From Gammaproteobacteria bacterium (GTDB taxonomy: Bacteria > Pseudomonadota > Gammaproteobacteria > Pseudomonadales > Pseudohongiellaceae), in NCBI GenBank assembly GCA_030682575.1, contig JAUXNX010000003.1:1-64000 (forward strand): a stretch of 64,000 nucleotides of DNA, written 5' to 3'. This document shows, in pieces, positions 1 through 64,000 of this stretch (positions are counted from its first letter, which is position 1; every line of letters begins with the position of its first letter). The position numbers and the translations under genes were made by a program. The notes below the pieces were generated by a model. It was not told the origin of the DNA, ran no database searches, and was given only the letters and a program-made list of their open reading frames with translations.

Positions 1-94
1 TTGCCCTCCTCACGTCAGACCGTCGGCCGCCAGGGACGGCGGACGACGAGCCCCCATGGATGGGTTCACGGCGTGTCTGGCGTGAGGAGGGCAA
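1..94. repeat. Long imperfect inverted-repeat (hairpin) element upstream of uup
   Basis: Left arm ttgccctcctcacgtcagac (1-20) pairs with right arm gtctggcgtgaggagggcaa (75-94), 19/20 complementary. Inner palindromic segment gagcccccatggatgggttc. May extend left of the window. Confidence 0.75.
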
Positions 95-184
95 GCACCG
101 CCGCTCGGCAATCAGAGTACTGCGAGCACTGATTTAAATTAATCGACGCATGTCGTTCATATATAGAATTTGCTGGAAATATTT

Positions 185-2098
<1,914 letters not shown>

Positions 2099-2125
2099 TC
2101 AAAGGGTGGCAAACAATAGCGGCCC

Positions 2126-3334
2126 TTACATTCGCCCCCACTTGGCCTGCCAGCTGACGTGCCATCCCGGCAGATCCTCCGCAGCCATCGGCTTCCCGAT
2201 GAAATATCCTTGGGCCAGATCGCATCCGACTTGACGCAGATACTGCCAATCCGCCTCGTCTTCAACCCCTTCTGCGACACAAACCATTCCCAAATGTTTA
2301 GCCATTCCCATACTCCCCTCGAAAATCGCTCGGAGCGCGGGATTATCCGCAGCACCGTGCGTGAATCCCCTGTCGATCTTGAGTTCATTGAACGGGATGT
2401 CTCGCAACTGTGCCAACGATGAGTGTCCGGTGCCGAAATCATCGATGGACAGTCCGACCTTCTTGAGTCGCAATCGCGTCAGATTGTCGAGAGATATCAA
2501 ACGGTCCTTCATCAATCGCGATTCCGTCACCTCAAGCACCAACTGCGTCACCGGTACGTTCGCGTCACTTGCTACTCGCATTACAAAGTCGGGGAACTCC
2601 AGATGCACAAGGTTATCCATTGACACGTTCACGGACAGGTTGATATCCATCCCGCTGCGATTCCTGTCATCTATAAATCGTAGACCCTCCAACAACACTG
2701 CCTCAGTCAAGCGTCCGATGAGATTGGACTCTTCCGCCAGGCCGATGAACTGATCCGGGAATACCATTCCATCCATCGGGTGTTGCCAGCGGACCAGTGC
2801 CTCTACTGCGACGAAGTCGCCGCTGGCCACGGACACTTGCGGCTGGTAATGATTAATCAGCTCATGCCTGTCGAGAGCAGCGAGAAGGTCATCGGCGCAG
2901 TAGCGCTGGGGCGCGGAACGGACTCGGCCGCATCCTGCCTCTCCCTTCACGTGCTTGAGGATATCGGCGAGCGTTGTCGGCAAAACGGGTTTCTCGACTG
3001 CACCCAGAATATTCAGTTTGTGCGCCTTCGCGAGCAGCTGGGCGGCCTGGAGAATCCGCGGATCCTCACCACTGATCAGAACCAGCCCCCCAACGTATGC
3101 TGTACCCACAAGGTGCCGTATGAACTCAATACCATCCATCCCCGGCATACCCAGGTCGCAAAAAATGACCTGGTACGTCGCAGGATCTGCACCGAGCGCC
3201 TCCAACCCGTCTTCCGCCCGGGTGCACGCCACGACGTCCCGATAGCCAAGATTGTTGAGCTGCCTGGTGAGAATCTTCAGGAAAAACGGCTCGTCGTCGA
3301 TCACGAGAATCCGGATTTCATACATATCGCTCAT
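2126..3334 (-). CDS. Response regulator with EAL (c-di-GMP phosphodiesterase) domain
   Basis: N-terminal REC (IDDEPFF, CDLGMPGMDG). EAL domain retains VEALVRWQHP, NVSMDNL, LEVTES, IDDFGTGHSSL, LKIDRGF and VAEGVED. Confidence 0.9.
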   Translation of the reverse strand: MSDMYEIRILVIDDEPFFLKILTRQLNNLGYRDVVACTRAEDGLEALGADPATYQVIFCDLGMPGMDGIEFIRHLVGTAYVGGLVLISGEDPRILQAAQLLAKAHKLNILGAVEKPVLPTTLADILKHVKGEAGCGRVRSAPQRYCADDLLAALDRHELINHYQPQVSVASGDFVAVEALVRWQHPMDGMVFPDQFIGLAEESNLIGRLTEAVLLEGLRFIDDRNRSGMDINLSVNVSMDNLVHLEFPDFVMRVASDANVPVTQLVLEVTESRLMKDRLISLDNLTRLRLKKVGLSIDDFGTGHSSLAQLRDIPFNELKIDRGFTHGAADNPALRAIFEGSMGMAKHLGMVCVAEGVEDEADWQYLRQVGCDLAQGYFIGKPMAAEDLPGWHVSWQAKWGRM

Positions 3335-6300
3335 GGTGTTGTCCCTTTCAATGCTTCGTTGATTATCCTCTTGACCTCGTGGACCATGGCTTTGAAACCC
3401 GGCACGATATGGGACACCTGATCCTTGTCCCGAGACCGTCCGGCGCGCTCCAACTGTTCACAAATGTCGCCAAGCTGCATCGCGCCCACCGAGCGTGAGG
3501 CCGATTTGAGCTTGTGCGCGACCGATCCGACCTGGCTGGCATTCCCAGCTCTTGCCGCGGCAGCCAGCTCCTGCGCAAGCAGGACAAGCGTAGTACGATA
3601 GTCGTTGAGGAACTCGTTAACCAAATCCGGATCATCCCCTATCATCGACTTGAGGACATTGACGTCAAGCATCGCAGCGGAGTCACCTTTGTGCGTGACT
3701 GACTGCGGCGCGTCCTTCGTCGCCATCAGCGGAAGCCACTTGTGAAGGGTGACACGCAAGGTTTCCAGCGGGGATGGCTTGGTCAGGTACTCGTCCATGC
3801 CAGCGTCCAGTGCACGGCGCTCCTCGCCACGCAGAGCATTTGCAGTCAACGCGATGATGGGGATCCGCTGTCGTCCGGTTTCTTCCGCCCGGATGGCTTC
3901 CGCCAGGGAATAGCCATCGAATTCGGGCATGTGCAGATCGGTTAACACCAGTGCGAACCCACCCCGGCGCCACATCTCCAGTGCAACAGCACCATCGCTG
4001 GCAATTTCTGCGGCATAACCAAGCAGAGAAAGTTGCTGGCGGATGACCTTCTGGTTGATGGCATCGTCCTCGGCAACCAGAATCAGTTGCCCCGCTGCCC
4101 GTGCCGCCTCGATGGTCGGCGGTTCCATGCCCGGGCCACGCAGGTCATCTGTGTCCTCGTGGAATATCTCAGGTGATTCGCGGCCCGATGCCACCGCCAC
4201 CGCGCGGAGAAAGGATTGGCATCGCATCGCGTCGCCATCTATCAGCACGACATTGGGCGACTGCACCCGCCCCCGTCGGCGACGACCCCGCATCACTTGC
4301 AGGATCCTGACATTCGATGCGTCGTCAACGTTCACCGGCTCCGTCGCTTCAATCACCACGACAACCGGGTCTGTGACAGACCTGGACGCGCTGATCGCTG
4401 CATCGAAGTCATCTGCAATACGGGTGTCTGCACCGGCATGTTCAAGATAGGCGACAAGATTGTCAGCCCCCAGCCGCGGCCCGCCCACGACAATGCACTT
4501 GAGATCTGACAAATCCGGATCCGTCGACGAGAGTTGTTCATCGGGGACCGTCAGACCCAATTCGACCGTGAACCGGGAACCTACCCCCTTCTCGCTCTCG
4601 ACCTCGATCGTCCCTCCCATCAGGTCTACGATGCGCTTGCATATTGCCAAGCCAAGACCGGAGCCACCAAACCGGCGCGTCGTCGAGACTTCCGCCTGCG
4701 CGAACGCCTGAAAAAGCCCCTCCACGGTCCTCTGATCCATACCGATCCCGTTGTCCTCGACACTGAACAGCAGTGTAAATGGCTTTTTCCGCACCACCTC
4801 AGCCCGCACCTCAACACGGCCACGACGGCCGGTCTCGGCACCACAGAACTTGATTGCATTACCGGCGAGATTGTAAATAACCTGGCGCAGGCGCAGCTCA
4901 TCCCCCAGCACTGATCCCGGAATCTCCGGCGAAACGAACAGGACAAGGTCAATGTCCTTGCTGCTGGCCAGCGGTAACAGTGACACACACACACCCTCCA
5001 CCAACGCGGTGATGGCGACGGGCTCCGCCTCCAGTTCGAGCCGACCAGCCTCGATCTTCGAGAAATCAAGAATGTCGTCAATGATCCGCAGCAGCACCAT
5101 GGCGGAATCGCGGATAGTGCGCACAAGGTCCTTCTGGTGTTCGGTCAAACTGCTGTAAGTGAGCACATCTACCATACCGACAACGCCGTTCATGGGAGTA
5201 CGGATCTCGTGGCTCATCGTGGCAAGGAACGCCGATTTCGCCCGCGTGGCGTACTCCGCCGCTTGCCGTGCCTCGGTCAGATCCTTGATCATCCGTTCGC
5301 GTTCTTCCTCGGCCAGCCTGGCTGCAGTCACATCGCGCAACATCACCAGTGCTCCGGGCTTGCCCTCGTGCTCATACGGAACCGCAATCGCCTCGCTGAA
5401 GAACGGCGTCCCATCGAGGCGCAACAATTTTTCGCCCTCCATCGGCACCGGGACCCCCTCCTCATGCAATGCTGTGAGTCGAGACTTTGCTTTTTCCAGG
5501 CTATCGGGATGCACGATGTCCAAACCGTCACGACCAATGATCTGTGCCGGGTCAGTCGCCCCGAACAAGTCCATCGCCATTGGGTTCAGGTAGGCAAATT
5601 TCCCTTCGCTCAGTACGGCGATGGCGTACGGCGCCATTTCAATCAGCTCGCGGAACCGGCGCTCGCTTGCCTCGAGCCGACGCTCTGCTGCGCGCTCCTG
5701 AGACACATCACGGAACACCAGGACGACCCCCCACATCGCCCCGTCCGGCCCGAATATCGGGGCTGCGCTGTCGGCTATTGCACGCTCGGTCCCGTCTCTT
5801 GAAATGAGGATCGTATGGTTGGCCAGCCCCTGCACCTTCCCTGTCTCCAGAACACGCGCCACCGGGATTTCCGTTGCCTTGCGTGTCTGCTCGTTGATGA
5901 TGTTGAACACCTCGGCAACAGGGCGACCGTTTGCCGCCTCCTGTGTCCAACCGGTCAATTCCTCGGCGACGGGATTCAGGCGGGTTACCCGTCCCTCTGC
6001 GTCGGTGGCCATGACCGCGTCACCAATGGAATCCATCGTCACGGCAAGATCCTGTTCGCGTGCGCGTAGTTCTTCGGTGCGCGCTGCGACCTGTGCCTCC
6101 ATGACAGCACTGCGTCCAACGGCACCCAATGCCGCGAACCCCACAAGGAACGCCGCCAGCACCGAGAATCCGAGGTAGCCCCGCGCGGCGAGACTGGTGC
6201 CGGACAGCCAGCGGGGTTCGGCACTCACCATCTCCAGACTCAAGATCCGGCCGCCGAACTCGACGTCGTGTCTGTCGCTGACCAGCGCATCAAGGGGCAT

Positions 6301-7686
6301 CGACGCCAGCAACACCTCCGCATCGTAGCCCGGCGTGATGTCCACGACCCGGTAGTGCAGGCCGCGTTCTGTCGCCATGACGACGACTGGTGCAAGCAGA
6401 CGCTCGACGTCGAACACGCCCATCACAAAGCCTCGGAGCGCGCTACGACGCCCAGCCTCGTCGAGCGCCTCTGGTTCGACCCCGCGCTGGAATACCGGCA
6501 CGAAAACCGGGATTCCCTGGCGACCTGTCTGGACCAGAGGTACCGATGCCGCCGCCGCCGCGTCTGCTATAAGCACGGCTCGTTCCATCGCCGCTCGGCG
6601 CGTCGGCATGGCACCAAAGTCCAGTCCGATCGTTGCATTGTTCGAGTCCACAGGTTCTACGAAATAGCCGGGGAAATACTCCTCTCGGATTGCAGCGTCC
6701 ACGAAACCGTCCCCAGGCGACATTTCTTGAATCCGATAGCCTGGGAAGCCAGCCTCACGCGCGGCGCGTTCGAAATCCAGCCGCTCAGATGCGAGCACGC
6801 GAGGAACCCACTCCACCGCCTGAAGCCCTGGCCACTGCAGGATGGAGCGGGTGAATACGGCAAACTCCTCTCGCGCTACCTCGTCACTGGCGGCGTAGAA
6901 GCGCTCGACGCTTTCCAGCGCAGCGACCGCCTGGGGCAAAGTCTGCAACCCTGACTTGTACACTTCCAGAATCAGGCTGGATTCCTCGCTTGCAGCGTCA
7001 GACTTCTCGATTCGGTCCAGCGCCAGATTTCCCGCTGCGAGCAACCCCGCGATGACGACGAGCGGTACCGCGACCCGGTGTCCCCACAGCGCACGATATC
7101 GGTTCTCTCCAGGCCAAACCGTCATCAATATCGGGGCGACCAACAGGACGCCCAATGTGTTGCCAGCCCACCAGCCGAAGGTAGTCGTGACCGCGCCCAA
7201 TGTGGGTTTTGCTTCGGGTGCAACGCCGAGCACCGCAACGACTGCCGCGCCGAGTGCGCAGGCCACCGGACCTGCAAGAAGCAGGAACCAGGCCGCATCA
7301 CCGTCATTACGAAGCGGAACACTACCCGCGAGGAAGCGCCGTACAACCAGCGCGCCGATCCCCGCTTGCGCTGTCGCCGCCAAGGCCAGAATCAGCGCCG
7401 TCGATGACCACGCTAGCGCGGTGCCTGAAACAAAGACCTGGAATATCAGGTAGGCTCCAAGTGCGATACCCGCAAGGGTACGCCAGCCCCATAACAGGCA
7501 TAATACGAGCGCTGCACCGGAAGCTGGCCAGACCGGGGGGATGCCCGGCGACAGAGAGGCAATGGCAGCACCGACGGACGCAACGACTGCATAAACCATT
7601 GCCGCGACCACCATAGTCCAAAATGCAGTCGATAGTACTGGGTTCGCCGCAGCATCTGCTCTTGCAGGCTGAGATTTTAGATACAT
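3331..7686 (-). CDS. Hybrid sensor histidine kinase (MASE1-like TM, CHASE, 2x PAS, HisKA, HATPase, degenerate REC, REC, Hpt)
   Basis: [15 protein letters not shown] (H box), DNGIGM and GSGLGLAI (ATPase), [12 protein letters not shown] (REC), [13 protein letters not shown] (Hpt). N-terminal TM helices followed by a CHASE-like segment. Confidence 0.88.
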
Positions 7687-8266
7687 CGTGACCCCTTCCG
7701 ATGCTTAGCTGTTATTCTGGAGTAACGTCCTCGCCTGGCACGATGATTCTCAAACCTTTTTGGTAGACGCAGGTACCATGCTCTGGCATAGACTATTGTG
7801 CTGTCAAAAGTCTGCTGCGGGCCCGTAATTGTCGTATTGACCTATGACAATATCATGTTCGAAAATTATTGTTCGACTACAGTTTTCACCTGCATGCAAT
7901 TCTCACTCACCTGGAAATGGATGTCGCCTTCGTCTCTGAATTTACACAAGGACGAAGTTTTTTGCACAATGTTTCCGACGATTGGCTTCCGATTGATTCT
8001 AACAATCGCATTGAAAGGTGGCGATATTTAGGGGACATTTTGTTGTTTTGGTAATACACCGGATCAGTCTCTGTATGAAAGAGACTTGGGCATAGTTCAA
8101 TTTGGCTCCATGTGTCTCTCTTATTCTTCTAACGCCGCCTGCGGTTACTTAATCGCAGGTTGATCGGAGCGAGTGCAGGCTTGTCACGTTGTCGTCCAAT
8201 CGCGCTGTTTTCATCACTGAACTGATTTGTATCTGTGTGTTTTTTTCAGCGCGAGATGTCTTCGTG

Positions 8267-9421
8267 TCAATGCCGGTAAGTGGCAGCAAGGCCAGAAGTT
8301 GTCGGCATGAGATCGGCCCGCATTACCCAGACCTCACCGCCCATTTTACCGACCAGTTGCCCCAGATCATCGAGCATGTCATCAACCTGGGGACTGCTCA
8401 GATCAGCAATGTCGATAGCGCCGGTGGTGAAATCCAGGCGGCCAGGAATCTGACGCCCGGATTCAATCAACAGTGTAGCCACCCGTCCGCTGGCGGCAGC
8501 TTCAGCAACTTGTGCAAGATCATAGCTGCCAAGCCCCACTGACATTGCATCGGTATAGGCCTCTGCCATTGCGACTTGCCGCGCTTGATGCTGGGGTTCA
8601 ACGAGCTTCCACACACGCTCCCGAAGCTCATCAAGCGAGAGGCTTTCAGGATTGACCGTCAGTCCCTCTTCCATCAACAAGGGATTGTGGCTGACTTTGC
8701 GGAATATTGCGTGATGTTCGGGCAGTGCTACCAATATCAGGGGTAATTCCGATGGCCTGGAATGGTGCTCAAGGACAGCACGGTCGACTGCGCGGAAAAA
8801 GCGCTCCGCATCATGATCAACCTCATCCTTCTTGCCGCCATGTCCATGGTGCATTGCACCTTGTGATCCGCCCACGCCTCCGTAGGAAGCAACCGTATGA
8901 CGCGGCTCGGTAAGCTCATCACCCAGCGCTGCAGACATTGTCTGTGGCACTCCAGTCTCAGGTGTAATTTCATCCAAAGTATCGCGGTTGCCCTCGAAGA
9001 ACCTCAGCCCACCCCGGCTGAGTCCCAGCACCTGAAAGCGTTCGGCGGACTGCAGATAGTGACGCAAGGGCTTGGAATGAAAAGTGCCAGCCACTATAGC
9101 CAATTCTGGTGCAGACCTTTGGAGCCTAAACACCCGGAAATAGCTTGGCCCACCCAGAACAGCTAAACCATCGAGCGCGTGGTTCCAGAAATTCTGATCC
9201 TGTGCCAGTGCAACAAAGGGTTCCAGCAGAGCCTTGGTCTCTGCTGCTGAATGCTCCTCACGAAGCGAAGTCTCCAACGACTTCACCAGATTGCGGAAAC
9301 GGATCGGATCCTGTTGGTTATCAGGGCTTTTTCGGTGCGTCGGCTGATACAAGGAAAGACATACAGGCAGATCCAGCAATGATATTTCCTGCAATGTCGC
9401 GGCGGTAAGTTTGTCAGTCAT
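8267..9421 (-). CDS. baeRF (bacterial archaeo-eukaryotic release factor)-like protein, possible Balon-type ribosome hibernation factor
   Basis: N-terminus LPVCLSLYQPTHRKSPDNQQDPIRFRNLVKSLE and C-terminus GRVATLLIESGRQIPGRLD fit the baeRF family. ATG at 9421 preferred over the ORF start at 9556. Confidence 0.65.
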   Translation of the reverse strand: MTDKLTAATLQEISLLDLPVCLSLYQPTHRKSPDNQQDPIRFRNLVKSLETSLREEHSAAETKALLEPFVALAQDQNFWNHALDGLAVLGGPSYFRVFRLQRSAPELAIVAGTFHSKPLRHYLQSAERFQVLGLSRGGLRFFEGNRDTLDEITPETGVPQTMSAALGDELTEPRHTVASYGGVGGSQGAMHHGHGGKKDEVDHDAERFFRAVDRAVLEHHSRPSELPLILVALPEHHAIFRKVSHNPLLMEEGLTVNPESLSLDELRERVWKLVEPQHQARQVAMAEAYTDAMSVGLGSYDLAQVAEAAASGRVATLLIESGRQIPGRLDFTTGAIDIADLSSPQVDDMLDDLGQLVGKMGGEVWVMRADLMPTTSGLAATYRH

Positions 9422-9652
9422 GAGTACCTCTTTGACAGGAATTGTTGATGTGGATATCTGTCCGGTCACAAAAACGCTTTGAGGGGATATCCACCGGGGA
9501 GTCATTGTTGCTTTTTTCAGCAGGGTGTTCTGTACGATTGCGAACGCGAAACTCAAGTATGAAGTGCAGTCTCGTTTAAAACTGGCTAAATCTCTCTGGC
9601 ACGAGGGAGATGCGGGAGTGAGAATTGATTCCGTATGCTGACATTCCTGCGT

Positions 9653-11140
9653 TCACTCCACGATCTTGATCCAGTCGCCCGGCTGCGGGTTGCCGGTAGG
9701 ATAGTAGCCGTTGATAAGACGCAAGGTCTCTTCGGGGTAATTGGCGATGGGGCTCATGCGCGCCAACGCGGGCCAGGTGAAGCCCTCGCCAACCTGCACG
9801 TAGCGAATCTTGCTCTCGTTGCCAGAGAAACGCTCATTGCTCTGAATGGCGCGGAAAGTGCGGATCGACGCCAGCAACTGCGCGTCAAGTTCATCCTCGC
9901 GTGCACTGTCCTTCATCTCTCCCGTGAAAATAAAGACTCGTGGCCCCATGTAGATTACCGCTATACGCTGGCTCGCGCCTTCCCTGCTGACGACTCCTGT
10001 GTAGCCGGTGAGGCGGAACTGCGAAAGCGCTTCGGATTTCTGCAGATTGGTGATACCCAGCTTGTCGCGGATGAACAGGCGCGGCTCAATGCTCTCCTGC
10101 ATACGCTGTACTTCCACACGCAGACTGCTGGTGCCATCGCTGCTCGCAGCGGAGGCGGTCGAGGGCGTCTCTGTCACCGACCAACCGTCCGGAAATACCA
10201 TCGTGTAGCCCATGACTTCCTGGTAGTACCGATTGCGCGCCGCGGTACCGGTGATGGCCTGGCTCTCGCCAACGATCAGCCCGTCCATCTCATCACGAAA
10301 TCTCTGGTTATCCACCAGGGTAGCCTGGTTGGCTGGCAATGCCCCTACACTCGCAACGGCTTGTTGCAGCCGCGTATCGTTGCGCGGGTGTGTGGCGAAC
10401 AAACCATGATAACTGGGTTGCTTGTTGGCCACCTTGACGTTGAAGTCTTCCTGATTCTTCAGCACAGTCACCACGCGAATGACAGCCTGCGGATCGTAGC
10501 CAGCCCTCAGGAGATACTCTGCACCCAAGCTGTCAGCTTCCAGTTCGTGCTCACGACCGAAGCCGCTCAAACCCGCCTGAGCCCAAATGGAGCCCACATC
10601 CATGATCTGGGAGCCGATGTATCCACTGCCTGTCGCAACAGCTGCCACGACACCACCGACGCCAGCAGCAATACGTGCCAGGTTACCACTGGATTGCTGC
10701 TGCACTGCATGCCGTGCGGTGATATGACCAATCTCGTGACCCAGCACGGCGGCCAGTTCGGCTTCGGAATTCAGATAGGCCATGAGGCCACGGTTGATGT
10801 AAACGTAACCGCCAGGCAACGCGAACGCATTGATTTCGGGACTGTCGATCACAGTGAAGGTAAAGGTAAGATCGGGCCGATGACTGACAGCGGCCAGTCT
10901 CTGGCCCACTTCGTTGACATAGGCGGTGAGCTGCTCGTCTGTCATGACGGCCATGCTCTGCATGACCTTGTCGTGTTCTTCCTTGCCGATCTCCATCTCG
11001 CGCCGCTCGGACATCATGACGATGTTGCCCTGTCCCGTCGCCGGATTGATCGCACAGGAAGACAGCACAAGCAGACAGGTGAGGGCCAGCAGGCTGATCC
11101 TGCTGATGGCGGAAGGAATGTGGTTACTCAGAATGCCCAT
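9653..11140 (-). CDS. M48 family metalloprotease, lipoprotein
   Basis: Lipobox LLVLSSC and zinc motif HEIGHITARHAVQ with LEADSLGAEY. Confidence 0.88.
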   Translation of the reverse strand: MGILSNHIPSAISRISLLALTCLLVLSSCAINPATGQGNIVMMSERREMEIGKEEHDKVMQSMAVMTDEQLTAYVNEVGQRLAAVSHRPDLTFTFTVIDSPEINAFALPGGYVYINRGLMAYLNSEAELAAVLGHEIGHITARHAVQQQSSGNLARIAAGVGGVVAAVATGSGYIGSQIMDVGSIWAQAGLSGFGREHELEADSLGAEYLLRAGYDPQAVIRVVTVLKNQEDFNVKVANKQPSYHGLFATHPRNDTRLQQAVASVGALPANQATLVDNQRFRDEMDGLIVGESQAITGTAARNRYYQEVMGYTMVFPDGWSVTETPSTASAASSDGTSSLRVEVQRMQESIEPRLFIRDKLGITNLQKSEALSQFRLTGYTGVVSREGASQRIAVIYMGPRVFIFTGEMKDSAREDELDAQLLASIRTFRAIQSNERFSGNESKIRYVQVGEGFTWPALARMSPIANYPEETLRLINGYYPTGNPQPGDWIKIVE

Positions 11141-11181
11141 GTCTACCTTGCCTTGACCACTCGATACCGGTCAGTTGATTA

Positions 11182-11877
11182 CTAATCACCATTCACGAAC
11201 TGCTGTAGCTGCACAGCAAGACTGTTGCAGGCATTTGCCTCCACTCTCGCGATCAGTGGAATGGGTACGACCACGGCAGGGAGATAGGACTGGCCTGTGG
11301 CGTCAGTGCTGATGGTACCGACCGAGGCGAAAGAGGAGACATCCCAGACCCGCGCATCGAAGTTGGAATCGTCTTCCCACGAGCCGAAGCCGAAGCAGCC
11401 ACCACCGCCGGGACCAACCGCACAGGAAATGGAACCCATGCGATTGCTGGTTTCCGTCTGTCCATCGACCCATACGATATAGCGAATGCCGTAATCCGCA
11501 ATCTTCTGTGACACCAGAGGCTCTTCCATCAGCACTTGCAGATCGGCGGTACGCAGCGGCGCTGTGCGCGGCTCGAACCACGGAAACAGCGAGTCGATGA
11601 ACTCCTTCTCGGGAATCACGCGGATACCGGCTGCGCCGCGCGAGACCCGTTGTCCAACACAGTTCACGAACTCCTCGCGCGTCTCATAGGTACTGCCCTG
11701 ACGCCGCCCCAGAATCACGATTGACTCGTGGGACTCGATGCCCGTTGCCCCTTGCCGGAACTCGTCCACCGTTGTTGTAGTGCAGGCGCCCAGTGTGAAG
11801 ATTATCGCCAACGCCCCTGTCGCCTGAAGCAGGGCGCCACGGATTCTTTTTATTTTTCTGCTGTTGTCAGTAGTCAT
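11182..11877 (-). CDS. Uncharacterised lipoprotein
   Basis: Signal peptide with lipobox (ALAIIFTLGAC). Start at 11877 or 11904. Confidence 0.6.
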   Translation of the reverse strand: MTTDNSRKIKRIRGALLQATGALAIIFTLGACTTTTVDEFRQGATGIESHESIVILGRRQGSTYETREEFVNCVGQRVSRGAAGIRVIPEKEFIDSLFPWFEPRTAPLRTADLQVLMEEPLVSQKIADYGIRYIVWVDGQTETSNRMGSISCAVGPGGGGCFGFGSWEDDSNFDARVWDVSSFASVGTISTDATGQSYLPAVVVPIPLIARVEANACNSLAVQLQQFVNGD

Positions 11878-11928
11878 GATGCCTCTGGAAAACTCTATGC
11901 CCATCGTCCCTGACCAGGTAAAACCAAA

Positions 11929-12624
11929 TTACTGTTTACTTGCCAACCAATCTCTCACCTCTGGTACCGAACCAAAGCTGAGTGAAAAATTCGAAGCCAG
12001 ATCGCGCAACGCACCAACAGTAGCGTCGTTGATTCCCGACTCGACTGATCGCATCGACTCGGTAGGGGTCTTGCCATAAGAGGTCACTACCCAGTCCGCA
12101 ATATATCCGCCGTCCGGCGCCAGCAGACGCATGTTGTACTTGACCCATACTTCGTAGGCATCCAGACGGGTCTTCTGCGGAAGTGCCAGCTGAAATTCTT
12201 CGATGCTTGGTGCAAACACGGCGTCCACGCCGGCACTGGTTGCGTCCGAGAGTTCATCCAGTACCACGACTCTCGCGAACATCGCTGGCAGCACCGAACC
12301 GAACAGCTGTATGTGTGTCAGACCGCTGTCCACTTTGTATTCTTCCTTGCCCGTCTCGCTATATTCCGTGTAGCTGAAATTTCTTAGCTCATCACCGTAA
12401 TACACACCCACTGCCAGAGGAATTTGGCGGATATTGGGGCTGGGGTAGCTGCCCTGCACCACCACTGAATTGACGCCACAGCTACTGATGAATAGCGCCA
12501 GGGATGCGATTACCACGGTCTTCAGCTTCTTTACACGAATCACTGCATTTCTCCGGATTACTGATACCGATCTTGCCAGACCTTCCATTACAACCAGTGT
12601 GTTTGTCTGTCTGCTGTCCCGCAC
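11929..12624 (-). CDS. Uncharacterised lipoprotein
   Basis: Hydrophobic segment and lipobox-like IASLALFISSC. Same strand and tight spacing as the downstream cluster genes. The true start may be internal. Confidence 0.55.
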   Translation of the reverse strand: MRDSRQTNTLVVMEGLARSVSVIRRNAVIRVKKLKTVVIASLALFISSCGVNSVVVQGSYPSPNIRQIPLAVGVYYGDELRNFSYTEYSETGKEEYKVDSGLTHIQLFGSVLPAMFARVVVLDELSDATSAGVDAVFAPSIEEFQLALPQKTRLDAYEVWVKYNMRLLAPDGGYIADWVVTSYGKTPTESMRSVESGINDATVGALRDLASNFSLSFGSVPEVRDWLASKQ

Positions 12625-13626
12625 TTACCGAAAACTGTTCAGCCCGACAAAGGTTCCGCCATTGCGCTGTGTCAGCTCGCGCATGAGGTTGGCGAAACGG
12701 TAGGCGCTCTGGTGATAGCGCGCCTCCAGACTGAAAATGACAGGAAAACCCACCCCATGTATACGCACCATCGGATTGCCGTCGGCATCCTTGGCATTGA
12801 GTCGATCAATAGTCCTCAACACCTGAGTGATCGAGCCACCGGGCTGAAAGTCGTCCCCCATCACATAAATGCTGATCTTCTTGTCCGGAGCATAGTACGT
12901 ATTGATGGCTGCCGTGACCCCTTCAACCGGACTGCTGTTGCTGAACGGACTCCAGTTTCGCAGGGTGCTGATGATGGTCGAGCGCCGAGCGGGCGTATCG
13001 GGAATCCACTGCCCCCGGAACGAGTTGAACATGTAGTCGCCCATGTCGTTCATGATCTGGATACCCTTTACCTCGGGATAGACATCCAGTGTGTTGACAA
13101 TCGTGTCGATCAACTTGGGCCATGCGTTCTGAAACATACTGCCGGAGGTATCGATGACAAAGATGATGTACTCGCTGTCGACCGGAATACCACCCACCAG
13201 ATTGTTGCGGCGTGTGGAGTCTTCTCCCAGGAGACGCTGCATTTCGTCTGTCAGTGACTGCTTGGCAGAGGCAAGGGTCTGCGCCTCGATGATGCGCTCG
13301 TCGGCAACGCTGTTGGAGGATTCGAAGCGCCCCTGTACGGCATAGAGCTCACGGCGCAGATTGGCGATACGATCCTGGAAGGCGGAGAGCTGTTCACGCT
13401 TGGCATTCAGATCACGATTGACGACCTGCGTCTCACCACGAATCTCGAACAACTGCGCCTGCAGGTTGGAGACCGGCAATTCCTGGGGCACCAGTGCGGC
13501 CTCTATGGTGACTATCGGGGAGCTGTCGGTAATCAGCAGCAACAGAATCATCGCTCCGAAACCGCAGGAGATCACGTCGAGGAAAGCGATGCTTGAAGCA
13601 TCTGAATCATCACGTCGTTTACGCAT
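12625..13626 (-). CDS. ExbD-like TM anchor + coiled coil + vWA domain protein (A)
   Basis: N-terminal SIAFLDVISCGFGAMILLLLITD, heptad-rich linker, vWA MIDAS FVIDTSGSM. Confidence 0.8.
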   Translation of the reverse strand: MRKRRDDSDASSIAFLDVISCGFGAMILLLLITDSSPIVTIEAALVPQELPVSNLQAQLFEIRGETQVVNRDLNAKREQLSAFQDRIANLRRELYAVQGRFESSNSVADERIIEAQTLASAKQSLTDEMQRLLGEDSTRRNNLVGGIPVDSEYIIFVIDTSGSMFQNAWPKLIDTIVNTLDVYPEVKGIQIMNDMGDYMFNSFRGQWIPDTPARRSTIISTLRNWSPFSNSSPVEGVTAAINTYYAPDKKISIYVMGDDFQPGGSITQVLRTIDRLNAKDADGNPMVRIHGVGFPVIFSLEARYHQSAYRFANLMRELTQRNGGTFVGLNSFR

Positions 13627-14729
13627 TATGGCCAGTCTCGCGCTGGACTGAGGAATGAACCCCGGGTGATCTGAGCCAGTTGCCAGTACGCCGCCGATGC
13701 ACTCGGGTCGCCCTCAAGCGGCAGCAGTATTACGTTTACCGGCGTGCGCTGAGGAAGATACTCTACCGCATCCTCGAAAAGTTCAAGCCTTTTTGCCGGG
13801 GTGATCAGCGTGTCGTTGGAGCGCGCGCCGGACAGTGTAGGCAGCCCATCGGTTATCAGATAGATATTGTCGGGTGGCGGTGACATCCGTGCGGCAGCCT
13901 GGAATACCCCGGCCAGATTGGTGCCTTCCTGGGGAATAAAGCGCTTCACTCCATCTATGGCCTGATTCAACTCATCACGATCAGCGACCTCCCTCCAGGT
14001 ACCTTCGGTACCGGCAAGGGCCGCAGTCACGCCATTACTGAAACCGTATATCTGATACTGGCTCGCTACGGGCAACTGGCTGCTGATCCACTCAACCGTG
14101 CGCACGGCCCGTTGCCATTTTTCGGCAGCACGCTTGTTCTGATCCGACATGTTGCGAGTGCGGATGATGTTGACCAAGGTCTCGTCGAGCATGCTCGCCG
14201 AGGTGTCGATGAGAATCAGCACACGGTTGCCACCGAGAAACATGCCGGTCAGGTACTGACGATCCCCTTCCCCGACGAACGCACGGGCATTGGTCCCGGT
14301 TTGCTCAATGGCGCTGGCCTGCAATCTTTGCAGTTCCTCCTCCAGCGAACGGATATCCGCCCGCAATTGTTCGAGGCTCTCGTCGCTCGCCAGCGAGGTG
14401 TTCTCCAGCATCGCCAGTTGCTGCATGAAATTCTGTATCTCTTCTTCAATGCGTCTGGCCAGACCTTCTGCTGTCACCACCTCAAGACTGACATCAGCAA
14501 GCGTGTTCCTGGCGCGCACCAGATTCTGTCGACCTTCGAGGATTTCCTCTTCGAGTAATCTGGCCTCGGCTGTTACATTCGGATCTGTCACCGTCTCCTG
14601 TTCGGACATCTGATGGTCAAGAATCAGGAAGATCAATACCACAGCACCAAACCCACAGGACATGACGTCGAGAAAGGCCATGCTCATGGGGCTGAACGCC
14701 CTGCGTTGTCTTTTCTTACTCGTTGCCAT
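13626..14729 (-). CDS. ExbD-like TM anchor + coiled coil + vWA domain protein (B)
   Basis: N-terminal SMAFLDVMSCGFGAVVLIFLILDH, coiled coil, vWA MIDAS ILIDTSASM and YLITDGLPT. Confidence 0.8.
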   Translation of the reverse strand: MATSKKRQRRAFSPMSMAFLDVMSCGFGAVVLIFLILDHQMSEQETVTDPNVTAEARLLEEEILEGRQNLVRARNTLADVSLEVVTAEGLARRIEEEIQNFMQQLAMLENTSLASDESLEQLRADIRSLEEELQRLQASAIEQTGTNARAFVGEGDRQYLTGMFLGGNRVLILIDTSASMLDETLVNIIRTRNMSDQNKRAAEKWQRAVRTVEWISSQLPVASQYQIYGFSNGVTAALAGTEGTWREVADRDELNQAIDGVKRFIPQEGTNLAGVFQAAARMSPPPDNIYLITDGLPTLSGARSNDTLITPAKRLELFEDAVEYLPQRTPVNVILLPLEGDPSASAAYWQLAQITRGSFLSPARDWP

Positions 14730-16128
14730 CCTGCACCCGAATCAACTCAATAGTGTCCGTGGTACTCACAAGCCCGATGCGGTCACCCAGATGCAAACGC
14801 TGCACCGGCAGTGCGGCGTTGCCATTGATCTGCAGACCGGCCGCCGCTCCGCCCTCAGTAACCCGTAATGCAAAATGACCGGAGTCGAAAGAGATTTCTC
14901 CCAGCACTGGCACGCTCTCGGCTGCGCTGCGTCCGCCCCGCCTGAGCAACTCCAGAGACGGTCGTCCATCCGTTGCGATGCGCCCCAGTATCGTCATCCC
15001 ATCACTCAATTTTCGCGCCCGATGTTGCACAACGCCGTGAGTCGGCTGCTCCACCGCCACAAAGGTTTGCTCCGTCAAAGCTGCAGAGGGGCGAAGGCGA
15101 GTCACGAAATGCACTGCTTCCGGGGAGCTTGTCAGCTCCTCGTGATAACGCAGACAGGCACCACCAACGGTGTCCTCGCTCAGCGCGCTGATCCTGTCGA
15201 AATGTTTGCCTAGCTCATCAGCGAAACCGGGCAATCCTTGTAGTCGATCCGACACCAGCAGACGACTGCTTCCCTCCGGATTGAGTAATGACAGTTGCTG
15301 GGAAATCTTCTGAAAGAACGGCTGCAGTCGTGTGGACAGACTGCTGCGCGGCACTCGCGCCTGATGCACAGTGTTATTGTGATCGATGCTGACCAACAGG
15401 TTCCTCCGTGCCTCGTCGGAATCGGTCGCCGCACTGTTCTCCAATGCATCGACAGCATCACTTTCGCGTAGCCAGGCGGGCAGACCATCGAGCAACATTT
15501 GTTCGGATTGCGCGTTGTGCTGCGGATTGAAACGGCACTGCTGTATGAAAGCACTGGTCAGAAGCTGAATGAGACTCTCGGACATGTTGACCCAGCCAGT
15601 GCCGGGCACCTGCACCACACTTTCGCGCACCAGATCTCCACCTTGACGCTCCAGCTTTGACAACACGACTTGATGCAGATGGAGATCGACATGAATCACA
15701 CTGTCACTGCGAGAGTGGTCAATGGCCGCAGCCAGACCGGCGTCAACAACGCCAACCGCACTGAATGAACATTGCTTGATAAGCCCCAGCAGAATCGCCA
15801 ACTGTTGACGGGAAAAACTGCCTGGCACAGCCAGCAGCACATCGCCATCCAGTTTGGTGACGGACGCAAGATCCTGTAGATGTGAGAACGCGATGTCAGC
15901 GTTGTGGCGGTAATGCGCAACCGGCCGCGCAAATGGATCAAGATTCAGTTTGTGCCAGAACTGGTTGAAACAGTTGAGCGGACTCAACCGACTCTGTTTG
16001 CGGGCTCTCTCACCGAACTCAATGCGCTGCCCCGTGACAAGCGCATAGCCGGGGCTGCTGGCAATAACGCCGCTATGGTCGCTGACGCGAATGCCGACAT
16101 CATTGAATTCGAGAACGCGCAGTGTCAT
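14716..16128 (-). CDS. Hsp70/actin-like ATPase-fold protein with FHA-like C-terminus
   Basis: DVLLAVPGSFSRQQLAILLGLIKQ...VGVVDAGLAAAID resembles the Hsp70/actin-fold core. C-terminal ...INGNAALPVQRLHLGDRIGLVS resembles the tail of an FHA domain. Confidence 0.55.
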   Translation of the reverse strand: MTLRVLEFNDVGIRVSDHSGVIASSPGYALVTGQRIEFGERARKQSRLSPLNCFNQFWHKLNLDPFARPVAHYRHNADIAFSHLQDLASVTKLDGDVLLAVPGSFSRQQLAILLGLIKQCSFSAVGVVDAGLAAAIDHSRSDSVIHVDLHLHQVVLSKLERQGGDLVRESVVQVPGTGWVNMSESLIQLLTSAFIQQCRFNPQHNAQSEQMLLDGLPAWLRESDAVDALENSAATDSDEARRNLLVSIDHNNTVHQARVPRSSLSTRLQPFFQKISQQLSLLNPEGSSRLLVSDRLQGLPGFADELGKHFDRISALSEDTVGGACLRYHEELTSSPEAVHFVTRLRPSAALTEQTFVAVEQPTHGVVQHRARKLSDGMTILGRIATDGRPSLELLRRGGRSAAESVPVLGEISFDSGHFALRVTEGGAAAGLQINGNAALPVQRLHLGDRIGLVSTTDTIELIRVQDGNE

Positions 16129-16940
16129 TCCAGAGCATCCTTGTCAGGCACTTGCAAATAGCGCAGCAGATGCTCGTCGCAATAGGCCTGGGTATCGAGC
16201 ACCAGTCGGTCCTGCAGAAGCAATAACTGATGCAGGAGAAACATGAGGAGAATGCTGGTCACCAGCGCCACGAACGTGGAGTTGAATGCCACACCCAGGC
16301 TGACTGTTACGCCGAGAATGTCACCACTGACAGCCTGGTGCGCCTGACTCAGAGCGGCGCCGATTCCGCGCACTGTCCCGATGAAACCGATCGATGGAAT
16401 CGCCCAGGCGATGTAACGGATGATGCTCAGTTCGCTTTCGAGTCTGTCGGATTCGCTGTTGCAAATGTCCTTGATGGTGTCGGATGCATCCTGAATACTG
16501 CGGGTACTGCCAAAGCGATGCAGGCCAGCGAGGACCGCACGCGGCAACAGGAACGCCCGTTCATTTTCCGGCAATGCCTGTACCGGCCTTGAATAGTGCC
16601 GTGCGTCCTCAGGCAGGATGCTGATCCCTTCCGAGACCTGCAACAACTCGCGATCCAACAGTCCTCTTTCCTTGATAACTCGACGCGTCTTCATCCCGAT
16701 TATCGATAACGCCCAGAGCATCAGAATGATACAGGTCTCCTGTTCGAGATCGCGCAGAATCACATACAGGGAACGTTCCGCGACGTACGACTCATCGACA
16801 GCCTGTATGGCAGCCTGTTGCTCCTGAATGAACTCGGCGTTGGGCCGAATCACGGCAACATACACAGCATGCACCACGATCACCACGATGATGAGCGCGA
16901 AAATCTGATAGATCACTTCATTGAGATAATTCTGCTTCAT
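16125..16940 (-). CDS. MotA/TolQ/ExbB proton channel family protein
   Basis: Signature AIPSIGFIGTVRGIGAALSQAHQAVSGDILGVTVSLGVAFNSTFVALVTS and several TM helices. Confidence 0.85.
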   Translation of the reverse strand: MKQNYLNEVIYQIFALIIVVIVVHAVYVAVIRPNAEFIQEQQAAIQAVDESYVAERSLYVILRDLEQETCIILMLWALSIIGMKTRRVIKERGLLDRELLQVSEGISILPEDARHYSRPVQALPENERAFLLPRAVLAGLHRFGSTRSIQDASDTIKDICNSESDRLESELSIIRYIAWAIPSIGFIGTVRGIGAALSQAHQAVSGDILGVTVSLGVAFNSTFVALVTSILLMFLLHQLLLLQDRLVLDTQAYCDEHLLRYLQVPDKDALE

Positions 16941-16990
16941 TCGCTCGCCCTGATTTTTCCATTTCGATTTTGTTCAGTGCCCGGATTGCA

Positions 16991-17278
16991 TCAGATGTCT
17001 ACCGGGAACGAGACACCCAGATCCTGGGACACCTGCTCCGTCGGGATGAAACGGCCAGACCCATCTGTTGCCGCGTCGGCGTCTGCACCGCTGATATCAT
17101 CAGCCGCATCTTCGTCCGTTTGTGTAACAGTGCTGCTCTGTGAATTGCCCTGCACACCCACATCAGTAGCAGTGTCAGCCTGCGCCTGGTCTTGCTGTGC
17201 GGTCGTCTGGGCCTGGGCCATGTGCACAATGCTCATCAACGCGGCCAGTAACAATGGCAGAAAAGATGTTCGTTTCAT
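16991..17278 (-). CDS. Small exported acidic protein
   Basis: Signal peptide MKRTSFLPLLLAALMSIVHMAQAQ, acidic low-complexity middle, C-terminus FIPTEQVSQDLGVSFPVDI. Colinear with cluster. Confidence 0.6.
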   Translation of the reverse strand: MKRTSFLPLLLAALMSIVHMAQAQTTAQQDQAQADTATDVGVQGNSQSSTVTQTDEDAADDISGADADAATDGSGRFIPTEQVSQDLGVSFPVDI

Positions 17279-17281
17279 GAT

Positions 17282-19399
17282 TCATTCCTCCAGATAGCGT
17301 GCGATCCGGAATCCCAGATCATTGCGTGCGGTGTCGGCAAAGTCGCGGAAGGAAAGGCGCAGCTCGGTAATGCTGCTATGCGCCCAACTGGAACCCTTGA
17401 TCGTGTGGTAGGCACCGGACGTGGGGCCAAGTGGATCCACTTCCACTGCTGTACCAAGACTGATGAGTGTACCGTAGTAGTCATGCACCCATTCCGAGAC
17501 ATTGCCTGCCATGTCATACATGCCCCGGCTGTTGACTGCAAACTGACCGACCGGCGCAGTGCCCATGAAGGTGTCGTCATAACCCGGAATGTACTGTCCC
17601 ATGAAATTGCTGACAGAGACATCGGCAAAGTTGCCTGCAGCGGGAGGGGGAGGCAACTGGTCACCCCAGGGATAACGCAGCACATTGCCATTGCCATCTG
17701 TGCGCGCCGCCCACTCCCACTCTGCCTCACTGGGCAGGCGATAACCGGTGGCATCGGGATTGAATCCGACCACCTGACCCCCTTCCACGTTGTAGAACAG
17801 CGGGAGTCCTTCCTGCTGGCTTAGCCAGTTGCAGTAAAGGGCTGCGTCCTGCCAGCCAACCTGCACAACCGGCTGATTGTCCAGATCCAATGTACGTCCT
17901 TCCAGTACACCGGAAGAGTGGCCGGCCTTGAACCGTCGGTACTGAGCATTGCTGACTTCGTGGGGGGACAGATAGAAAGCTCTCTCCAACCGCACTTCGC
18001 GCAAATCTTCATTCGCACGCCTGCCGGGCTCGCGACGAGAAGCACCCATGGTGAACTGGCCGGGATACAACAGTGTTAGTGATTGACCTGCCGCAGTAGT
18101 AATGACCGGGCGAATGGCCTCCACGCGAGCGTCTTCAAGAGACTTGAGGGACACGCGCAGTTCCTGCTCCAGACCGGGTCTCGAAGTAAAGCTGCCGGTG
18201 TAAGGAACGTAGCCATCCAGCCTGACCTCGATTATCTGGCTCGCCGCGAGCAGCTCCAGGGTCTGATTTGCGCGGCCCTTGAATTCACCATCCACATACA
18301 ATTCGGCCTCGGCAGGCTCCGCCACCACACGCACCACCGAAGTGATGGGGATCAGGGATACCGTTATGTCCTGCTCCTGATCAGGGCGGGTCTGAATGCT
18401 ACGGGAGGCGGCATCAAAACCGCTGCGGAACAAGGTGATTTCGTGGGTACGGCCCGGTGGCAGCGCCACTTCAATCGGAGTCTGACCTCTGAACTGACCA
18501 TTGATGGTGACATTCGCACCGCTCGGCTGAGAGCGGATGAAGACGAGGCCATCGGCCCGCTCCAGCACCACCGAGGGTAAAGCCAGGGTTTCACCAGCGA
18601 CCACTTCGAGACGATCCTGCCAGGCCTTGTGCCCGGCCAGTTTCAGCGTGACTTCGTGTTGGCCCTGAAGAATTTCGGCATTGTACGGCGTGGTTCCCAG
18701 CAGTTGCCCGTTGACCAGGATTTCGGCACCGGCAGGCTCTGTGCTGAGGCTGACTTCTCCCCACGCCTGTTGCATCTGTGCACTGAACTGAGTGACGGCA
18801 GCACGTCCCGGCACGGTAATCATTTCCGTATAGGGAAAGTAACGGTCGGCCGTGATTGTGAGTTCGTACTCCCCCGGCTCCAGTTCAATATCGCGTAGAG
18901 GGATACGCCCCAACTCCGCGCCATTCAAAGCCACGAGTGCGCCGCTGAGTCCACCACTGACACCGGTAGCCTCAAAACTGACGATGCCGGGGAGTTCGCG
19001 CAATGAAAAAGGGTGGTTCTGCGCCTGAGCCTCACCTACAACGAGGGTGATCTGCTCGTCGTGATAGCCCTCGTTACGCAGCAGGATGGGATATTCTCCC
19101 GGCAGCATCAAGTGACGCTCACCAAGTTGCAGAGAAAATCCGTCCTGAATCTCGACACTGGCCGTGATCGGCGTTACCTGCACGTAGACTGATCTGGCAG
19201 TGAGGATGAACCAGCCGGAAGCACCTGCCATCAGGAGAAACCCGACGATCAGCAAATGCGGCCAGCGCAGCTTTAGTGCCGAGCGCTTCTTGCGCGGATC
19301 GGGGGGTGAAAAATCGATGGGAACAATGGGGTCTGCGGAGCCTGCTGGGACACTGGCTCCTGCCTCATTTCCGGCACTGTCTTTCCTGTAATCCTGCAT
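17282..19399 (-). CDS. TM-anchored PEGA-repeat protein with FGE-sulfatase (SUMF1)-fold domain
   Basis: Repeated PEGA-like units (STEPAGAEILVNGQLLGTTPY; RSQPSGANVTINGQFRGQTPIEV; VAEPAEAELYVDGEFKG). C-terminal FGE-like MGASRREPGRRANEDLREVRL...GYRLPSEAEWEWAAR...MAGNVSEWVHD...LGFRIAR. Confidence 0.82.
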   Translation of the reverse strand: MQDYRKDSAGNEAGASVPAGSADPIVPIDFSPPDPRKKRSALKLRWPHLLIVGFLLMAGASGWFILTARSVYVQVTPITASVEIQDGFSLQLGERHLMLPGEYPILLRNEGYHDEQITLVVGEAQAQNHPFSLRELPGIVSFEATGVSGGLSGALVALNGAELGRIPLRDIELEPGEYELTITADRYFPYTEMITVPGRAAVTQFSAQMQQAWGEVSLSTEPAGAEILVNGQLLGTTPYNAEILQGQHEVTLKLAGHKAWQDRLEVVAGETLALPSVVLERADGLVFIRSQPSGANVTINGQFRGQTPIEVALPPGRTHEITLFRSGFDAASRSIQTRPDQEQDITVSLIPITSVVRVVAEPAEAELYVDGEFKGRANQTLELLAASQIIEVRLDGYVPYTGSFTSRPGLEQELRVSLKSLEDARVEAIRPVITTAAGQSLTLLYPGQFTMGASRREPGRRANEDLREVRLERAFYLSPHEVSNAQYRRFKAGHSSGVLEGRTLDLDNQPVVQVGWQDAALYCNWLSQQEGLPLFYNVEGGQVVGFNPDATGYRLPSEAEWEWAARTDGNGNVLRYPWGDQLPPPPAAGNFADVSVSNFMGQYIPGYDDTFMGTAPVGQFAVNSRGMYDMAGNVSEWVHDYYGTLISLGTAVEVDPLGPTSGAYHTIKGSSWAHSSITELRLSFRDFADTARNDLGFRIARYLEE

Positions 19400-19403
19400 G
19401 AGC

Positions 19404-20954
19404 TCAGCGCCTGTTGACTGCGACGACTTCTTCCGTACACGCGATGGTCACTGGCGTGCTGCGCCCGTCAAAACCCACCTCGAACTCCATTCGCACATCG
19501 CGATAACCGGGACGGGTGCCCACGGCCACATACTGCCCCGGCTTGAGCGACAGCACCTGACTCTGAAAACGCCCCAGTACGCCCACCTGGTAAAGTGTCA
19601 CTTCCGTCAGGTTGTCTGACACGATCTGCACGTCCACTGGCACCTGCACTTTGGCAAGCAACGCTTCAAGCTCGCCCAACTGCTGCTGCAGGCGCGGTCC
19701 CGACGATTCCAATTGCAGCCCGGTGTAATAAACCTGAACAGCCTGCTCATGCACGGCGGTATCAGCCAGACGACCGGGTTGTTCGATGGCACTCTGCAGG
19801 AGACGATCCAGCTGCAAGCGCTTCTGTGCGTAGTCCCTGCCCTCGACAGCAAACACCAGATTGGCGTCGATGGCCAATGCACTGTCGTACTCGGCAACTG
19901 CAGCCTCCCAACGCTCTTCAGCCTCAAGAGCTCTGGCGCTGTTCTGATGGCGGGTAATCCGATTGACTGCCAGTTGGTCGCGGGTCTGGGTTATCGCTTC
20001 CTGAGCCTGTTGCGAGCCGGGCCGCATCGCCAGCGCCCTCTCGAAAGCGGTAATAGCCGTCTCTGAATTGCCTGCCTGCAGCGCAGCAAAGCCTTCCGAC
20101 ATTACTCTGGCGAAAGCATTCTCACCGATCTGTGCACGAACATCCGAAAGCATTCTGCGTGCAGCATTGTGATACTGATCCAGTGCAACCGCCTCACGCA
20201 GTCGCCCCTCTGCTGCCTCATGATCAGCTCGTGCGGTCAGGCTTGCAGCCTCACGCAACAGTACTTCAACCTGATCAAGCGTACTGGCGCGCTGCACTCC
20301 AAGTCGGGCATCACTGTCCTGCGGCCGCATGGTCAGCGCCTGATTGAATTTTTCGCTCGCCAGTGCTGCATTGCCGGCCTCCAGTGCCGCATTACCTTCT
20401 GCCATTGCAGCGGCAAATCTCAGCGGCAATTCGCCCTGCAGAGCTTGCAAGGCAGCATCACTGCTGCGGTACTGCTCAGTAGCCTGTCCGAACTCCTGGG
20501 TTCTGTAGGCATCATCTCCGAGGCGCGCAAACTCCAGCGCCGCCTGATAGCTTTCGGCAGCCCAGTCCTCGACGTTCAGCGACTGCAACTCTGCCTGCCG
20601 CGTCAGCAGGCTGGCCAGCACATCCTGAGCCTCTTTGCGCTGCAACGCACGCTGGGCTTCCTGAAATGGCGATATGGGATTCGTGTTGGCAGAGGCAGCA
20701 ACAACAGGCAGGGCGATCTCTGTCACTTCTGCACGCGGCGTAAATGGCAATTCGTATTCCGCCACAACTCCGGGCAGCACAAAGATCACTGCCAGCGCCA
20801 GCAGTGTGAGCACACCGAGCATCAGCCACACCAATGGGGAAAGCCCGCTCCCAGCGGTTGCCGACATGGATCTGGCTACTTGGCCATGCCCAGTCGCGCC
20901 TGGAGGCAGGCCAGGATCGGCGGCTTCGTTGTATATAACTTCTTTATCTGACAT
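19404..20954 (-). CDS. TM-anchored TPR protein with PEGA-like C-terminus
   Basis: One TM near the N-terminus (PLVWLMLGVLTLLALAVIFVLP), multiple TPR-like repeats, C-terminal VLSLKPGQYVAVGTRPGYRDVRMEFEV. Confidence 0.7.
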   Translation of the reverse strand: MSDKEVIYNEAADPGLPPGATGHGQVARSMSATAGSGLSPLVWLMLGVLTLLALAVIFVLPGVVAEYELPFTPRAEVTEIALPVVAASANTNPISPFQEAQRALQRKEAQDVLASLLTRQAELQSLNVEDWAAESYQAALEFARLGDDAYRTQEFGQATEQYRSSDAALQALQGELPLRFAAAMAEGNAALEAGNAALASEKFNQALTMRPQDSDARLGVQRASTLDQVEVLLREAASLTARADHEAAEGRLREAVALDQYHNAARRMLSDVRAQIGENAFARVMSEGFAALQAGNSETAITAFERALAMRPGSQQAQEAITQTRDQLAVNRITRHQNSARALEAEERWEAAVAEYDSALAIDANLVFAVEGRDYAQKRLQLDRLLQSAIEQPGRLADTAVHEQAVQVYYTGLQLESSGPRLQQQLGELEALLAKVQVPVDVQIVSDNLTEVTLYQVGVLGRFQSQVLSLKPGQYVAVGTRPGYRDVRMEFEVGFDGRSTPVTIACTEEVVAVNRR

Positions 20955-21019
20955 AACGCTCGTCTGACCATCCAGGGTAGTGCGCCGCAGCAGGCTTTGG
21001 CAGCCACTGGCAACCCGGG

Positions 21020-22201
21020 TTAAAGGTTTCCTGTTTCAGCTTCGTAGATCTCCACCAGAATCTTCCGCCACTGGCTGTACTGCTCTTCCACGCTACCGGT
21101 CAACATCACCTGGCGGTCATCGAGATCTATCATCTTGGGGGCCACTTCCGACTCAAGGGATTCTCCGAGCTCCTGCAGCGCTGCAATATGGATCTGCGCC
21201 TCTGCACTCACGTCAAAACCGCTCTTCACCATGTATGCGCCTCCGCCCACTGCCACCAGACTGCCGGTTCGCACCGCTGCGTTGCTACTGGTTGCTGCTG
21301 CAATGCCGCCGACAATAGCCACCGTTCCCGCAATGAAGCGTCTACGAGCTGATGCCTCAAGCTGATCCAGCTCCATCGTGGCGTGATAGCTTTGCTCGCG
21401 CCATGAATCATAAGGAACACGCATCTGGCGGGCATAATTGGCGTAGTAGTCCTGCACCGTATCAACAAAAAGATTGTCGCGCTGGCGAATCTCGCGGATG
21501 CGCTCCAGCGAAGGATCATTGGCGGCCGGAAGTCGCGCCACCTGAGTAATCCCTCGGTTGTTGACTGTCAGATACTGCTCGAACAACTCCGGCGCAAAAT
21601 TGCGCGCGAACTGCAGTTCGGAGATTGTGCGGATCTGGGCGATGCGCTGATCACTGAGGTTGGCCTTGCGGTAAGCCAGCAAATCATTGGCAATATTGTT
21701 GTATATCACCTGGAAGGGATCATTGGCCTGCCGTTGTGATGCCTCATAGTTGAACTGGCTGATGTTCTCATTGTAGTTCTTGGTGTACCAGATAGTGCCG
21801 CTGGAATCGCGCGCCGTGATCTTGATATGCATGGTCTCACCATCGGAATGAAGTATCTGACCGTGCAGGTAGACATCCATCGTGCTGGTTTCGCTGGGCA
21901 GCACGCGGACCACTCCCCAGTTGCCGGAACGCTGTAGCGTCTCGGCCAGCAGATAAGGTGCATACCGAGCCTCAGCATTGCGGATTTGAGGGCTGACACG
22001 CTCCAGATCATCTTTATCAATCTCATCGATACCCGGATCGAAGACAGTGATGCCGATGTCCATCAGCAGGTCTTCTGCCACCGGGGTCCTGTCCTGAACG
22101 ATCTGCACATATTCCGTGGATTTGACTGACGTGGTGGAGCAGGCAACCAGCACCGGCGCCACAAGACAGAGGATGATTGTCCTGACTTTTAATGCCAACA
22201 T
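21020..22201 (-). CDS. Uncharacterised lipoprotein
   Basis: Lipobox LCLVAPVLVAC; colinear with the cluster. Confidence 0.65.
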   Translation of the reverse strand: MLALKVRTIILCLVAPVLVACSTTSVKSTEYVQIVQDRTPVAEDLLMDIGITVFDPGIDEIDKDDLERVSPQIRNAEARYAPYLLAETLQRSGNWGVVRVLPSETSTMDVYLHGQILHSDGETMHIKITARDSSGTIWYTKNYNENISQFNYEASQRQANDPFQVIYNNIANDLLAYRKANLSDQRIAQIRTISELQFARNFAPELFEQYLTVNNRGITQVARLPAANDPSLERIREIRQRDNLFVDTVQDYYANYARQMRVPYDSWREQSYHATMELDQLEASARRRFIAGTVAIVGGIAAATSSNAAVRTGSLVAVGGGAYMVKSGFDVSAEAQIHIAALQELGESLESEVAPKMIDLDDRQVMLTGSVEEQYSQWRKILVEIYEAETGNL

Positions 22202-22203
22202 GA

Positions 22204-23166
22204 TTAACCGCCTATACCTGTATACCTGCGATATTCATCCCACAGCCTCTCACGCAACTCAGGGTCTGGCTCACTCATGGCGGCCTCTCTGAGCTGGCGG
22301 GCAACAATGTCATCATCCCGACCGCTGGGAATGTCTTCGGGTGGAGGGAACGTCTGACCCTGAGAACTGCTGCCGCCACCGGCGCCCGCTGCACCCTGCG
22401 GACCGCTTGTGCCACCGACCGGTCTGGCTGCCACGATAATCGGTTCCCCACCGCCACCGGCACTGCTGGAACCTCCGCCGGAGCCACCGGGCATTGCCGT
22501 GCGGGCAGCGTTGGCTTCGGCCTGCGCCCTGGCGCGCTCCGCCAGGATGAAACCATCAAATTCCTCGTAACCGCTGTTCAAGGTGCCATTCAACACTGCC
22601 GCACGCTCCTGAGCAGTCATAGGGCCGGTGCCACTGTCGCCCAAGCCTCCAGGCAATGTATCAAGACTGTAATTACCCCCGGCGCCTGTTGCACCACTGG
22701 CGCTAACCTGTCCCCCTGCACCGGCTCTCTGACCACTGCTGGATGGCTGACTGCTGCCTGCGACACCAGGGCTGCCTGGTATTCCTGCAGGGACGGTCGT
22801 GCTTCCACTCTGACCACCGGTGACCGCCGGCATGGCACTACCCGATGAGCTTTGATTACCAGATGAGGATTGACTACTGCTGGGCGAAGACGGACTGCCA
22901 GAAGAGGAATCTCTCCCTGCAGGCGATGGCATCGACGGCGTGGATGCGCTGCTCGGGCTTGAGGAAGGCATGGAAGGAGTACTTCGGGATGACGAAGACG
23001 ATGGCGACGGCATGGATGGCGAGCTGCTCGAGGATGAGGATGACGACGAAGACGGCGTCGAAGGCATCGAGCTCTGAGAAGACTGCTGGCTCGAAGACTC
23101 ACAACCAGCCAGGATCAGGGCCGTAGCACTGATTACGAACAAATGTCTTGCTGTTGATTTCTTCAT
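22204..23166 (-). CDS. Ser/Pro/Gly-rich lipoprotein
   Basis: MKKSTARHLFVISATALILAGCESS lipobox followed by ~100 aa of Ser/Pro-rich sequence. Start 23166 preferred over 23259. Confidence 0.65.
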   Translation of the reverse strand: MKKSTARHLFVISATALILAGCESSSQQSSQSSMPSTPSSSSSSSSSSSPSMPSPSSSSSRSTPSMPSSSPSSASTPSMPSPAGRDSSSGSPSSPSSSQSSSGNQSSSGSAMPAVTGGQSGSTTVPAGIPGSPGVAGSSQPSSSGQRAGAGGQVSASGATGAGGNYSLDTLPGGLGDSGTGPMTAQERAAVLNGTLNSGYEEFDGFILAERARAQAEANAARTAMPGGSGGGSSSAGGGGEPIIVAARPVGGTSGPQGAAGAGGGSSSQGQTFPPPEDIPSGRDDDIVARQLREAAMSEPDPELRERLWDEYRRYTGIGG

Positions 23167-23358
23167 TTTGATATGTCCTGTGGCTTGCCTGTAACTTACC
23201 AAATCCGACTTGCCAAACGCGCCTGCCGTTTTGCTGCAACCGCCAACACTATGTTTCATTCGGCGGATGACCAGTATCTCTCCAAGACCGGTGTTCGGAA
23301 AGATTTATTAGCTGCTGATTTTATGAATTTTTTCTTACAGCGGTGTGCCTGGAGTCAC

Positions 23359-24807
23359 TTACTGATACCAGAAATGGAATCGGTAACTTTCTCCCTGCGA
23401 TGCCACCGTCCTTCCTTCGACAATTTTCGGTCTCACCAGTTGCGTGCGCACCATGCTGACCACTTGCGATTCAACTCTCGCCAGATTCTGGGGCTCCATC
23501 GCCAGCAGTTGAAAGTTGGTGGCCCTGCCGTACTGCGACACATCAAAGGACATATCGACATAACCCTGTTGCGCACCCGAATCAGCGTTGAGGTTGAATG
23601 CCACCTTCTTTTCCTCGCCGAAGTTGGAGAAAGTCGGCAGAAACACGATCTCTCCAAACACCTGTTCTACCAATGCTTCTCCGTTCTCTGCGTCAAGCAA
23701 CTCTTCGTAGGCGTCCCGGTACGCACGCATCGCCGCCTGTCGCCTTTCTCTCGTCAGATGCCAGTCACCAATATTCGCCATGGCCCGTACTCTGAGCAAC
23801 AGCGTTTCCTGATTGTTCGGACGATCATCATCACTGTAGAAATTCACTATACGCCGCAGTGCGCTCTCGCCACCTCCAGATCCGCCCTGAGGGTTGGTTG
23901 GGCTACCGACAAAGTTGTTCACCATCCGTCTGTCAGGGTTGCCAGCGGTGCCTGCCGGGCTGCCCTCCAATGCATAACGATTCATCATGTCAGCAGCGCC
24001 GGCCACATCCTGCAATAATTCGATATAACGTGGATCACGTTGACCGAAATGTGCCTCAACGGTGTCGGCTGCCGCCCTGTAGAGGAGAAAGGTCTGTAAC
24101 AATCGCTGCGTGGGATCAGGGTCAATCCCCCGATAGAAAGTAGTGATATTCCAGCGCGCCAGATTCTGGAATACGGAGATCATGCGCGGATCGCGCGCGC
24201 CATAGGTCTTTGTCTGCACGAAGAAAGCATATTGCTGCTGCTCATCGGCCTCTCGCCACTGACCCAGCGCCACGTGGCTGTCCACCAACTTCTCCACCAA
24301 TGGAATCTGCTCGGGGCTGAACAGGCCGTGATTGACCCGGTTGATATGCACAGCCCGGTCGAATACTTCGATCGACTCCTCATAGTCGCCCTGTTGATAT
24401 AACAGAGAACCAAGAATCGCCAGCTCTTCGGCAATCTGCACGCTCCAGGCCCCGCCCTGAAATTCGAGCTCTTCCAGAGCCTGCTCGTAACTGTCAATGT
24501 CCTGCAGACGCTGCAGGTACGCCTGCTCGTTCGGGCTCAGATTAGCGAACACCGACCGCTCCTCGCCCTGATCTGCAATCACAGGAAGACTGGGCGCTGC
24601 AATCAATTCCAGTGCCGGTTGCTCTGCAAGCTTCGCAAGGGAGATCGGAGGTTCGAAATGCAGGACTCGCACGGGCGAGGATCGAGTCTCTTCTTCTGTA
24701 GCAACAGCGGCATCTTTACCTGCCTCCTGTGCATGGACCACGCTCAACACCGACAGCAGAGCGGTAATGGGGAAAATCTTGTAAGAGGCTGAATGTTTCA
24801 CGATCAA
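23359..24807 (-). CDS. Exported TPR protein with TonB_C-like C-terminal domain
   Basis: Signal peptide, TPR-like helices, C-terminal GYVDMSFDVSQYGRATNFQLL...VVSMVRTQLVRPKIVEGRTV...YRFHFWYQ resembles the TonB C-terminal fold. Confidence 0.65.
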   Translation of the reverse strand: MIVKHSASYKIFPITALLSVLSVVHAQEAGKDAAVATEEETRSSPVRVLHFEPPISLAKLAEQPALELIAAPSLPVIADQGEERSVFANLSPNEQAYLQRLQDIDSYEQALEELEFQGGAWSVQIAEELAILGSLLYQQGDYEESIEVFDRAVHINRVNHGLFSPEQIPLVEKLVDSHVALGQWREADEQQQYAFFVQTKTYGARDPRMISVFQNLARWNITTFYRGIDPDPTQRLLQTFLLYRAAADTVEAHFGQRDPRYIELLQDVAGAADMMNRYALEGSPAGTAGNPDRRMVNNFVGSPTNPQGGSGGGESALRRIVNFYSDDDRPNNQETLLLRVRAMANIGDWHLTRERRQAAMRAYRDAYEELLDAENGEALVEQVFGEIVFLPTFSNFGEEKKVAFNLNADSGAQQGYVDMSFDVSQYGRATNFQLLAMEPQNLARVESQVVSMVRTQLVRPKIVEGRTVASQGESYRFHFWYQ

Positions 24808-25096
24808 ATCCTGCAGTCATCGAGGACAATGTTTCGGGTTGTGAAAAATCCTTGCTTGCCGGCCTTGTCTACCACCTTGTCTATTCAGTACGCACAGCAG
24901 CTTCAAAGAGGTCAGCGGCGATGCCATCGTAATACCATTGCGACTTCAAATTGGAAACCGCATCTCACCACTGCCATAAGACCTCTCCGAGCAAGGTCTG
25001 CGTTCACTCTGGCTATCCAAGCGGGTGTTTCGAATCTATAGTGCGCGGGCAACCACTTGCAGGTCAATCCCGATACTCACAATAGACACAAGTAGC

Positions 25097-25912
25097 ATGC
25101 CAGAACTGCCTGAAGTAGAAACCACCCGCCGCGGTATCGCCCCGCACATAGTTGGACAACGCGTCCACGATGTTGTTGTACGCAATCATCAATTACGCTG
25201 GCCGATTCCCGGGCAACTGCGCTCTGAACTGATCGGTCGCTTCATCCTGCGAGTGGACAGGCGTGGCAAGTACCTGTTGCTGCAGGCTGACGATGCCTGC
25301 CTCCTGGTGCATCTGGGGATGTCCGGCAGCCTGCGGGTGGTTGCGGCGAACGACCCGATTCTCAAACATGACCACGTTGATCTGGTCATGGCGAATGGCA
25401 GTACTCTGCGTTATTCCGATCCTCGACGGTTTGGTTGCATGCTCTGGCTTACGGGTTCACCGATGGAGCATCCTCTGCTGAAGTCGTTGGGTCCGGAGCC
25501 ACTCTCTGATGACTTCGACGGAAATACCCTGCTGCGCTCTGCGCGCGGACGCAAGGTCCCAGTCAAGTCCTTCATCATGGACAGCCATGTGGTGGTAGGC
25601 GTAGGCAATATCTATGCAAACGAGGCGCTGTTCATGGCCGGCATCAGGCCGGACCGGGCGGCAGGACGGATTTCGGTGCGGCGTTATGTGCGATTGGCGG
25701 AGTGCATCAAGGAGGTTCTTGGCCGGGCGATCACCCAGGGAGGCACAACGTTGCGAGACTTCGTTGGCGGAGACGGCAAGCCGGGTTACTTCAAACAGTC
25801 ACTGCACGTTTATGGGCGAGGTGGAGAGGCCTGTAGCGCCTGCAATGGCGCACTGACCGAGACTCGAATCGGGCAGCGCAGCACTGTCTTTTGCCCTCGA
25901 TGCCAACGCTGA
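25097..25912 (+). CDS. mutM: Formamidopyrimidine-DNA glycosylase
   Basis: [18 protein letters not shown]-terminus and zinc finger [26 protein letters not shown]. Confidence 0.97.
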
Positions 25913-26404
<492 letters not shown>

Positions 26405-26545
26405 TCACTTTCCCCGAGGCCTGCAGACGCCTGTCTGTGCGGCATTATTCTTTTTGGTCCTGAACAGTATAGCCGCTGCGGGCGTCGCCTGATCCGCGAG
26501 TCGCTGAAGCGGGGCCATTCTAATCAAAGCATACCACCAGCTCAA

Positions 26546-27556
26546 TCAGCCCGGACTGGAGCTGCCTGCAGTGAGGTCGATTGCGGCGAGAATTCGCTCT
26601 TCCAGCCACAGCGGCTGCCCGGCACAGGTAAAACCCACATGCCCCCCAGCCTCAGTCAAATGCAGCGCAATGTGCTCAGGAAGTGATCCCACCTCTGGCA
26701 ACGAGCAGTGCGGAATGATGGGATCGTTGCCGCTCTGGATCAGTTGCACCGGAGTCTTTATCCGGGGCAGCACGGGTCCACTGCTGCAACGCTCGTAGTA
26801 ATCTTCCGCTCCTGCAAAACCATGCAATGGTGCAGTCACCTGGTCGTCGAACTCCCAAAGAGTCTGCAGTCGCCGCAGATCTCCCAGCGCTTCGAGCTTC
26901 TCAAACTCAGTGGTCTTCCCGCTCATGCGGAACCAGGCCTTCTTGGCCTCCACATCACGCACCAGTCGGCGCCGGAAGTAGTGCCCATAGGCTTTGCTCA
27001 CACCGGTATTCAGGGTGCCTGAACAATAAGAGAGCGAAAATGGCGTTGATACGGCAACTCCCAGCAACACATCAGGACGGTGACCAATCTCCGACAGCCA
27101 TTTGAGCAGCACGTTGCCGCCGAGAGAGAATCCGGCGAACGCCAGTGATCTACCTGCAAGGCGTGCGTGCAGGCTCTGATACACTTCCTCGACATCCTCG
27201 ATACAGCCAGAGTGGTAGGCGCGCGCCAATCGATTGATCTCGCCACTGCAACCCCGAAAATTCATCGCGACGCTGCTGTAACCCTTGCTGTGCAGCAGAC
27301 GTTGCATGGACTGCATGTAAGGCGAGCCTGAACAGCCACAAAGTCCGTGCAACAGGACAATCACCGGCAGGTCACCTAACAGGGCTGCATCGGCATCCAC
27401 CCAGTCGAGATCGATGAAATCGCCGTCTGCCAACTCCAGACGCTCGCGGCGCTGCCGAATGCCAGCGGTGGGAGCAAAGCGACGCCAGAGAGTCTGTGTG
27501 TGGCGATCCGGCAACCACCAGGGAGACTTGAATGGTGAGTATGAATGGCTGCTCAT
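26546..27556 (-). CDS. YheT-like alpha/beta hydrolase
   Basis: PWWLPDRHTQTLWR, VLLHGLCGCSGSPYMQSM, FAGFSLGGNVLLKWL. Start moved to 27556. Confidence 0.85.
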   Translation of the reverse strand: MSSHSYSPFKSPWWLPDRHTQTLWRRFAPTAGIRQRRERLELADGDFIDLDWVDADAALLGDLPVIVLLHGLCGCSGSPYMQSMQRLLHSKGYSSVAMNFRGCSGEINRLARAYHSGCIEDVEEVYQSLHARLAGRSLAFAGFSLGGNVLLKWLSEIGHRPDVLLGVAVSTPFSLSYCSGTLNTGVSKAYGHYFRRRLVRDVEAKKAWFRMSGKTTEFEKLEALGDLRRLQTLWEFDDQVTAPLHGFAGAEDYYERCSSGPVLPRIKTPVQLIQSGNDPIIPHCSLPEVGSLPEHIALHLTEAGGHVGFTCAGQPLWLEERILAAIDLTAGSSSPG

Positions 27557-28170
27557 GGCGTGGAGACGTTCGCCCCCTGTCGCTGGTAGAGGTAAAAATA
27601 CACAGCGCCCGCCCTCTTTGACTTGAGCATTTGCCAGTTCGCAGGCAATCCGACCGCCGGAATGTCGCTGCCCCACTCCAGGTATATGAGCGCGTCCTCG
27701 CGCAATTGTCCGCTCTGCTCCAGAGCCAAGGCACTGCGTGCCAGCAGACCCGTGGCAAAGGGGGGGTCGATGAAGACCAGGCCATAAGAGTGCGGGCACT
27801 TGTCTCTGCTTTGCGCACAGCTCTGCAACCAGCGCAGCGAGTCTTCGCAGACCAGCTCATGACCTTCGGCCTGCAGCATGTCGAGGTTGGCGCGGATCGC
27901 CTTGATCGCCGCTGCAGAGCTGTCGACAAAGGTAACGTGTCTGGCGCCCCGGGACAGTGCTTCGATCCCGCATGCTCCACTCCCTGCAAAAAGGTCCAGG
28001 CAATCTTCGCGTGCGATGGCCTCCTGCAGCCAGTTGAAGAGCGTTTCGCGCACCCTGTCCGCTGTCGGTCGCAGCCCCTCCACATCGGGGAAGTCGAGCT
28101 TGCGACTGCGCCACTTGCCCGCGATGATGCGCAGGGTGTTACCCGGTTTGCCACTGCTTTTCTTCATCAC
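27553..28170 (-). CDS. rsmD: 16S rRNA (guanine966-N2)-methyltransferase
   Basis: LRIIAGKWRSRKL, RPTADRVRETLFNWL, DLFAGSGACGIEALSRGA, FIDPPFATGLL. Confidence 0.95.
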   Translation of the reverse strand: MMKKSSGKPGNTLRIIAGKWRSRKLDFPDVEGLRPTADRVRETLFNWLQEAIAREDCLDLFAGSGACGIEALSRGARHVTFVDSSAAAIKAIRANLDMLQAEGHELVCEDSLRWLQSCAQSRDKCPHSYGLVFIDPPFATGLLARSALALEQSGQLREDALIYLEWGSDIPAVGLPANWQMLKSKRAGAVYFYLYQRQGANVSTP

Positions 28171-28293
28171 GATTGTTTCATGCAGGATGGTTGAAGGACT
28201 TCACTGGACAGGGCCATGCTTTCTGTTCATGCCCCTCTGCATCGAAAATGGTAGCATAGCCCGCTTCGACAGCGCGCCGGAAGACGTTTACCC

Positions 28294-29394
28294 ATGTTCA
28301 GTTTCATCAAGAAAAAGCCACCTGAAGCCCCCGCTGGTTCTGCAGAGTCGAGTTCAGCCAAAGTGCCGGAGCCGGGCGCTGCTGATGCGGCTGCAGAGGA
28401 CATTGCTGCCACAGACGCAGTGCTCTCAAGTGACCCTCTCTCCACAGAAGAACCCCTGCCAGAGGAAAGCAGCGCCGGCTTCTTTACCCGACTGAAGCAA
28501 AGCCTGAGCAAAACCCGCAGTGCGCTCACCGATTCGTTGAGTGCGTTGATACTCGGCCGCAAGACCATCGATCAGGATTTGCTGGACGACATCGAGACCC
28601 AGCTACTCTCGGCTGACATGGGGTTGGAGGCTACTGATCACATCGTCACGGCGCTCACTCAGAAGATGGACCGCAGGCAACTTGCAAATCCTCAGGCTCT
28701 CCTCGACAGCCTCAAGTTGGAGCTCACCGCTCTGCTGACGCCTTGCGACGTGCCTCTCACTATCAACGCTGACAAGAAGCCGTATGTGATTCTGGTCGTA
28801 GGTGTGAATGGCGCTGGCAAGACCACCACCATCGGCAAACTGGCCAAGCGCCTGCAGAAGGAAGGGCATAAATTGGTGCTGGCCGCAGGCGACACTTTCC
28901 GTGCGGCGGCGGTCGAACAGCTCAAGGTGTGGGGCGAGCGCAACAGCGTGCCCGTGATTGCGCAGCCAACTGGATCGGACAGTGCATCTGTGATCTTCGA
29001 CGCCTACCAATCTGCTGTGGCCAGAGGAGCAGATGTACTGATTGCTGACACGGCTGGCCGACTGCACACCAAGGACAATCTCATGCAGGAACTTGAGAAG
29101 ATCGTGCGGGTTCTCAAGAAGCTCGATCCCGCGCTTCCTCACGAGACCCTTCTGGTGCTCGACTCAACGACGGGACAGAACTCCCTTAATCAGGCGCGCA
29201 GCTTTCACAAATCGGTCACCGTGACCGGCATTGCTCTGACCAAGCTCGATGGCACCGCAAAGGGCGGCATGGTGTTCGCGATTGCCAAGGAATTGAAGCT
29301 GCCTATCCGCTTCATCGGCGTGGGTGAGAAAGTGGACGACCTGCGTCCCTTTGAAGCAAGACAATTCGTAGATGCATTGTTCTCGGATAGTTGA
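28294..29394 (+). CDS. ftsY: Signal recognition particle receptor FtsY
   Basis: GVNGAGKTTTIGKLAKRL, AAGDTFRAAAVEQL, ADTAGRLHTKDNLMQEL, LTKLDGTAKGGMVFAI. Confidence 0.97.
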   Translation: MFSFIKKKPPEAPAGSAESSSAKVPEPGAADAAAEDIAATDAVLSSDPLSTEEPLPEESSAGFFTRLKQSLSKTRSALTDSLSALILGRKTIDQDLLDDIETQLLSADMGLEATDHIVTALTQKMDRRQLANPQALLDSLKLELTALLTPCDVPLTINADKKPYVILVVGVNGAGKTTTIGKLAKRLQKEGHKLVLAAGDTFRAAAVEQLKVWGERNSVPVIAQPTGSDSASVIFDAYQSAVARGADVLIADTAGRLHTKDNLMQELEKIVRVLKKLDPALPHETLLVLDSTTGQNSLNQARSFHKSVTVTGIALTKLDGTAKGGMVFAIAKELKLPIRFIGVGEKVDDLRPFEARQFVDALFSDS

Positions 29395-29426
29395 TTCCCA
29401 CCTCCCACTCTGCCACAGGCCAACTG

Positions 29427-30125
29427 ATGATCAAGTTCGACAATGTCAGCAAGCGCTACCCCGGTGGGCATCAGGCCCTGAGCCAGGTCAGCTTCGAACT
29501 GCGCGAGGGCGAGATGGCATTCCTGACTGGTCGCTCGGGCGCGGGCAAGAGCACGCTGCTGAAGCTGATCATGCTGATGGAGAAAGCCAACCAGGGCCAG
29601 ATCCTCGTCAATGGCAAGAACCTCGCACGGTTGCCCCGGGGCCAGATTCCTTTCTACCGCAGACGTATCGGTGTGGTTTTCCAGGATCACCAGCTTCTGT
29701 TTGATCGCAGTGTGTTCGAGAACGTGGCCCTACCCCTGCAGATCGAAGGTTATCCAAAACATGAGGCGGATCGCCGGGTACGCGCAGCGTTGGACAAGGT
29801 TGGTCTGCTGAAAAAGGAAAAGATGAATCCCATGGCGCTCTCAGGTGGGGAACAGCAGCGCATCGGCATCGCCCGTGCAGTGGTGAATCGACCCCAGATA
29901 CTGCTCGCTGATGAACCCACTGGCAACCTGGACCCGGAGCTGGCTGCCGAGACCATGCTGCTGTTCGAACAGTTCAACCAGGTCGGCGTCAGCATGCTGA
30001 TTGCCAGTCATGACCTGTCTCTGATTACCCGACTCAGGCACCGCATACTGACGCTGCACAATGGTCAGTTGATCAAGGATGCCGTCTATCACACGGCGCC
30101 CGAACCGGCAGGGGGCATGAACTGA
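29427..30125 (+). CDS. ftsE: Cell division ATP-binding protein FtsE
   Basis: [57 protein letters not shown]; followed by ftsX. Confidence 0.96.
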
Positions 30126-30128
30126 ATC

Positions 30129-31097
30129 ATGAAAACCCGTAAACGCGAACCCGGTGCACGTAGTACTGGGAAAACGATGGGCGGCAACCTGCTATCACTG
30201 TGGCAAAGCCACAGGCAGATTGCGCGCCAGAGCCTGGAAAAACTCCTGAAAACACCTGTTGCCACGGCGATGACAGTGGCAGTTATCGGCATTGCGCTGC
30301 TTCTGCCTGCCGGGCTGTTCGTTGCCATGGACAATGTTCGCAATCTCAGTAGTGGGTTCAACAGCTTCACCCAGATCACGCTCTATCTGCGCGACGAAGT
30401 CTCGCAGGCTGAGGGCGAAGCTCTGCATGGGCAATTACTCACTCGCGACAATATCGCTGAGTCGCGGTACATCTCTGCCGCGCAGGCAGCAGAGGACTTC
30501 CAGGCCTATTCAGGCCTGGGGGACGTAATCAGCCAGTTGGAAGAAAATCCGCTGCCAGCCGTCATTGTTCTGACCCCGGTCAGCATCGCAAGTGATGAAG
30601 TGGCCCTGCTCCTCGGAGAACTCGCTACACTGCCGGAGGTTGAGTCGGCACAGCTCGATCTGGAATGGATCGAGCGACTGCAGCGCTTTCTGCAGCTGTC
30701 AGAACGTGCTGCCATCGCGCTGATGCTGATTTTTTCTCTGGCGGTGCTGTTTGTGGTTGGCAATACCATCCGCCTGGCGATCGAGAGCCGCCGGGCCGAG
30801 ATTGTCGTGGTCAAGCTGGTTGGCGGCACCGACGCCTATGTGGCCAGGCCTTTCCTGTATACCGGCACCTGGTACGGCCTTGCAGGAGGCTTACTGGCGT
30901 GGCTGTTGCTGGGTCTAATCATGCTGACACTGCACAGGCCTGTAATTGAGCTCCTCGCCCTCTATGACAGCCAATACAACGTTCACGGACTGACACTGCT
31001 GTCCAGCCTCGCTCTGCTTGGCGGCGCTGCTCTGCTGGGCTGGCTGGGTGCGTGGATATCCGTACGGCAGCACTTGGCGGCAATTGAGCCACGCTGA
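30129..31097 (+). CDS. ftsX: Cell division permease FtsX
   Basis: Four TM helices and FtsX-like NTIRLAIESRRAEIVVVKLVGGTDAYVARPFLYTG; adjacent to ftsE. Confidence 0.95.
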   Translation: MKTRKREPGARSTGKTMGGNLLSLWQSHRQIARQSLEKLLKTPVATAMTVAVIGIALLLPAGLFVAMDNVRNLSSGFNSFTQITLYLRDEVSQAEGEALHGQLLTRDNIAESRYISAAQAAEDFQAYSGLGDVISQLEENPLPAVIVLTPVSIASDEVALLLGELATLPEVESAQLDLEWIERLQRFLQLSERAAIALMLIFSLAVLFVVGNTIRLAIESRRAEIVVVKLVGGTDAYVARPFLYTGTWYGLAGGLLAWLLLGLIMLTLHRPVIELLALYDSQYNVHGLTLLSSLALLGGAALLGWLGAWISVRQHLAAIEPR

Positions 31098-31417
31098 TGA
31101 AGATCGATTTACTGGATGGTTGCGATTCATATAAACGAATTGCACAATTCCCGGTTCAGGCGCAGATTGGACGCAAGAGTATTGCGGTACATGTAGAGAG
31201 TTGCCGGGAGAGGGTTGAAATTCAGTACGGATGACCCAATCTTGGCTGGAATGGCTGATTGTCCCGGTTCCGCAGACTGACTCCTTAGAGTTGTCCACAG
31301 ATAGCCGAATGGAAAGAAGCAGTGCTAGAATGAAATTGTACAGTTTGAAAGGGTGGCAGCGCCGGTGCGGGCTGCGCGTACCAGTCAACAGGTTACATTG
31401 AGAGTCAAAGGCAGATT

Positions 31418-32278
31418 ATGAATATGGGAAAAAGTTTGCAGGTTATGGGCCCTATCGTTCCGGGTCGTGATTTGACGGCTTATATTGCGTCCGTGAACAG
31501 CATTGCTGTTCTGACACCGGAGCAGGAAAGGGATTTGGCAAATCAGTACTACTACGACAACAACGTGGATGCCGCTCGGCAACTGGTGCTCGCGCACCTG
31601 CGCTTTGTGGTGCATCTGGCCAAGAGCTATTCAGGTTACGGCCTGTCCCAGGCGGACCTGATCCAGGAAGGTAACGTCGGTCTGATGAAGGCCGTGAAGC
31701 GCTTCAACCCGGAAGTCGGCGTGCGTCTGGTGTCCTTTGCGGTGCATTGGATCAAGGCTGAAATGCACGAATTCATCCTGCGCAACTGGCGCATCGTCAA
31801 GATCGCCACCACCAAGGCGCAACGCAAGCTTTTCTTCAACCTGCGCAGCTCCAAGAAGAGCCTTGGCTGGTTGACCAACGACGAAGCGCAGACCATGGCG
31901 GACGAGTTGGGCGTTGATGCGAAAGTCGTTCGGCAGATGGAAGGCCGCATGAGTTCCTACGACATGGCGTTCGATGCCGATCCGGACAGCGATGACGATG
32001 TGGCCTACAAATCTCCTGCGTACTTCCTTGAAGACGAAGCCTCGGATATGGCGGAAACTCTGGAAGCCGCAGAATGGGAAGAGACCAAGAACAACAGTCT
32101 CTATCTCGCGATGAGTGAGCTGGATGACCGTAGCCGCGACATCATCACCAGCCGCTGGCTGGCCGATGAAAAGGCGACGCTGCATGATCTCGCCGCCAAG
32201 TATGACGTGTCCGCAGAGCGTATCCGTCAGTTGGAAAAGAATGCGATGGACAAGGTCAAGGCGATGATAAGCGCCTGA
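31418..32278 (+). CDS. rpoH: RNA polymerase heat-shock sigma factor sigma-32
   Basis: LRFVVHLAKSYSGYGLSQADLIQEGNVGLMKAVKRFNPEVGVRLVSFAVHWIKAEMHEFILRNWRIVKIATTKAQRKLFFNLR. Confidence 0.97.
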   Translation: MNMGKSLQVMGPIVPGRDLTAYIASVNSIAVLTPEQERDLANQYYYDNNVDAARQLVLAHLRFVVHLAKSYSGYGLSQADLIQEGNVGLMKAVKRFNPEVGVRLVSFAVHWIKAEMHEFILRNWRIVKIATTKAQRKLFFNLRSSKKSLGWLTNDEAQTMADELGVDAKVVRQMEGRMSSYDMAFDADPDSDDDVAYKSPAYFLEDEASDMAETLEAAEWEETKNNSLYLAMSELDDRSRDIITSRWLADEKATLHDLAAKYDVSAERIRQLEKNAMDKVKAMISA

Positions 32279-32335
32279 TGAACTGGTGCGGATTTCGGTG
32301 ATCCGAAGTCATGTAGCCACTGCAAGACAGTGAAG

Positions 32336-32367
32336 AAGCCGCCGGGGATAACTTGAGCGGCTTTTTT
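32336..32367 (+). terminator. Rho-independent terminator downstream of rpoH
   Basis: aagccgc...gcggctt stem followed by ttttt. Confidence 0.75.
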
Positions 32368-32417
32368 ATTTTCAGTTCTGATTTATTTCAACCGCGGGAC
32401 ATTGGAGATCGCTGCTC

Positions 32418-32795
32418 ATGAACAATCTGTTTCTGGTGCTCGCAGGTGTGAACGGATTTATTTCCGTCTCTCTCGGCGCCTTCGCGGCTCATGGTTTGAA
32501 GAATTCCCTCACGCCTGAACTTCTCGCCACATTCCAGACCGGCGTGCAATATCACATGTACCACACCCTGGCATTGTTCGGCGTGGGACTTCTGGCTCTG
32601 TACTACCCAACGCAGTCGACAGTGCGCGTAAGTGGTTATCTGTTCCTTGCGGGTATCGTGATATTTTCCGGAAGTCTGTATGTATTGAGTCTGACCGGCA
32701 TCCGCTGGCTCGGCGCAATCACACCGATTGGCGGTGTTGCATTTTTAGCGGGTTGGGCGCTGCTTGCGTGGACGATGCTGCGCCTCCAGGCCTGA
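32418..32795 (+). CDS. DUF423 family small membrane protein
   Basis: GFISVSLGAFAAHGLKNSLTPELLATFQTGVQYHMYHTLALFGVGLL. Confidence 0.9.
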   Translation: MNNLFLVLAGVNGFISVSLGAFAAHGLKNSLTPELLATFQTGVQYHMYHTLALFGVGLLALYYPTQSTVRVSGYLFLAGIVIFSGSLYVLSLTGIRWLGAITPIGGVAFLAGWALLAWTMLRLQA

Positions 32796-32838
32796 GAAAG
32801 CACATCAAGTCACTGACGGTTTTATTCGAGAATTGCTT

Positions 32839-33039
32839 ATGCTGGTGAAAGTGAATGGCGATGATCTGGAGCTCGGCAGCGATGCCACTCTTGCGGATCT
32901 GCTGCAGGTGCTTTCGCTCGGCGACGCCAAGGTTGCAATCGAACTGAACCACACCATCGTGCCACGCAGTCAACATGCACAACAAGTCCTGCAGAATGGC
33001 GACAGTATCGAGATCGTGCACGCCATTGGTGGCGGTTAG
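32839..33039 (+). CDS. thiS: Sulfur carrier protein ThiS
   Basis: 66-aa ubiquitin-like protein ending ...IEIVHAIGGG; precedes thiG. Confidence 0.92.
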   Translation: MLVKVNGDDLELGSDATLADLLQVLSLGDAKVAIELNHTIVPRSQHAQQVLQNGDSIEIVHAIGGG

Positions 33040-33089
33040 TACGAAGCGGCACGACTTCATGTTTCAAGATATAGTGAAAAGGTTATTTC

Positions 33090-33878
33090 ATGACAAACAC
33101 TGATACTTCTCTGATTATTGCCGGCAAGGAATACGCTTCGCGACTCATCGTCGGCAGCGGTAAATATACAAGTTTTCAGCAAAATCTGGACGCTCTGGTG
33201 GCCAGTGGTGCAGAGATGATCACTGTGGCCATTCGCCGCGTCAATCTCGGACAGCACGCTGGAGAGCCGAGCCTTCTCGAAGTGATTTCCCCGCACAAAT
33301 ACACGATCCTTCCCAACACCGCTGGTTGCTACAACGCAGCCGATGCAGTGCGCACGTGTCGCATGGCGCGGGAACTTCTGGACGGCCACAAGCTGGTCAA
33401 ACTGGAAGTGCTGGGTGATCAGAAAACGTTGTACCCCAATGTCACCGAGACTCTGATTGCCGCAGAAGAACTTGTGAAGGACGGTTTCGATGTCATGGTC
33501 TATACCAGCGATGACCCCCTGATCGCAAAACGTCTCGAAGAGATCGGCTGTGCTGCGGTCATGCCACTGGGCGCGCCAATCGGCTCCGGGCTGGGCATCC
33601 GTAACCCCTACAACATTCGCATGATTCTGGAGAACGCGAATGTACCTATCATTGTTGACGCTGGTGTTGGTACGGCATCGGATGCTGCGATTGCCATGGA
33701 GCTCGGTTGCCACGGTGTTCTGATGAACACCGCTATTGCCGAAGCAAAAAATCCCGTGTTAATGGCCTCTGCAATGAAGAAAGCCGTCGAAAGTGGTCGC
33801 GAGGCTTTTCTTGCTGGACGTATGCCGCGCCGCCTGTATGCCAGTGCATCATCTCCCATCGACGGAACATTTTTCTGA
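33090..33878 (+). CDS. thiG: Thiazole synthase
   Basis: [88 protein letters not shown]. Confidence 0.97.
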
Positions 33879-33921
33879 TCTTGCAACCCGTCACTGACTC
33901 TCACGAATCTCACAGCACAAG

Positions 33922-34689
33922 TTGAAATCTGTCATGCCTCCTATGAAAAATTTACCTGGCACCTCTACTGACAGGGAGTCTGTCAAAGATGCTGTAGACA
34001 AACGCATTCCTGCCGAGCACATGAGAGCTATCCGCAGCTATGTGATCCGTGGTGGTCGCCTCACGTCGTCACAGCAGCACGCCCTCGACAATTACTGGCC
34101 CAAGTATGGCATCACAAACAATAAGGGTGCTTTCGACAGCGAAAGGACGTTCGGCAGAATTGCTCCTCTTGTCATGGAGATCGGTTTCGGAATGGGCGAC
34201 TCTCTCTTGAGCATGGCGATCAACAACCCTGACAAGAACTTTATCGGTGTGGAAGTGCACAAACCCGGTGTGGGCAGATTGCTGCATGAGATTGAGGCCA
34301 ACTCCCTGAACAATCTGCGACTCTTCTGTCACGATGCCAAGGAAATCCTGCGTGACTGCATCGCAGACGGGCAGCTCGATACCGTACAGATATTCTTTCC
34401 TGATCCCTGGCACAAGAAGAAACACAACAAGCGCCGCCTCGTGCAACTCGACTTCATGGAGTTGGTACGACAGAAGCTTGCGATCGGTGGAAGTGTCCAT
34501 ATGGCGACCGACTGGGAGCCCTATGCCGAGCATATGATGGAGGTGATGATATCCGCACCAGGCTATGCAAATGCTGCCGGTGCCGGACAGTACAGCCTCA
34601 ATACGGATCGCCCGATCACGAAATTCGAGAAACGTGGTCAACGTCTCGGCCATGCCGTCCACGATCTAATCTTCATAAGAGAAGCCTGA
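33922..34689 (+). CDS. trmB: tRNA (guanine46-N7)-methyltransferase
   Basis: [45 protein letters not shown]. The exact ATG among several near 33922-33943 is uncertain. Confidence 0.95.
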
Positions 34690-34808
34690 ACAGACTATCG
34701 TTCCATGACTTGATTCGCGGGTTCAGCCGTCCGGGGCTTTATGGCATTGGTCAGTGAGCTGGGTTATGCTTCGGGCACTCAATACATGAGTGGTCCGGGG
34801 GGAAGCAC

Positions 34809-35996
34809 ATGCTGGAGAGAGCGCAGAAGTTCTTGCAGATACCATTCAGAACGACCATTGTCGTCGCACTGTCACTTCTGATTCCGGGGACTCTGCCCGC
34901 TGCCGAGAATCCCGGCCTTCCACGCACCATCGCCTGGTCTGCATACCCCACTGGCACTGGCGGGTACAGCCAGGCAGTCGCCATCGGCAGCATCCTGCGT
35001 CGTGAATACGGCGTGAACCTGCGGGTGATCCCAGGTCGCAATGATGTCTCCCGTCTCGCAACATTGCTGGCTGGCCGCGTGCATTTTTCTGCTGGTGGCT
35101 CCGAAGCCGTATATGCCCAGGAAGGTGTACTGAACTTCGCGGCCCGAATATGGGGGCCGCAACCCCTGCGAGTGCTGCTATCCAATTTTTCCGACAGCTG
35201 CTCACTTACACTGGCCAGCGCGCGCGATGCCGAAATCAACACTATCGCTGATATTCGCGGCAAGCGAGTTACCTGGGTACAGGGCTCGCCCTCTTTGAAC
35301 AATGCCGCCACCGCGTTGCTCGCCTACGGCAACCTCACCTGGAATGATGTCACTCGTGTAGAGGTCGGAGGCTATAATGCCTCCATCGAAGCAGTGCTCA
35401 ATAATCGCGCCGATGTTGCCGGCGGTGCCTGCAACTCGCCCCCCTTCCTGCGTCTCGAGGCCTCACCCCGAGGTCTCAAGTTCATCACTTTTCCACATGC
35501 CGACACTGAGGCCGTGCAGCGTGTAAGAGACCTGTTGCCCTGGTATGTGACACACGTCGCCACCGAGGGTCCAACCATTCCGTCTGAAGGAATAGAAGTA
35601 TTCACTTCTGCCTACCCATTGCTGGTGGGCATGGACAGCGCCGACGAAACGCTCGTGTACAACCTGGTCAAAGTCATGCACGAGCAGTTTGATGACTACA
35701 AGGACAATGCGCCCGGTGCTGGCGGCTGGCTGATCACCCGCCAGAAATTCGAATCCGCCTTCATCCCCTACCATCCTGCAGCGATCCGTTATTTCCGGGA
35801 AATCGGTGTGTGGACGGATGCAGCCGAAGCCAAACAGCAGGAAAACCTCTATCGCCAGCACGTGCTGAGCGAAGCATGGGACGCATTTCTGCCCTCATCG
35901 CCGCAGAACCTTCGTGAATTCGAATCTGCATGGCTGGCAGCACGCGAGAAGGCACTTGCCGACAAGGGCCTGCTCACTCTGGCAGAAAACATCTGA
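34809..35996 (+). CDS. TAXI family TRAP transporter solute-binding protein
   Basis: Signal peptide and TIAWSAYPTGTGGYSQAVAIGSILRREYGVNLRVIPG; adjacent to fused TRAP permease. Confidence 0.88.
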   Translation: MLERAQKFLQIPFRTTIVVALSLLIPGTLPAAENPGLPRTIAWSAYPTGTGGYSQAVAIGSILRREYGVNLRVIPGRNDVSRLATLLAGRVHFSAGGSEAVYAQEGVLNFAARIWGPQPLRVLLSNFSDSCSLTLASARDAEINTIADIRGKRVTWVQGSPSLNNAATALLAYGNLTWNDVTRVEVGGYNASIEAVLNNRADVAGGACNSPPFLRLEASPRGLKFITFPHADTEAVQRVRDLLPWYVTHVATEGPTIPSEGIEVFTSAYPLLVGMDSADETLVYNLVKVMHEQFDDYKDNAPGAGGWLITRQKFESAFIPYHPAAIRYFREIGVWTDAAEAKQQENLYRQHVLSEAWDAFLPSSPQNLREFESAWLAAREKALADKGLLTLAENI

Positions 35997-36037
35997 TTGC
36001 CTCGTGCCATTCATCCAACAAGAAGAAGAAAATCAAC

Positions 36038-38035
36038 ATGACTGACAACGCCGCCGACCACAAGATTCTTGACGCCGCTGACGATACTGATGTGCCTGTA
36101 ATCGGGCGCTATCGCGTGCTCTCCAGTCGCTGGCGTACTGCCATGGCATTGCTTACCGGAGCGGCCACCCTGCTCGCCATGAATCAGATATTCGCACTTG
36201 GTTTCTTTGTTGACAGCATCATGCTCGACAGTCGCTATCTCTATCTGGTGACGGGAATCATGCTGGCGATGGTCTTCATCACGTTCCCTTCCGCAAAATC
36301 CAACCTCAATCATGTGCCCTGGTATGACATTGCGGTCATCGCCGTCATCGCGGTCGTCTTCGGTTACTTTGCGTGGAACGCGGAGCGAATCGTGCTGGAG
36401 GCGTGGGAGTACGTGTCTCCCCCGATAGGCGTGGCTCTCGCACTGGTCACATGGGCCATCGTGCTGGAAGCAGGTCGTCGTGCGGGCGGCTGGCCAATAT
36501 TCCTGATCGTGACCGTGATTTCGTTCTACCCGATGTACTCGCATCTCTTGCCGGATATCGTGGCTGGTATCGGTCTGCCAATTACCGATGTGGCAATCTT
36601 CCACGTTCTGGGTGAAGAAAGTTTGTTCGGGCTACCGATGCAGGCCTTCGCAATGCTCGTGTTCGGCTTTCTGCTATTCGGTGTTTCCTTGCAGTACACC
36701 GGAGGCGGCCCCTTCTTCATCAACTTCGCTTTCGCCCTGCTCGGGCATATGCGTGGCGGGCCTGCAAAAGTCGCAATCTTTTCCAGTGGACTCCTCGGCT
36801 CGATGAGCGGTGGCCCTGTCACTAACGTGCTCACAACTGGCCCGTTGACGATTCCTGCAATGCGCCGCACCGGCTTCACCAGACATTATGCTGCCGGGGT
36901 AGAAGCATGTGCCTCCACAGGAGGTGTAATGATGCCCCCGATCATGGGTGCCACTGCATTCGTGATGGCGAGTTTTCTGGGTGTCAGTTATGTGACCGTC
37001 GCCATTGCTGCCATCGTGCCATCGCTGCTTTACTTCTACGGGCTGTTTGTTCAGATCGACGCGTACGCTGCAAAACGCAATCTCCAGGGATTGCCGCGCG
37101 AGGAATTGCCAAGAGCAGGAAAGGTCTTCAAGGAAGGCTGGTATTTCCTGGCGGTATTTCTGCTTCTGTTGTGGATGTTGGTGTATATGCAGCAGGAGGC
37201 GACCGCCCCCTTCTATGCCACCGCGCTGTTGTTGATCATCAACCAGTTCACCTCTCACCGTCTCTCGCTGGACAAATTCCTATTGCTGATTGCTTCAACA
37301 GGAAAACTGATGGCGGAACTGGCGGGGATTCTGGCAGCAATAGGACTCATTGTCGGAGCGCTTGCCGTCACGGGGATGGCTGGTACATTTGCGAACGACC
37401 TCGTTTATATCGCCGGCGACAACGTGGTTGTCCTGCTGATCATGGGAGCGGTGACCAGTTTCGTACTGGGAATCGGCATGACAGTTACCGCCGCCTATAT
37501 CTTTCTCGCCATAATATTGGCACCAGCGCTGATAAATGCAGGACTTGATCCCCTGGCTTCACATATGTTCATCATGTATTGGGGAATGCTCAGTTTCATC
37601 ACACCGCCCGTTGCACTTTCAGCATTCGCTGCAGCTTCCGTGGCGCAATGTGCACCAATGAAGGTCGGCATAGAATCGATGCGGCTCGGGACTATCATCT
37701 ATTTCATACCGTTCTTCTTTGTGTTCAATCCCGCCATGTTATTGCAGGGCAGCCTGACGGAAATCCTTCCTGTGCTGGTGACTGCGCTGATTGGCGTGAC
37801 ATTGGTATCGGGAGCGTTGCAGGGCTATCTGATTGGATTTGGATTACTCGGAGAAAATGCCATGGGCATGCTTGCCCGCGTCATAGTGGGACTGGCTGGA
37901 CTGGTGTTTGCCATCCCCGGAGGAGGTTTGCTGGGGCTCAGCACGCTTTGGTTGGCGGCGGCGGCATTCATGATGACAGTGCTGGGAATGTGCATCGCAT
38001 GGCTGCAGCGCAGGCAAAGCCCTGTTACTGCATAA
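36038..38035 (+). CDS. TRAP transporter fused permease subunit
   Basis: Highly hydrophobic, many TM segments; SGLLGSMSGGPVTNVLTTGPLTIPAMRRTGFTRHYAAGVEACASTGGVMMPPIMGATAFVMA. Confidence 0.92.
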   Translation: MTDNAADHKILDAADDTDVPVIGRYRVLSSRWRTAMALLTGAATLLAMNQIFALGFFVDSIMLDSRYLYLVTGIMLAMVFITFPSAKSNLNHVPWYDIAVIAVIAVVFGYFAWNAERIVLEAWEYVSPPIGVALALVTWAIVLEAGRRAGGWPIFLIVTVISFYPMYSHLLPDIVAGIGLPITDVAIFHVLGEESLFGLPMQAFAMLVFGFLLFGVSLQYTGGGPFFINFAFALLGHMRGGPAKVAIFSSGLLGSMSGGPVTNVLTTGPLTIPAMRRTGFTRHYAAGVEACASTGGVMMPPIMGATAFVMASFLGVSYVTVAIAAIVPSLLYFYGLFVQIDAYAAKRNLQGLPREELPRAGKVFKEGWYFLAVFLLLLWMLVYMQQEATAPFYATALLLIINQFTSHRLSLDKFLLLIASTGKLMAELAGILAAIGLIVGALAVTGMAGTFANDLVYIAGDNVVVLLIMGAVTSFVLGIGMTVTAAYIFLAIILAPALINAGLDPLASHMFIMYWGMLSFITPPVALSAFAAASVAQCAPMKVGIESMRLGTIIYFIPFFFVFNPAMLLQGSLTEILPVLVTALIGVTLVSGALQGYLIGFGLLGENAMGMLARVIVGLAGLVFAIPGGGLLGLSTLWLAAAAFMMTVLGMCIAWLQRRQSPVTA

Positions 38036-38122
38036 AGTGATTTCTTCTGCGGACGTTGCCCTGTTCGCGATTCGCGTCGACCAGCCAATCGCGAGCCGAG
38101 CTCGCTCCCTCATATTCTTTGA

Positions 38123-39379
38123 TTATCGACGCTCGACTATAGCCTCGTAAACGCCGTTCTTGAACTCCTCGCGGAAGCCTTGCCCACCCGCAGGTGATAT
38201 CTGCGCCATGATCACGGTAACGATGCCTTGCACAGGATCGATCCAGAAGCGTGTACCTGCTGAACCATCCCACCATACTTCGCCCTGACTCACAGTGTGA
38301 TCATAGCTTTCAGGATCCAGCGCATAAGCGAATCCGCCAAGCGTCCATCCAGATGCGGCCATGTAACCTCCGCCCCCGATCGGGAGAAGCTCATCGGCAA
38401 TACTGTTTTCCATCATCAGTTGAACAGTTTCCGGCTTCAGAAGGCGACGCCCGTGCAATTCCCCCCCGCTCAGAAACAACTGCGAGAACTTTGCAAAATC
38501 GAGTGTGGACGATACCAGACCAACGCCCCCTTCAAGCAGAGGCACCTGTTCAGTGAAGTCGACGTCTTCCATTTTGTGAGGCTGCAGAGTGCCGTCTGCC
38601 CCCGGGCGATAAACGGCGGCCAGGCGATCAAGACGTGCCGGGTCTACCCAGAATACTGTGTCGGTCATGCCGAGGGGAGCAAATACACGTTCCTGCAGAA
38701 ACTCGTCGAAGGGCATTCCTGACCAGACTTCCACAAGACGACCAAGAATCGTGGCAGACAAACCATAACGGAAACTGGTGCCCGGATCCTCAAAGAGCGG
38801 TACCCGCGCGGCGTTGTCCGTCATCTGCTCCAGCGTAATGGAGCGCAGACGCACATTTTCAGCTACATAGATGGCCGAGCTGCGACTGCCAAGCCCTGAC
38901 GTGTGACGCATGAGGTCCGCAACAGTGATGTCCCCCACACGCTCACGGGTCTGATTCATGTCGGGTGCTGAGGAGTTGATGAAGACTCGCTGATCAGCAA
39001 ACCGGGGCAGATACATGGAGATAGGATCATCCAACTGGAACTTGCCCTCTTCCCACAGCACCATCGCTGCAAGACTGGTCACGGGGCGCGTCATCGAGTA
39101 AATGCGAAACAGCGCATCGTCGGGCATCTCGCTTCCCTTTTCGAGTTCGCGTTTACCGAGGGATTCAAGATAGACGAGCTTGCCATCGCGTAACACTGCA
39201 GCCACCGCTCCAGCGAAATGGCCCGCATCTATATGGGCCTGCAGATTGGCTGTCACGCGTTCCAGCCCCGCACTGGATAAACCCACGGATTCTGGTGTGG
39301 CACGCGGCAGGTCCTGTGCATGTACCTGGTAACTCGTGACGGAAAACAGTAGGGCGGAAATTATTGCCGGCAAACGCAT
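38123..39379 (-). CDS. Exported serine hydrolase (beta-lactamase class C / EstB-like)
   Basis: Signal peptide; RIYSMTRPVTSLAAMVLWEEGKFQLDDPISMYLPRF; TFRYGLSATILGRLVE-like region. Confidence 0.85.
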   Translation of the reverse strand: MRLPAIISALLFSVTSYQVHAQDLPRATPESVGLSSAGLERVTANLQAHIDAGHFAGAVAAVLRDGKLVYLESLGKRELEKGSEMPDDALFRIYSMTRPVTSLAAMVLWEEGKFQLDDPISMYLPRFADQRVFINSSAPDMNQTRERVGDITVADLMRHTSGLGSRSSAIYVAENVRLRSITLEQMTDNAARVPLFEDPGTSFRYGLSATILGRLVEVWSGMPFDEFLQERVFAPLGMTDTVFWVDPARLDRLAAVYRPGADGTLQPHKMEDVDFTEQVPLLEGGVGLVSSTLDFAKFSQLFLSGGELHGRRLLKPETVQLMMENSIADELLPIGGGGYMAASGWTLGGFAYALDPESYDHTVSQGEVWWDGSAGTRFWIDPVQGIVTVIMAQISPAGGQGFREEFKNGVYEAIVERR

Positions 39380-39443
39380 TGTCAGACTCCTGGTGGTTTT
39401 GTTATTCCTCGAAACTCCAATAGAAGACAGGAGTCGCGAGACT

Positions 39444-40625
39444 TTATTGCAATTCTGTAGTCCGTTCGGCAGAGCGGGCAGCCGTCTTTGCTGCCAGTAC
39501 AGTTATGAAAATATAGAAGGGAATGAAGAATCGGTCCCAACCCTCTACCAGCGGAAACATGAAGAAGTAGCACATGAAATTGAGATAGCTGATGAGCACT
39601 ATGACACGCAACAAATCGCTTCGCCCTCTGCTACCGAGTAGTGCCAGTAGCGACAGTACCAAAAATGGCAGCAACACCGTCACTATTACGAAGCCTCCCA
39701 CAACGATCTGTGTGAGCCGGGGTCTTATAACGCCCACATATAGATCCAGCGAGAAGGGAATGGCAAAGCCATCGATGTCGACAATGCTGCCGATGAAGGT
39801 GTGGTAGAAGAGGCGCCACCAGTCATGATTGAACCACGCGCTCACCACCAGATAGACGAATATGCTGGCCACGAACGTTATCCCTTTCTGCTTTGTGGCC
39901 AGACTCTGCCAGCCTGTGCTTCTGTGGTCGGAGTAGAGCGCAAATGCCAGCAACGGAGCCACAAACAGGATGTTGTTGGTGCGCACGAGGATGGAAATAA
40001 CGAGCAACAGCAGACTCCAGCGTAACGCAGACGGTCGCTCCACAAGCAGAAACACTGCGAGCACGAGGATCAAAGCTGACAAGGAATCAGGTAACACGAC
40101 TCGCGCAACATCAAAGAGCCGGGAAGTCAGACTCAGCAGCACCGTGATCGCCAGAGCGAAGTGGGCAGGGATGTGGCGTCTCAGCCAGAAGTACACCAGG
40201 GCACAAATCAGGACGGCCGGCACGACTGACAGCACCACACCTGCGTCGATGAGGGAAAATCCTGCAGCACCCAGCAGTGACAGCAACCCTACATAGAGTG
40301 GCTTGATCCGGTACATGTCCAACTGGGAGTGGAACTCAATCGGACTGGCGGCCAGTGCAGAGGCATACGGTCCCGCCACCAGAGATTCATAGACTGAGCC
40401 AGGCAACTCCGAACGCAGCAGTTGATAGGTCCGGGTATGTATCGCGACCGCATCCCCTTCCTGCCAGGAGATGGCAGCACCGACGTAGCCAACAACATCC
40501 CATGTCCAAAGCAGGTTCTGCAGGATCACCGCAGCAAACAGGGCGAGGAATACGATCATTCCCACATCGGCAGCCAGACGCGGAGAAAGGTGCCAGGATG
40601 TATCATTTCCGGGTGACATCTTCAT
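39444..40625 (-). CDS. Multipass membrane protein, possible glycosyltransferase-like
   Basis: About 10 hydrophobic helices with an architecture resembling membrane mannosyl/arabinosyl transferases. No decisive motif. Confidence 0.5.
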   Translation of the reverse strand: MKMSPGNDTSWHLSPRLAADVGMIVFLALFAAVILQNLLWTWDVVGYVGAAISWQEGDAVAIHTRTYQLLRSELPGSVYESLVAGPYASALAASPIEFHSQLDMYRIKPLYVGLLSLLGAAGFSLIDAGVVLSVVPAVLICALVYFWLRRHIPAHFALAITVLLSLTSRLFDVARVVLPDSLSALILVLAVFLLVERPSALRWSLLLLVISILVRTNNILFVAPLLAFALYSDHRSTGWQSLATKQKGITFVASIFVYLVVSAWFNHDWWRLFYHTFIGSIVDIDGFAIPFSLDLYVGVIRPRLTQIVVGGFVIVTVLLPFLVLSLLALLGSRGRSDLLRVIVLISYLNFMCYFFMFPLVEGWDRFFIPFYIFITVLAAKTAARSAERTTELQ

Positions 40626-40802
40626 CAATAGTTCCCTGTAGTCTGTATTTGCTCGCCTTGAGTCATCCGCCGCGTCAAACTCGGGAAAACTCCACCGAGC
40701 CGCCTTCTGCACTCAAATGCACAATTATGGTGCAGCAGTCTAATGGCTGCCTGAATCACAACCAACTCTTATTGTTCCAAAGAATATGTTCCAACAACCT
40801 CA

Positions 40803-41555
40803 TTACAGCCACAGCCTGTGCTCATGCTTCTTCAACCACTTCACATAAATGCGGTAGTCGGGACACACCGACTCCACCACAGCCCAGAATCGCCGCGAGT
40901 GGTTCATGTGCAGCAGATGACTGACTTCATGGCAAATCATGTAATCAATGATGGCATCCGGTGCGAGCATGATCAGCCAATTGAACTGGATGCGACCAGA
41001 GGATGTGCAGTGTCCCCACTTGGTTTTGGTCTTGCGAAAGACAACCTCCTTGAGACGGCCGCCGGCCTGCAGATACCCGGCCAGGGCCTTCGCCCGCGCG
41101 GGCAGCACCGTGCGCGCCTGCAACAAGAGCCAGCGCTGCAGAATCCTTGCCGCTACTTCGTCGTTGAGCCGCGGCCCATGAATGCAGAACTCCCTTTCGG
41201 TAATCACGATGGCTTCCCGAGTGTCGCTGATATAGCGCACTGTCAGCGATCTCGCTTTATAGAAGATGGTGCCGCCATCAGTCAGCATGAGGCGCTGTGC
41301 ATCCTGACCGGCTTTCTCTGAGAGTTTCTTCTCCACCCAGGCACGATGTCTTGTCACGAATTCGCGAATCTCCCGAACGCTTACGAACAGTGGAGCGCGC
41401 ACTTCAACGCTGGCATGACGAACATGGATCACCATGGTCTTGCGTTTCGCACGGGTTACGCTGTAATCGAATGGCAAGGAGTCTGGATGCTGCGCCTGCG
41501 CGCTCAGATATTCGCGGTCGGCAAGTGAACTGGTGGCTTGATTTGAATGTGTCAT
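40803..41555 (-). CDS. YgjP-like metal-dependent hydrolase (M48-like)
   Basis: TKTKWGHCTSSGRIQFNWLIMLAPDAIIDYMICHEVSHLLHMNHSRRFWAVVE. Confidence 0.9.
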   Translation of the reverse strand: MTHSNQATSSLADREYLSAQAQHPDSLPFDYSVTRAKRKTMVIHVRHASVEVRAPLFVSVREIREFVTRHRAWVEKKLSEKAGQDAQRLMLTDGGTIFYKARSLTVRYISDTREAIVITEREFCIHGPRLNDEVAARILQRWLLLQARTVLPARAKALAGYLQAGGRLKEVVFRKTKTKWGHCTSSGRIQFNWLIMLAPDAIIDYMICHEVSHLLHMNHSRRFWAVVESVCPDYRIYVKWLKKHEHRLWL

Positions 41556-41617
41556 GAATTCCCGCATAATACGCAAAACTTTTTCGAGGCGAAACTGCAC
41601 GGCCACCGCCGTAGATC

Positions 41618-42346
41618 ATGAACCAACCAACACAAGACAACATCTACGCCAGTAAGCGCCCGGTGGAAGACTTCGTTTTTGACGAAAAAGTCGCCTCTGT
41701 CTTCACCGACATGATCAATCGCTCCGTACCGGGTTACGCCACCATCATTTCCATGATCGGGATGCTGGCAGATCGCTACTGCGCCCCGAACTCCAACGTC
41801 TATGACCTGGGATGTTCGCTGGGCGGCGCCACTCTGGCAATGACGCATCATATCTCACACAAAGACTATCGCATCATGGCTGTAGATAATTCGCAGGCCA
41901 TGATCACACGCTTCCAGGCAACCCTTGCTACGGAGAAGCAACATAAAATCGACCTGGTGTGCGCAGATTTGACGGATGTCGATATTAACAATGCCTCTGT
42001 GGTAGTACTTAACTTCACCTTGCAGTTCATTCCCCTTGCACAGCGTGCAGCGCTACTGCGCAAGATCCACGACGGGATGAATCCTGGCGGCATTCTGATC
42101 CTCTCCGAGAAAATTCGCTTTGCCGACGAACCTCTGAACGAACTGTTGATCGATATGTATCACCGCTTCAAAGAGGCACAAGGATATTCACAGTTGGAAA
42201 TAAGCCAGAAACGTTCGGCTCTGGAGAAAGTGCTGATTCCCGAGACCATCGCGACTCACAAGGAACGCATCCAACAGGCCGGATTCTCGAGCTGTGATGC
42301 CTGGTTCCAGTGCTTCAACTTCGCATCTCTTATTGCCTTCCGATAG
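41618..42346 (+). CDS. cmoA: Carboxy-S-adenosyl-L-methionine synthase
   Basis: VASVFTDMINRSVPGYATIISMIGMLADRY, VYDLGCSLGGATLAM; followed by cmoB. Confidence 0.96.
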   Translation: MNQPTQDNIYASKRPVEDFVFDEKVASVFTDMINRSVPGYATIISMIGMLADRYCAPNSNVYDLGCSLGGATLAMTHHISHKDYRIMAVDNSQAMITRFQATLATEKQHKIDLVCADLTDVDINNASVVVLNFTLQFIPLAQRAALLRKIHDGMNPGGILILSEKIRFADEPLNELLIDMYHRFKEAQGYSQLEISQKRSALEKVLIPETIATHKERIQQAGFSSCDAWFQCFNFASLIAFR

Positions 42347-42354
42347 CCTCATTC

Positions 42355-43314
42355 ATGCCTTATTCAAATCTCCAGTCCCTGATCGATAGCACCCCCATGG
42401 CGCCATTGCTGAAGTTCAGCACTGCAGCATGGTACGACAGCCGCAATAATGGTGATCTCCACAAGTGGCGGCGTGCCGTGGAGGAACTGCCGGAGTTGAC
42501 TCCGGGCAGCACAGACCTCCGGGATTCTGTTCGCATCGGTGACACCACCGACTGCACTGCGGAGCAGCAGGCGAAGCTCGTGGAATGCCTGCGTGTGATG
42601 ATGCCCTGGCGCAAAGGGCCGTTCGATCTGTTCGGCATAAAGATCGATACTGAATGGCGCTCCGACTGGAAGTGGGAGCGTCTGCGCGGACATATCTCTC
42701 CATTGACTGGTCGTACCATCCTCGATGTCGGTTGCGGAAACGGCTACCATTGCTTCCGGATGGTGGGAGAAGGCGCAAGACTCGCCATTGGTGTAGACCC
42801 ACAACTTGCCTATGCCATGCAGTTTCAGGCAGTCAAGCGCTATGTGCCCTACCTCCCTGCGTACGTGCTGCCCACCACTCTGGAGCAGTTGCCGCACAAC
42901 ATGCATTCTTTCGATTCCGTCTTTTCCATGGGTGTGCTCTATCATCGCCGTTCCCCCATAGATCATCTGCTGCAACTGCAGGACTGTCTCAAACCAGGCG
43001 GTGAACTGATTCTGGAAACATTGGTCGTGGATGGTCCGGAAGGATATGCTCTGATGCCAAAAGATCGCTACTGCCGTATGCCCAATACCTGGTTCATTCC
43101 TTCCTGCGACACAACTCTCGGTTGGCTGGTGCGTTGCGGTTACAAGAACGTGCGAATGATCGATGTCTGCGACACCACGGTTAGAGAGCAACGGTCTACT
43201 GACTGGATGCGTTTTCAATCATTGCGTGAAAGCCTTGACCCTGATAATCCAGCACTTACTGTCGAAGGATACCCGGCCCCCAGACGAGCCATCTTTCTGG
43301 CGGATGCCCCCTGA
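42355..43314 (+). CDS. cmoB: tRNA U34 carboxymethyltransferase
   Basis: PWRKGPFDLFGIKIDTEWRSDWKWERL, ILDVGCGNGYHCFRMVGEGA, VFSMGVLYHRRSPIDHL. Confidence 0.96.
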   Translation: MPYSNLQSLIDSTPMAPLLKFSTAAWYDSRNNGDLHKWRRAVEELPELTPGSTDLRDSVRIGDTTDCTAEQQAKLVECLRVMMPWRKGPFDLFGIKIDTEWRSDWKWERLRGHISPLTGRTILDVGCGNGYHCFRMVGEGARLAIGVDPQLAYAMQFQAVKRYVPYLPAYVLPTTLEQLPHNMHSFDSVFSMGVLYHRRSPIDHLLQLQDCLKPGGELILETLVVDGPEGYALMPKDRYCRMPNTWFIPSCDTTLGWLVRCGYKNVRMIDVCDTTVREQRSTDWMRFQSLRESLDPDNPALTVEGYPAPRRAIFLADAP

Positions 43315-43670
43315 CCACGGGGCGGCGTACTGTTGGATTTCCAACAATCTGAGCAAAGGTGCCCCTGCTCGCTTTAACGCTCCACTGGAATAAGCAGTAA
43401 ATAACGGGATTTTCTCATTATCAATGAAGAGCCTTTGGGTACTTTCAACACCCTCGGGAACACTCTTCTGGCACATAAATACTCGACCAAATGCCTCTCG
43501 TCCCGAATTCCTAACATATGCCTTATTTGTGTTGACGCCCCTTTGCAATTCAGTTATCTGTATGTCAGTCCATTAGGGTCATCTCTAATACATATTAGCT
43601 GCCAGTGCAGCTAGTACAACAGATAGTTAAATTCTTAACTTCTAAAAAATAAGAACCGGGAAGCAAATCA

Positions 43671-44648
43671 ATGGCCAGACCGTTACGCATAGAGTACCCA
43701 GACGCCTTCTATCACGTCTCCAATATCGGACTCGACAATCAGCGGATTTTCCCCTCTCCCAAGTACTTTGAAGCCTTCATCTCCGGGCTGGAAGAGACCT
43801 GCTTTCGTTTGAACGTTGAAGTTCATGCTTACTGCCTGCTCAAGGATCAGTACCATCTTCTGATCAAGACACCCGAAGCTAACTTGAGTCGCTTCATGCG
43901 CCAGGTAGATGGTCTGTACACGCAGCACTATCAGCGTCTAAAAAAGACAGAGGGCTCCCTCTTCAAAGGCAGATATAAAGCCGTACTGGTTCAACCTGAA
44001 AAATACCTCTTGGCTCTCGCCCGGTATATTCACCTCGGGGTCAAGAAATCCGAGCTGGACTCCTGGGAATGGTCGAGCTACCCAGCCTATGTGAACAAGG
44101 CCAAGGCACCCACATGGTTGATTCGTGATGTTGTCCTGGCACAGCTCAGTGGTGCTGCAGGCGCCAAGCGAGGCGCTCAGTTCGCAGACTACACTGCTCA
44201 GGGTGTTGATGAGGAGATCGCGCACTTTTATGGCAAGAAGAACCTGTCTTCCATCATGGGGGATGACAAATTCAAGAAAGGCGCGAAGACGAAGCGTGCA
44301 GCCACCAAAGTCAGAGGTGTATCACGTGGCGCCAATGCCAAGTGGAGACCTTCCTGCAAGGACATCATCACTGCCGTTGCGAAGCAGTTCAAGGTCGCCG
44401 AAGAAAGCATCTACACAGCCGCCAGGGGCCCGGGCTCCAAGAATGTCCCGCGCTGGGTCGCCATGTATCTATGTCAGGAACTTTCCGCCGTGACACTGCA
44501 GGCCATCGCCAAACTGTTCAAACTGAAGCGTTATGGCACGGTGTCCACGACTGTGGGCAAATTGAAGAAAGAGTTTGTCGAGAATCCGAAGACACTTGCT
44601 GTAACCAACAAACTGTTGAAGGATTTGAGCAAGGAAAAGAAAGGCTGA
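43671..44648 (+). CDS. RAYT-like (REP-associated tyrosine transposase, Y1/IS200-like) protein with DnaA-like C-terminal HTH
   Basis: MARPLRIEYPDAFYHVSNIG, LKDQYHLLIKTPEANLSRFMRQVDGLYTQHYQRL, GSLFKGRYKAVLV. C-terminal ITAVAKQFKVAEESIYTAARGPGSKNVPRWVAMYLCQELS. Confidence 0.85.
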   Translation: MARPLRIEYPDAFYHVSNIGLDNQRIFPSPKYFEAFISGLEETCFRLNVEVHAYCLLKDQYHLLIKTPEANLSRFMRQVDGLYTQHYQRLKKTEGSLFKGRYKAVLVQPEKYLLALARYIHLGVKKSELDSWEWSSYPAYVNKAKAPTWLIRDVVLAQLSGAAGAKRGAQFADYTAQGVDEEIAHFYGKKNLSSIMGDDKFKKGAKTKRAATKVRGVSRGANAKWRPSCKDIITAVAKQFKVAEESIYTAARGPGSKNVPRWVAMYLCQELSAVTLQAIAKLFKLKRYGTVSTTVGKLKKEFVENPKTLAVTNKLLKDLSKEKKG

Positions 44649-44684
44649 TACCAGCCCTGCATGACTATGCAGCTCAAATACAAA

Positions 44685-44720
44685 CGCCGGGCCTCTGCAA
44701 GCAGAGCCCGGCGTTTTATT
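44685..44720. terminator. Strong hairpin terminator between RAYT gene (+) and rpmG (-)
   Basis: cgccgggcctctgc aa gcagagcccggcg with one bulge, followed by ttttatttt. Confidence 0.75.
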
Positions 44721-44754
44721 TTGGCAAGGCGGCTTATCTATTCGGCCAAAAACC

Positions 44755-44910
44755 TTACTTGATCTTGGCTTCTTTGTAGATCACGTGCTTGCGGACAACG
44801 GGATCATACTTCTTGATCTCCATCTTGTCGGGCATCGTTCGCTTGTTCTTGTCAGTTGTGTAGAAATGTCCTGTGTCAGCTGTAGACACCAGTTTGATCA
44901 GATCGCGCAT
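44755..44910 (-). CDS. rpmG: 50S ribosomal protein L33
   Basis: Translated by hand: [51 protein letters not shown]. Absent from the ORF track because it is short. Confidence 0.97.
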
Positions 44911-44965
44911 TGCTGCTCACCACTTGTTTCCGGGCCCGTCAGAGCCCTGGGTTCATTTTCCGGAT

Positions 44966-45202
44966 TTAGATTTTCACGCCATTGGCGCGGATATCGGACA
45001 GTACGGCATCAATGCCATTCTTGTCGATGATACGCATGCCCTTGGTAGACAGTTTCAGTTTCACAAAACGGTTCTCAGACTCTACCCAGAAACGGTGAGT
45101 GTGGATATTTGGTGAAAAACGACGACGCGTCTTGTTGTTCGCGTGAGAAACATTGTTGCCTGTAATCGGTTTCTTGCCGGTTACGATACATACGTTAGCC
45201 AT
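44966..45202 (-). CDS. rpmB: 50S ribosomal protein L28
   Basis: [75 protein letters not shown]. Confidence 0.97.
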
Positions 45203-45401
45203 TGCCTTGCCTCGTTACATAACCCGAATGATCGGTGACAGACCGCTTTGCAGTGCCGTTTGCCCGTCACTCGTCGCTGTCTTGCCAAAAAAAGAGCTGC
45301 GTTTTATACCAAAACGCCCTGCCAATAGCAACAAGAAAGCTGATTCCCCGAGAAAGTTCAAGGTCGAGGTCAAGCTCAATTGCCCCCGACCTGTCAGGAA
45401 T

Positions 45402-46076
45402 TCAGATCAAACCACGCTCGGCAAATGACACGACGTCGGTACTGCCCACGACGATATGGTCCAGCACCCTGACATCGATGGTATTCAGTGCCACCTTGAG
45501 GCGCTGGGTAATCGACACATCGGCCTGGCTGGGTTCTGCAATCCCTGAAGGATGGTTATGAGCAAAAATCACCGCCGCCGCATTGTTGTGCAGGCATCGC
45601 TTGACCACCTCTCGGGGATAGACGGCAGCGCCATCAATGGTTCCGAAGAACAATTCCTCCAACGTGACCACCCGATGCTGATTATCCAGATACAGACAGG
45701 CGAACACTTCATGCTCATAGTTGCGCAACCGCGCCCGCAGGTATTCCCGGGTCAACTCCGAGCTGGTGAGAACATCCCTGCCCTCAAGTTGCTCCCGGAG
45801 ATGGCGTTGAGAGAGCTCAAGCATCGCCTGCAACTGCACATACTTGGCGAGTCCCAGACCGTCCTGCTGGCAGAATTCCTCGGCATTGGCTGTGAGAATC
45901 CGGGTCAGACTGCCAAACTTGCTTAGCAACGACCGTGCGACATCAAGAGCAGTCCTGCCCTTGACCCCCGTGCGCAGAAAAATGGCAAGCAGTTCGGCAT
46001 CCGACAGCCTCCCCGCTCCCGCGCTCAACAGTTTCTCCCTCGGTCGTTCTCCCTCTGGCCAATCCTTGATACCCAT
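45402..46076 (-). CDS. radC: RadC/JAB-domain family protein
   Basis: [41 protein letters not shown] motif HNHPSG. Start at 46076, not at the ORF-track start 46655. Confidence 0.93.
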
Positions 46077-46260
46077 AGCGCCTCCCTGGCTGCACGAATT
46101 GCACACTCCCGAGTAGACACTGAGAGTTGACTGGCTCAAGGATAGCAAAGAATGGCGGTTACGCTTCCCGGGCGGCAAATTGAATCCGAACATGCTTGCT
46201 GTTAGGCTTTGCCACCTCATCACTCCTTGGCAGACTACCTCCACGCAGGCCGCACCCTTC

Positions 46261-47451
46261 ATGAAAAGTTTAAGCACACGGCGCGTATTACTGGGAATAA
46301 CAGGTGGAATAGCGGCGTACAAGAGTGCCGAATTGACGCGTCTGCTGATCAAGGCCGGCGCCGAAGTCCGCGTCGTCATGACCCGCGCCGCGACCGAGTT
46401 CATTACACCACTGACCATGCAGGCCCTGTCGGGTAACCGCGTGCATACCGAGCTTCTGGACGCGGAAGCCGAAGCCGGAATGGGCCACATCGAACTGGCC
46501 CGCTGGCCAGATCTCATACTCATTGCACCTGCCAGTGCAGACTTCATCGCTCGGCTTGCTGTCGGGCATGCCAGCGATATTCTCAGTACACTGGTACTTG
46601 CCAGCAAGGCGCCCCTCGCCATCGCGCCTGCCATGAACCAGGCGATGTGGAGCAATGCCGCGACTCAGGAAAATCTGAACATTCTTCGTCAACGAGGTGC
46701 GATGGTGTTCGGTCCGGGTACCGGGGACCAGGCCTGCGGGGATAACGGCCCCGGTCGGATGACTGAGCCACAGGAACTGCTGGAGCTCAGCGCAGCACTT
46801 TTTCCTACAGGCCTGCTGGCCGGACTTAAAGTCACGATTACAGCAGGACCGACGCAGGAAGCGATCGACCCGGTGCGCTATATCAGCAACCGCAGCTCCG
46901 GCAAGATGGGCTATGCCCTCGCTGCAGAAGCGGCTGCAGCCGGTGCCTTGGTGACGCTGATCAGCGGGCCGGTGGCACTTGCCACGCCCGATAGAGTAAA
47001 GCGCATTGATGTTGTCAGTGCTGAGGAGATGCTTGCTGCCAGTGTTGAGGCGGTGCGAGACTGTGACATCTTCGTTGGTGTGGCGGCGGTAGCCGATTAT
47101 CGACTCGAACAGGTGGCCACGCAGAAGATCAAGAAGTCAGCAGATTCGCTGGTTCTGAACCTTGTCAGGAACCCGGACATAATCAGCACCATCGCGGCCC
47201 TCGAAAAACGCCCCTTCACTGTGGGCTTTGCAGCCGAGACGGACAACATGGAAGATTTCGGCGTGGAGAAGCTTCAGCGCAAGAAACTGGACCTGTTGTT
47301 CGCCAACGACGCCGGTGCCACTCTCGGCAGCGACTCAATCGCTGCCATTGCTCTTTGGCCAACAGGTCGCGCCGAGCTCGGGCCTGCAAGCAAGCGCGCG
47401 GTGGCTGTGCAGATGCTGGCAATCATTAAGGAGCGCCTCGATGCCAAGTGA
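46261..47451 (+). CDS. coaBC: Bifunctional phosphopantothenoylcysteine decarboxylase / phosphopantothenate-cysteine ligase
   Basis: [71 protein letters not shown]. Confidence 0.96.
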
Positions 47452-48823
47452 GCTCGTCGCGCTGCCACCCAACATCTTCCGTGCTTACGATATCCGTGGC
47501 GTCGTCGGCACGGATCTGGATAGTGGCAGCATAGAGCTTATTGGCAAATCTCTGGCCAGCCTCGCCCTTGATGCTGGAGAGACCACGCTGCTGTTCGGCG
47601 CCGATGGTCGCCTTACCAGTCCAGCTCTCAAGAGCGCGCTGTTGCGCGGCATACTATCCACTGGATGCAATGTGGTCGATCTTGGCATCATCCCGACGCC
47701 TCTCCTCTACTTCGCGGCTTACACCTCCGAGTGGACGTCGGGAATCATGCTCACTGCCAGCCACAATCCTCCCGAATACAATGGCATCAAGATCATCCAT
47801 CGGCGCTCGTGCCTAACGCCCGAACAGATCCAGCAGATTCGTGAGCATGCCGAAGCCGGAAAATTCCGCGAGGGTTGTGGCTCGCTCACTCAAAGAAACC
47901 TGAAGTCTCTCTACATCGCCCGCCTGGTGCAGGACGTCAGACTGCAACGCCGCCTCAAGGTCGTAGTGGATTGCGCCAACGCTGTTCCAGGGCTTATTGC
48001 ACCGGAGCTGTTTGCAGCCCTCGGCTGTGACGTCGTCCCTCTCTACTGCGATATGGACGGACACTTCCCCAACCATCACCCAGACCCTACCATCGACGAC
48101 AATATGCAGGACCTCATCGCTCAGGTGGTTGCTCACCAGGCGGATCTGGGAATTGCGCTGGATGGCGATGGTGACCGGGTGGTGGTGGTCACCAACAAAG
48201 GTCATGTCATCGATACGGACCGGTTGCTGATGCTTTTGATCCGCGACATTGTGCCGCGCTACCAGAGTCCGAACGTGGTCTTTGACGTCAAGTGCAGCAC
48301 TTTGCTGACACAGTTGATTCGGGACTGTGGCGGCAATCCTGTCATGAGCCGCAGCGGTCATTCGTTCATGAAGAAAACAATGCAGGAGACCGGGGCCGTG
48401 GTTGGTGCGGAGTTCTCGGCCCATGTATTCATCAAGGATCGCTGGTACGGCTATGACGATGGACTTTACGTGGCAGCGCGTTTTCTGGAGCTGTTGAGTC
48501 GGCAGTCCAGCACTGCAGAAGATCTGCTGGAGAGTCTGCCCAAAAGCGTCGTGACGCCCGAGCTGCGCATCCAGGTTGCTGATGAGCACAAATTTCTCCT
48601 GATGGAGAAAATCAAGAAGATGGCTGCTTTTCCGCAGGGATCCATCAATATTCTCGACGGCGTCCGGGTGGATTTTGCCGATGGCTGGGGATTGATCCGA
48701 GCGTCCAATACCACTCCCGCCCTTCTACTGCGCTTCGAGGCTACCAGCCGTAAATCGCTGCTGGCCATCCAGCAGATGTTTCGCGAATTACTTCTACAAG
48801 TGGATGACATGTTGGAGTTCTAA
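47441..48823 (+). CDS. algC: Phosphomannomutase/phosphoglucomutase
   Basis: LPPNIFRAYDIRGVVGTDL, TASHNPPEYNGIKI, ALDGDGDRVVVV, SGHSFMKKTMQETGAVVGAEFSAHVF. Start moved to 47441. Confidence 0.93.
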   Translation: MPSELVALPPNIFRAYDIRGVVGTDLDSGSIELIGKSLASLALDAGETTLLFGADGRLTSPALKSALLRGILSTGCNVVDLGIIPTPLLYFAAYTSEWTSGIMLTASHNPPEYNGIKIIHRRSCLTPEQIQQIREHAEAGKFREGCGSLTQRNLKSLYIARLVQDVRLQRRLKVVVDCANAVPGLIAPELFAALGCDVVPLYCDMDGHFPNHHPDPTIDDNMQDLIAQVVAHQADLGIALDGDGDRVVVVTNKGHVIDTDRLLMLLIRDIVPRYQSPNVVFDVKCSTLLTQLIRDCGGNPVMSRSGHSFMKKTMQETGAVVGAEFSAHVFIKDRWYGYDDGLYVAARFLELLSRQSSTAEDLLESLPKSVVTPELRIQVADEHKFLLMEKIKKMAAFPQGSINILDGVRVDFADGWGLIRASNTTPALLLRFEATSRKSLLAIQQMFRELLLQVDDMLEF

Positions 48824-48952
48824 CCGACTTTGGCTGACGTTTCATCGGTTGAGCCGCATTCGGGTTGGCGAAGAATTCGGCTGAGACTGTATACTCTCGT
48901 CACTTTTCAGACCCTGTTTTCTCAAACCTTGTATTTTCAGCCTATCAATTAA

Positions 48953-49870
<918 letters not shown>

Positions 49871-49916
49871 TCGTCACCGACGCACACAACATTTAATAAA
49901 GGAACTTCAACGCAAC

Positions 49917-50516
49917 ATGTCGTCAGATGCACGCTCGTCCCGTAAAGAACACATACTGCAATCCCTCGCCCGCATGCTCGAAACAGGCCCAGGCGAGAGG
50001 ATCACCACTGCCGCGCTGGCAAGAGAAGTCGGTGTATCCGAAGCTGCTCTTTATAGACACTTCCCCAGCAAGGCGAAGATGTTCGAAGGCCTCATCGTCT
50101 TTATCGAAGAAACTCTATTTACGCGCATCAGTCGCATTCTTGATGATGAACCTTCTGCATTGCATCGCTGCGAAAAAATTCTCATTCTATTGCTGACGTT
50201 CGCGGAGAAGAATCCCGGCATGACACGCTTGATGACGGGCGATGCACTGGCCGGCGAAACTGAAAGGCTGCGGCAGCGCATCAGCCAGTTGTTCGACAGG
50301 CTGGAGGCACAACTGAAGCAGATTCTGCGCGAAGCACAGATTCGCGAAAACCTGAAGACGGCAATATCGCCCGCAGTCATGGCGAACCTGCTGATGGCGA
50401 GCGCAGAAGGACGCCTGATGCAGTTTGTCAGAAGTGAATTCAAGAAGACGCCGACACAGCACTGGGACGAACAGTGGCAGTTTCTGTCCCGGAATATGTT
50501 GGCGCCATTCGCCTGA
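49917..50516 (+). CDS. slmA: TetR-like nucleoid occlusion factor
   Basis: [52 protein letters not shown]; genomic position next to pyrE/argB. Confidence 0.9.
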
Positions 50517-51167
50517 TCAGCTAACGCCGAACTCATCCCGATAGTGTCTGATCGCTACCAGATTGTCCTCCAGCAGCGGATCGTCGTGGGCGGTCAGATA
50601 GTCAATGATTTGCCCAAGTGTGATGAGCCTGATCACGGGAATATCATACTGTTGTTCGATTTCCTGAATGGCAGACAACTGGCCCGTCCCACGCTCCTGT
50701 CTATCGAGCGCCACGACAATCCCGGCCGGAACAGCACCTGCGCGATTCAGGATTTCCATGACTTCGCGAATCGCTGTACCTGCCGTGATCACGTCATCCA
50801 CGATCATCACACGTCCCCGCAAGGCAGAACCTACGGTCAGTCCCCCTTCACCGTGATCCTTGGCCTCCTTGCGATTGAAGCAGTAGGGCTTGTTGGTGCC
50901 ATGTTGCTGCACCAGTGCCGCAGCGGTCACAGACACCAGTGGAATACCCTTGTAGGCAGGCCCGAACAGCAGGTCGTAATCAACATCCGATGCTGCGATC
51001 GCAGCGGCGTAACTCTTGCCGATGAAGGCCAGTGCCTCACCGGTGTTGAAGAGACCTGCATTGAAGAAATAGGGGCTGGTGCGCCCCGACTTCAGCGTGA
51101 AACTGCCGAAACGCAGAATCTCGTGACGAATCACAAACTCGATAAATGCCTTCTGAAAATCCTGCAT
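50517..51167 (-). CDS. pyrE: Orotate phosphoribosyltransferase
   Basis: [59 protein letters not shown]. Confidence 0.97.
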
Positions 51168-51221
51168 CGCGTCAGCTCCCCTCTTCAGTGTCAGACTTCA
51201 CTTCCCTTCCCTTCTGCAATG

Positions 51222-51956
51222 TCACCCTGCAATGCCCAGTGCCTGCTTCTGCTTACTGAGCAACTCGGCGATACCACTCTGGGCCAGTGCAATCATCGCC
51301 TGCAGTTGTGTTGCATCGAAGTCGCTCTCCTCGCCCGTGCCCTGCACTTCAATGAACCGCAGGTTCTCCGTCATCACCACGTTCATGTCGGTCTCGGCGT
51401 TGGAGTCTTCGTCGTAGTCCAGATCCAGCACGGGCACACCCTTGAAGATACCCACTGACACTGATGCGATCAGCTGCTTCAGCGGACTTTTCTTGACCCG
51501 CCCCGTGCTGAGCAAATACGTCACAGCATCGTGCAGCGCCACACAGCCACCGGTGATTGATGCCGTGCGTGTGCCGCCATCGGCCTGGATCACATCGCAG
51601 TCGATCTTGATGGTGTTCTCACCCAGCAGTTTCATGTCCATGGCCGCGCGCAATGATCGGCCGATCAGACGGGAAATCTCGTGCGTGCGACCACCCTGCC
51701 GACCACTGACCGCTTCACGATCCATGCGCGAACCGGTGGAGCGCGGCAGCATCCCGTACTCTGCAGTCACCCAACCGGTACCACTGCCTTTGAGAAACCG
51801 GGGTACGGACTCCTCCACGCTGGCGGTGCAAATCACCTTGGTGTCGCCGAATTCGACGAGCACGGAGCCCTCGGCGTGTTTGGTGTAATGGCGGGTGATG
51901 CGGATGTCACGGAGTTCGTCGGGCTGGCGTTTACTGGGTCGGAGCTGGTCTTGCAT
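51222..51956 (-). CDS. rph: Ribonuclease PH
   Basis: [98 protein letters not shown]. Confidence 0.97.
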
Positions 51957-52137
51957 ACTGCCTCGCAAATCGTCTTTTGAATTGAGGCGCGATTATCCTT
52001 GATATGGCAAGTGATGGCGAGTCAGCAGCCGAATATTGGGGTAACATACGGCCCCATGCCCCAAACGCAGGACAGAAAATCGCTCTGTCCCTTTCAAAGT
52101 TGTTGTTTTTACTGAAGTTTGAAACAAGGGTTCTTCT

Positions 52138-53004
52138 ATGGTTCTGAGCATGACCGCTTTCGCACGAAAGCAAGGCAACTGTGGCCGAGGTGTCCTGGTC
52201 TGGGAAATCCGCTCCGTCAATCACCGCTATCTGGAACCCGGCATTCGTCTTCCCGACGTGCTGCGCTCCCTCGAACCCGCCATCCGCGATTCCCTTCGCA
52301 AGCACATCGCGCGCGGCAAGGTGGACTGTCAGTTGCGCCTGGAGACCAGCGACGCCCTGAGCAGCGCCCTGCAGATCAATGAAGAAGTCGTTGTGCGCCT
52401 CAATGAGGCCAGCGGCCAGATCCTGTCCCTGACCGGCGGCGGCCCTGCCCTGACCGTGATGGAAATACTGAAGTGGCCGGGCGTGCTGAGTGAGTCTGAA
52501 GCCGTACCCGAAGATCTCGAAGAAAAAGCACTGTCATTGTTCAACGAGGCGCTCTCCGACCTGATCGAGACGCGCAGGCGCGAGGGTCATGAACTGCACG
52601 GTTTCATCAGCAAGCGCATCGACGCCGTGCGGGAAATCGTCAAGACCGTGCGCGTGCGCATGCCTGAAATTCTTGCACGCCAGCAGCAGGTACTGCGGGA
52701 TCGTCTCGCGGAATTGAAGATCGAACTCGATCCCGCTCGCCTCGAACAGGAGATCGTGATCTACGCACAGAAGTGCGATATCGATGAAGAGCTGGATCGT
52801 CTGGAGACGCACCTGAACGAAGTGGAGCGCGTGTTGCGCCTGGCAGAACCTTCCGGTCGTCGCCTCGACTTCCTGATGCAGGAATTGAATCGCGAGGCCA
52901 ATACGTTGTCGTCAAAGTCCATCGTTGCGGAGACCACGCTCAACGCGGTGGATCTGAAGGTGTTGATCGAGCAGATGCGGGAGCAGATTCAGAATATTGA
53001 GTGA
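52138..53004 (+). CDS. yicC: YicC/YloC family endoribonuclease
   Basis: VLSMTAFARKQ, WEIRSVNHRYLEPGIRLPDVLRSLEPAIRDSLRKHIARGKVDC, GRRLDFLMQELNREANTLSSKS. Confidence 0.94.
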   Translation: MVLSMTAFARKQGNCGRGVLVWEIRSVNHRYLEPGIRLPDVLRSLEPAIRDSLRKHIARGKVDCQLRLETSDALSSALQINEEVVVRLNEASGQILSLTGGGPALTVMEILKWPGVLSESEAVPEDLEEKALSLFNEALSDLIETRRREGHELHGFISKRIDAVREIVKTVRVRMPEILARQQQVLRDRLAELKIELDPARLEQEIVIYAQKCDIDEELDRLETHLNEVERVLRLAEPSGRRLDFLMQELNREANTLSSKSIVAETTLNAVDLKVLIEQMREQIQNIE

Positions 53005-53026
53005 TATAGCCTCTGAGCATTGCGTG

Positions 53027-54451
53027 TCATATTTCGCGCCAAAATGAAGCCTTGCGGCCATGCACTCGGCGTAATTCCGAAACATAATCGTCGCCGTTCA
53101 TAAGCGCGTGGTAGTTCGGAATTTTGGTACCCAATTCAGCGAGACGCTTGTAGTAGCGCACAGCATGCCCATAGGCTGTGCTGCGACCGGCGTTGAGTAT
53201 GTCTTCGAGCAGTACGCGATAGTAAATCACTGCAGCCAGGTAGTGCTCGCTATTGGCAAAACTGCTCGCCCATTGGCTCAATGTGCCGTAGAAAACCTTC
53301 GTCAGTTTATCCGCGTGATCGAGCACTTCTTGCGCCGCTTGATCCGAGACTCCCAAGGCAATCAGCGTCGCAATGGATATCTCCAGATCACTTGTCTGCA
53401 GTGCCCTGCTGACGGCAGCATGCTGCACCTGTGCTTTCTCCTGCTCGGGCAAAACCTGAAGCAACGCCTGCAAATTCTCGAAGCCAGGAGTCACGTCGTA
53501 AACTGCCCGCCGCAAGTCTATCAGTTCATCATGACGACCCAGCATTGCCAGTGTCGCATCAAGCAAGCGCAATCGATCAGCCTCGAACCGACTGTGCCAC
53601 TCACCATCAAGCCACCTCAATGCCGCTTCACCGTCTCCAACCGCCAGACAGAACTCGATGATGCTCTGCTTCTGCAGCTCATTCGGTTGTGGTGAACGCA
53701 ACAGATATGATCTCTCATAGAGCTCGACATCTTTCAACGCTTGCGCAACTGCAGCCATTCCCAACGAGGCGGTCATCAGCTTTCGATTGTAAGGTTCTTC
53801 AAGATCGTCCTTCAAAGCACGTCTCGATTCACCTTCAAAACGCCAGGCGAGCTGTCTCAACTCCTCCTCGCTCAGCAAACTCGTCGATTGCTGAATCAGT
53901 GTATCCCACATTCCATATGGATTATTCAGATGTCGCGTGTATAACTCGGTGGGCCATTCAGTGCGGGCATTGTCCGCTTGCTGTTCCCGCCAGCGACTGG
54001 CCGCTTGCAACCAAAGGTGCAGGCCTTGGCGATAACTGTCACCGACCGCCCCTCCGGAATCGTCAACACGTTCGAACACCTTTTGATGAGTGGCCATGAA
54101 ATCATCTGCCGCGACAAACGCAAGCTGGGGGCTGCTGCTCAGAAGCAGCTCAATATCCCGCACCAGCGCATTCAACGACTTGCTGAAATCAAAACTTTCC
54201 CCGTAAGAAATGAAGCGGCTGCCTCGTTTGAGCGACTGTATGCGCTTCTTGAGTTGCTTTGCCAATGCAACGGGGTTCTCGCGCAACAACTGGCTCTCGA
54301 TACAACTGTCAACAGCACTGTCGATGCCGTACACGCCTCTTATGATCTCCTTGAGCCGATCAATCGGCGCGATCCCAAGCAGTTCTTCAAACTCGGATTT
54401 CAAAACATTCTCCTGAAAATCAATTTCCTGTAGATCAATCCACACTGGCAC
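53027..54451 (-). CDS. Uncharacterised helical protein (DUF6880-like by impression)
   Basis: 474 aa; basic segment QLKKRIQSLKRGSRFISYGESFDFSKSLNALVRDIELLL followed by helical repeats. Family name is from memory. Confidence 0.5.
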   Translation of the reverse strand: MPVWIDLQEIDFQENVLKSEFEELLGIAPIDRLKEIIRGVYGIDSAVDSCIESQLLRENPVALAKQLKKRIQSLKRGSRFISYGESFDFSKSLNALVRDIELLLSSSPQLAFVAADDFMATHQKVFERVDDSGGAVGDSYRQGLHLWLQAASRWREQQADNARTEWPTELYTRHLNNPYGMWDTLIQQSTSLLSEEELRQLAWRFEGESRRALKDDLEEPYNRKLMTASLGMAAVAQALKDVELYERSYLLRSPQPNELQKQSIIEFCLAVGDGEAALRWLDGEWHSRFEADRLRLLDATLAMLGRHDELIDLRRAVYDVTPGFENLQALLQVLPEQEKAQVQHAAVSRALQTSDLEISIATLIALGVSDQAAQEVLDHADKLTKVFYGTLSQWASSFANSEHYLAAVIYYRVLLEDILNAGRSTAYGHAVRYYKRLAELGTKIPNYHALMNGDDYVSELRRVHGRKASFWREI

Positions 54452-54456
54452 TGCGA

Positions 54457-55569
54457 TCAGCGGTAGGGAACTACACTATTGCTGTCTTCGGTCATGAGTT
54501 GCAGCAGTTTGGTATGCACGAATAATTTCTCCTTGCCGAACTGCTGCTCCTTCATCACCCCGGCTTCCACCAGCTTTTTCAGGTAGACAGACGCGGTTTG
54601 GCGCTGCGCGATGTTCTTCGCGGTGAGCGAAGTTATCCGGCAGTACGGCTGTTCAAAGAGAATTTGCACCAGTTCATGGCTGTAGATTTTCGGGAGACTT
54701 TCCTGCAGATATGCGGTCGTGAATTCGATGAGGCTGCGCACAGCTGCAATCTTGTTACAGGTCCATTGCGACACCTCGGCAACCCCCTGGAGCATATAGA
54801 CAATCCAGTTCTCCCACTCTTCTCGGGAGGTGACGGCTGTCAGCAATCGGTAGTAATCGGTTTTGTTTTGCACAATGTACCGACTGAGATACAGGATCGG
54901 CAGGGAAAGCAGATTCTGCTCAATCAGGTAGAGCACATTCAGTATTCGGCCTGTGCGACCGTTGCCATCGTAGAATGGATGGATTGCCTCGAACTGGTAG
55001 TGGCTGACCGCCATTTTGATCAGCGGATCTATTCCGTCATTGTCATGGAGAAACCGCTCCCAATTGGCGAGCAAATCCCGTATGGCCTTTTCGCCAACCG
55101 GAGGCGTGTAGATTGTCTCACCAGTTTGCTGGTTGCCGATTACGGTGCCCGGTAATTTGCGAATCTCCATATCCGCGCCTTGCAAAGTTGAACACACTTC
55201 GACTGCCGTGGTGGTGCATAGCGGCCGTTGCCTCAACTGCAAGAAGCCTTGATACAGCGCCGTGCGATAGCGCAGTGCTTCCTTGGTGGCCGGGTCGGCG
55301 TGGGTATCCTCCTGAGCGAATTGAAACAGCTTGTCTGTCGTGGTGAAGATGTTCTCGATTTCAGAACTGGCCCTGGCCTCCATCAGAGGCAGCAGGTTAA
55401 TCAACAAACCCTGATTCGGCAGTAACTCGCCCGCCTGCTTCAACTCAGCCAAGGCCGCCCGTGCAGGAATACAGGCTTTGAGGATAGCCACGGAGTCCAA
55501 CACTTCTTGTGCAGGAGGCAAGGGAGGGAGTGCGTTGTAGGGTATCTCAGGGCGCCATGTCATGTTCAT
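54457..55569 (-). CDS. Fic family protein (putative AMPylator)
   Basis: Fic motif HPFYDGNGRTGR; N-terminal inhibitory motif SSEIEN; C-terminal winged-helix-like region. Confidence 0.92.
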   Translation of the reverse strand: MNMTWRPEIPYNALPPLPPAQEVLDSVAILKACIPARAALAELKQAGELLPNQGLLINLLPLMEARASSEIENIFTTTDKLFQFAQEDTHADPATKEALRYRTALYQGFLQLRQRPLCTTTAVEVCSTLQGADMEIRKLPGTVIGNQQTGETIYTPPVGEKAIRDLLANWERFLHDNDGIDPLIKMAVSHYQFEAIHPFYDGNGRTGRILNVLYLIEQNLLSLPILYLSRYIVQNKTDYYRLLTAVTSREEWENWIVYMLQGVAEVSQWTCNKIAAVRSLIEFTTAYLQESLPKIYSHELVQILFEQPYCRITSLTAKNIAQRQTASVYLKKLVEAGVMKEQQFGKEKLFVHTKLLQLMTEDSNSVVPYR

Positions 55570-55935
55570 GAAATCAGGTTTTTTGGATATGAGGGCCAGT
55601 CTACGAGTTCTGCATCAACATGTAAACAGGTCATATTTAAAAATAACGGTTATGTAAATATGATGAGTCTCTCATGTTTATAACGCCAGGCGCCCCGCAT
55701 GCTTTCCTGGATCGCCTGTACTCAGGCAATCCAACTCCAGTCATTCACTCCTGCTCCAGCCCAATTTCTCACCGGTCTCGATTCTGGCCAGGAGTTACCG
55801 TTGTCTTTAATCTTCTCCGACCTTTTTCAGGATCAAATTGACAACATGAGCATCCTGGAATCTGTAATAAAAAATTGCTCCGCTCAAAGGGGATAAAACC
55901 CTAAGTATCTATCCTTTACTCACATATATTGACGA

Positions 55936-56634
55936 CTACTGATGATTTGGTGGTAATTGTGCCACCTGGTTCCACTGCATCGTGCGACTACGCCAGTGTT
56001 CTTCAATGGCCTGCACAAAATTCTTGTTGACGAACTTGGCGCGCGCCTCGTTCCACTGCTCCGAATCCTGTCGAATGACGATGCCTTCTACCTGCCCGGC
56101 ACGATAGCGACTGGTGGCACTCTCCAGAAATCGCGTGAGTGTGGCCTTGTCGAAGTGACCACGGCCCAACTCCGGCACCTGGGAAAGACCCAGCGTTGTT
56201 GCCAGTTCGTTGCGCCGTGCCACGCTCCAGAATTTTTCCTGCTGTCTGTCGTAGACATCGAACAGCAGAAACCAGTCCGGCAGTGCGTGATAATCAAGAG
56301 AGTGCTGCGCTGCACACCACTCACCGAAGAGAATCAGATCAGGTGTGAGGAAGTCCCTCAGTGCGAAATCGTACTGTCCCAGCCAGGAATTGAGTCGCGA
56401 GAATTGTCCGTTGAAAGGTTGCTCCAGATAGCTGCCGCGATTCTGCGCCTGCAACTGACCGTTATCATCCAGCGAAATGCCGAGATTGGCGCCGTCGAGC
56501 TTCTCCTCGATGATGATCTCGTTCTGCAGCATCTCGGAGACTTCGTGTGCCAGCAGTACCTTGTCGCCACGCGGTTCGCCCTCGCCCAGCCAGATCAGAT
56601 GATGCGTGTGAGGGAAGCGAAAGAATTCAGTCAT
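55936..56634 (-). CDS. ATP-dependent RNA ligase (Rnl2/DRB0094-like)
   Basis: Nucleotidyltransferase motifs: EEKLDGANLGIS (KxDG), LILFGEWCAAQHS (III), DWFLLFDVYDR (IIIa), VEGIVIR (IV), RAKFVNKNF (V). Start at 56634. Confidence 0.85.
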   Translation of the reverse strand: MTEFFRFPHTHHLIWLGEGEPRGDKVLLAHEVSEMLQNEIIIEEKLDGANLGISLDDNGQLQAQNRGSYLEQPFNGQFSRLNSWLGQYDFALRDFLTPDLILFGEWCAAQHSLDYHALPDWFLLFDVYDRQQEKFWSVARRNELATTLGLSQVPELGRGHFDKATLTRFLESATSRYRAGQVEGIVIRQDSEQWNEARAKFVNKNFVQAIEEHWRSRTMQWNQVAQLPPNHQ

Positions 56635-57223
56635 GCTGTTTTTCCTGATCGGTCGTGTGTTCATGGTGGGTGTGCCGGCCGTGGTGCTGGCGCAGCACCT
56701 TTTCCTTGTGTTTGCTGCGCGACCACTCCTCGATAATGGGTTCGAGCGTCAATCCTGTCAGTTTCAGTTCATGCTCCCAGTCGTGCCAGTCCGTATCTCC
56801 GGCAAAAGCCACGGCGCTGGTACCAGGCAGACTCAATGCGGCGACTGCAGCGGCAACCATCTTGCGATCTGCCAGATCGTGAACCGTGCCATCAAGTGGT
56901 TGCGGCACGATGCCGTTGCCATCGGCGTCGTAATCGACTGTCACGATATCCACCAGATCGCTCTCCCATTTGTGTCGAATGACCTGCAGCCCATAGTCAT
57001 TGAAGCCGAGCTTGTGGTGATACTCCTTTTCGATTTCACCTGCTGCATCGAGCACGAGACGGGCATCACTGCGCTCGAATTCCTGCAACCAGCTCAAAAT
57101 GCGCTGCCGCATTTCGTCTTCAGGCGGCGTGGTATCCGTGTGCTGCGGATGCGGGTAAGGCGACGAACTGACCGCGCTGGCAGCGATCAGGACATTGGTA
57201 TCCAGCACATAGCGATCCTTCAT
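56627..57223 (-). CDS. PIN-domain ribonuclease-like protein with His-rich tail
   Basis: N-terminal RYVLDTNVLIAAS, LADRKMVAAAVAALSLPGTSAVAFAGDTDWHDWE; tail HHGRHTHHEHTTDQEKQHD. Overlaps the ligase start by 8 nt. Confidence 0.78.
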   Translation of the reverse strand: MKDRYVLDTNVLIAASAVSSSPYPHPQHTDTTPPEDEMRQRILSWLQEFERSDARLVLDAAGEIEKEYHHKLGFNDYGLQVIRHKWESDLVDIVTVDYDADGNGIVPQPLDGTVHDLADRKMVAAAVAALSLPGTSAVAFAGDTDWHDWEHELKLTGLTLEPIIEEWSRSKHKEKVLRQHHGRHTHHEHTTDQEKQHD

Positions 57224-57292
57224 CAGAACTCCTCGGAGGACACGCCCTCTGTCGGCATCATACTCCGTTGGCCGTGAGGGAACGACCTGACA

Positions 57293-59941
57293 ATGATGCA
57301 CGCTGGCGACATGGAACTGCTCCATGCTTCAATGCACGCCAATTGGCTTTCTCCAGTCACATTTCTGCGGATCTTGCTTACCGTGCCACCTGCTACCTCC
57401 AGCACACTGCCCATCGACGCCGTCCTGCCTTCACTGCTGGAGGCGCTGGCTCGGCACACACGTTGCCTGCTGGTCGCCCAGCCCGGCGCAGGCAAGACAA
57501 CACGTGTGCCGTTGGCGTTATTGGGTTTGCAAGGGAGAAACTCTGATCAATCGGGGGCCGACCCGCTTCCAAAGTCTGAGCTCGACTCGTTGGGAGCAGG
57601 CAAATGGTTGTTGCTGGAGCCGCGGCGCGTTGCCGCGCGACTCGCGGCTGGCTACATGGCCGAACAACTGGACGAATCTCTGGGTCAGACAGTTGGCTAT
57701 CGGGTGAGGGGCGAATCGAAGGTCGGCAAGCATACGCGGCTGGAAGTGGTGACCCAGGGCATTCTCACCCGCATGCTGCAGGACGACCCTTCCCTGGAAG
57801 GTATTGTCGGTATCATCTTCGACGAGTTTCATGAGCGTAGTCTGGAGGCGGATCTGGGGCTGGCACTGGCGCTGGATGTCCAACAAGGACTACGCGATGA
57901 CCTGCGACTGCTGGTCATGTCGGCCACCCTTGATGTGGGCTCACTGCTGCAAGTGCTGGGCGCCGATACTCCGGTGATCGACTGCCCGGGCCGCGTCTGG
58001 CCAGTGACCACAATGCATCGTTCACCACCGCTGCGCGAACCGGCAGAGCGACACCAGGCGGCAGTGGTGAAGGAAGCATTGTCCTCGCAGGAGGGCGACA
58101 TCCTTGTCTTCCTCCCCGGACAGTCCGAGATTCGCCGCCTGCACAACGCCCTGCTCGACGCCCTGCCCCCTGAGATTGAGGTATTGGCCCTGCACGGCCA
58201 ACTTACGCTGACCCAACAGCAGAGTGTGCTGAATCCACTGCGGTCAGAGACCAAGCGCAGGCGCATCATTCTTTCGACCGCCATCGCCGAATCCAGCCTC
58301 ACCGTTCCCGGGGTGCGCATCGTCATCGATGCTGGCATGGAACGTGTGCCGGTATTCCAGCCCCGCTCCGGACTGACGACCTTGGACACACGGCGCGTCA
58401 ACCGCGCCAGCGCCGATCAGCGCCGGGGTCGGGCCGGACGCGAGGCGCCCGGGCAGTGCTATCGCTTGTGGTCGGAAGAGTCACCGCTTGCTGCCCATCG
58501 CGAACCGGAAATCCTGCAGGCCGATCTGTCCAGCCTGGTGTTTGAGCTCCTGCGCTGGGGAGTGCAGGACATGGGGCAACTGAGCTGGGTCAGCAGCCCT
58601 CCATCCGGAGCCCTCGCCAGTGCCAGACAGTTGCTGCAGACGCTGGGACTGGCGCAGGAGGATGGATTGCTGAGCCCGCTTGGTCGCCAATGCGCCCGCT
58701 GGCCCACCCATCCCCGGTTGGCCGTCATGCTGGAAGTCGCGTCCGCGAGCAAGGCCTTGCCACTTGCCTGTTGGATCGTGGCATGGCTGGAGGAATCCAC
58801 TGGCAGTCAGGAAATGGACATGGATATCGTGTTGAGCAAACGACCTGACCGGCAGGGCCGTGAACCCGCTGGTGTCGATGGTCGCTGGCTCAGAGCCGCA
58901 AGACAATGGGCCTCCCGCGCTGGCTGCTCGCTTGATGTTGCCGACCTGTCACCACTGCCAATGCTGTTGGCACGCGCCTACCCGGATCGTATCGCCCGCC
59001 GCCAGAATACTCCGGCGCCACAAACACAGAGCCCCACTCAAGGCAGAGCCCGTTACAAGCTGGTCAGCGGCGGGCAGGCTCTGCTGCCCGAAAATCATGC
59101 CTTGACCAAGGCAGAGTTTCTGGTCGCCGTGGAGCTGGATGGCGACGTCAGCGGCGCGCGCGTCTTTCATGCCATTGCCATTGAGCGCGCCGACATCGAC
59201 ATTGCCTTTCCGCAATCCCGCACCTGGCAACCGCAGATCCGCTGGGACAATGCCGCAGGACGCTTGGTTGGCGAGGAGGTGAAGTGTCTTGGAGACCTGG
59301 TGCTGGAGCAAAGGCCCCTCACCAGGCTGCCACCCGAGGCCATTCGCAAGGGCCTTCTCCAGGCCCTGCGCCAACGCGGCCAGTTGCCGTGGTCCGATGA
59401 GGATCAACAGCTGCTCGGTCGTCTGCGCCTTGTCCACAAAGTCATGAGTGACCGGTGGCCGGACGTGAGCGAGCCCTCACTGCTCGAATCCCTTGAACAC
59501 TGGCTGGCCCCACATCTGGACGGCATCACCCGCATGGAACAGTTGGAGCGTCTGCCCCTGGGCCGCTACCTGCAGGAGTCGCTGGACTGGTCACTGCAAC
59601 AGCAACTCGCACAGCTTGCCCCAACCCACATCGAGGTGCCGAGTGGCAGCCGCATCGTCATCGACTACAGTGGCGAGGAGCCGGTGCTGGCGGTAAAGCT
59701 GCAGGAGATGTTCGGCCAGACCAATACCCCAACAGTGGTGAATGGCCGCGTGCCGGTGCTGCTGCATCTGCTGTCTCCAGCCCGCCGCCCGGTGCAGGTG
59801 ACGCGGGATCTGGCAGGTTTCTGGGCCAACTCCTACTTCGAAGTGCGCAAAGACCTGCGTGGCCGCTACCCCAGACACCCATGGCCGGATGACCCGCTGC
59901 AGGCCGAGGCAACAGCGCGGGCGAAGAAGCGCGGCACGTGA
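57293..59941 (+). CDS. hrpB: ATP-dependent RNA helicase HrpB
   Basis: LLVAQPGAGKTTRVPLALL, IIFDEFHERSLEADLGLAL (DEFH), MSATLD, STAIAESSLTVPGVRIVIDAG, QRRGRAGREAPG. Start uncertain. Confidence 0.93.
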   Translation: MMHAGDMELLHASMHANWLSPVTFLRILLTVPPATSSTLPIDAVLPSLLEALARHTRCLLVAQPGAGKTTRVPLALLGLQGRNSDQSGADPLPKSELDSLGAGKWLLLEPRRVAARLAAGYMAEQLDESLGQTVGYRVRGESKVGKHTRLEVVTQGILTRMLQDDPSLEGIVGIIFDEFHERSLEADLGLALALDVQQGLRDDLRLLVMSATLDVGSLLQVLGADTPVIDCPGRVWPVTTMHRSPPLREPAERHQAAVVKEALSSQEGDILVFLPGQSEIRRLHNALLDALPPEIEVLALHGQLTLTQQQSVLNPLRSETKRRRIILSTAIAESSLTVPGVRIVIDAGMERVPVFQPRSGLTTLDTRRVNRASADQRRGRAGREAPGQCYRLWSEESPLAAHREPEILQADLSSLVFELLRWGVQDMGQLSWVSSPPSGALASARQLLQTLGLAQEDGLLSPLGRQCARWPTHPRLAVMLEVASASKALPLACWIVAWLEESTGSQEMDMDIVLSKRPDRQGREPAGVDGRWLRAARQWASRAGCSLDVADLSPLPMLLARAYPDRIARRQNTPAPQTQSPTQGRARYKLVSGGQALLPENHALTKAEFLVAVELDGDVSGARVFHAIAIERADIDIAFPQSRTWQPQIRWDNAAGRLVGEEVKCLGDLVLEQRPLTRLPPEAIRKGLLQALRQRGQLPWSDEDQQLLGRLRLVHKVMSDRWPDVSEPSLLESLEHWLAPHLDGITRMEQLERLPLGRYLQESLDWSLQQQLAQLAPTHIEVPSGSRIVIDYSGEEPVLAVKLQEMFGQTNTPTVVNGRVPVLLHLLSPARRPVQVTRDLAGFWANSYFEVRKDLRGRYPRHPWPDDPLQAEATARAKKRGT

Positions 59942-59995
59942 TGACAGTTCTTCCCGTCGTTGGTAACTTATGCAGTCACAACAGAGAGGGAGCCA

Positions 59996-60616
59996 ATGAT
60001 TCTTCCACCCCATACGAGATACGAAGGTAGCATTCATGTCCACGACGATCCCGTGGTCTGCGTCTTCGAGAATTTCCTTGGCGAGAACGAGATCCACCAT
60101 TTGATTCAGGCTGGCAGGGATGGGCTGAAACCCGCTCAGACCATTGTCGACAGCGGCAAGGTGGAGAACACGGGACGAACAGGCAAGGTCTGTTGGATTC
60201 CCCAGCACCATGACCCGGTGATAGCTGCTCTCGCGGCGCGAATCAGCGCAGTGGTGAGCCTGCCATTGACCAACAGCGAACCCTTCCAACTGGTCCACTA
60301 CACCGATTCTCAGAGTTACGCGCCTCATTTCGATGGCTGGAACCCGGCAACCGAAGCGGGCAAGCGCTGCATGGCCAGAGGCGGTCAACGGCTGGTCACC
60401 TGTCTGCTCTACCTGAACGATGTTCCGGGCAGTGGCGCCACTGTATTTCCACGACTCAAGATAGGAGTGGATGCCCGCAAGGGCCGAATGCTGCTCTTCC
60501 ACAACTGCGCCAACGGCACGACGGAACTGCATCCTGATGCTGTGCATGGCGGTATGCCAGTGCGTAACAGCGAGAAATGGATTTGTAACCTCTGGTTCCG
60601 CGAGCGTCACTTCTGA
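59996..60616 (+). CDS. 2OG-Fe(II) oxygenase (prolyl 4-hydroxylase-like)
   Basis: HYTDSQSYAPHFDGW (HxD), TCLLYLNDVPGSGATVFPRLKIGVDARKGRMLLFHN, DAVHGGMPV (distal His). Confidence 0.88.
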   Translation: MILPPHTRYEGSIHVHDDPVVCVFENFLGENEIHHLIQAGRDGLKPAQTIVDSGKVENTGRTGKVCWIPQHHDPVIAALAARISAVVSLPLTNSEPFQLVHYTDSQSYAPHFDGWNPATEAGKRCMARGGQRLVTCLLYLNDVPGSGATVFPRLKIGVDARKGRMLLFHNCANGTTELHPDAVHGGMPVRNSEKWICNLWFRERHF

Positions 60617-60655
60617 TCACCGATTTCGAAGTATCGCGCTCGGGTAATTAGTGGC

Positions 60656-62992
60656 CTAATGCCTCACGCTGTTAAACCGGGAGACCTGAGTAAATTGCAT
60701 GAAGGCGTCGAAATCCAGGGGCCGGGAAATGCCGTAACCCTGAAGAATGTCACAGCCACGCTCCACAAGTATCTCGATCGTCCGTTCGTCTTCCACACCT
60801 TCGGCAACCACAACCGCCCCAAGGCTGTGACCGAGAGTAATGCTCGCGGTTGCCAATGTCAGATTACGCTCGGATTGAGCAATATCCTGAATGAAGGTCC
60901 TGTCAATCTTGATCTCGTCGAAGTTGAATTCCTTCAGGTATTCCAATGAGGAGTAGCCAGTCCCATAGTCATCCAGGGCGATCTTCACACCCGCTCTTTT
61001 CAATACCTCGACATTGGCTATGATGGATTGGCGATCCTGCATGATGGCGGTTTCGGTAATCTCCAGAGTCAGGAACTTCGCGAAATCACCAAGCCGCTCG
61101 GTCATTTCCTCCACGACCCTGCGATCGGCCAGATCATTTGCGGAGACATTGATGGACAGTCGATTTTCCTGACCAGACTGTCGCCATTCTCCCAGGATCG
61201 CGATGGCCTGCTTGAATACCTCACGAGTAACGTCCTTGATGAGTCCCGCCTCCTCTGCCTGCACGATGAACTGATCAGGCGGCACCCAGCCGTGGTCCGG
61301 GTGCTGCCAGCGGATCAACATCTCGGCGCCGAGAATGCGTTTTGATCTGACACAGAACTGAGGCTGGTACACCCAACTCAGCCCCCCCGCCAGGAGTGTG
61401 GCCTTGAGATCAGACATCAGCGTCAGACTCCTCGGACTTGGCTCCATCGATGCATCATAAATCAGCAGCGGCAGTCCCTTGTCCTGCGCATGGATCACGG
61501 CAAGATCGGCCTTTCGCAAGAGCTCGGACTCATCGCCGGAATGGTTGGGAAACAGGGCCAGACCCGCCGTGACCTGCACATGAACAGGAACGCCCGCAAC
61601 ATCAAGGCTCCGACTGGTCAGTGCCATAAGAGTGTTGATCTGCGAGATCGCCTTTTCCCGATCCTCCAATTCGTCAAAAATGAAAGCAAATCGCCCCGTG
61701 CCGATATAACCAGTCGGTCCTTGGTAGTGGGACTTGATGAGCTTGGCAATTTGTCGGACAAGCGCGTCGGCGGCATTGAATCCGGCCGTGTGCTGGATGT
61801 ATTCCAGGTCTCGCAGGGCAAGTACACCAACGGCGACCGAATACTTCTGAAATGTCGCCGCAGCCAATGTCTGACTAAGGAAATTCCGGAAACAGTCCCG
61901 GTCGGGCAGGCCGGTTAGCGGGTCAGTGTCAGTCAGCTGCTTGAACTTCTTCCGTGCGGACCGCAGTTGCCGACGCTGTTGGTGCATCACCAGCATGATG
62001 CTCTGCCAACGGTTGCGATACGCCAGGAATGCAACCAGAGCCAGCGCTGCCAGAACCGCCAGAGGCAAAACCACCGCGATTGACTCCCGCAATGCCTGCT
62101 GGAGCGTCAGTGGGGCCCGGACCTCCAGCCACTGCTTGCGGAATTGATCGATTACTCCCTGCCGTTGCAGGCTCAGAATCGCCTCGTTCACTGTGGGTAG
62201 AAGCTCAGGTCGTTGCGGACTGATTGCAAAGGCATAACTGACAGGCAGCAGGGGCGGACTGAGCGCCACCAAGTTGACCAGATTCTCGTCGTCGATCGTA
62301 TGGCGGGCAATGCCAGCGGGAAGGAACGCCAGGTCCGCATGCCCGCTGGCAGTCATCCGCAGCGCGTCTGCCTCACTGGTTGCAGCAATGAATTCAATAT
62401 CCAGATCGAGTTTTTTCAACTCCTGCATTGCATATGCCCCATCTTCCATCGCCACTCTGTAACCCACCAAGGTGTCGAAGCTGCGATGGCTAACCATGTC
62501 GACAAGTCCGAACAACTGGTGGTATTCCATGTTGAATGGATCGGAGAACAGATAGCGGGCCTGCCGTTCGGGAGAAACAAACATTGGCACCATATCAATC
62601 TGGCCACTTGCCAATTCCTCCTGGATTCGGGGCCAGTCGCCAAAGCGATAGTCGGGTTCCCAGCCAGCTTCCCGGGCAATCACGCGGAAAATGTCGATGT
62701 CGAAGCCACCAGCCTGGTGATCATTATCCAAATAGTGAAAGGGGGGATAGTAGGCCGAACCACCAAAGGTGACCATTTCAACTTCAGCACCAGAGGAGGA
62801 GATCGTTATCCAGACTGAAAAGAGAAACACCGCATACTTCGGGGCCTGCTTGCAGCATTGCAGCGAACACATGGAGACTACCCCTCTGGCCGCAGTTGTT
62901 GTTTTGAGTGCCGTATCAGGCCGTGTGAGTTTAGTCACACGGGAGGGGGCAAGTAAACCAGTATATTGACGGGCAATGTTTGTTTGTGGCAA
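60656..62992 (-). CDS. Periplasmic SBP-type sensor + degenerate GGDEF + EAL protein
   Basis: SBP_bac_3-like FGGSAYYPPFHYLDNDHQAGGFDIDIFRVIAREAGW. GGDEF replaced by GTGRF. EAL with EMLIRWQHP, INVSANDL, LEITET, LDDYGTGYSSL, IKIDRTF, VAEGVED. True start possibly internal (62869, MCSLQ). Confidence 0.85.
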   Translation of the reverse strand: MPQTNIARQYTGLLAPSRVTKLTRPDTALKTTTAARGVVSMCSLQCCKQAPKYAVFLFSVWITISSSGAEVEMVTFGGSAYYPPFHYLDNDHQAGGFDIDIFRVIAREAGWEPDYRFGDWPRIQEELASGQIDMVPMFVSPERQARYLFSDPFNMEYHQLFGLVDMVSHRSFDTLVGYRVAMEDGAYAMQELKKLDLDIEFIAATSEADALRMTASGHADLAFLPAGIARHTIDDENLVNLVALSPPLLPVSYAFAISPQRPELLPTVNEAILSLQRQGVIDQFRKQWLEVRAPLTLQQALRESIAVVLPLAVLAALALVAFLAYRNRWQSIMLVMHQQRRQLRSARKKFKQLTDTDPLTGLPDRDCFRNFLSQTLAAATFQKYSVAVGVLALRDLEYIQHTAGFNAADALVRQIAKLIKSHYQGPTGYIGTGRFAFIFDELEDREKAISQINTLMALTSRSLDVAGVPVHVQVTAGLALFPNHSGDESELLRKADLAVIHAQDKGLPLLIYDASMEPSPRSLTLMSDLKATLLAGGLSWVYQPQFCVRSKRILGAEMLIRWQHPDHGWVPPDQFIVQAEEAGLIKDVTREVFKQAIAILGEWRQSGQENRLSINVSANDLADRRVVEEMTERLGDFAKFLTLEITETAIMQDRQSIIANVEVLKRAGVKIALDDYGTGYSSLEYLKEFNFDEIKIDRTFIQDIAQSERNLTLATASITLGHSLGAVVVAEGVEDERTIEILVERGCDILQGYGISRPLDFDAFMQFTQVSRFNSVRH

Positions 62993-63039
62993 GAGATGCC
63001 GGGCCGACCTTAGTGATGGTCTTGACGTTGATGATATAG

Positions 63040-63699
<660 letters not shown>

Positions 63700-63819
63700 A
63701 TTAGCCTGCAGATGCCTGCAAATAAGGCAATAAGCGAGAATAAGTTATGCAATGACGGCTCAGTTTTAGTAGAATCGCCGGTCTCCTCAATACTACCGAT
63801 CCAATTAACAGGTGTTTTT

Positions 63820-64000
63820 ATGGCCCGTATTACCGTCGAAGATTGTCTGGACAAGGTCGACAATCGCTTCCAACTGGTGATGATCTCCAGCAAGAGAGCC
63901 CGTCAGATTCAGACCGGTGGCAAAGACCCACTGGTGCCTGCTGACAATGACAAACCTACCGTGATTGCCCTGCGCGAAATCGCTGCCGGTCTGGTCGATG
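63820..64000 (+). CDS. rpoZ: DNA-directed RNA polymerase omega subunit (truncated by window end)
   Basis: [60 protein letters not shown]... Confidence 0.96.

Follow-up and report, generated by a model that had tools for sequence, protein, structure and literature searches.

The window, the whole stretch of 64,000 nucleotides that was analysed, carried two overlapping genes on the minus strand. The upstream gene (56627..57223, from an ATG at 57223-57221 to a TGA at 56629-56627) encoded a PIN-like nuclease of 198 aa related to HEC-03A, as assigned from the ORF, a PADLOC match, a structure model and invariant acidic residues. The downstream gene (55936..56634, from an ATG at 56634-56632 to a stop codon ending at 55936) encoded an ATP-dependent RNA ligase of 232 aa with the nucleotidyltransferase domain only, as assigned from the ORF, Pfam, a structure model and invariant motifs. 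The two genes shared 8 nt, ATGACTGA (56627..56634, minus strand), which held both the PIN stop and the ligase start, and overlaps of 8 or 4 nt recurred in many relatives. A Shine-Dalgarno-like GAGGAG was present ahead of the PIN start at 57229..57234 on the minus strand. Downstream of the pair, on the same strand and after a gap of 366 nt, a SoFic-type Fic gene was identified at 54457..55569 (Pfam Fic; PADLOC SoFic, 9e-120). The initial annotation had placed the pair at 55936-57223 with an 8-nt overlap; the span proved exact, the overlap was confirmed and the motifs that it had listed were found in the ORFs as DTNV, DRK, GDTDWHDWE, EEKLDGAN, FGEW, VEGIVIR and AKFV. The C-terminal tail of the PIN protein (HHGRHTHHEHTTDQEKQHD, window 56627-56690) was His-rich and of low confidence, and similar His-rich tails were found in several relatives of the same genus while the Nitrosomonas PIN proteins had none.

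HEC-03 is the Hma-embedded candidate 03 of PADLOC and consists of a PIN protein (HEC-03A) and a DUF3696 ABC ATPase (HEC-03B). The window PIN matched HEC-03A at 1.4e-6, its plasmid and genome relatives matched at 3e-23 to 3e-24, and the best Pfam result for the window protein was PIN_3 at an E value of 0.15, under the cut-off. Structure models of the PIN protein and the ligase were built from input alignments that contained no rows from plasmid records. The PIN model had a pLDDT of 88, and its best PIN-fold matches in Foldseek were VapC 7vwo (probability 0.90 but E 0.05) and the AF0591 PIN (probability 0.72), which lend moderate support to the predicted PIN fold. Residue conservation is the stronger argument for the putative PIN identity at the sequence level. 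D8, N10, D59, E67, D116, D119, K121, D143 and W146 did not vary among 45 family members, which were partly interdependent, and these include the active-site acidic residues (D8, D59, E67, D116, D119 and D143) on whose conservation the initial annotation had let its reading depend.

The ligase matched the Pfam family RNA_ligase (PF09414) at 6e-37. Its catalytic residues were invariant among 31 relatives, namely K45 of motif I, F103-G104-E105 of motif III, F125-D126 of motif IIIa, E183-G184 of motif IV and K200 of motif V. The structure search with the ligase model gave the Naegleria and T4 Rnl2 RNA ligases as resembling structures and also DNA ligases at weaker scores. The model comprised the nucleotidyltransferase domain alone and the protein ended shortly past motif V, so that the C-terminal domain of full-length T4 Rnl2 was absent from the window ligase in both sequence and model. 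Full-length Rnl2 needs its C-terminal domain. PADLOC had no model for this RNA ligase.

When bacterial and archaeal genomes were scanned with the ligase alone, 41 loci were obtained. The initial annotation had proposed looking for the adjacency in other genomes, and the PIN gene of this family was found directly upstream of the ligase in 38 of the 41 loci, mostly overlapping it by 8 or 4 nt or lying within about 50 nt. Of the three exceptions, L039 had an orphan ligase, L064 held a fragment of the ligase, and in L054 the ligase was beside a different PIN. Chance adjacency was ruled out, as the pairing recurred in several phyla. On plasmids of Azotobacter, Aeromonas, Tistrella and Rhodococcus, a third gene was located immediately upstream of the PIN gene, and its product was an ABC-type (OLD-type) ATPase with a C-terminal DUF3696 domain; the Aeromonas plasmid ATPase matched HEC-03B at 1e-133. 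Three lineages carried the pair without the ATPase: the genus of the window, Pseudohongiella and a Burkholderiales/Aquabacterium group. Most relatives outside these lineages were cassettes of ATPase (HEC-03B), PIN (HEC-03A) and RNA ligase. What could not be seen in the initial annotation is that the pair represents, without its ATPase, an OLD-ABC ATPase, PIN and ligase cassette that occurs in anti-phage contexts. HEC-03B was absent beside the window pair and had no match anywhere in the genome of the window, which ruled out a complete HEC-03 there.

Each of the three proteins was also searched in a 399-genome sample of the phylum. The PIN protein was found in 15 genomes, with ATPase and ligase in 10, with ATPase in four, with ligase in one (the window, which was included by construction) and alone in none. 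All 14 high-scoring ATPases adjoined a PIN gene when gene order was checked, as did all 11 full-length family ligases, and one genome (G007) had a ligase fragment only. ATPase-PIN pairs without the ligase (4 of the 14 in this sample, and one on an Acinetobacter plasmid) indicate that members of the class can do without the ligase.

Several cassettes were located within or beside groups of defence genes. In L115:87-11690 the cassette came after a Ppl gene and another gene that weakly matched pAgo. The ligase gene of this cassette overlapped the gene of a BrxHI helicase of BREX (1440 bits), which was followed by PglZ (2.5e-273). Another cassette (L109) was located between HmaB-like methylase and PLD-helicase genes, a third (L037, from Haliea) had a PLD-helicase downstream, and the ligase-less HEC-03 of the Acinetobacter plasmid was beside methylase and helicase genes. 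In the stretches examined around a subset of the other cassettes, for example those of Nitrosomonas, no obvious defence neighbours were seen. In the window, the SoFic gene was followed downstream by DUF6880 and was the only defence-type neighbour of the pair. These two genes occupied a variable site (window 53027-55569) between yicC and the pair, and relatives had other genes there. The SoFic gene is a neighbour in this site and a defence candidate, not assigned to the pair. In a 2026 survey of BREX loci, pairs of an OLD-ABC ATPase and a PIN RNase were described as suicide effectors that serve as a backup; the word "ligase" is absent from its main text (PMC12839542). In our literature search, the combination of PIN, DUF3696 ATPase and RNA ligase in defence was not described, although PIN-ligase operons may have been mentioned before. 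The ATPase-PIN pairs are already known and the ligase partner appears to be new.

Cut-and-reseal is the best-supported reading of the pair, and its function is throughout what we infer. The initial annotation had suggested such a module or a toxin-repair couple, and conserved adjacency, repeated independent PIN-ligase pairings, invariant catalytic residues and purifying selection speak indirectly for this suggestion, which had missed the larger cassette. We give roughly even credence to the view that the pair derives from a three-gene conflict module and lacks its ATPase, and that PIN would cut an RNA which the ligase would reseal. In the full module, the ATPase would sense infection or the failure of a host defence system and control PIN. 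The RNA then cut by PIN would come from the host and would most likely be tRNA. Two-metal chemistry would leave it with 5'-phosphate and 3'-OH ends, direct substrates that the ligase would reseal with ATP. Leaky or transient cutting would be reversed and the cell would be arrested only upon strong activation, so that an abortive-infection effector would carry its own brake in the form of repair by the ligase. In the lineage of the window, where the ATPase is gone, the translationally coupled ligase would be an enzymatic antidote that mends the product of the toxin instead of binding the toxin. What we infer comprises RNA being the target, the ends left by the cut, its religation in vivo, the sensing role of the ATPase and any part in defence in the organism of the window. 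More tentatively, the operon may be a self-repairing abortive-infection module, in which an RNA cutter and the ligase that directly rejoins the cut RNA would make the block of translation reversible or dependent on a dose threshold, with an RNA-repair toxin-antidote pair in the lineage of the window.

Two-metal nucleases are expected to leave 5'-P/3'-OH ends. The mapping of 5'-OH/3'-P ends proposed in the initial annotation would have to be adapted, since classical ATP-dependent RNA ligases require 5'-P and 3'-OH ends (PMC7824862) and no end-healing enzyme was adjacent to the ligase in the window family. AriB of PARIS, which combines an OLD-ABC ATPase with a TOPRIM nuclease, cuts tRNA with a confirmed 3'-OH (PMC12409363). 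Reports on VapC toxins assign a 5'-OH or leave both end types possible, and the chemistry of PIN toxins is disputed. Related ligases in four loci (L106, L107, L108 and L118) adjoined proteins with HD and AAA_33 (kinase-like) domains, which are presumably end-healing enzymes. A PIN protein in place of such partners would fit a cutter whose products need no healing. These neighbourhoods also bear on a reading that we regard as unlikely, in which the ligase mends RNA broken by invaders or other effectors and is simply a second defence gene that accompanies ATPase-PIN. The HD and AAA_33 associations, which look like general RNA repair, would agree with it, as would the swapping of ligases between cassettes and their absence from some. 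However, family ligases have no accompanying end-healing enzyme, the genes keep a strict order and overlap, and PIN and ligase were retained together after ATPase loss in three lineages.

The presence and absence of the ATPase needed three changes on the ligase tree and on the PIN tree alike, and the nearest ATPase-bearing relatives of the window group were Nitrosomonas cassettes. The simplest reading is that the ATPase was lost three times, the trees being quick searches with several long branches. In the genus of the window, the pair adjoined hrpB, mostly with yicC on the opposite side, and was present in 10 of the 14 sampled genomes. The values of dN/dS within the genus were approximately 0.07-0.2 for both genes (Nei-Gojobori, with synonymous sites near saturation), which indicates that both are maintained as working proteins. 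One metagenome-assembled genome of the genus (L009:1462-2181, the same locus as L031) had an intact PIN beside a ligase interrupted by an in-frame TGA, which may reflect either a genuine pseudogene or faulty assembly. The fixed hrpB-yicC position, the purifying selection and a similarly fixed chromosomal placement in the Burkholderiales group would suit a pair that has ceased to be a conflict system in the three ATPase-less lineages and now matures, splices or circularises one particular RNA of the cell. This was judged quite unlikely, because the pair is dispensable (4 of the 14 genus genomes had no ligase, and in two genomes without the pair the yicC-hrpB interval held other genes), the neighbouring SoFic is a defence candidate and PIN evolves fast, with 60-74% identity within the genus.

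Among 19 divergent cassettes, the distance correlation was 0.93 for PIN-ATPase, 0.36 for PIN-ligase and 0.33 for ligase-ATPase, and the PIN-ATPase correlation exceeded that of PIN-ligase in 99.9% of 1000 resamplings. One genome of the same genus (L036) combined an L030-like PIN with an L033-like ligase, with the switch near the gene junction. In Pseudomonas alcaligenes (L054:3759-6132), genes for an HTH-M78 (RmrA-like) protein, a VapC-like PIN and a ligase of the window family were found in a row, and in L119:1645-6018 an ATPase-PIN pair was followed by a ligase of a separate lineage with 36% identity to the L118 ligase and 26% to that of the window. RNA ligases became linked to PIN genes independently on at least two further occasions. 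ATPase and PIN would form the physical core, with the ligase as an exchangeable and repeatedly recruited part. The weak PIN-ligase co-variation and the recombination suggest that the ligase meets PIN through a shared RNA and not as a binding antitoxin, and it probably acts on cut RNA. A ligase-fold protein that neutralises PIN by contact, in the manner of a type II toxin-antitoxin system with ligation incidental, appears very improbable. Two small overlapping genes with a toxin-like PIN beside its partner would be expected of it, and every sample genome with a PIN also had the ATPase or the ligase, but every catalytic motif of the ligase is invariant, PIN and ligase co-vary weakly, recombinant PIN and ligase combinations persist, and PINs and ligases from lineages that are unrelated or distant are found paired (L054 and L119). 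Only a faint likelihood attaches to a PIN that nicks DNA with a ligase that seals DNA or RNA-DNA nicks, since, although some PIN-superfamily enzymes are DNA nucleases and DNA ligases were among the weaker structure matches, the ligase scored top against RNA ligases by sequence and structure and tRNA is the substrate of AriB and comparable partners of OLD-ABC ATPases.

The pair belongs to a known class of candidate defence systems, as a branch that lacks the ATPase and has an apparently undescribed ligase as partner. It resembles HEC-03 in that the window PIN is homologous to HEC-03A and relatives have HEC-03B directly upstream, some inside defence loci, and differs in the added RNA ligase and in the missing ATPase of the window. 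The BREX backup effectors share the ATPase-PIN pairing and the BREX embedding seen in L115, but with the ligase unmentioned in the main text of their description. PARIS (AriA OLD-ABC ATPase and AriB TOPRIM tRNase) is a works-like analogy only, with an ABC ATPase controlling a metal-dependent ribonuclease; its nuclease is TOPRIM where that of the window is PIN-like, AriAB has no ligase and the window has no ATPase. VapBC also has a small PIN-type nuclease in a two-gene operon, but the partner in the window is an enzyme. Membership of VapBC was ruled out, as the adjacent gene is an RNA ligase and no VapB-like DNA-binding antitoxin is present.

RNA ligases are commonly discussed as opponents of RNA-cutting immunity, as for T4 Rnl1 against PrrC. 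The opposition of phage T4 Pnk/Rnl1 to tRNA cleavage by PrrC/RloC likewise sets RNA ligation against an RNA cut, with cutter and ligase from opposite parties and ends that need healing (PMC3506569). Pnkp1-Rnl-Hen1 and the HD/AAA_33-kinase-linked ligases also place a bacterial ATP-dependent RNA ligase in a small operon, with end-healing partners (PMC4411300) where the window family has a PIN nuclease. If the PIN products are directly ligatable, end-healing enzymes would not be needed, unlike in known bacterial RNA repair operons. A cutter and a ligase in one module would imply that reversal is part of the design of some defences, and the control of leakiness and recovery after infection would become testable. 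The ligase is probably a third component of HEC-03/OLD-ABC-PIN systems, and its gene is a marker by which they can be located, on plasmids as well.

Finally, a phage origin of the pair was rejected, as the phage relatives of the ligase were distant only (<60% identity) and PIN had no match in phage records. One contig from a viral collection (L136:2601-5207) nevertheless carried the full ATPase-PIN-ligase cassette, beside an integrase-like gene.
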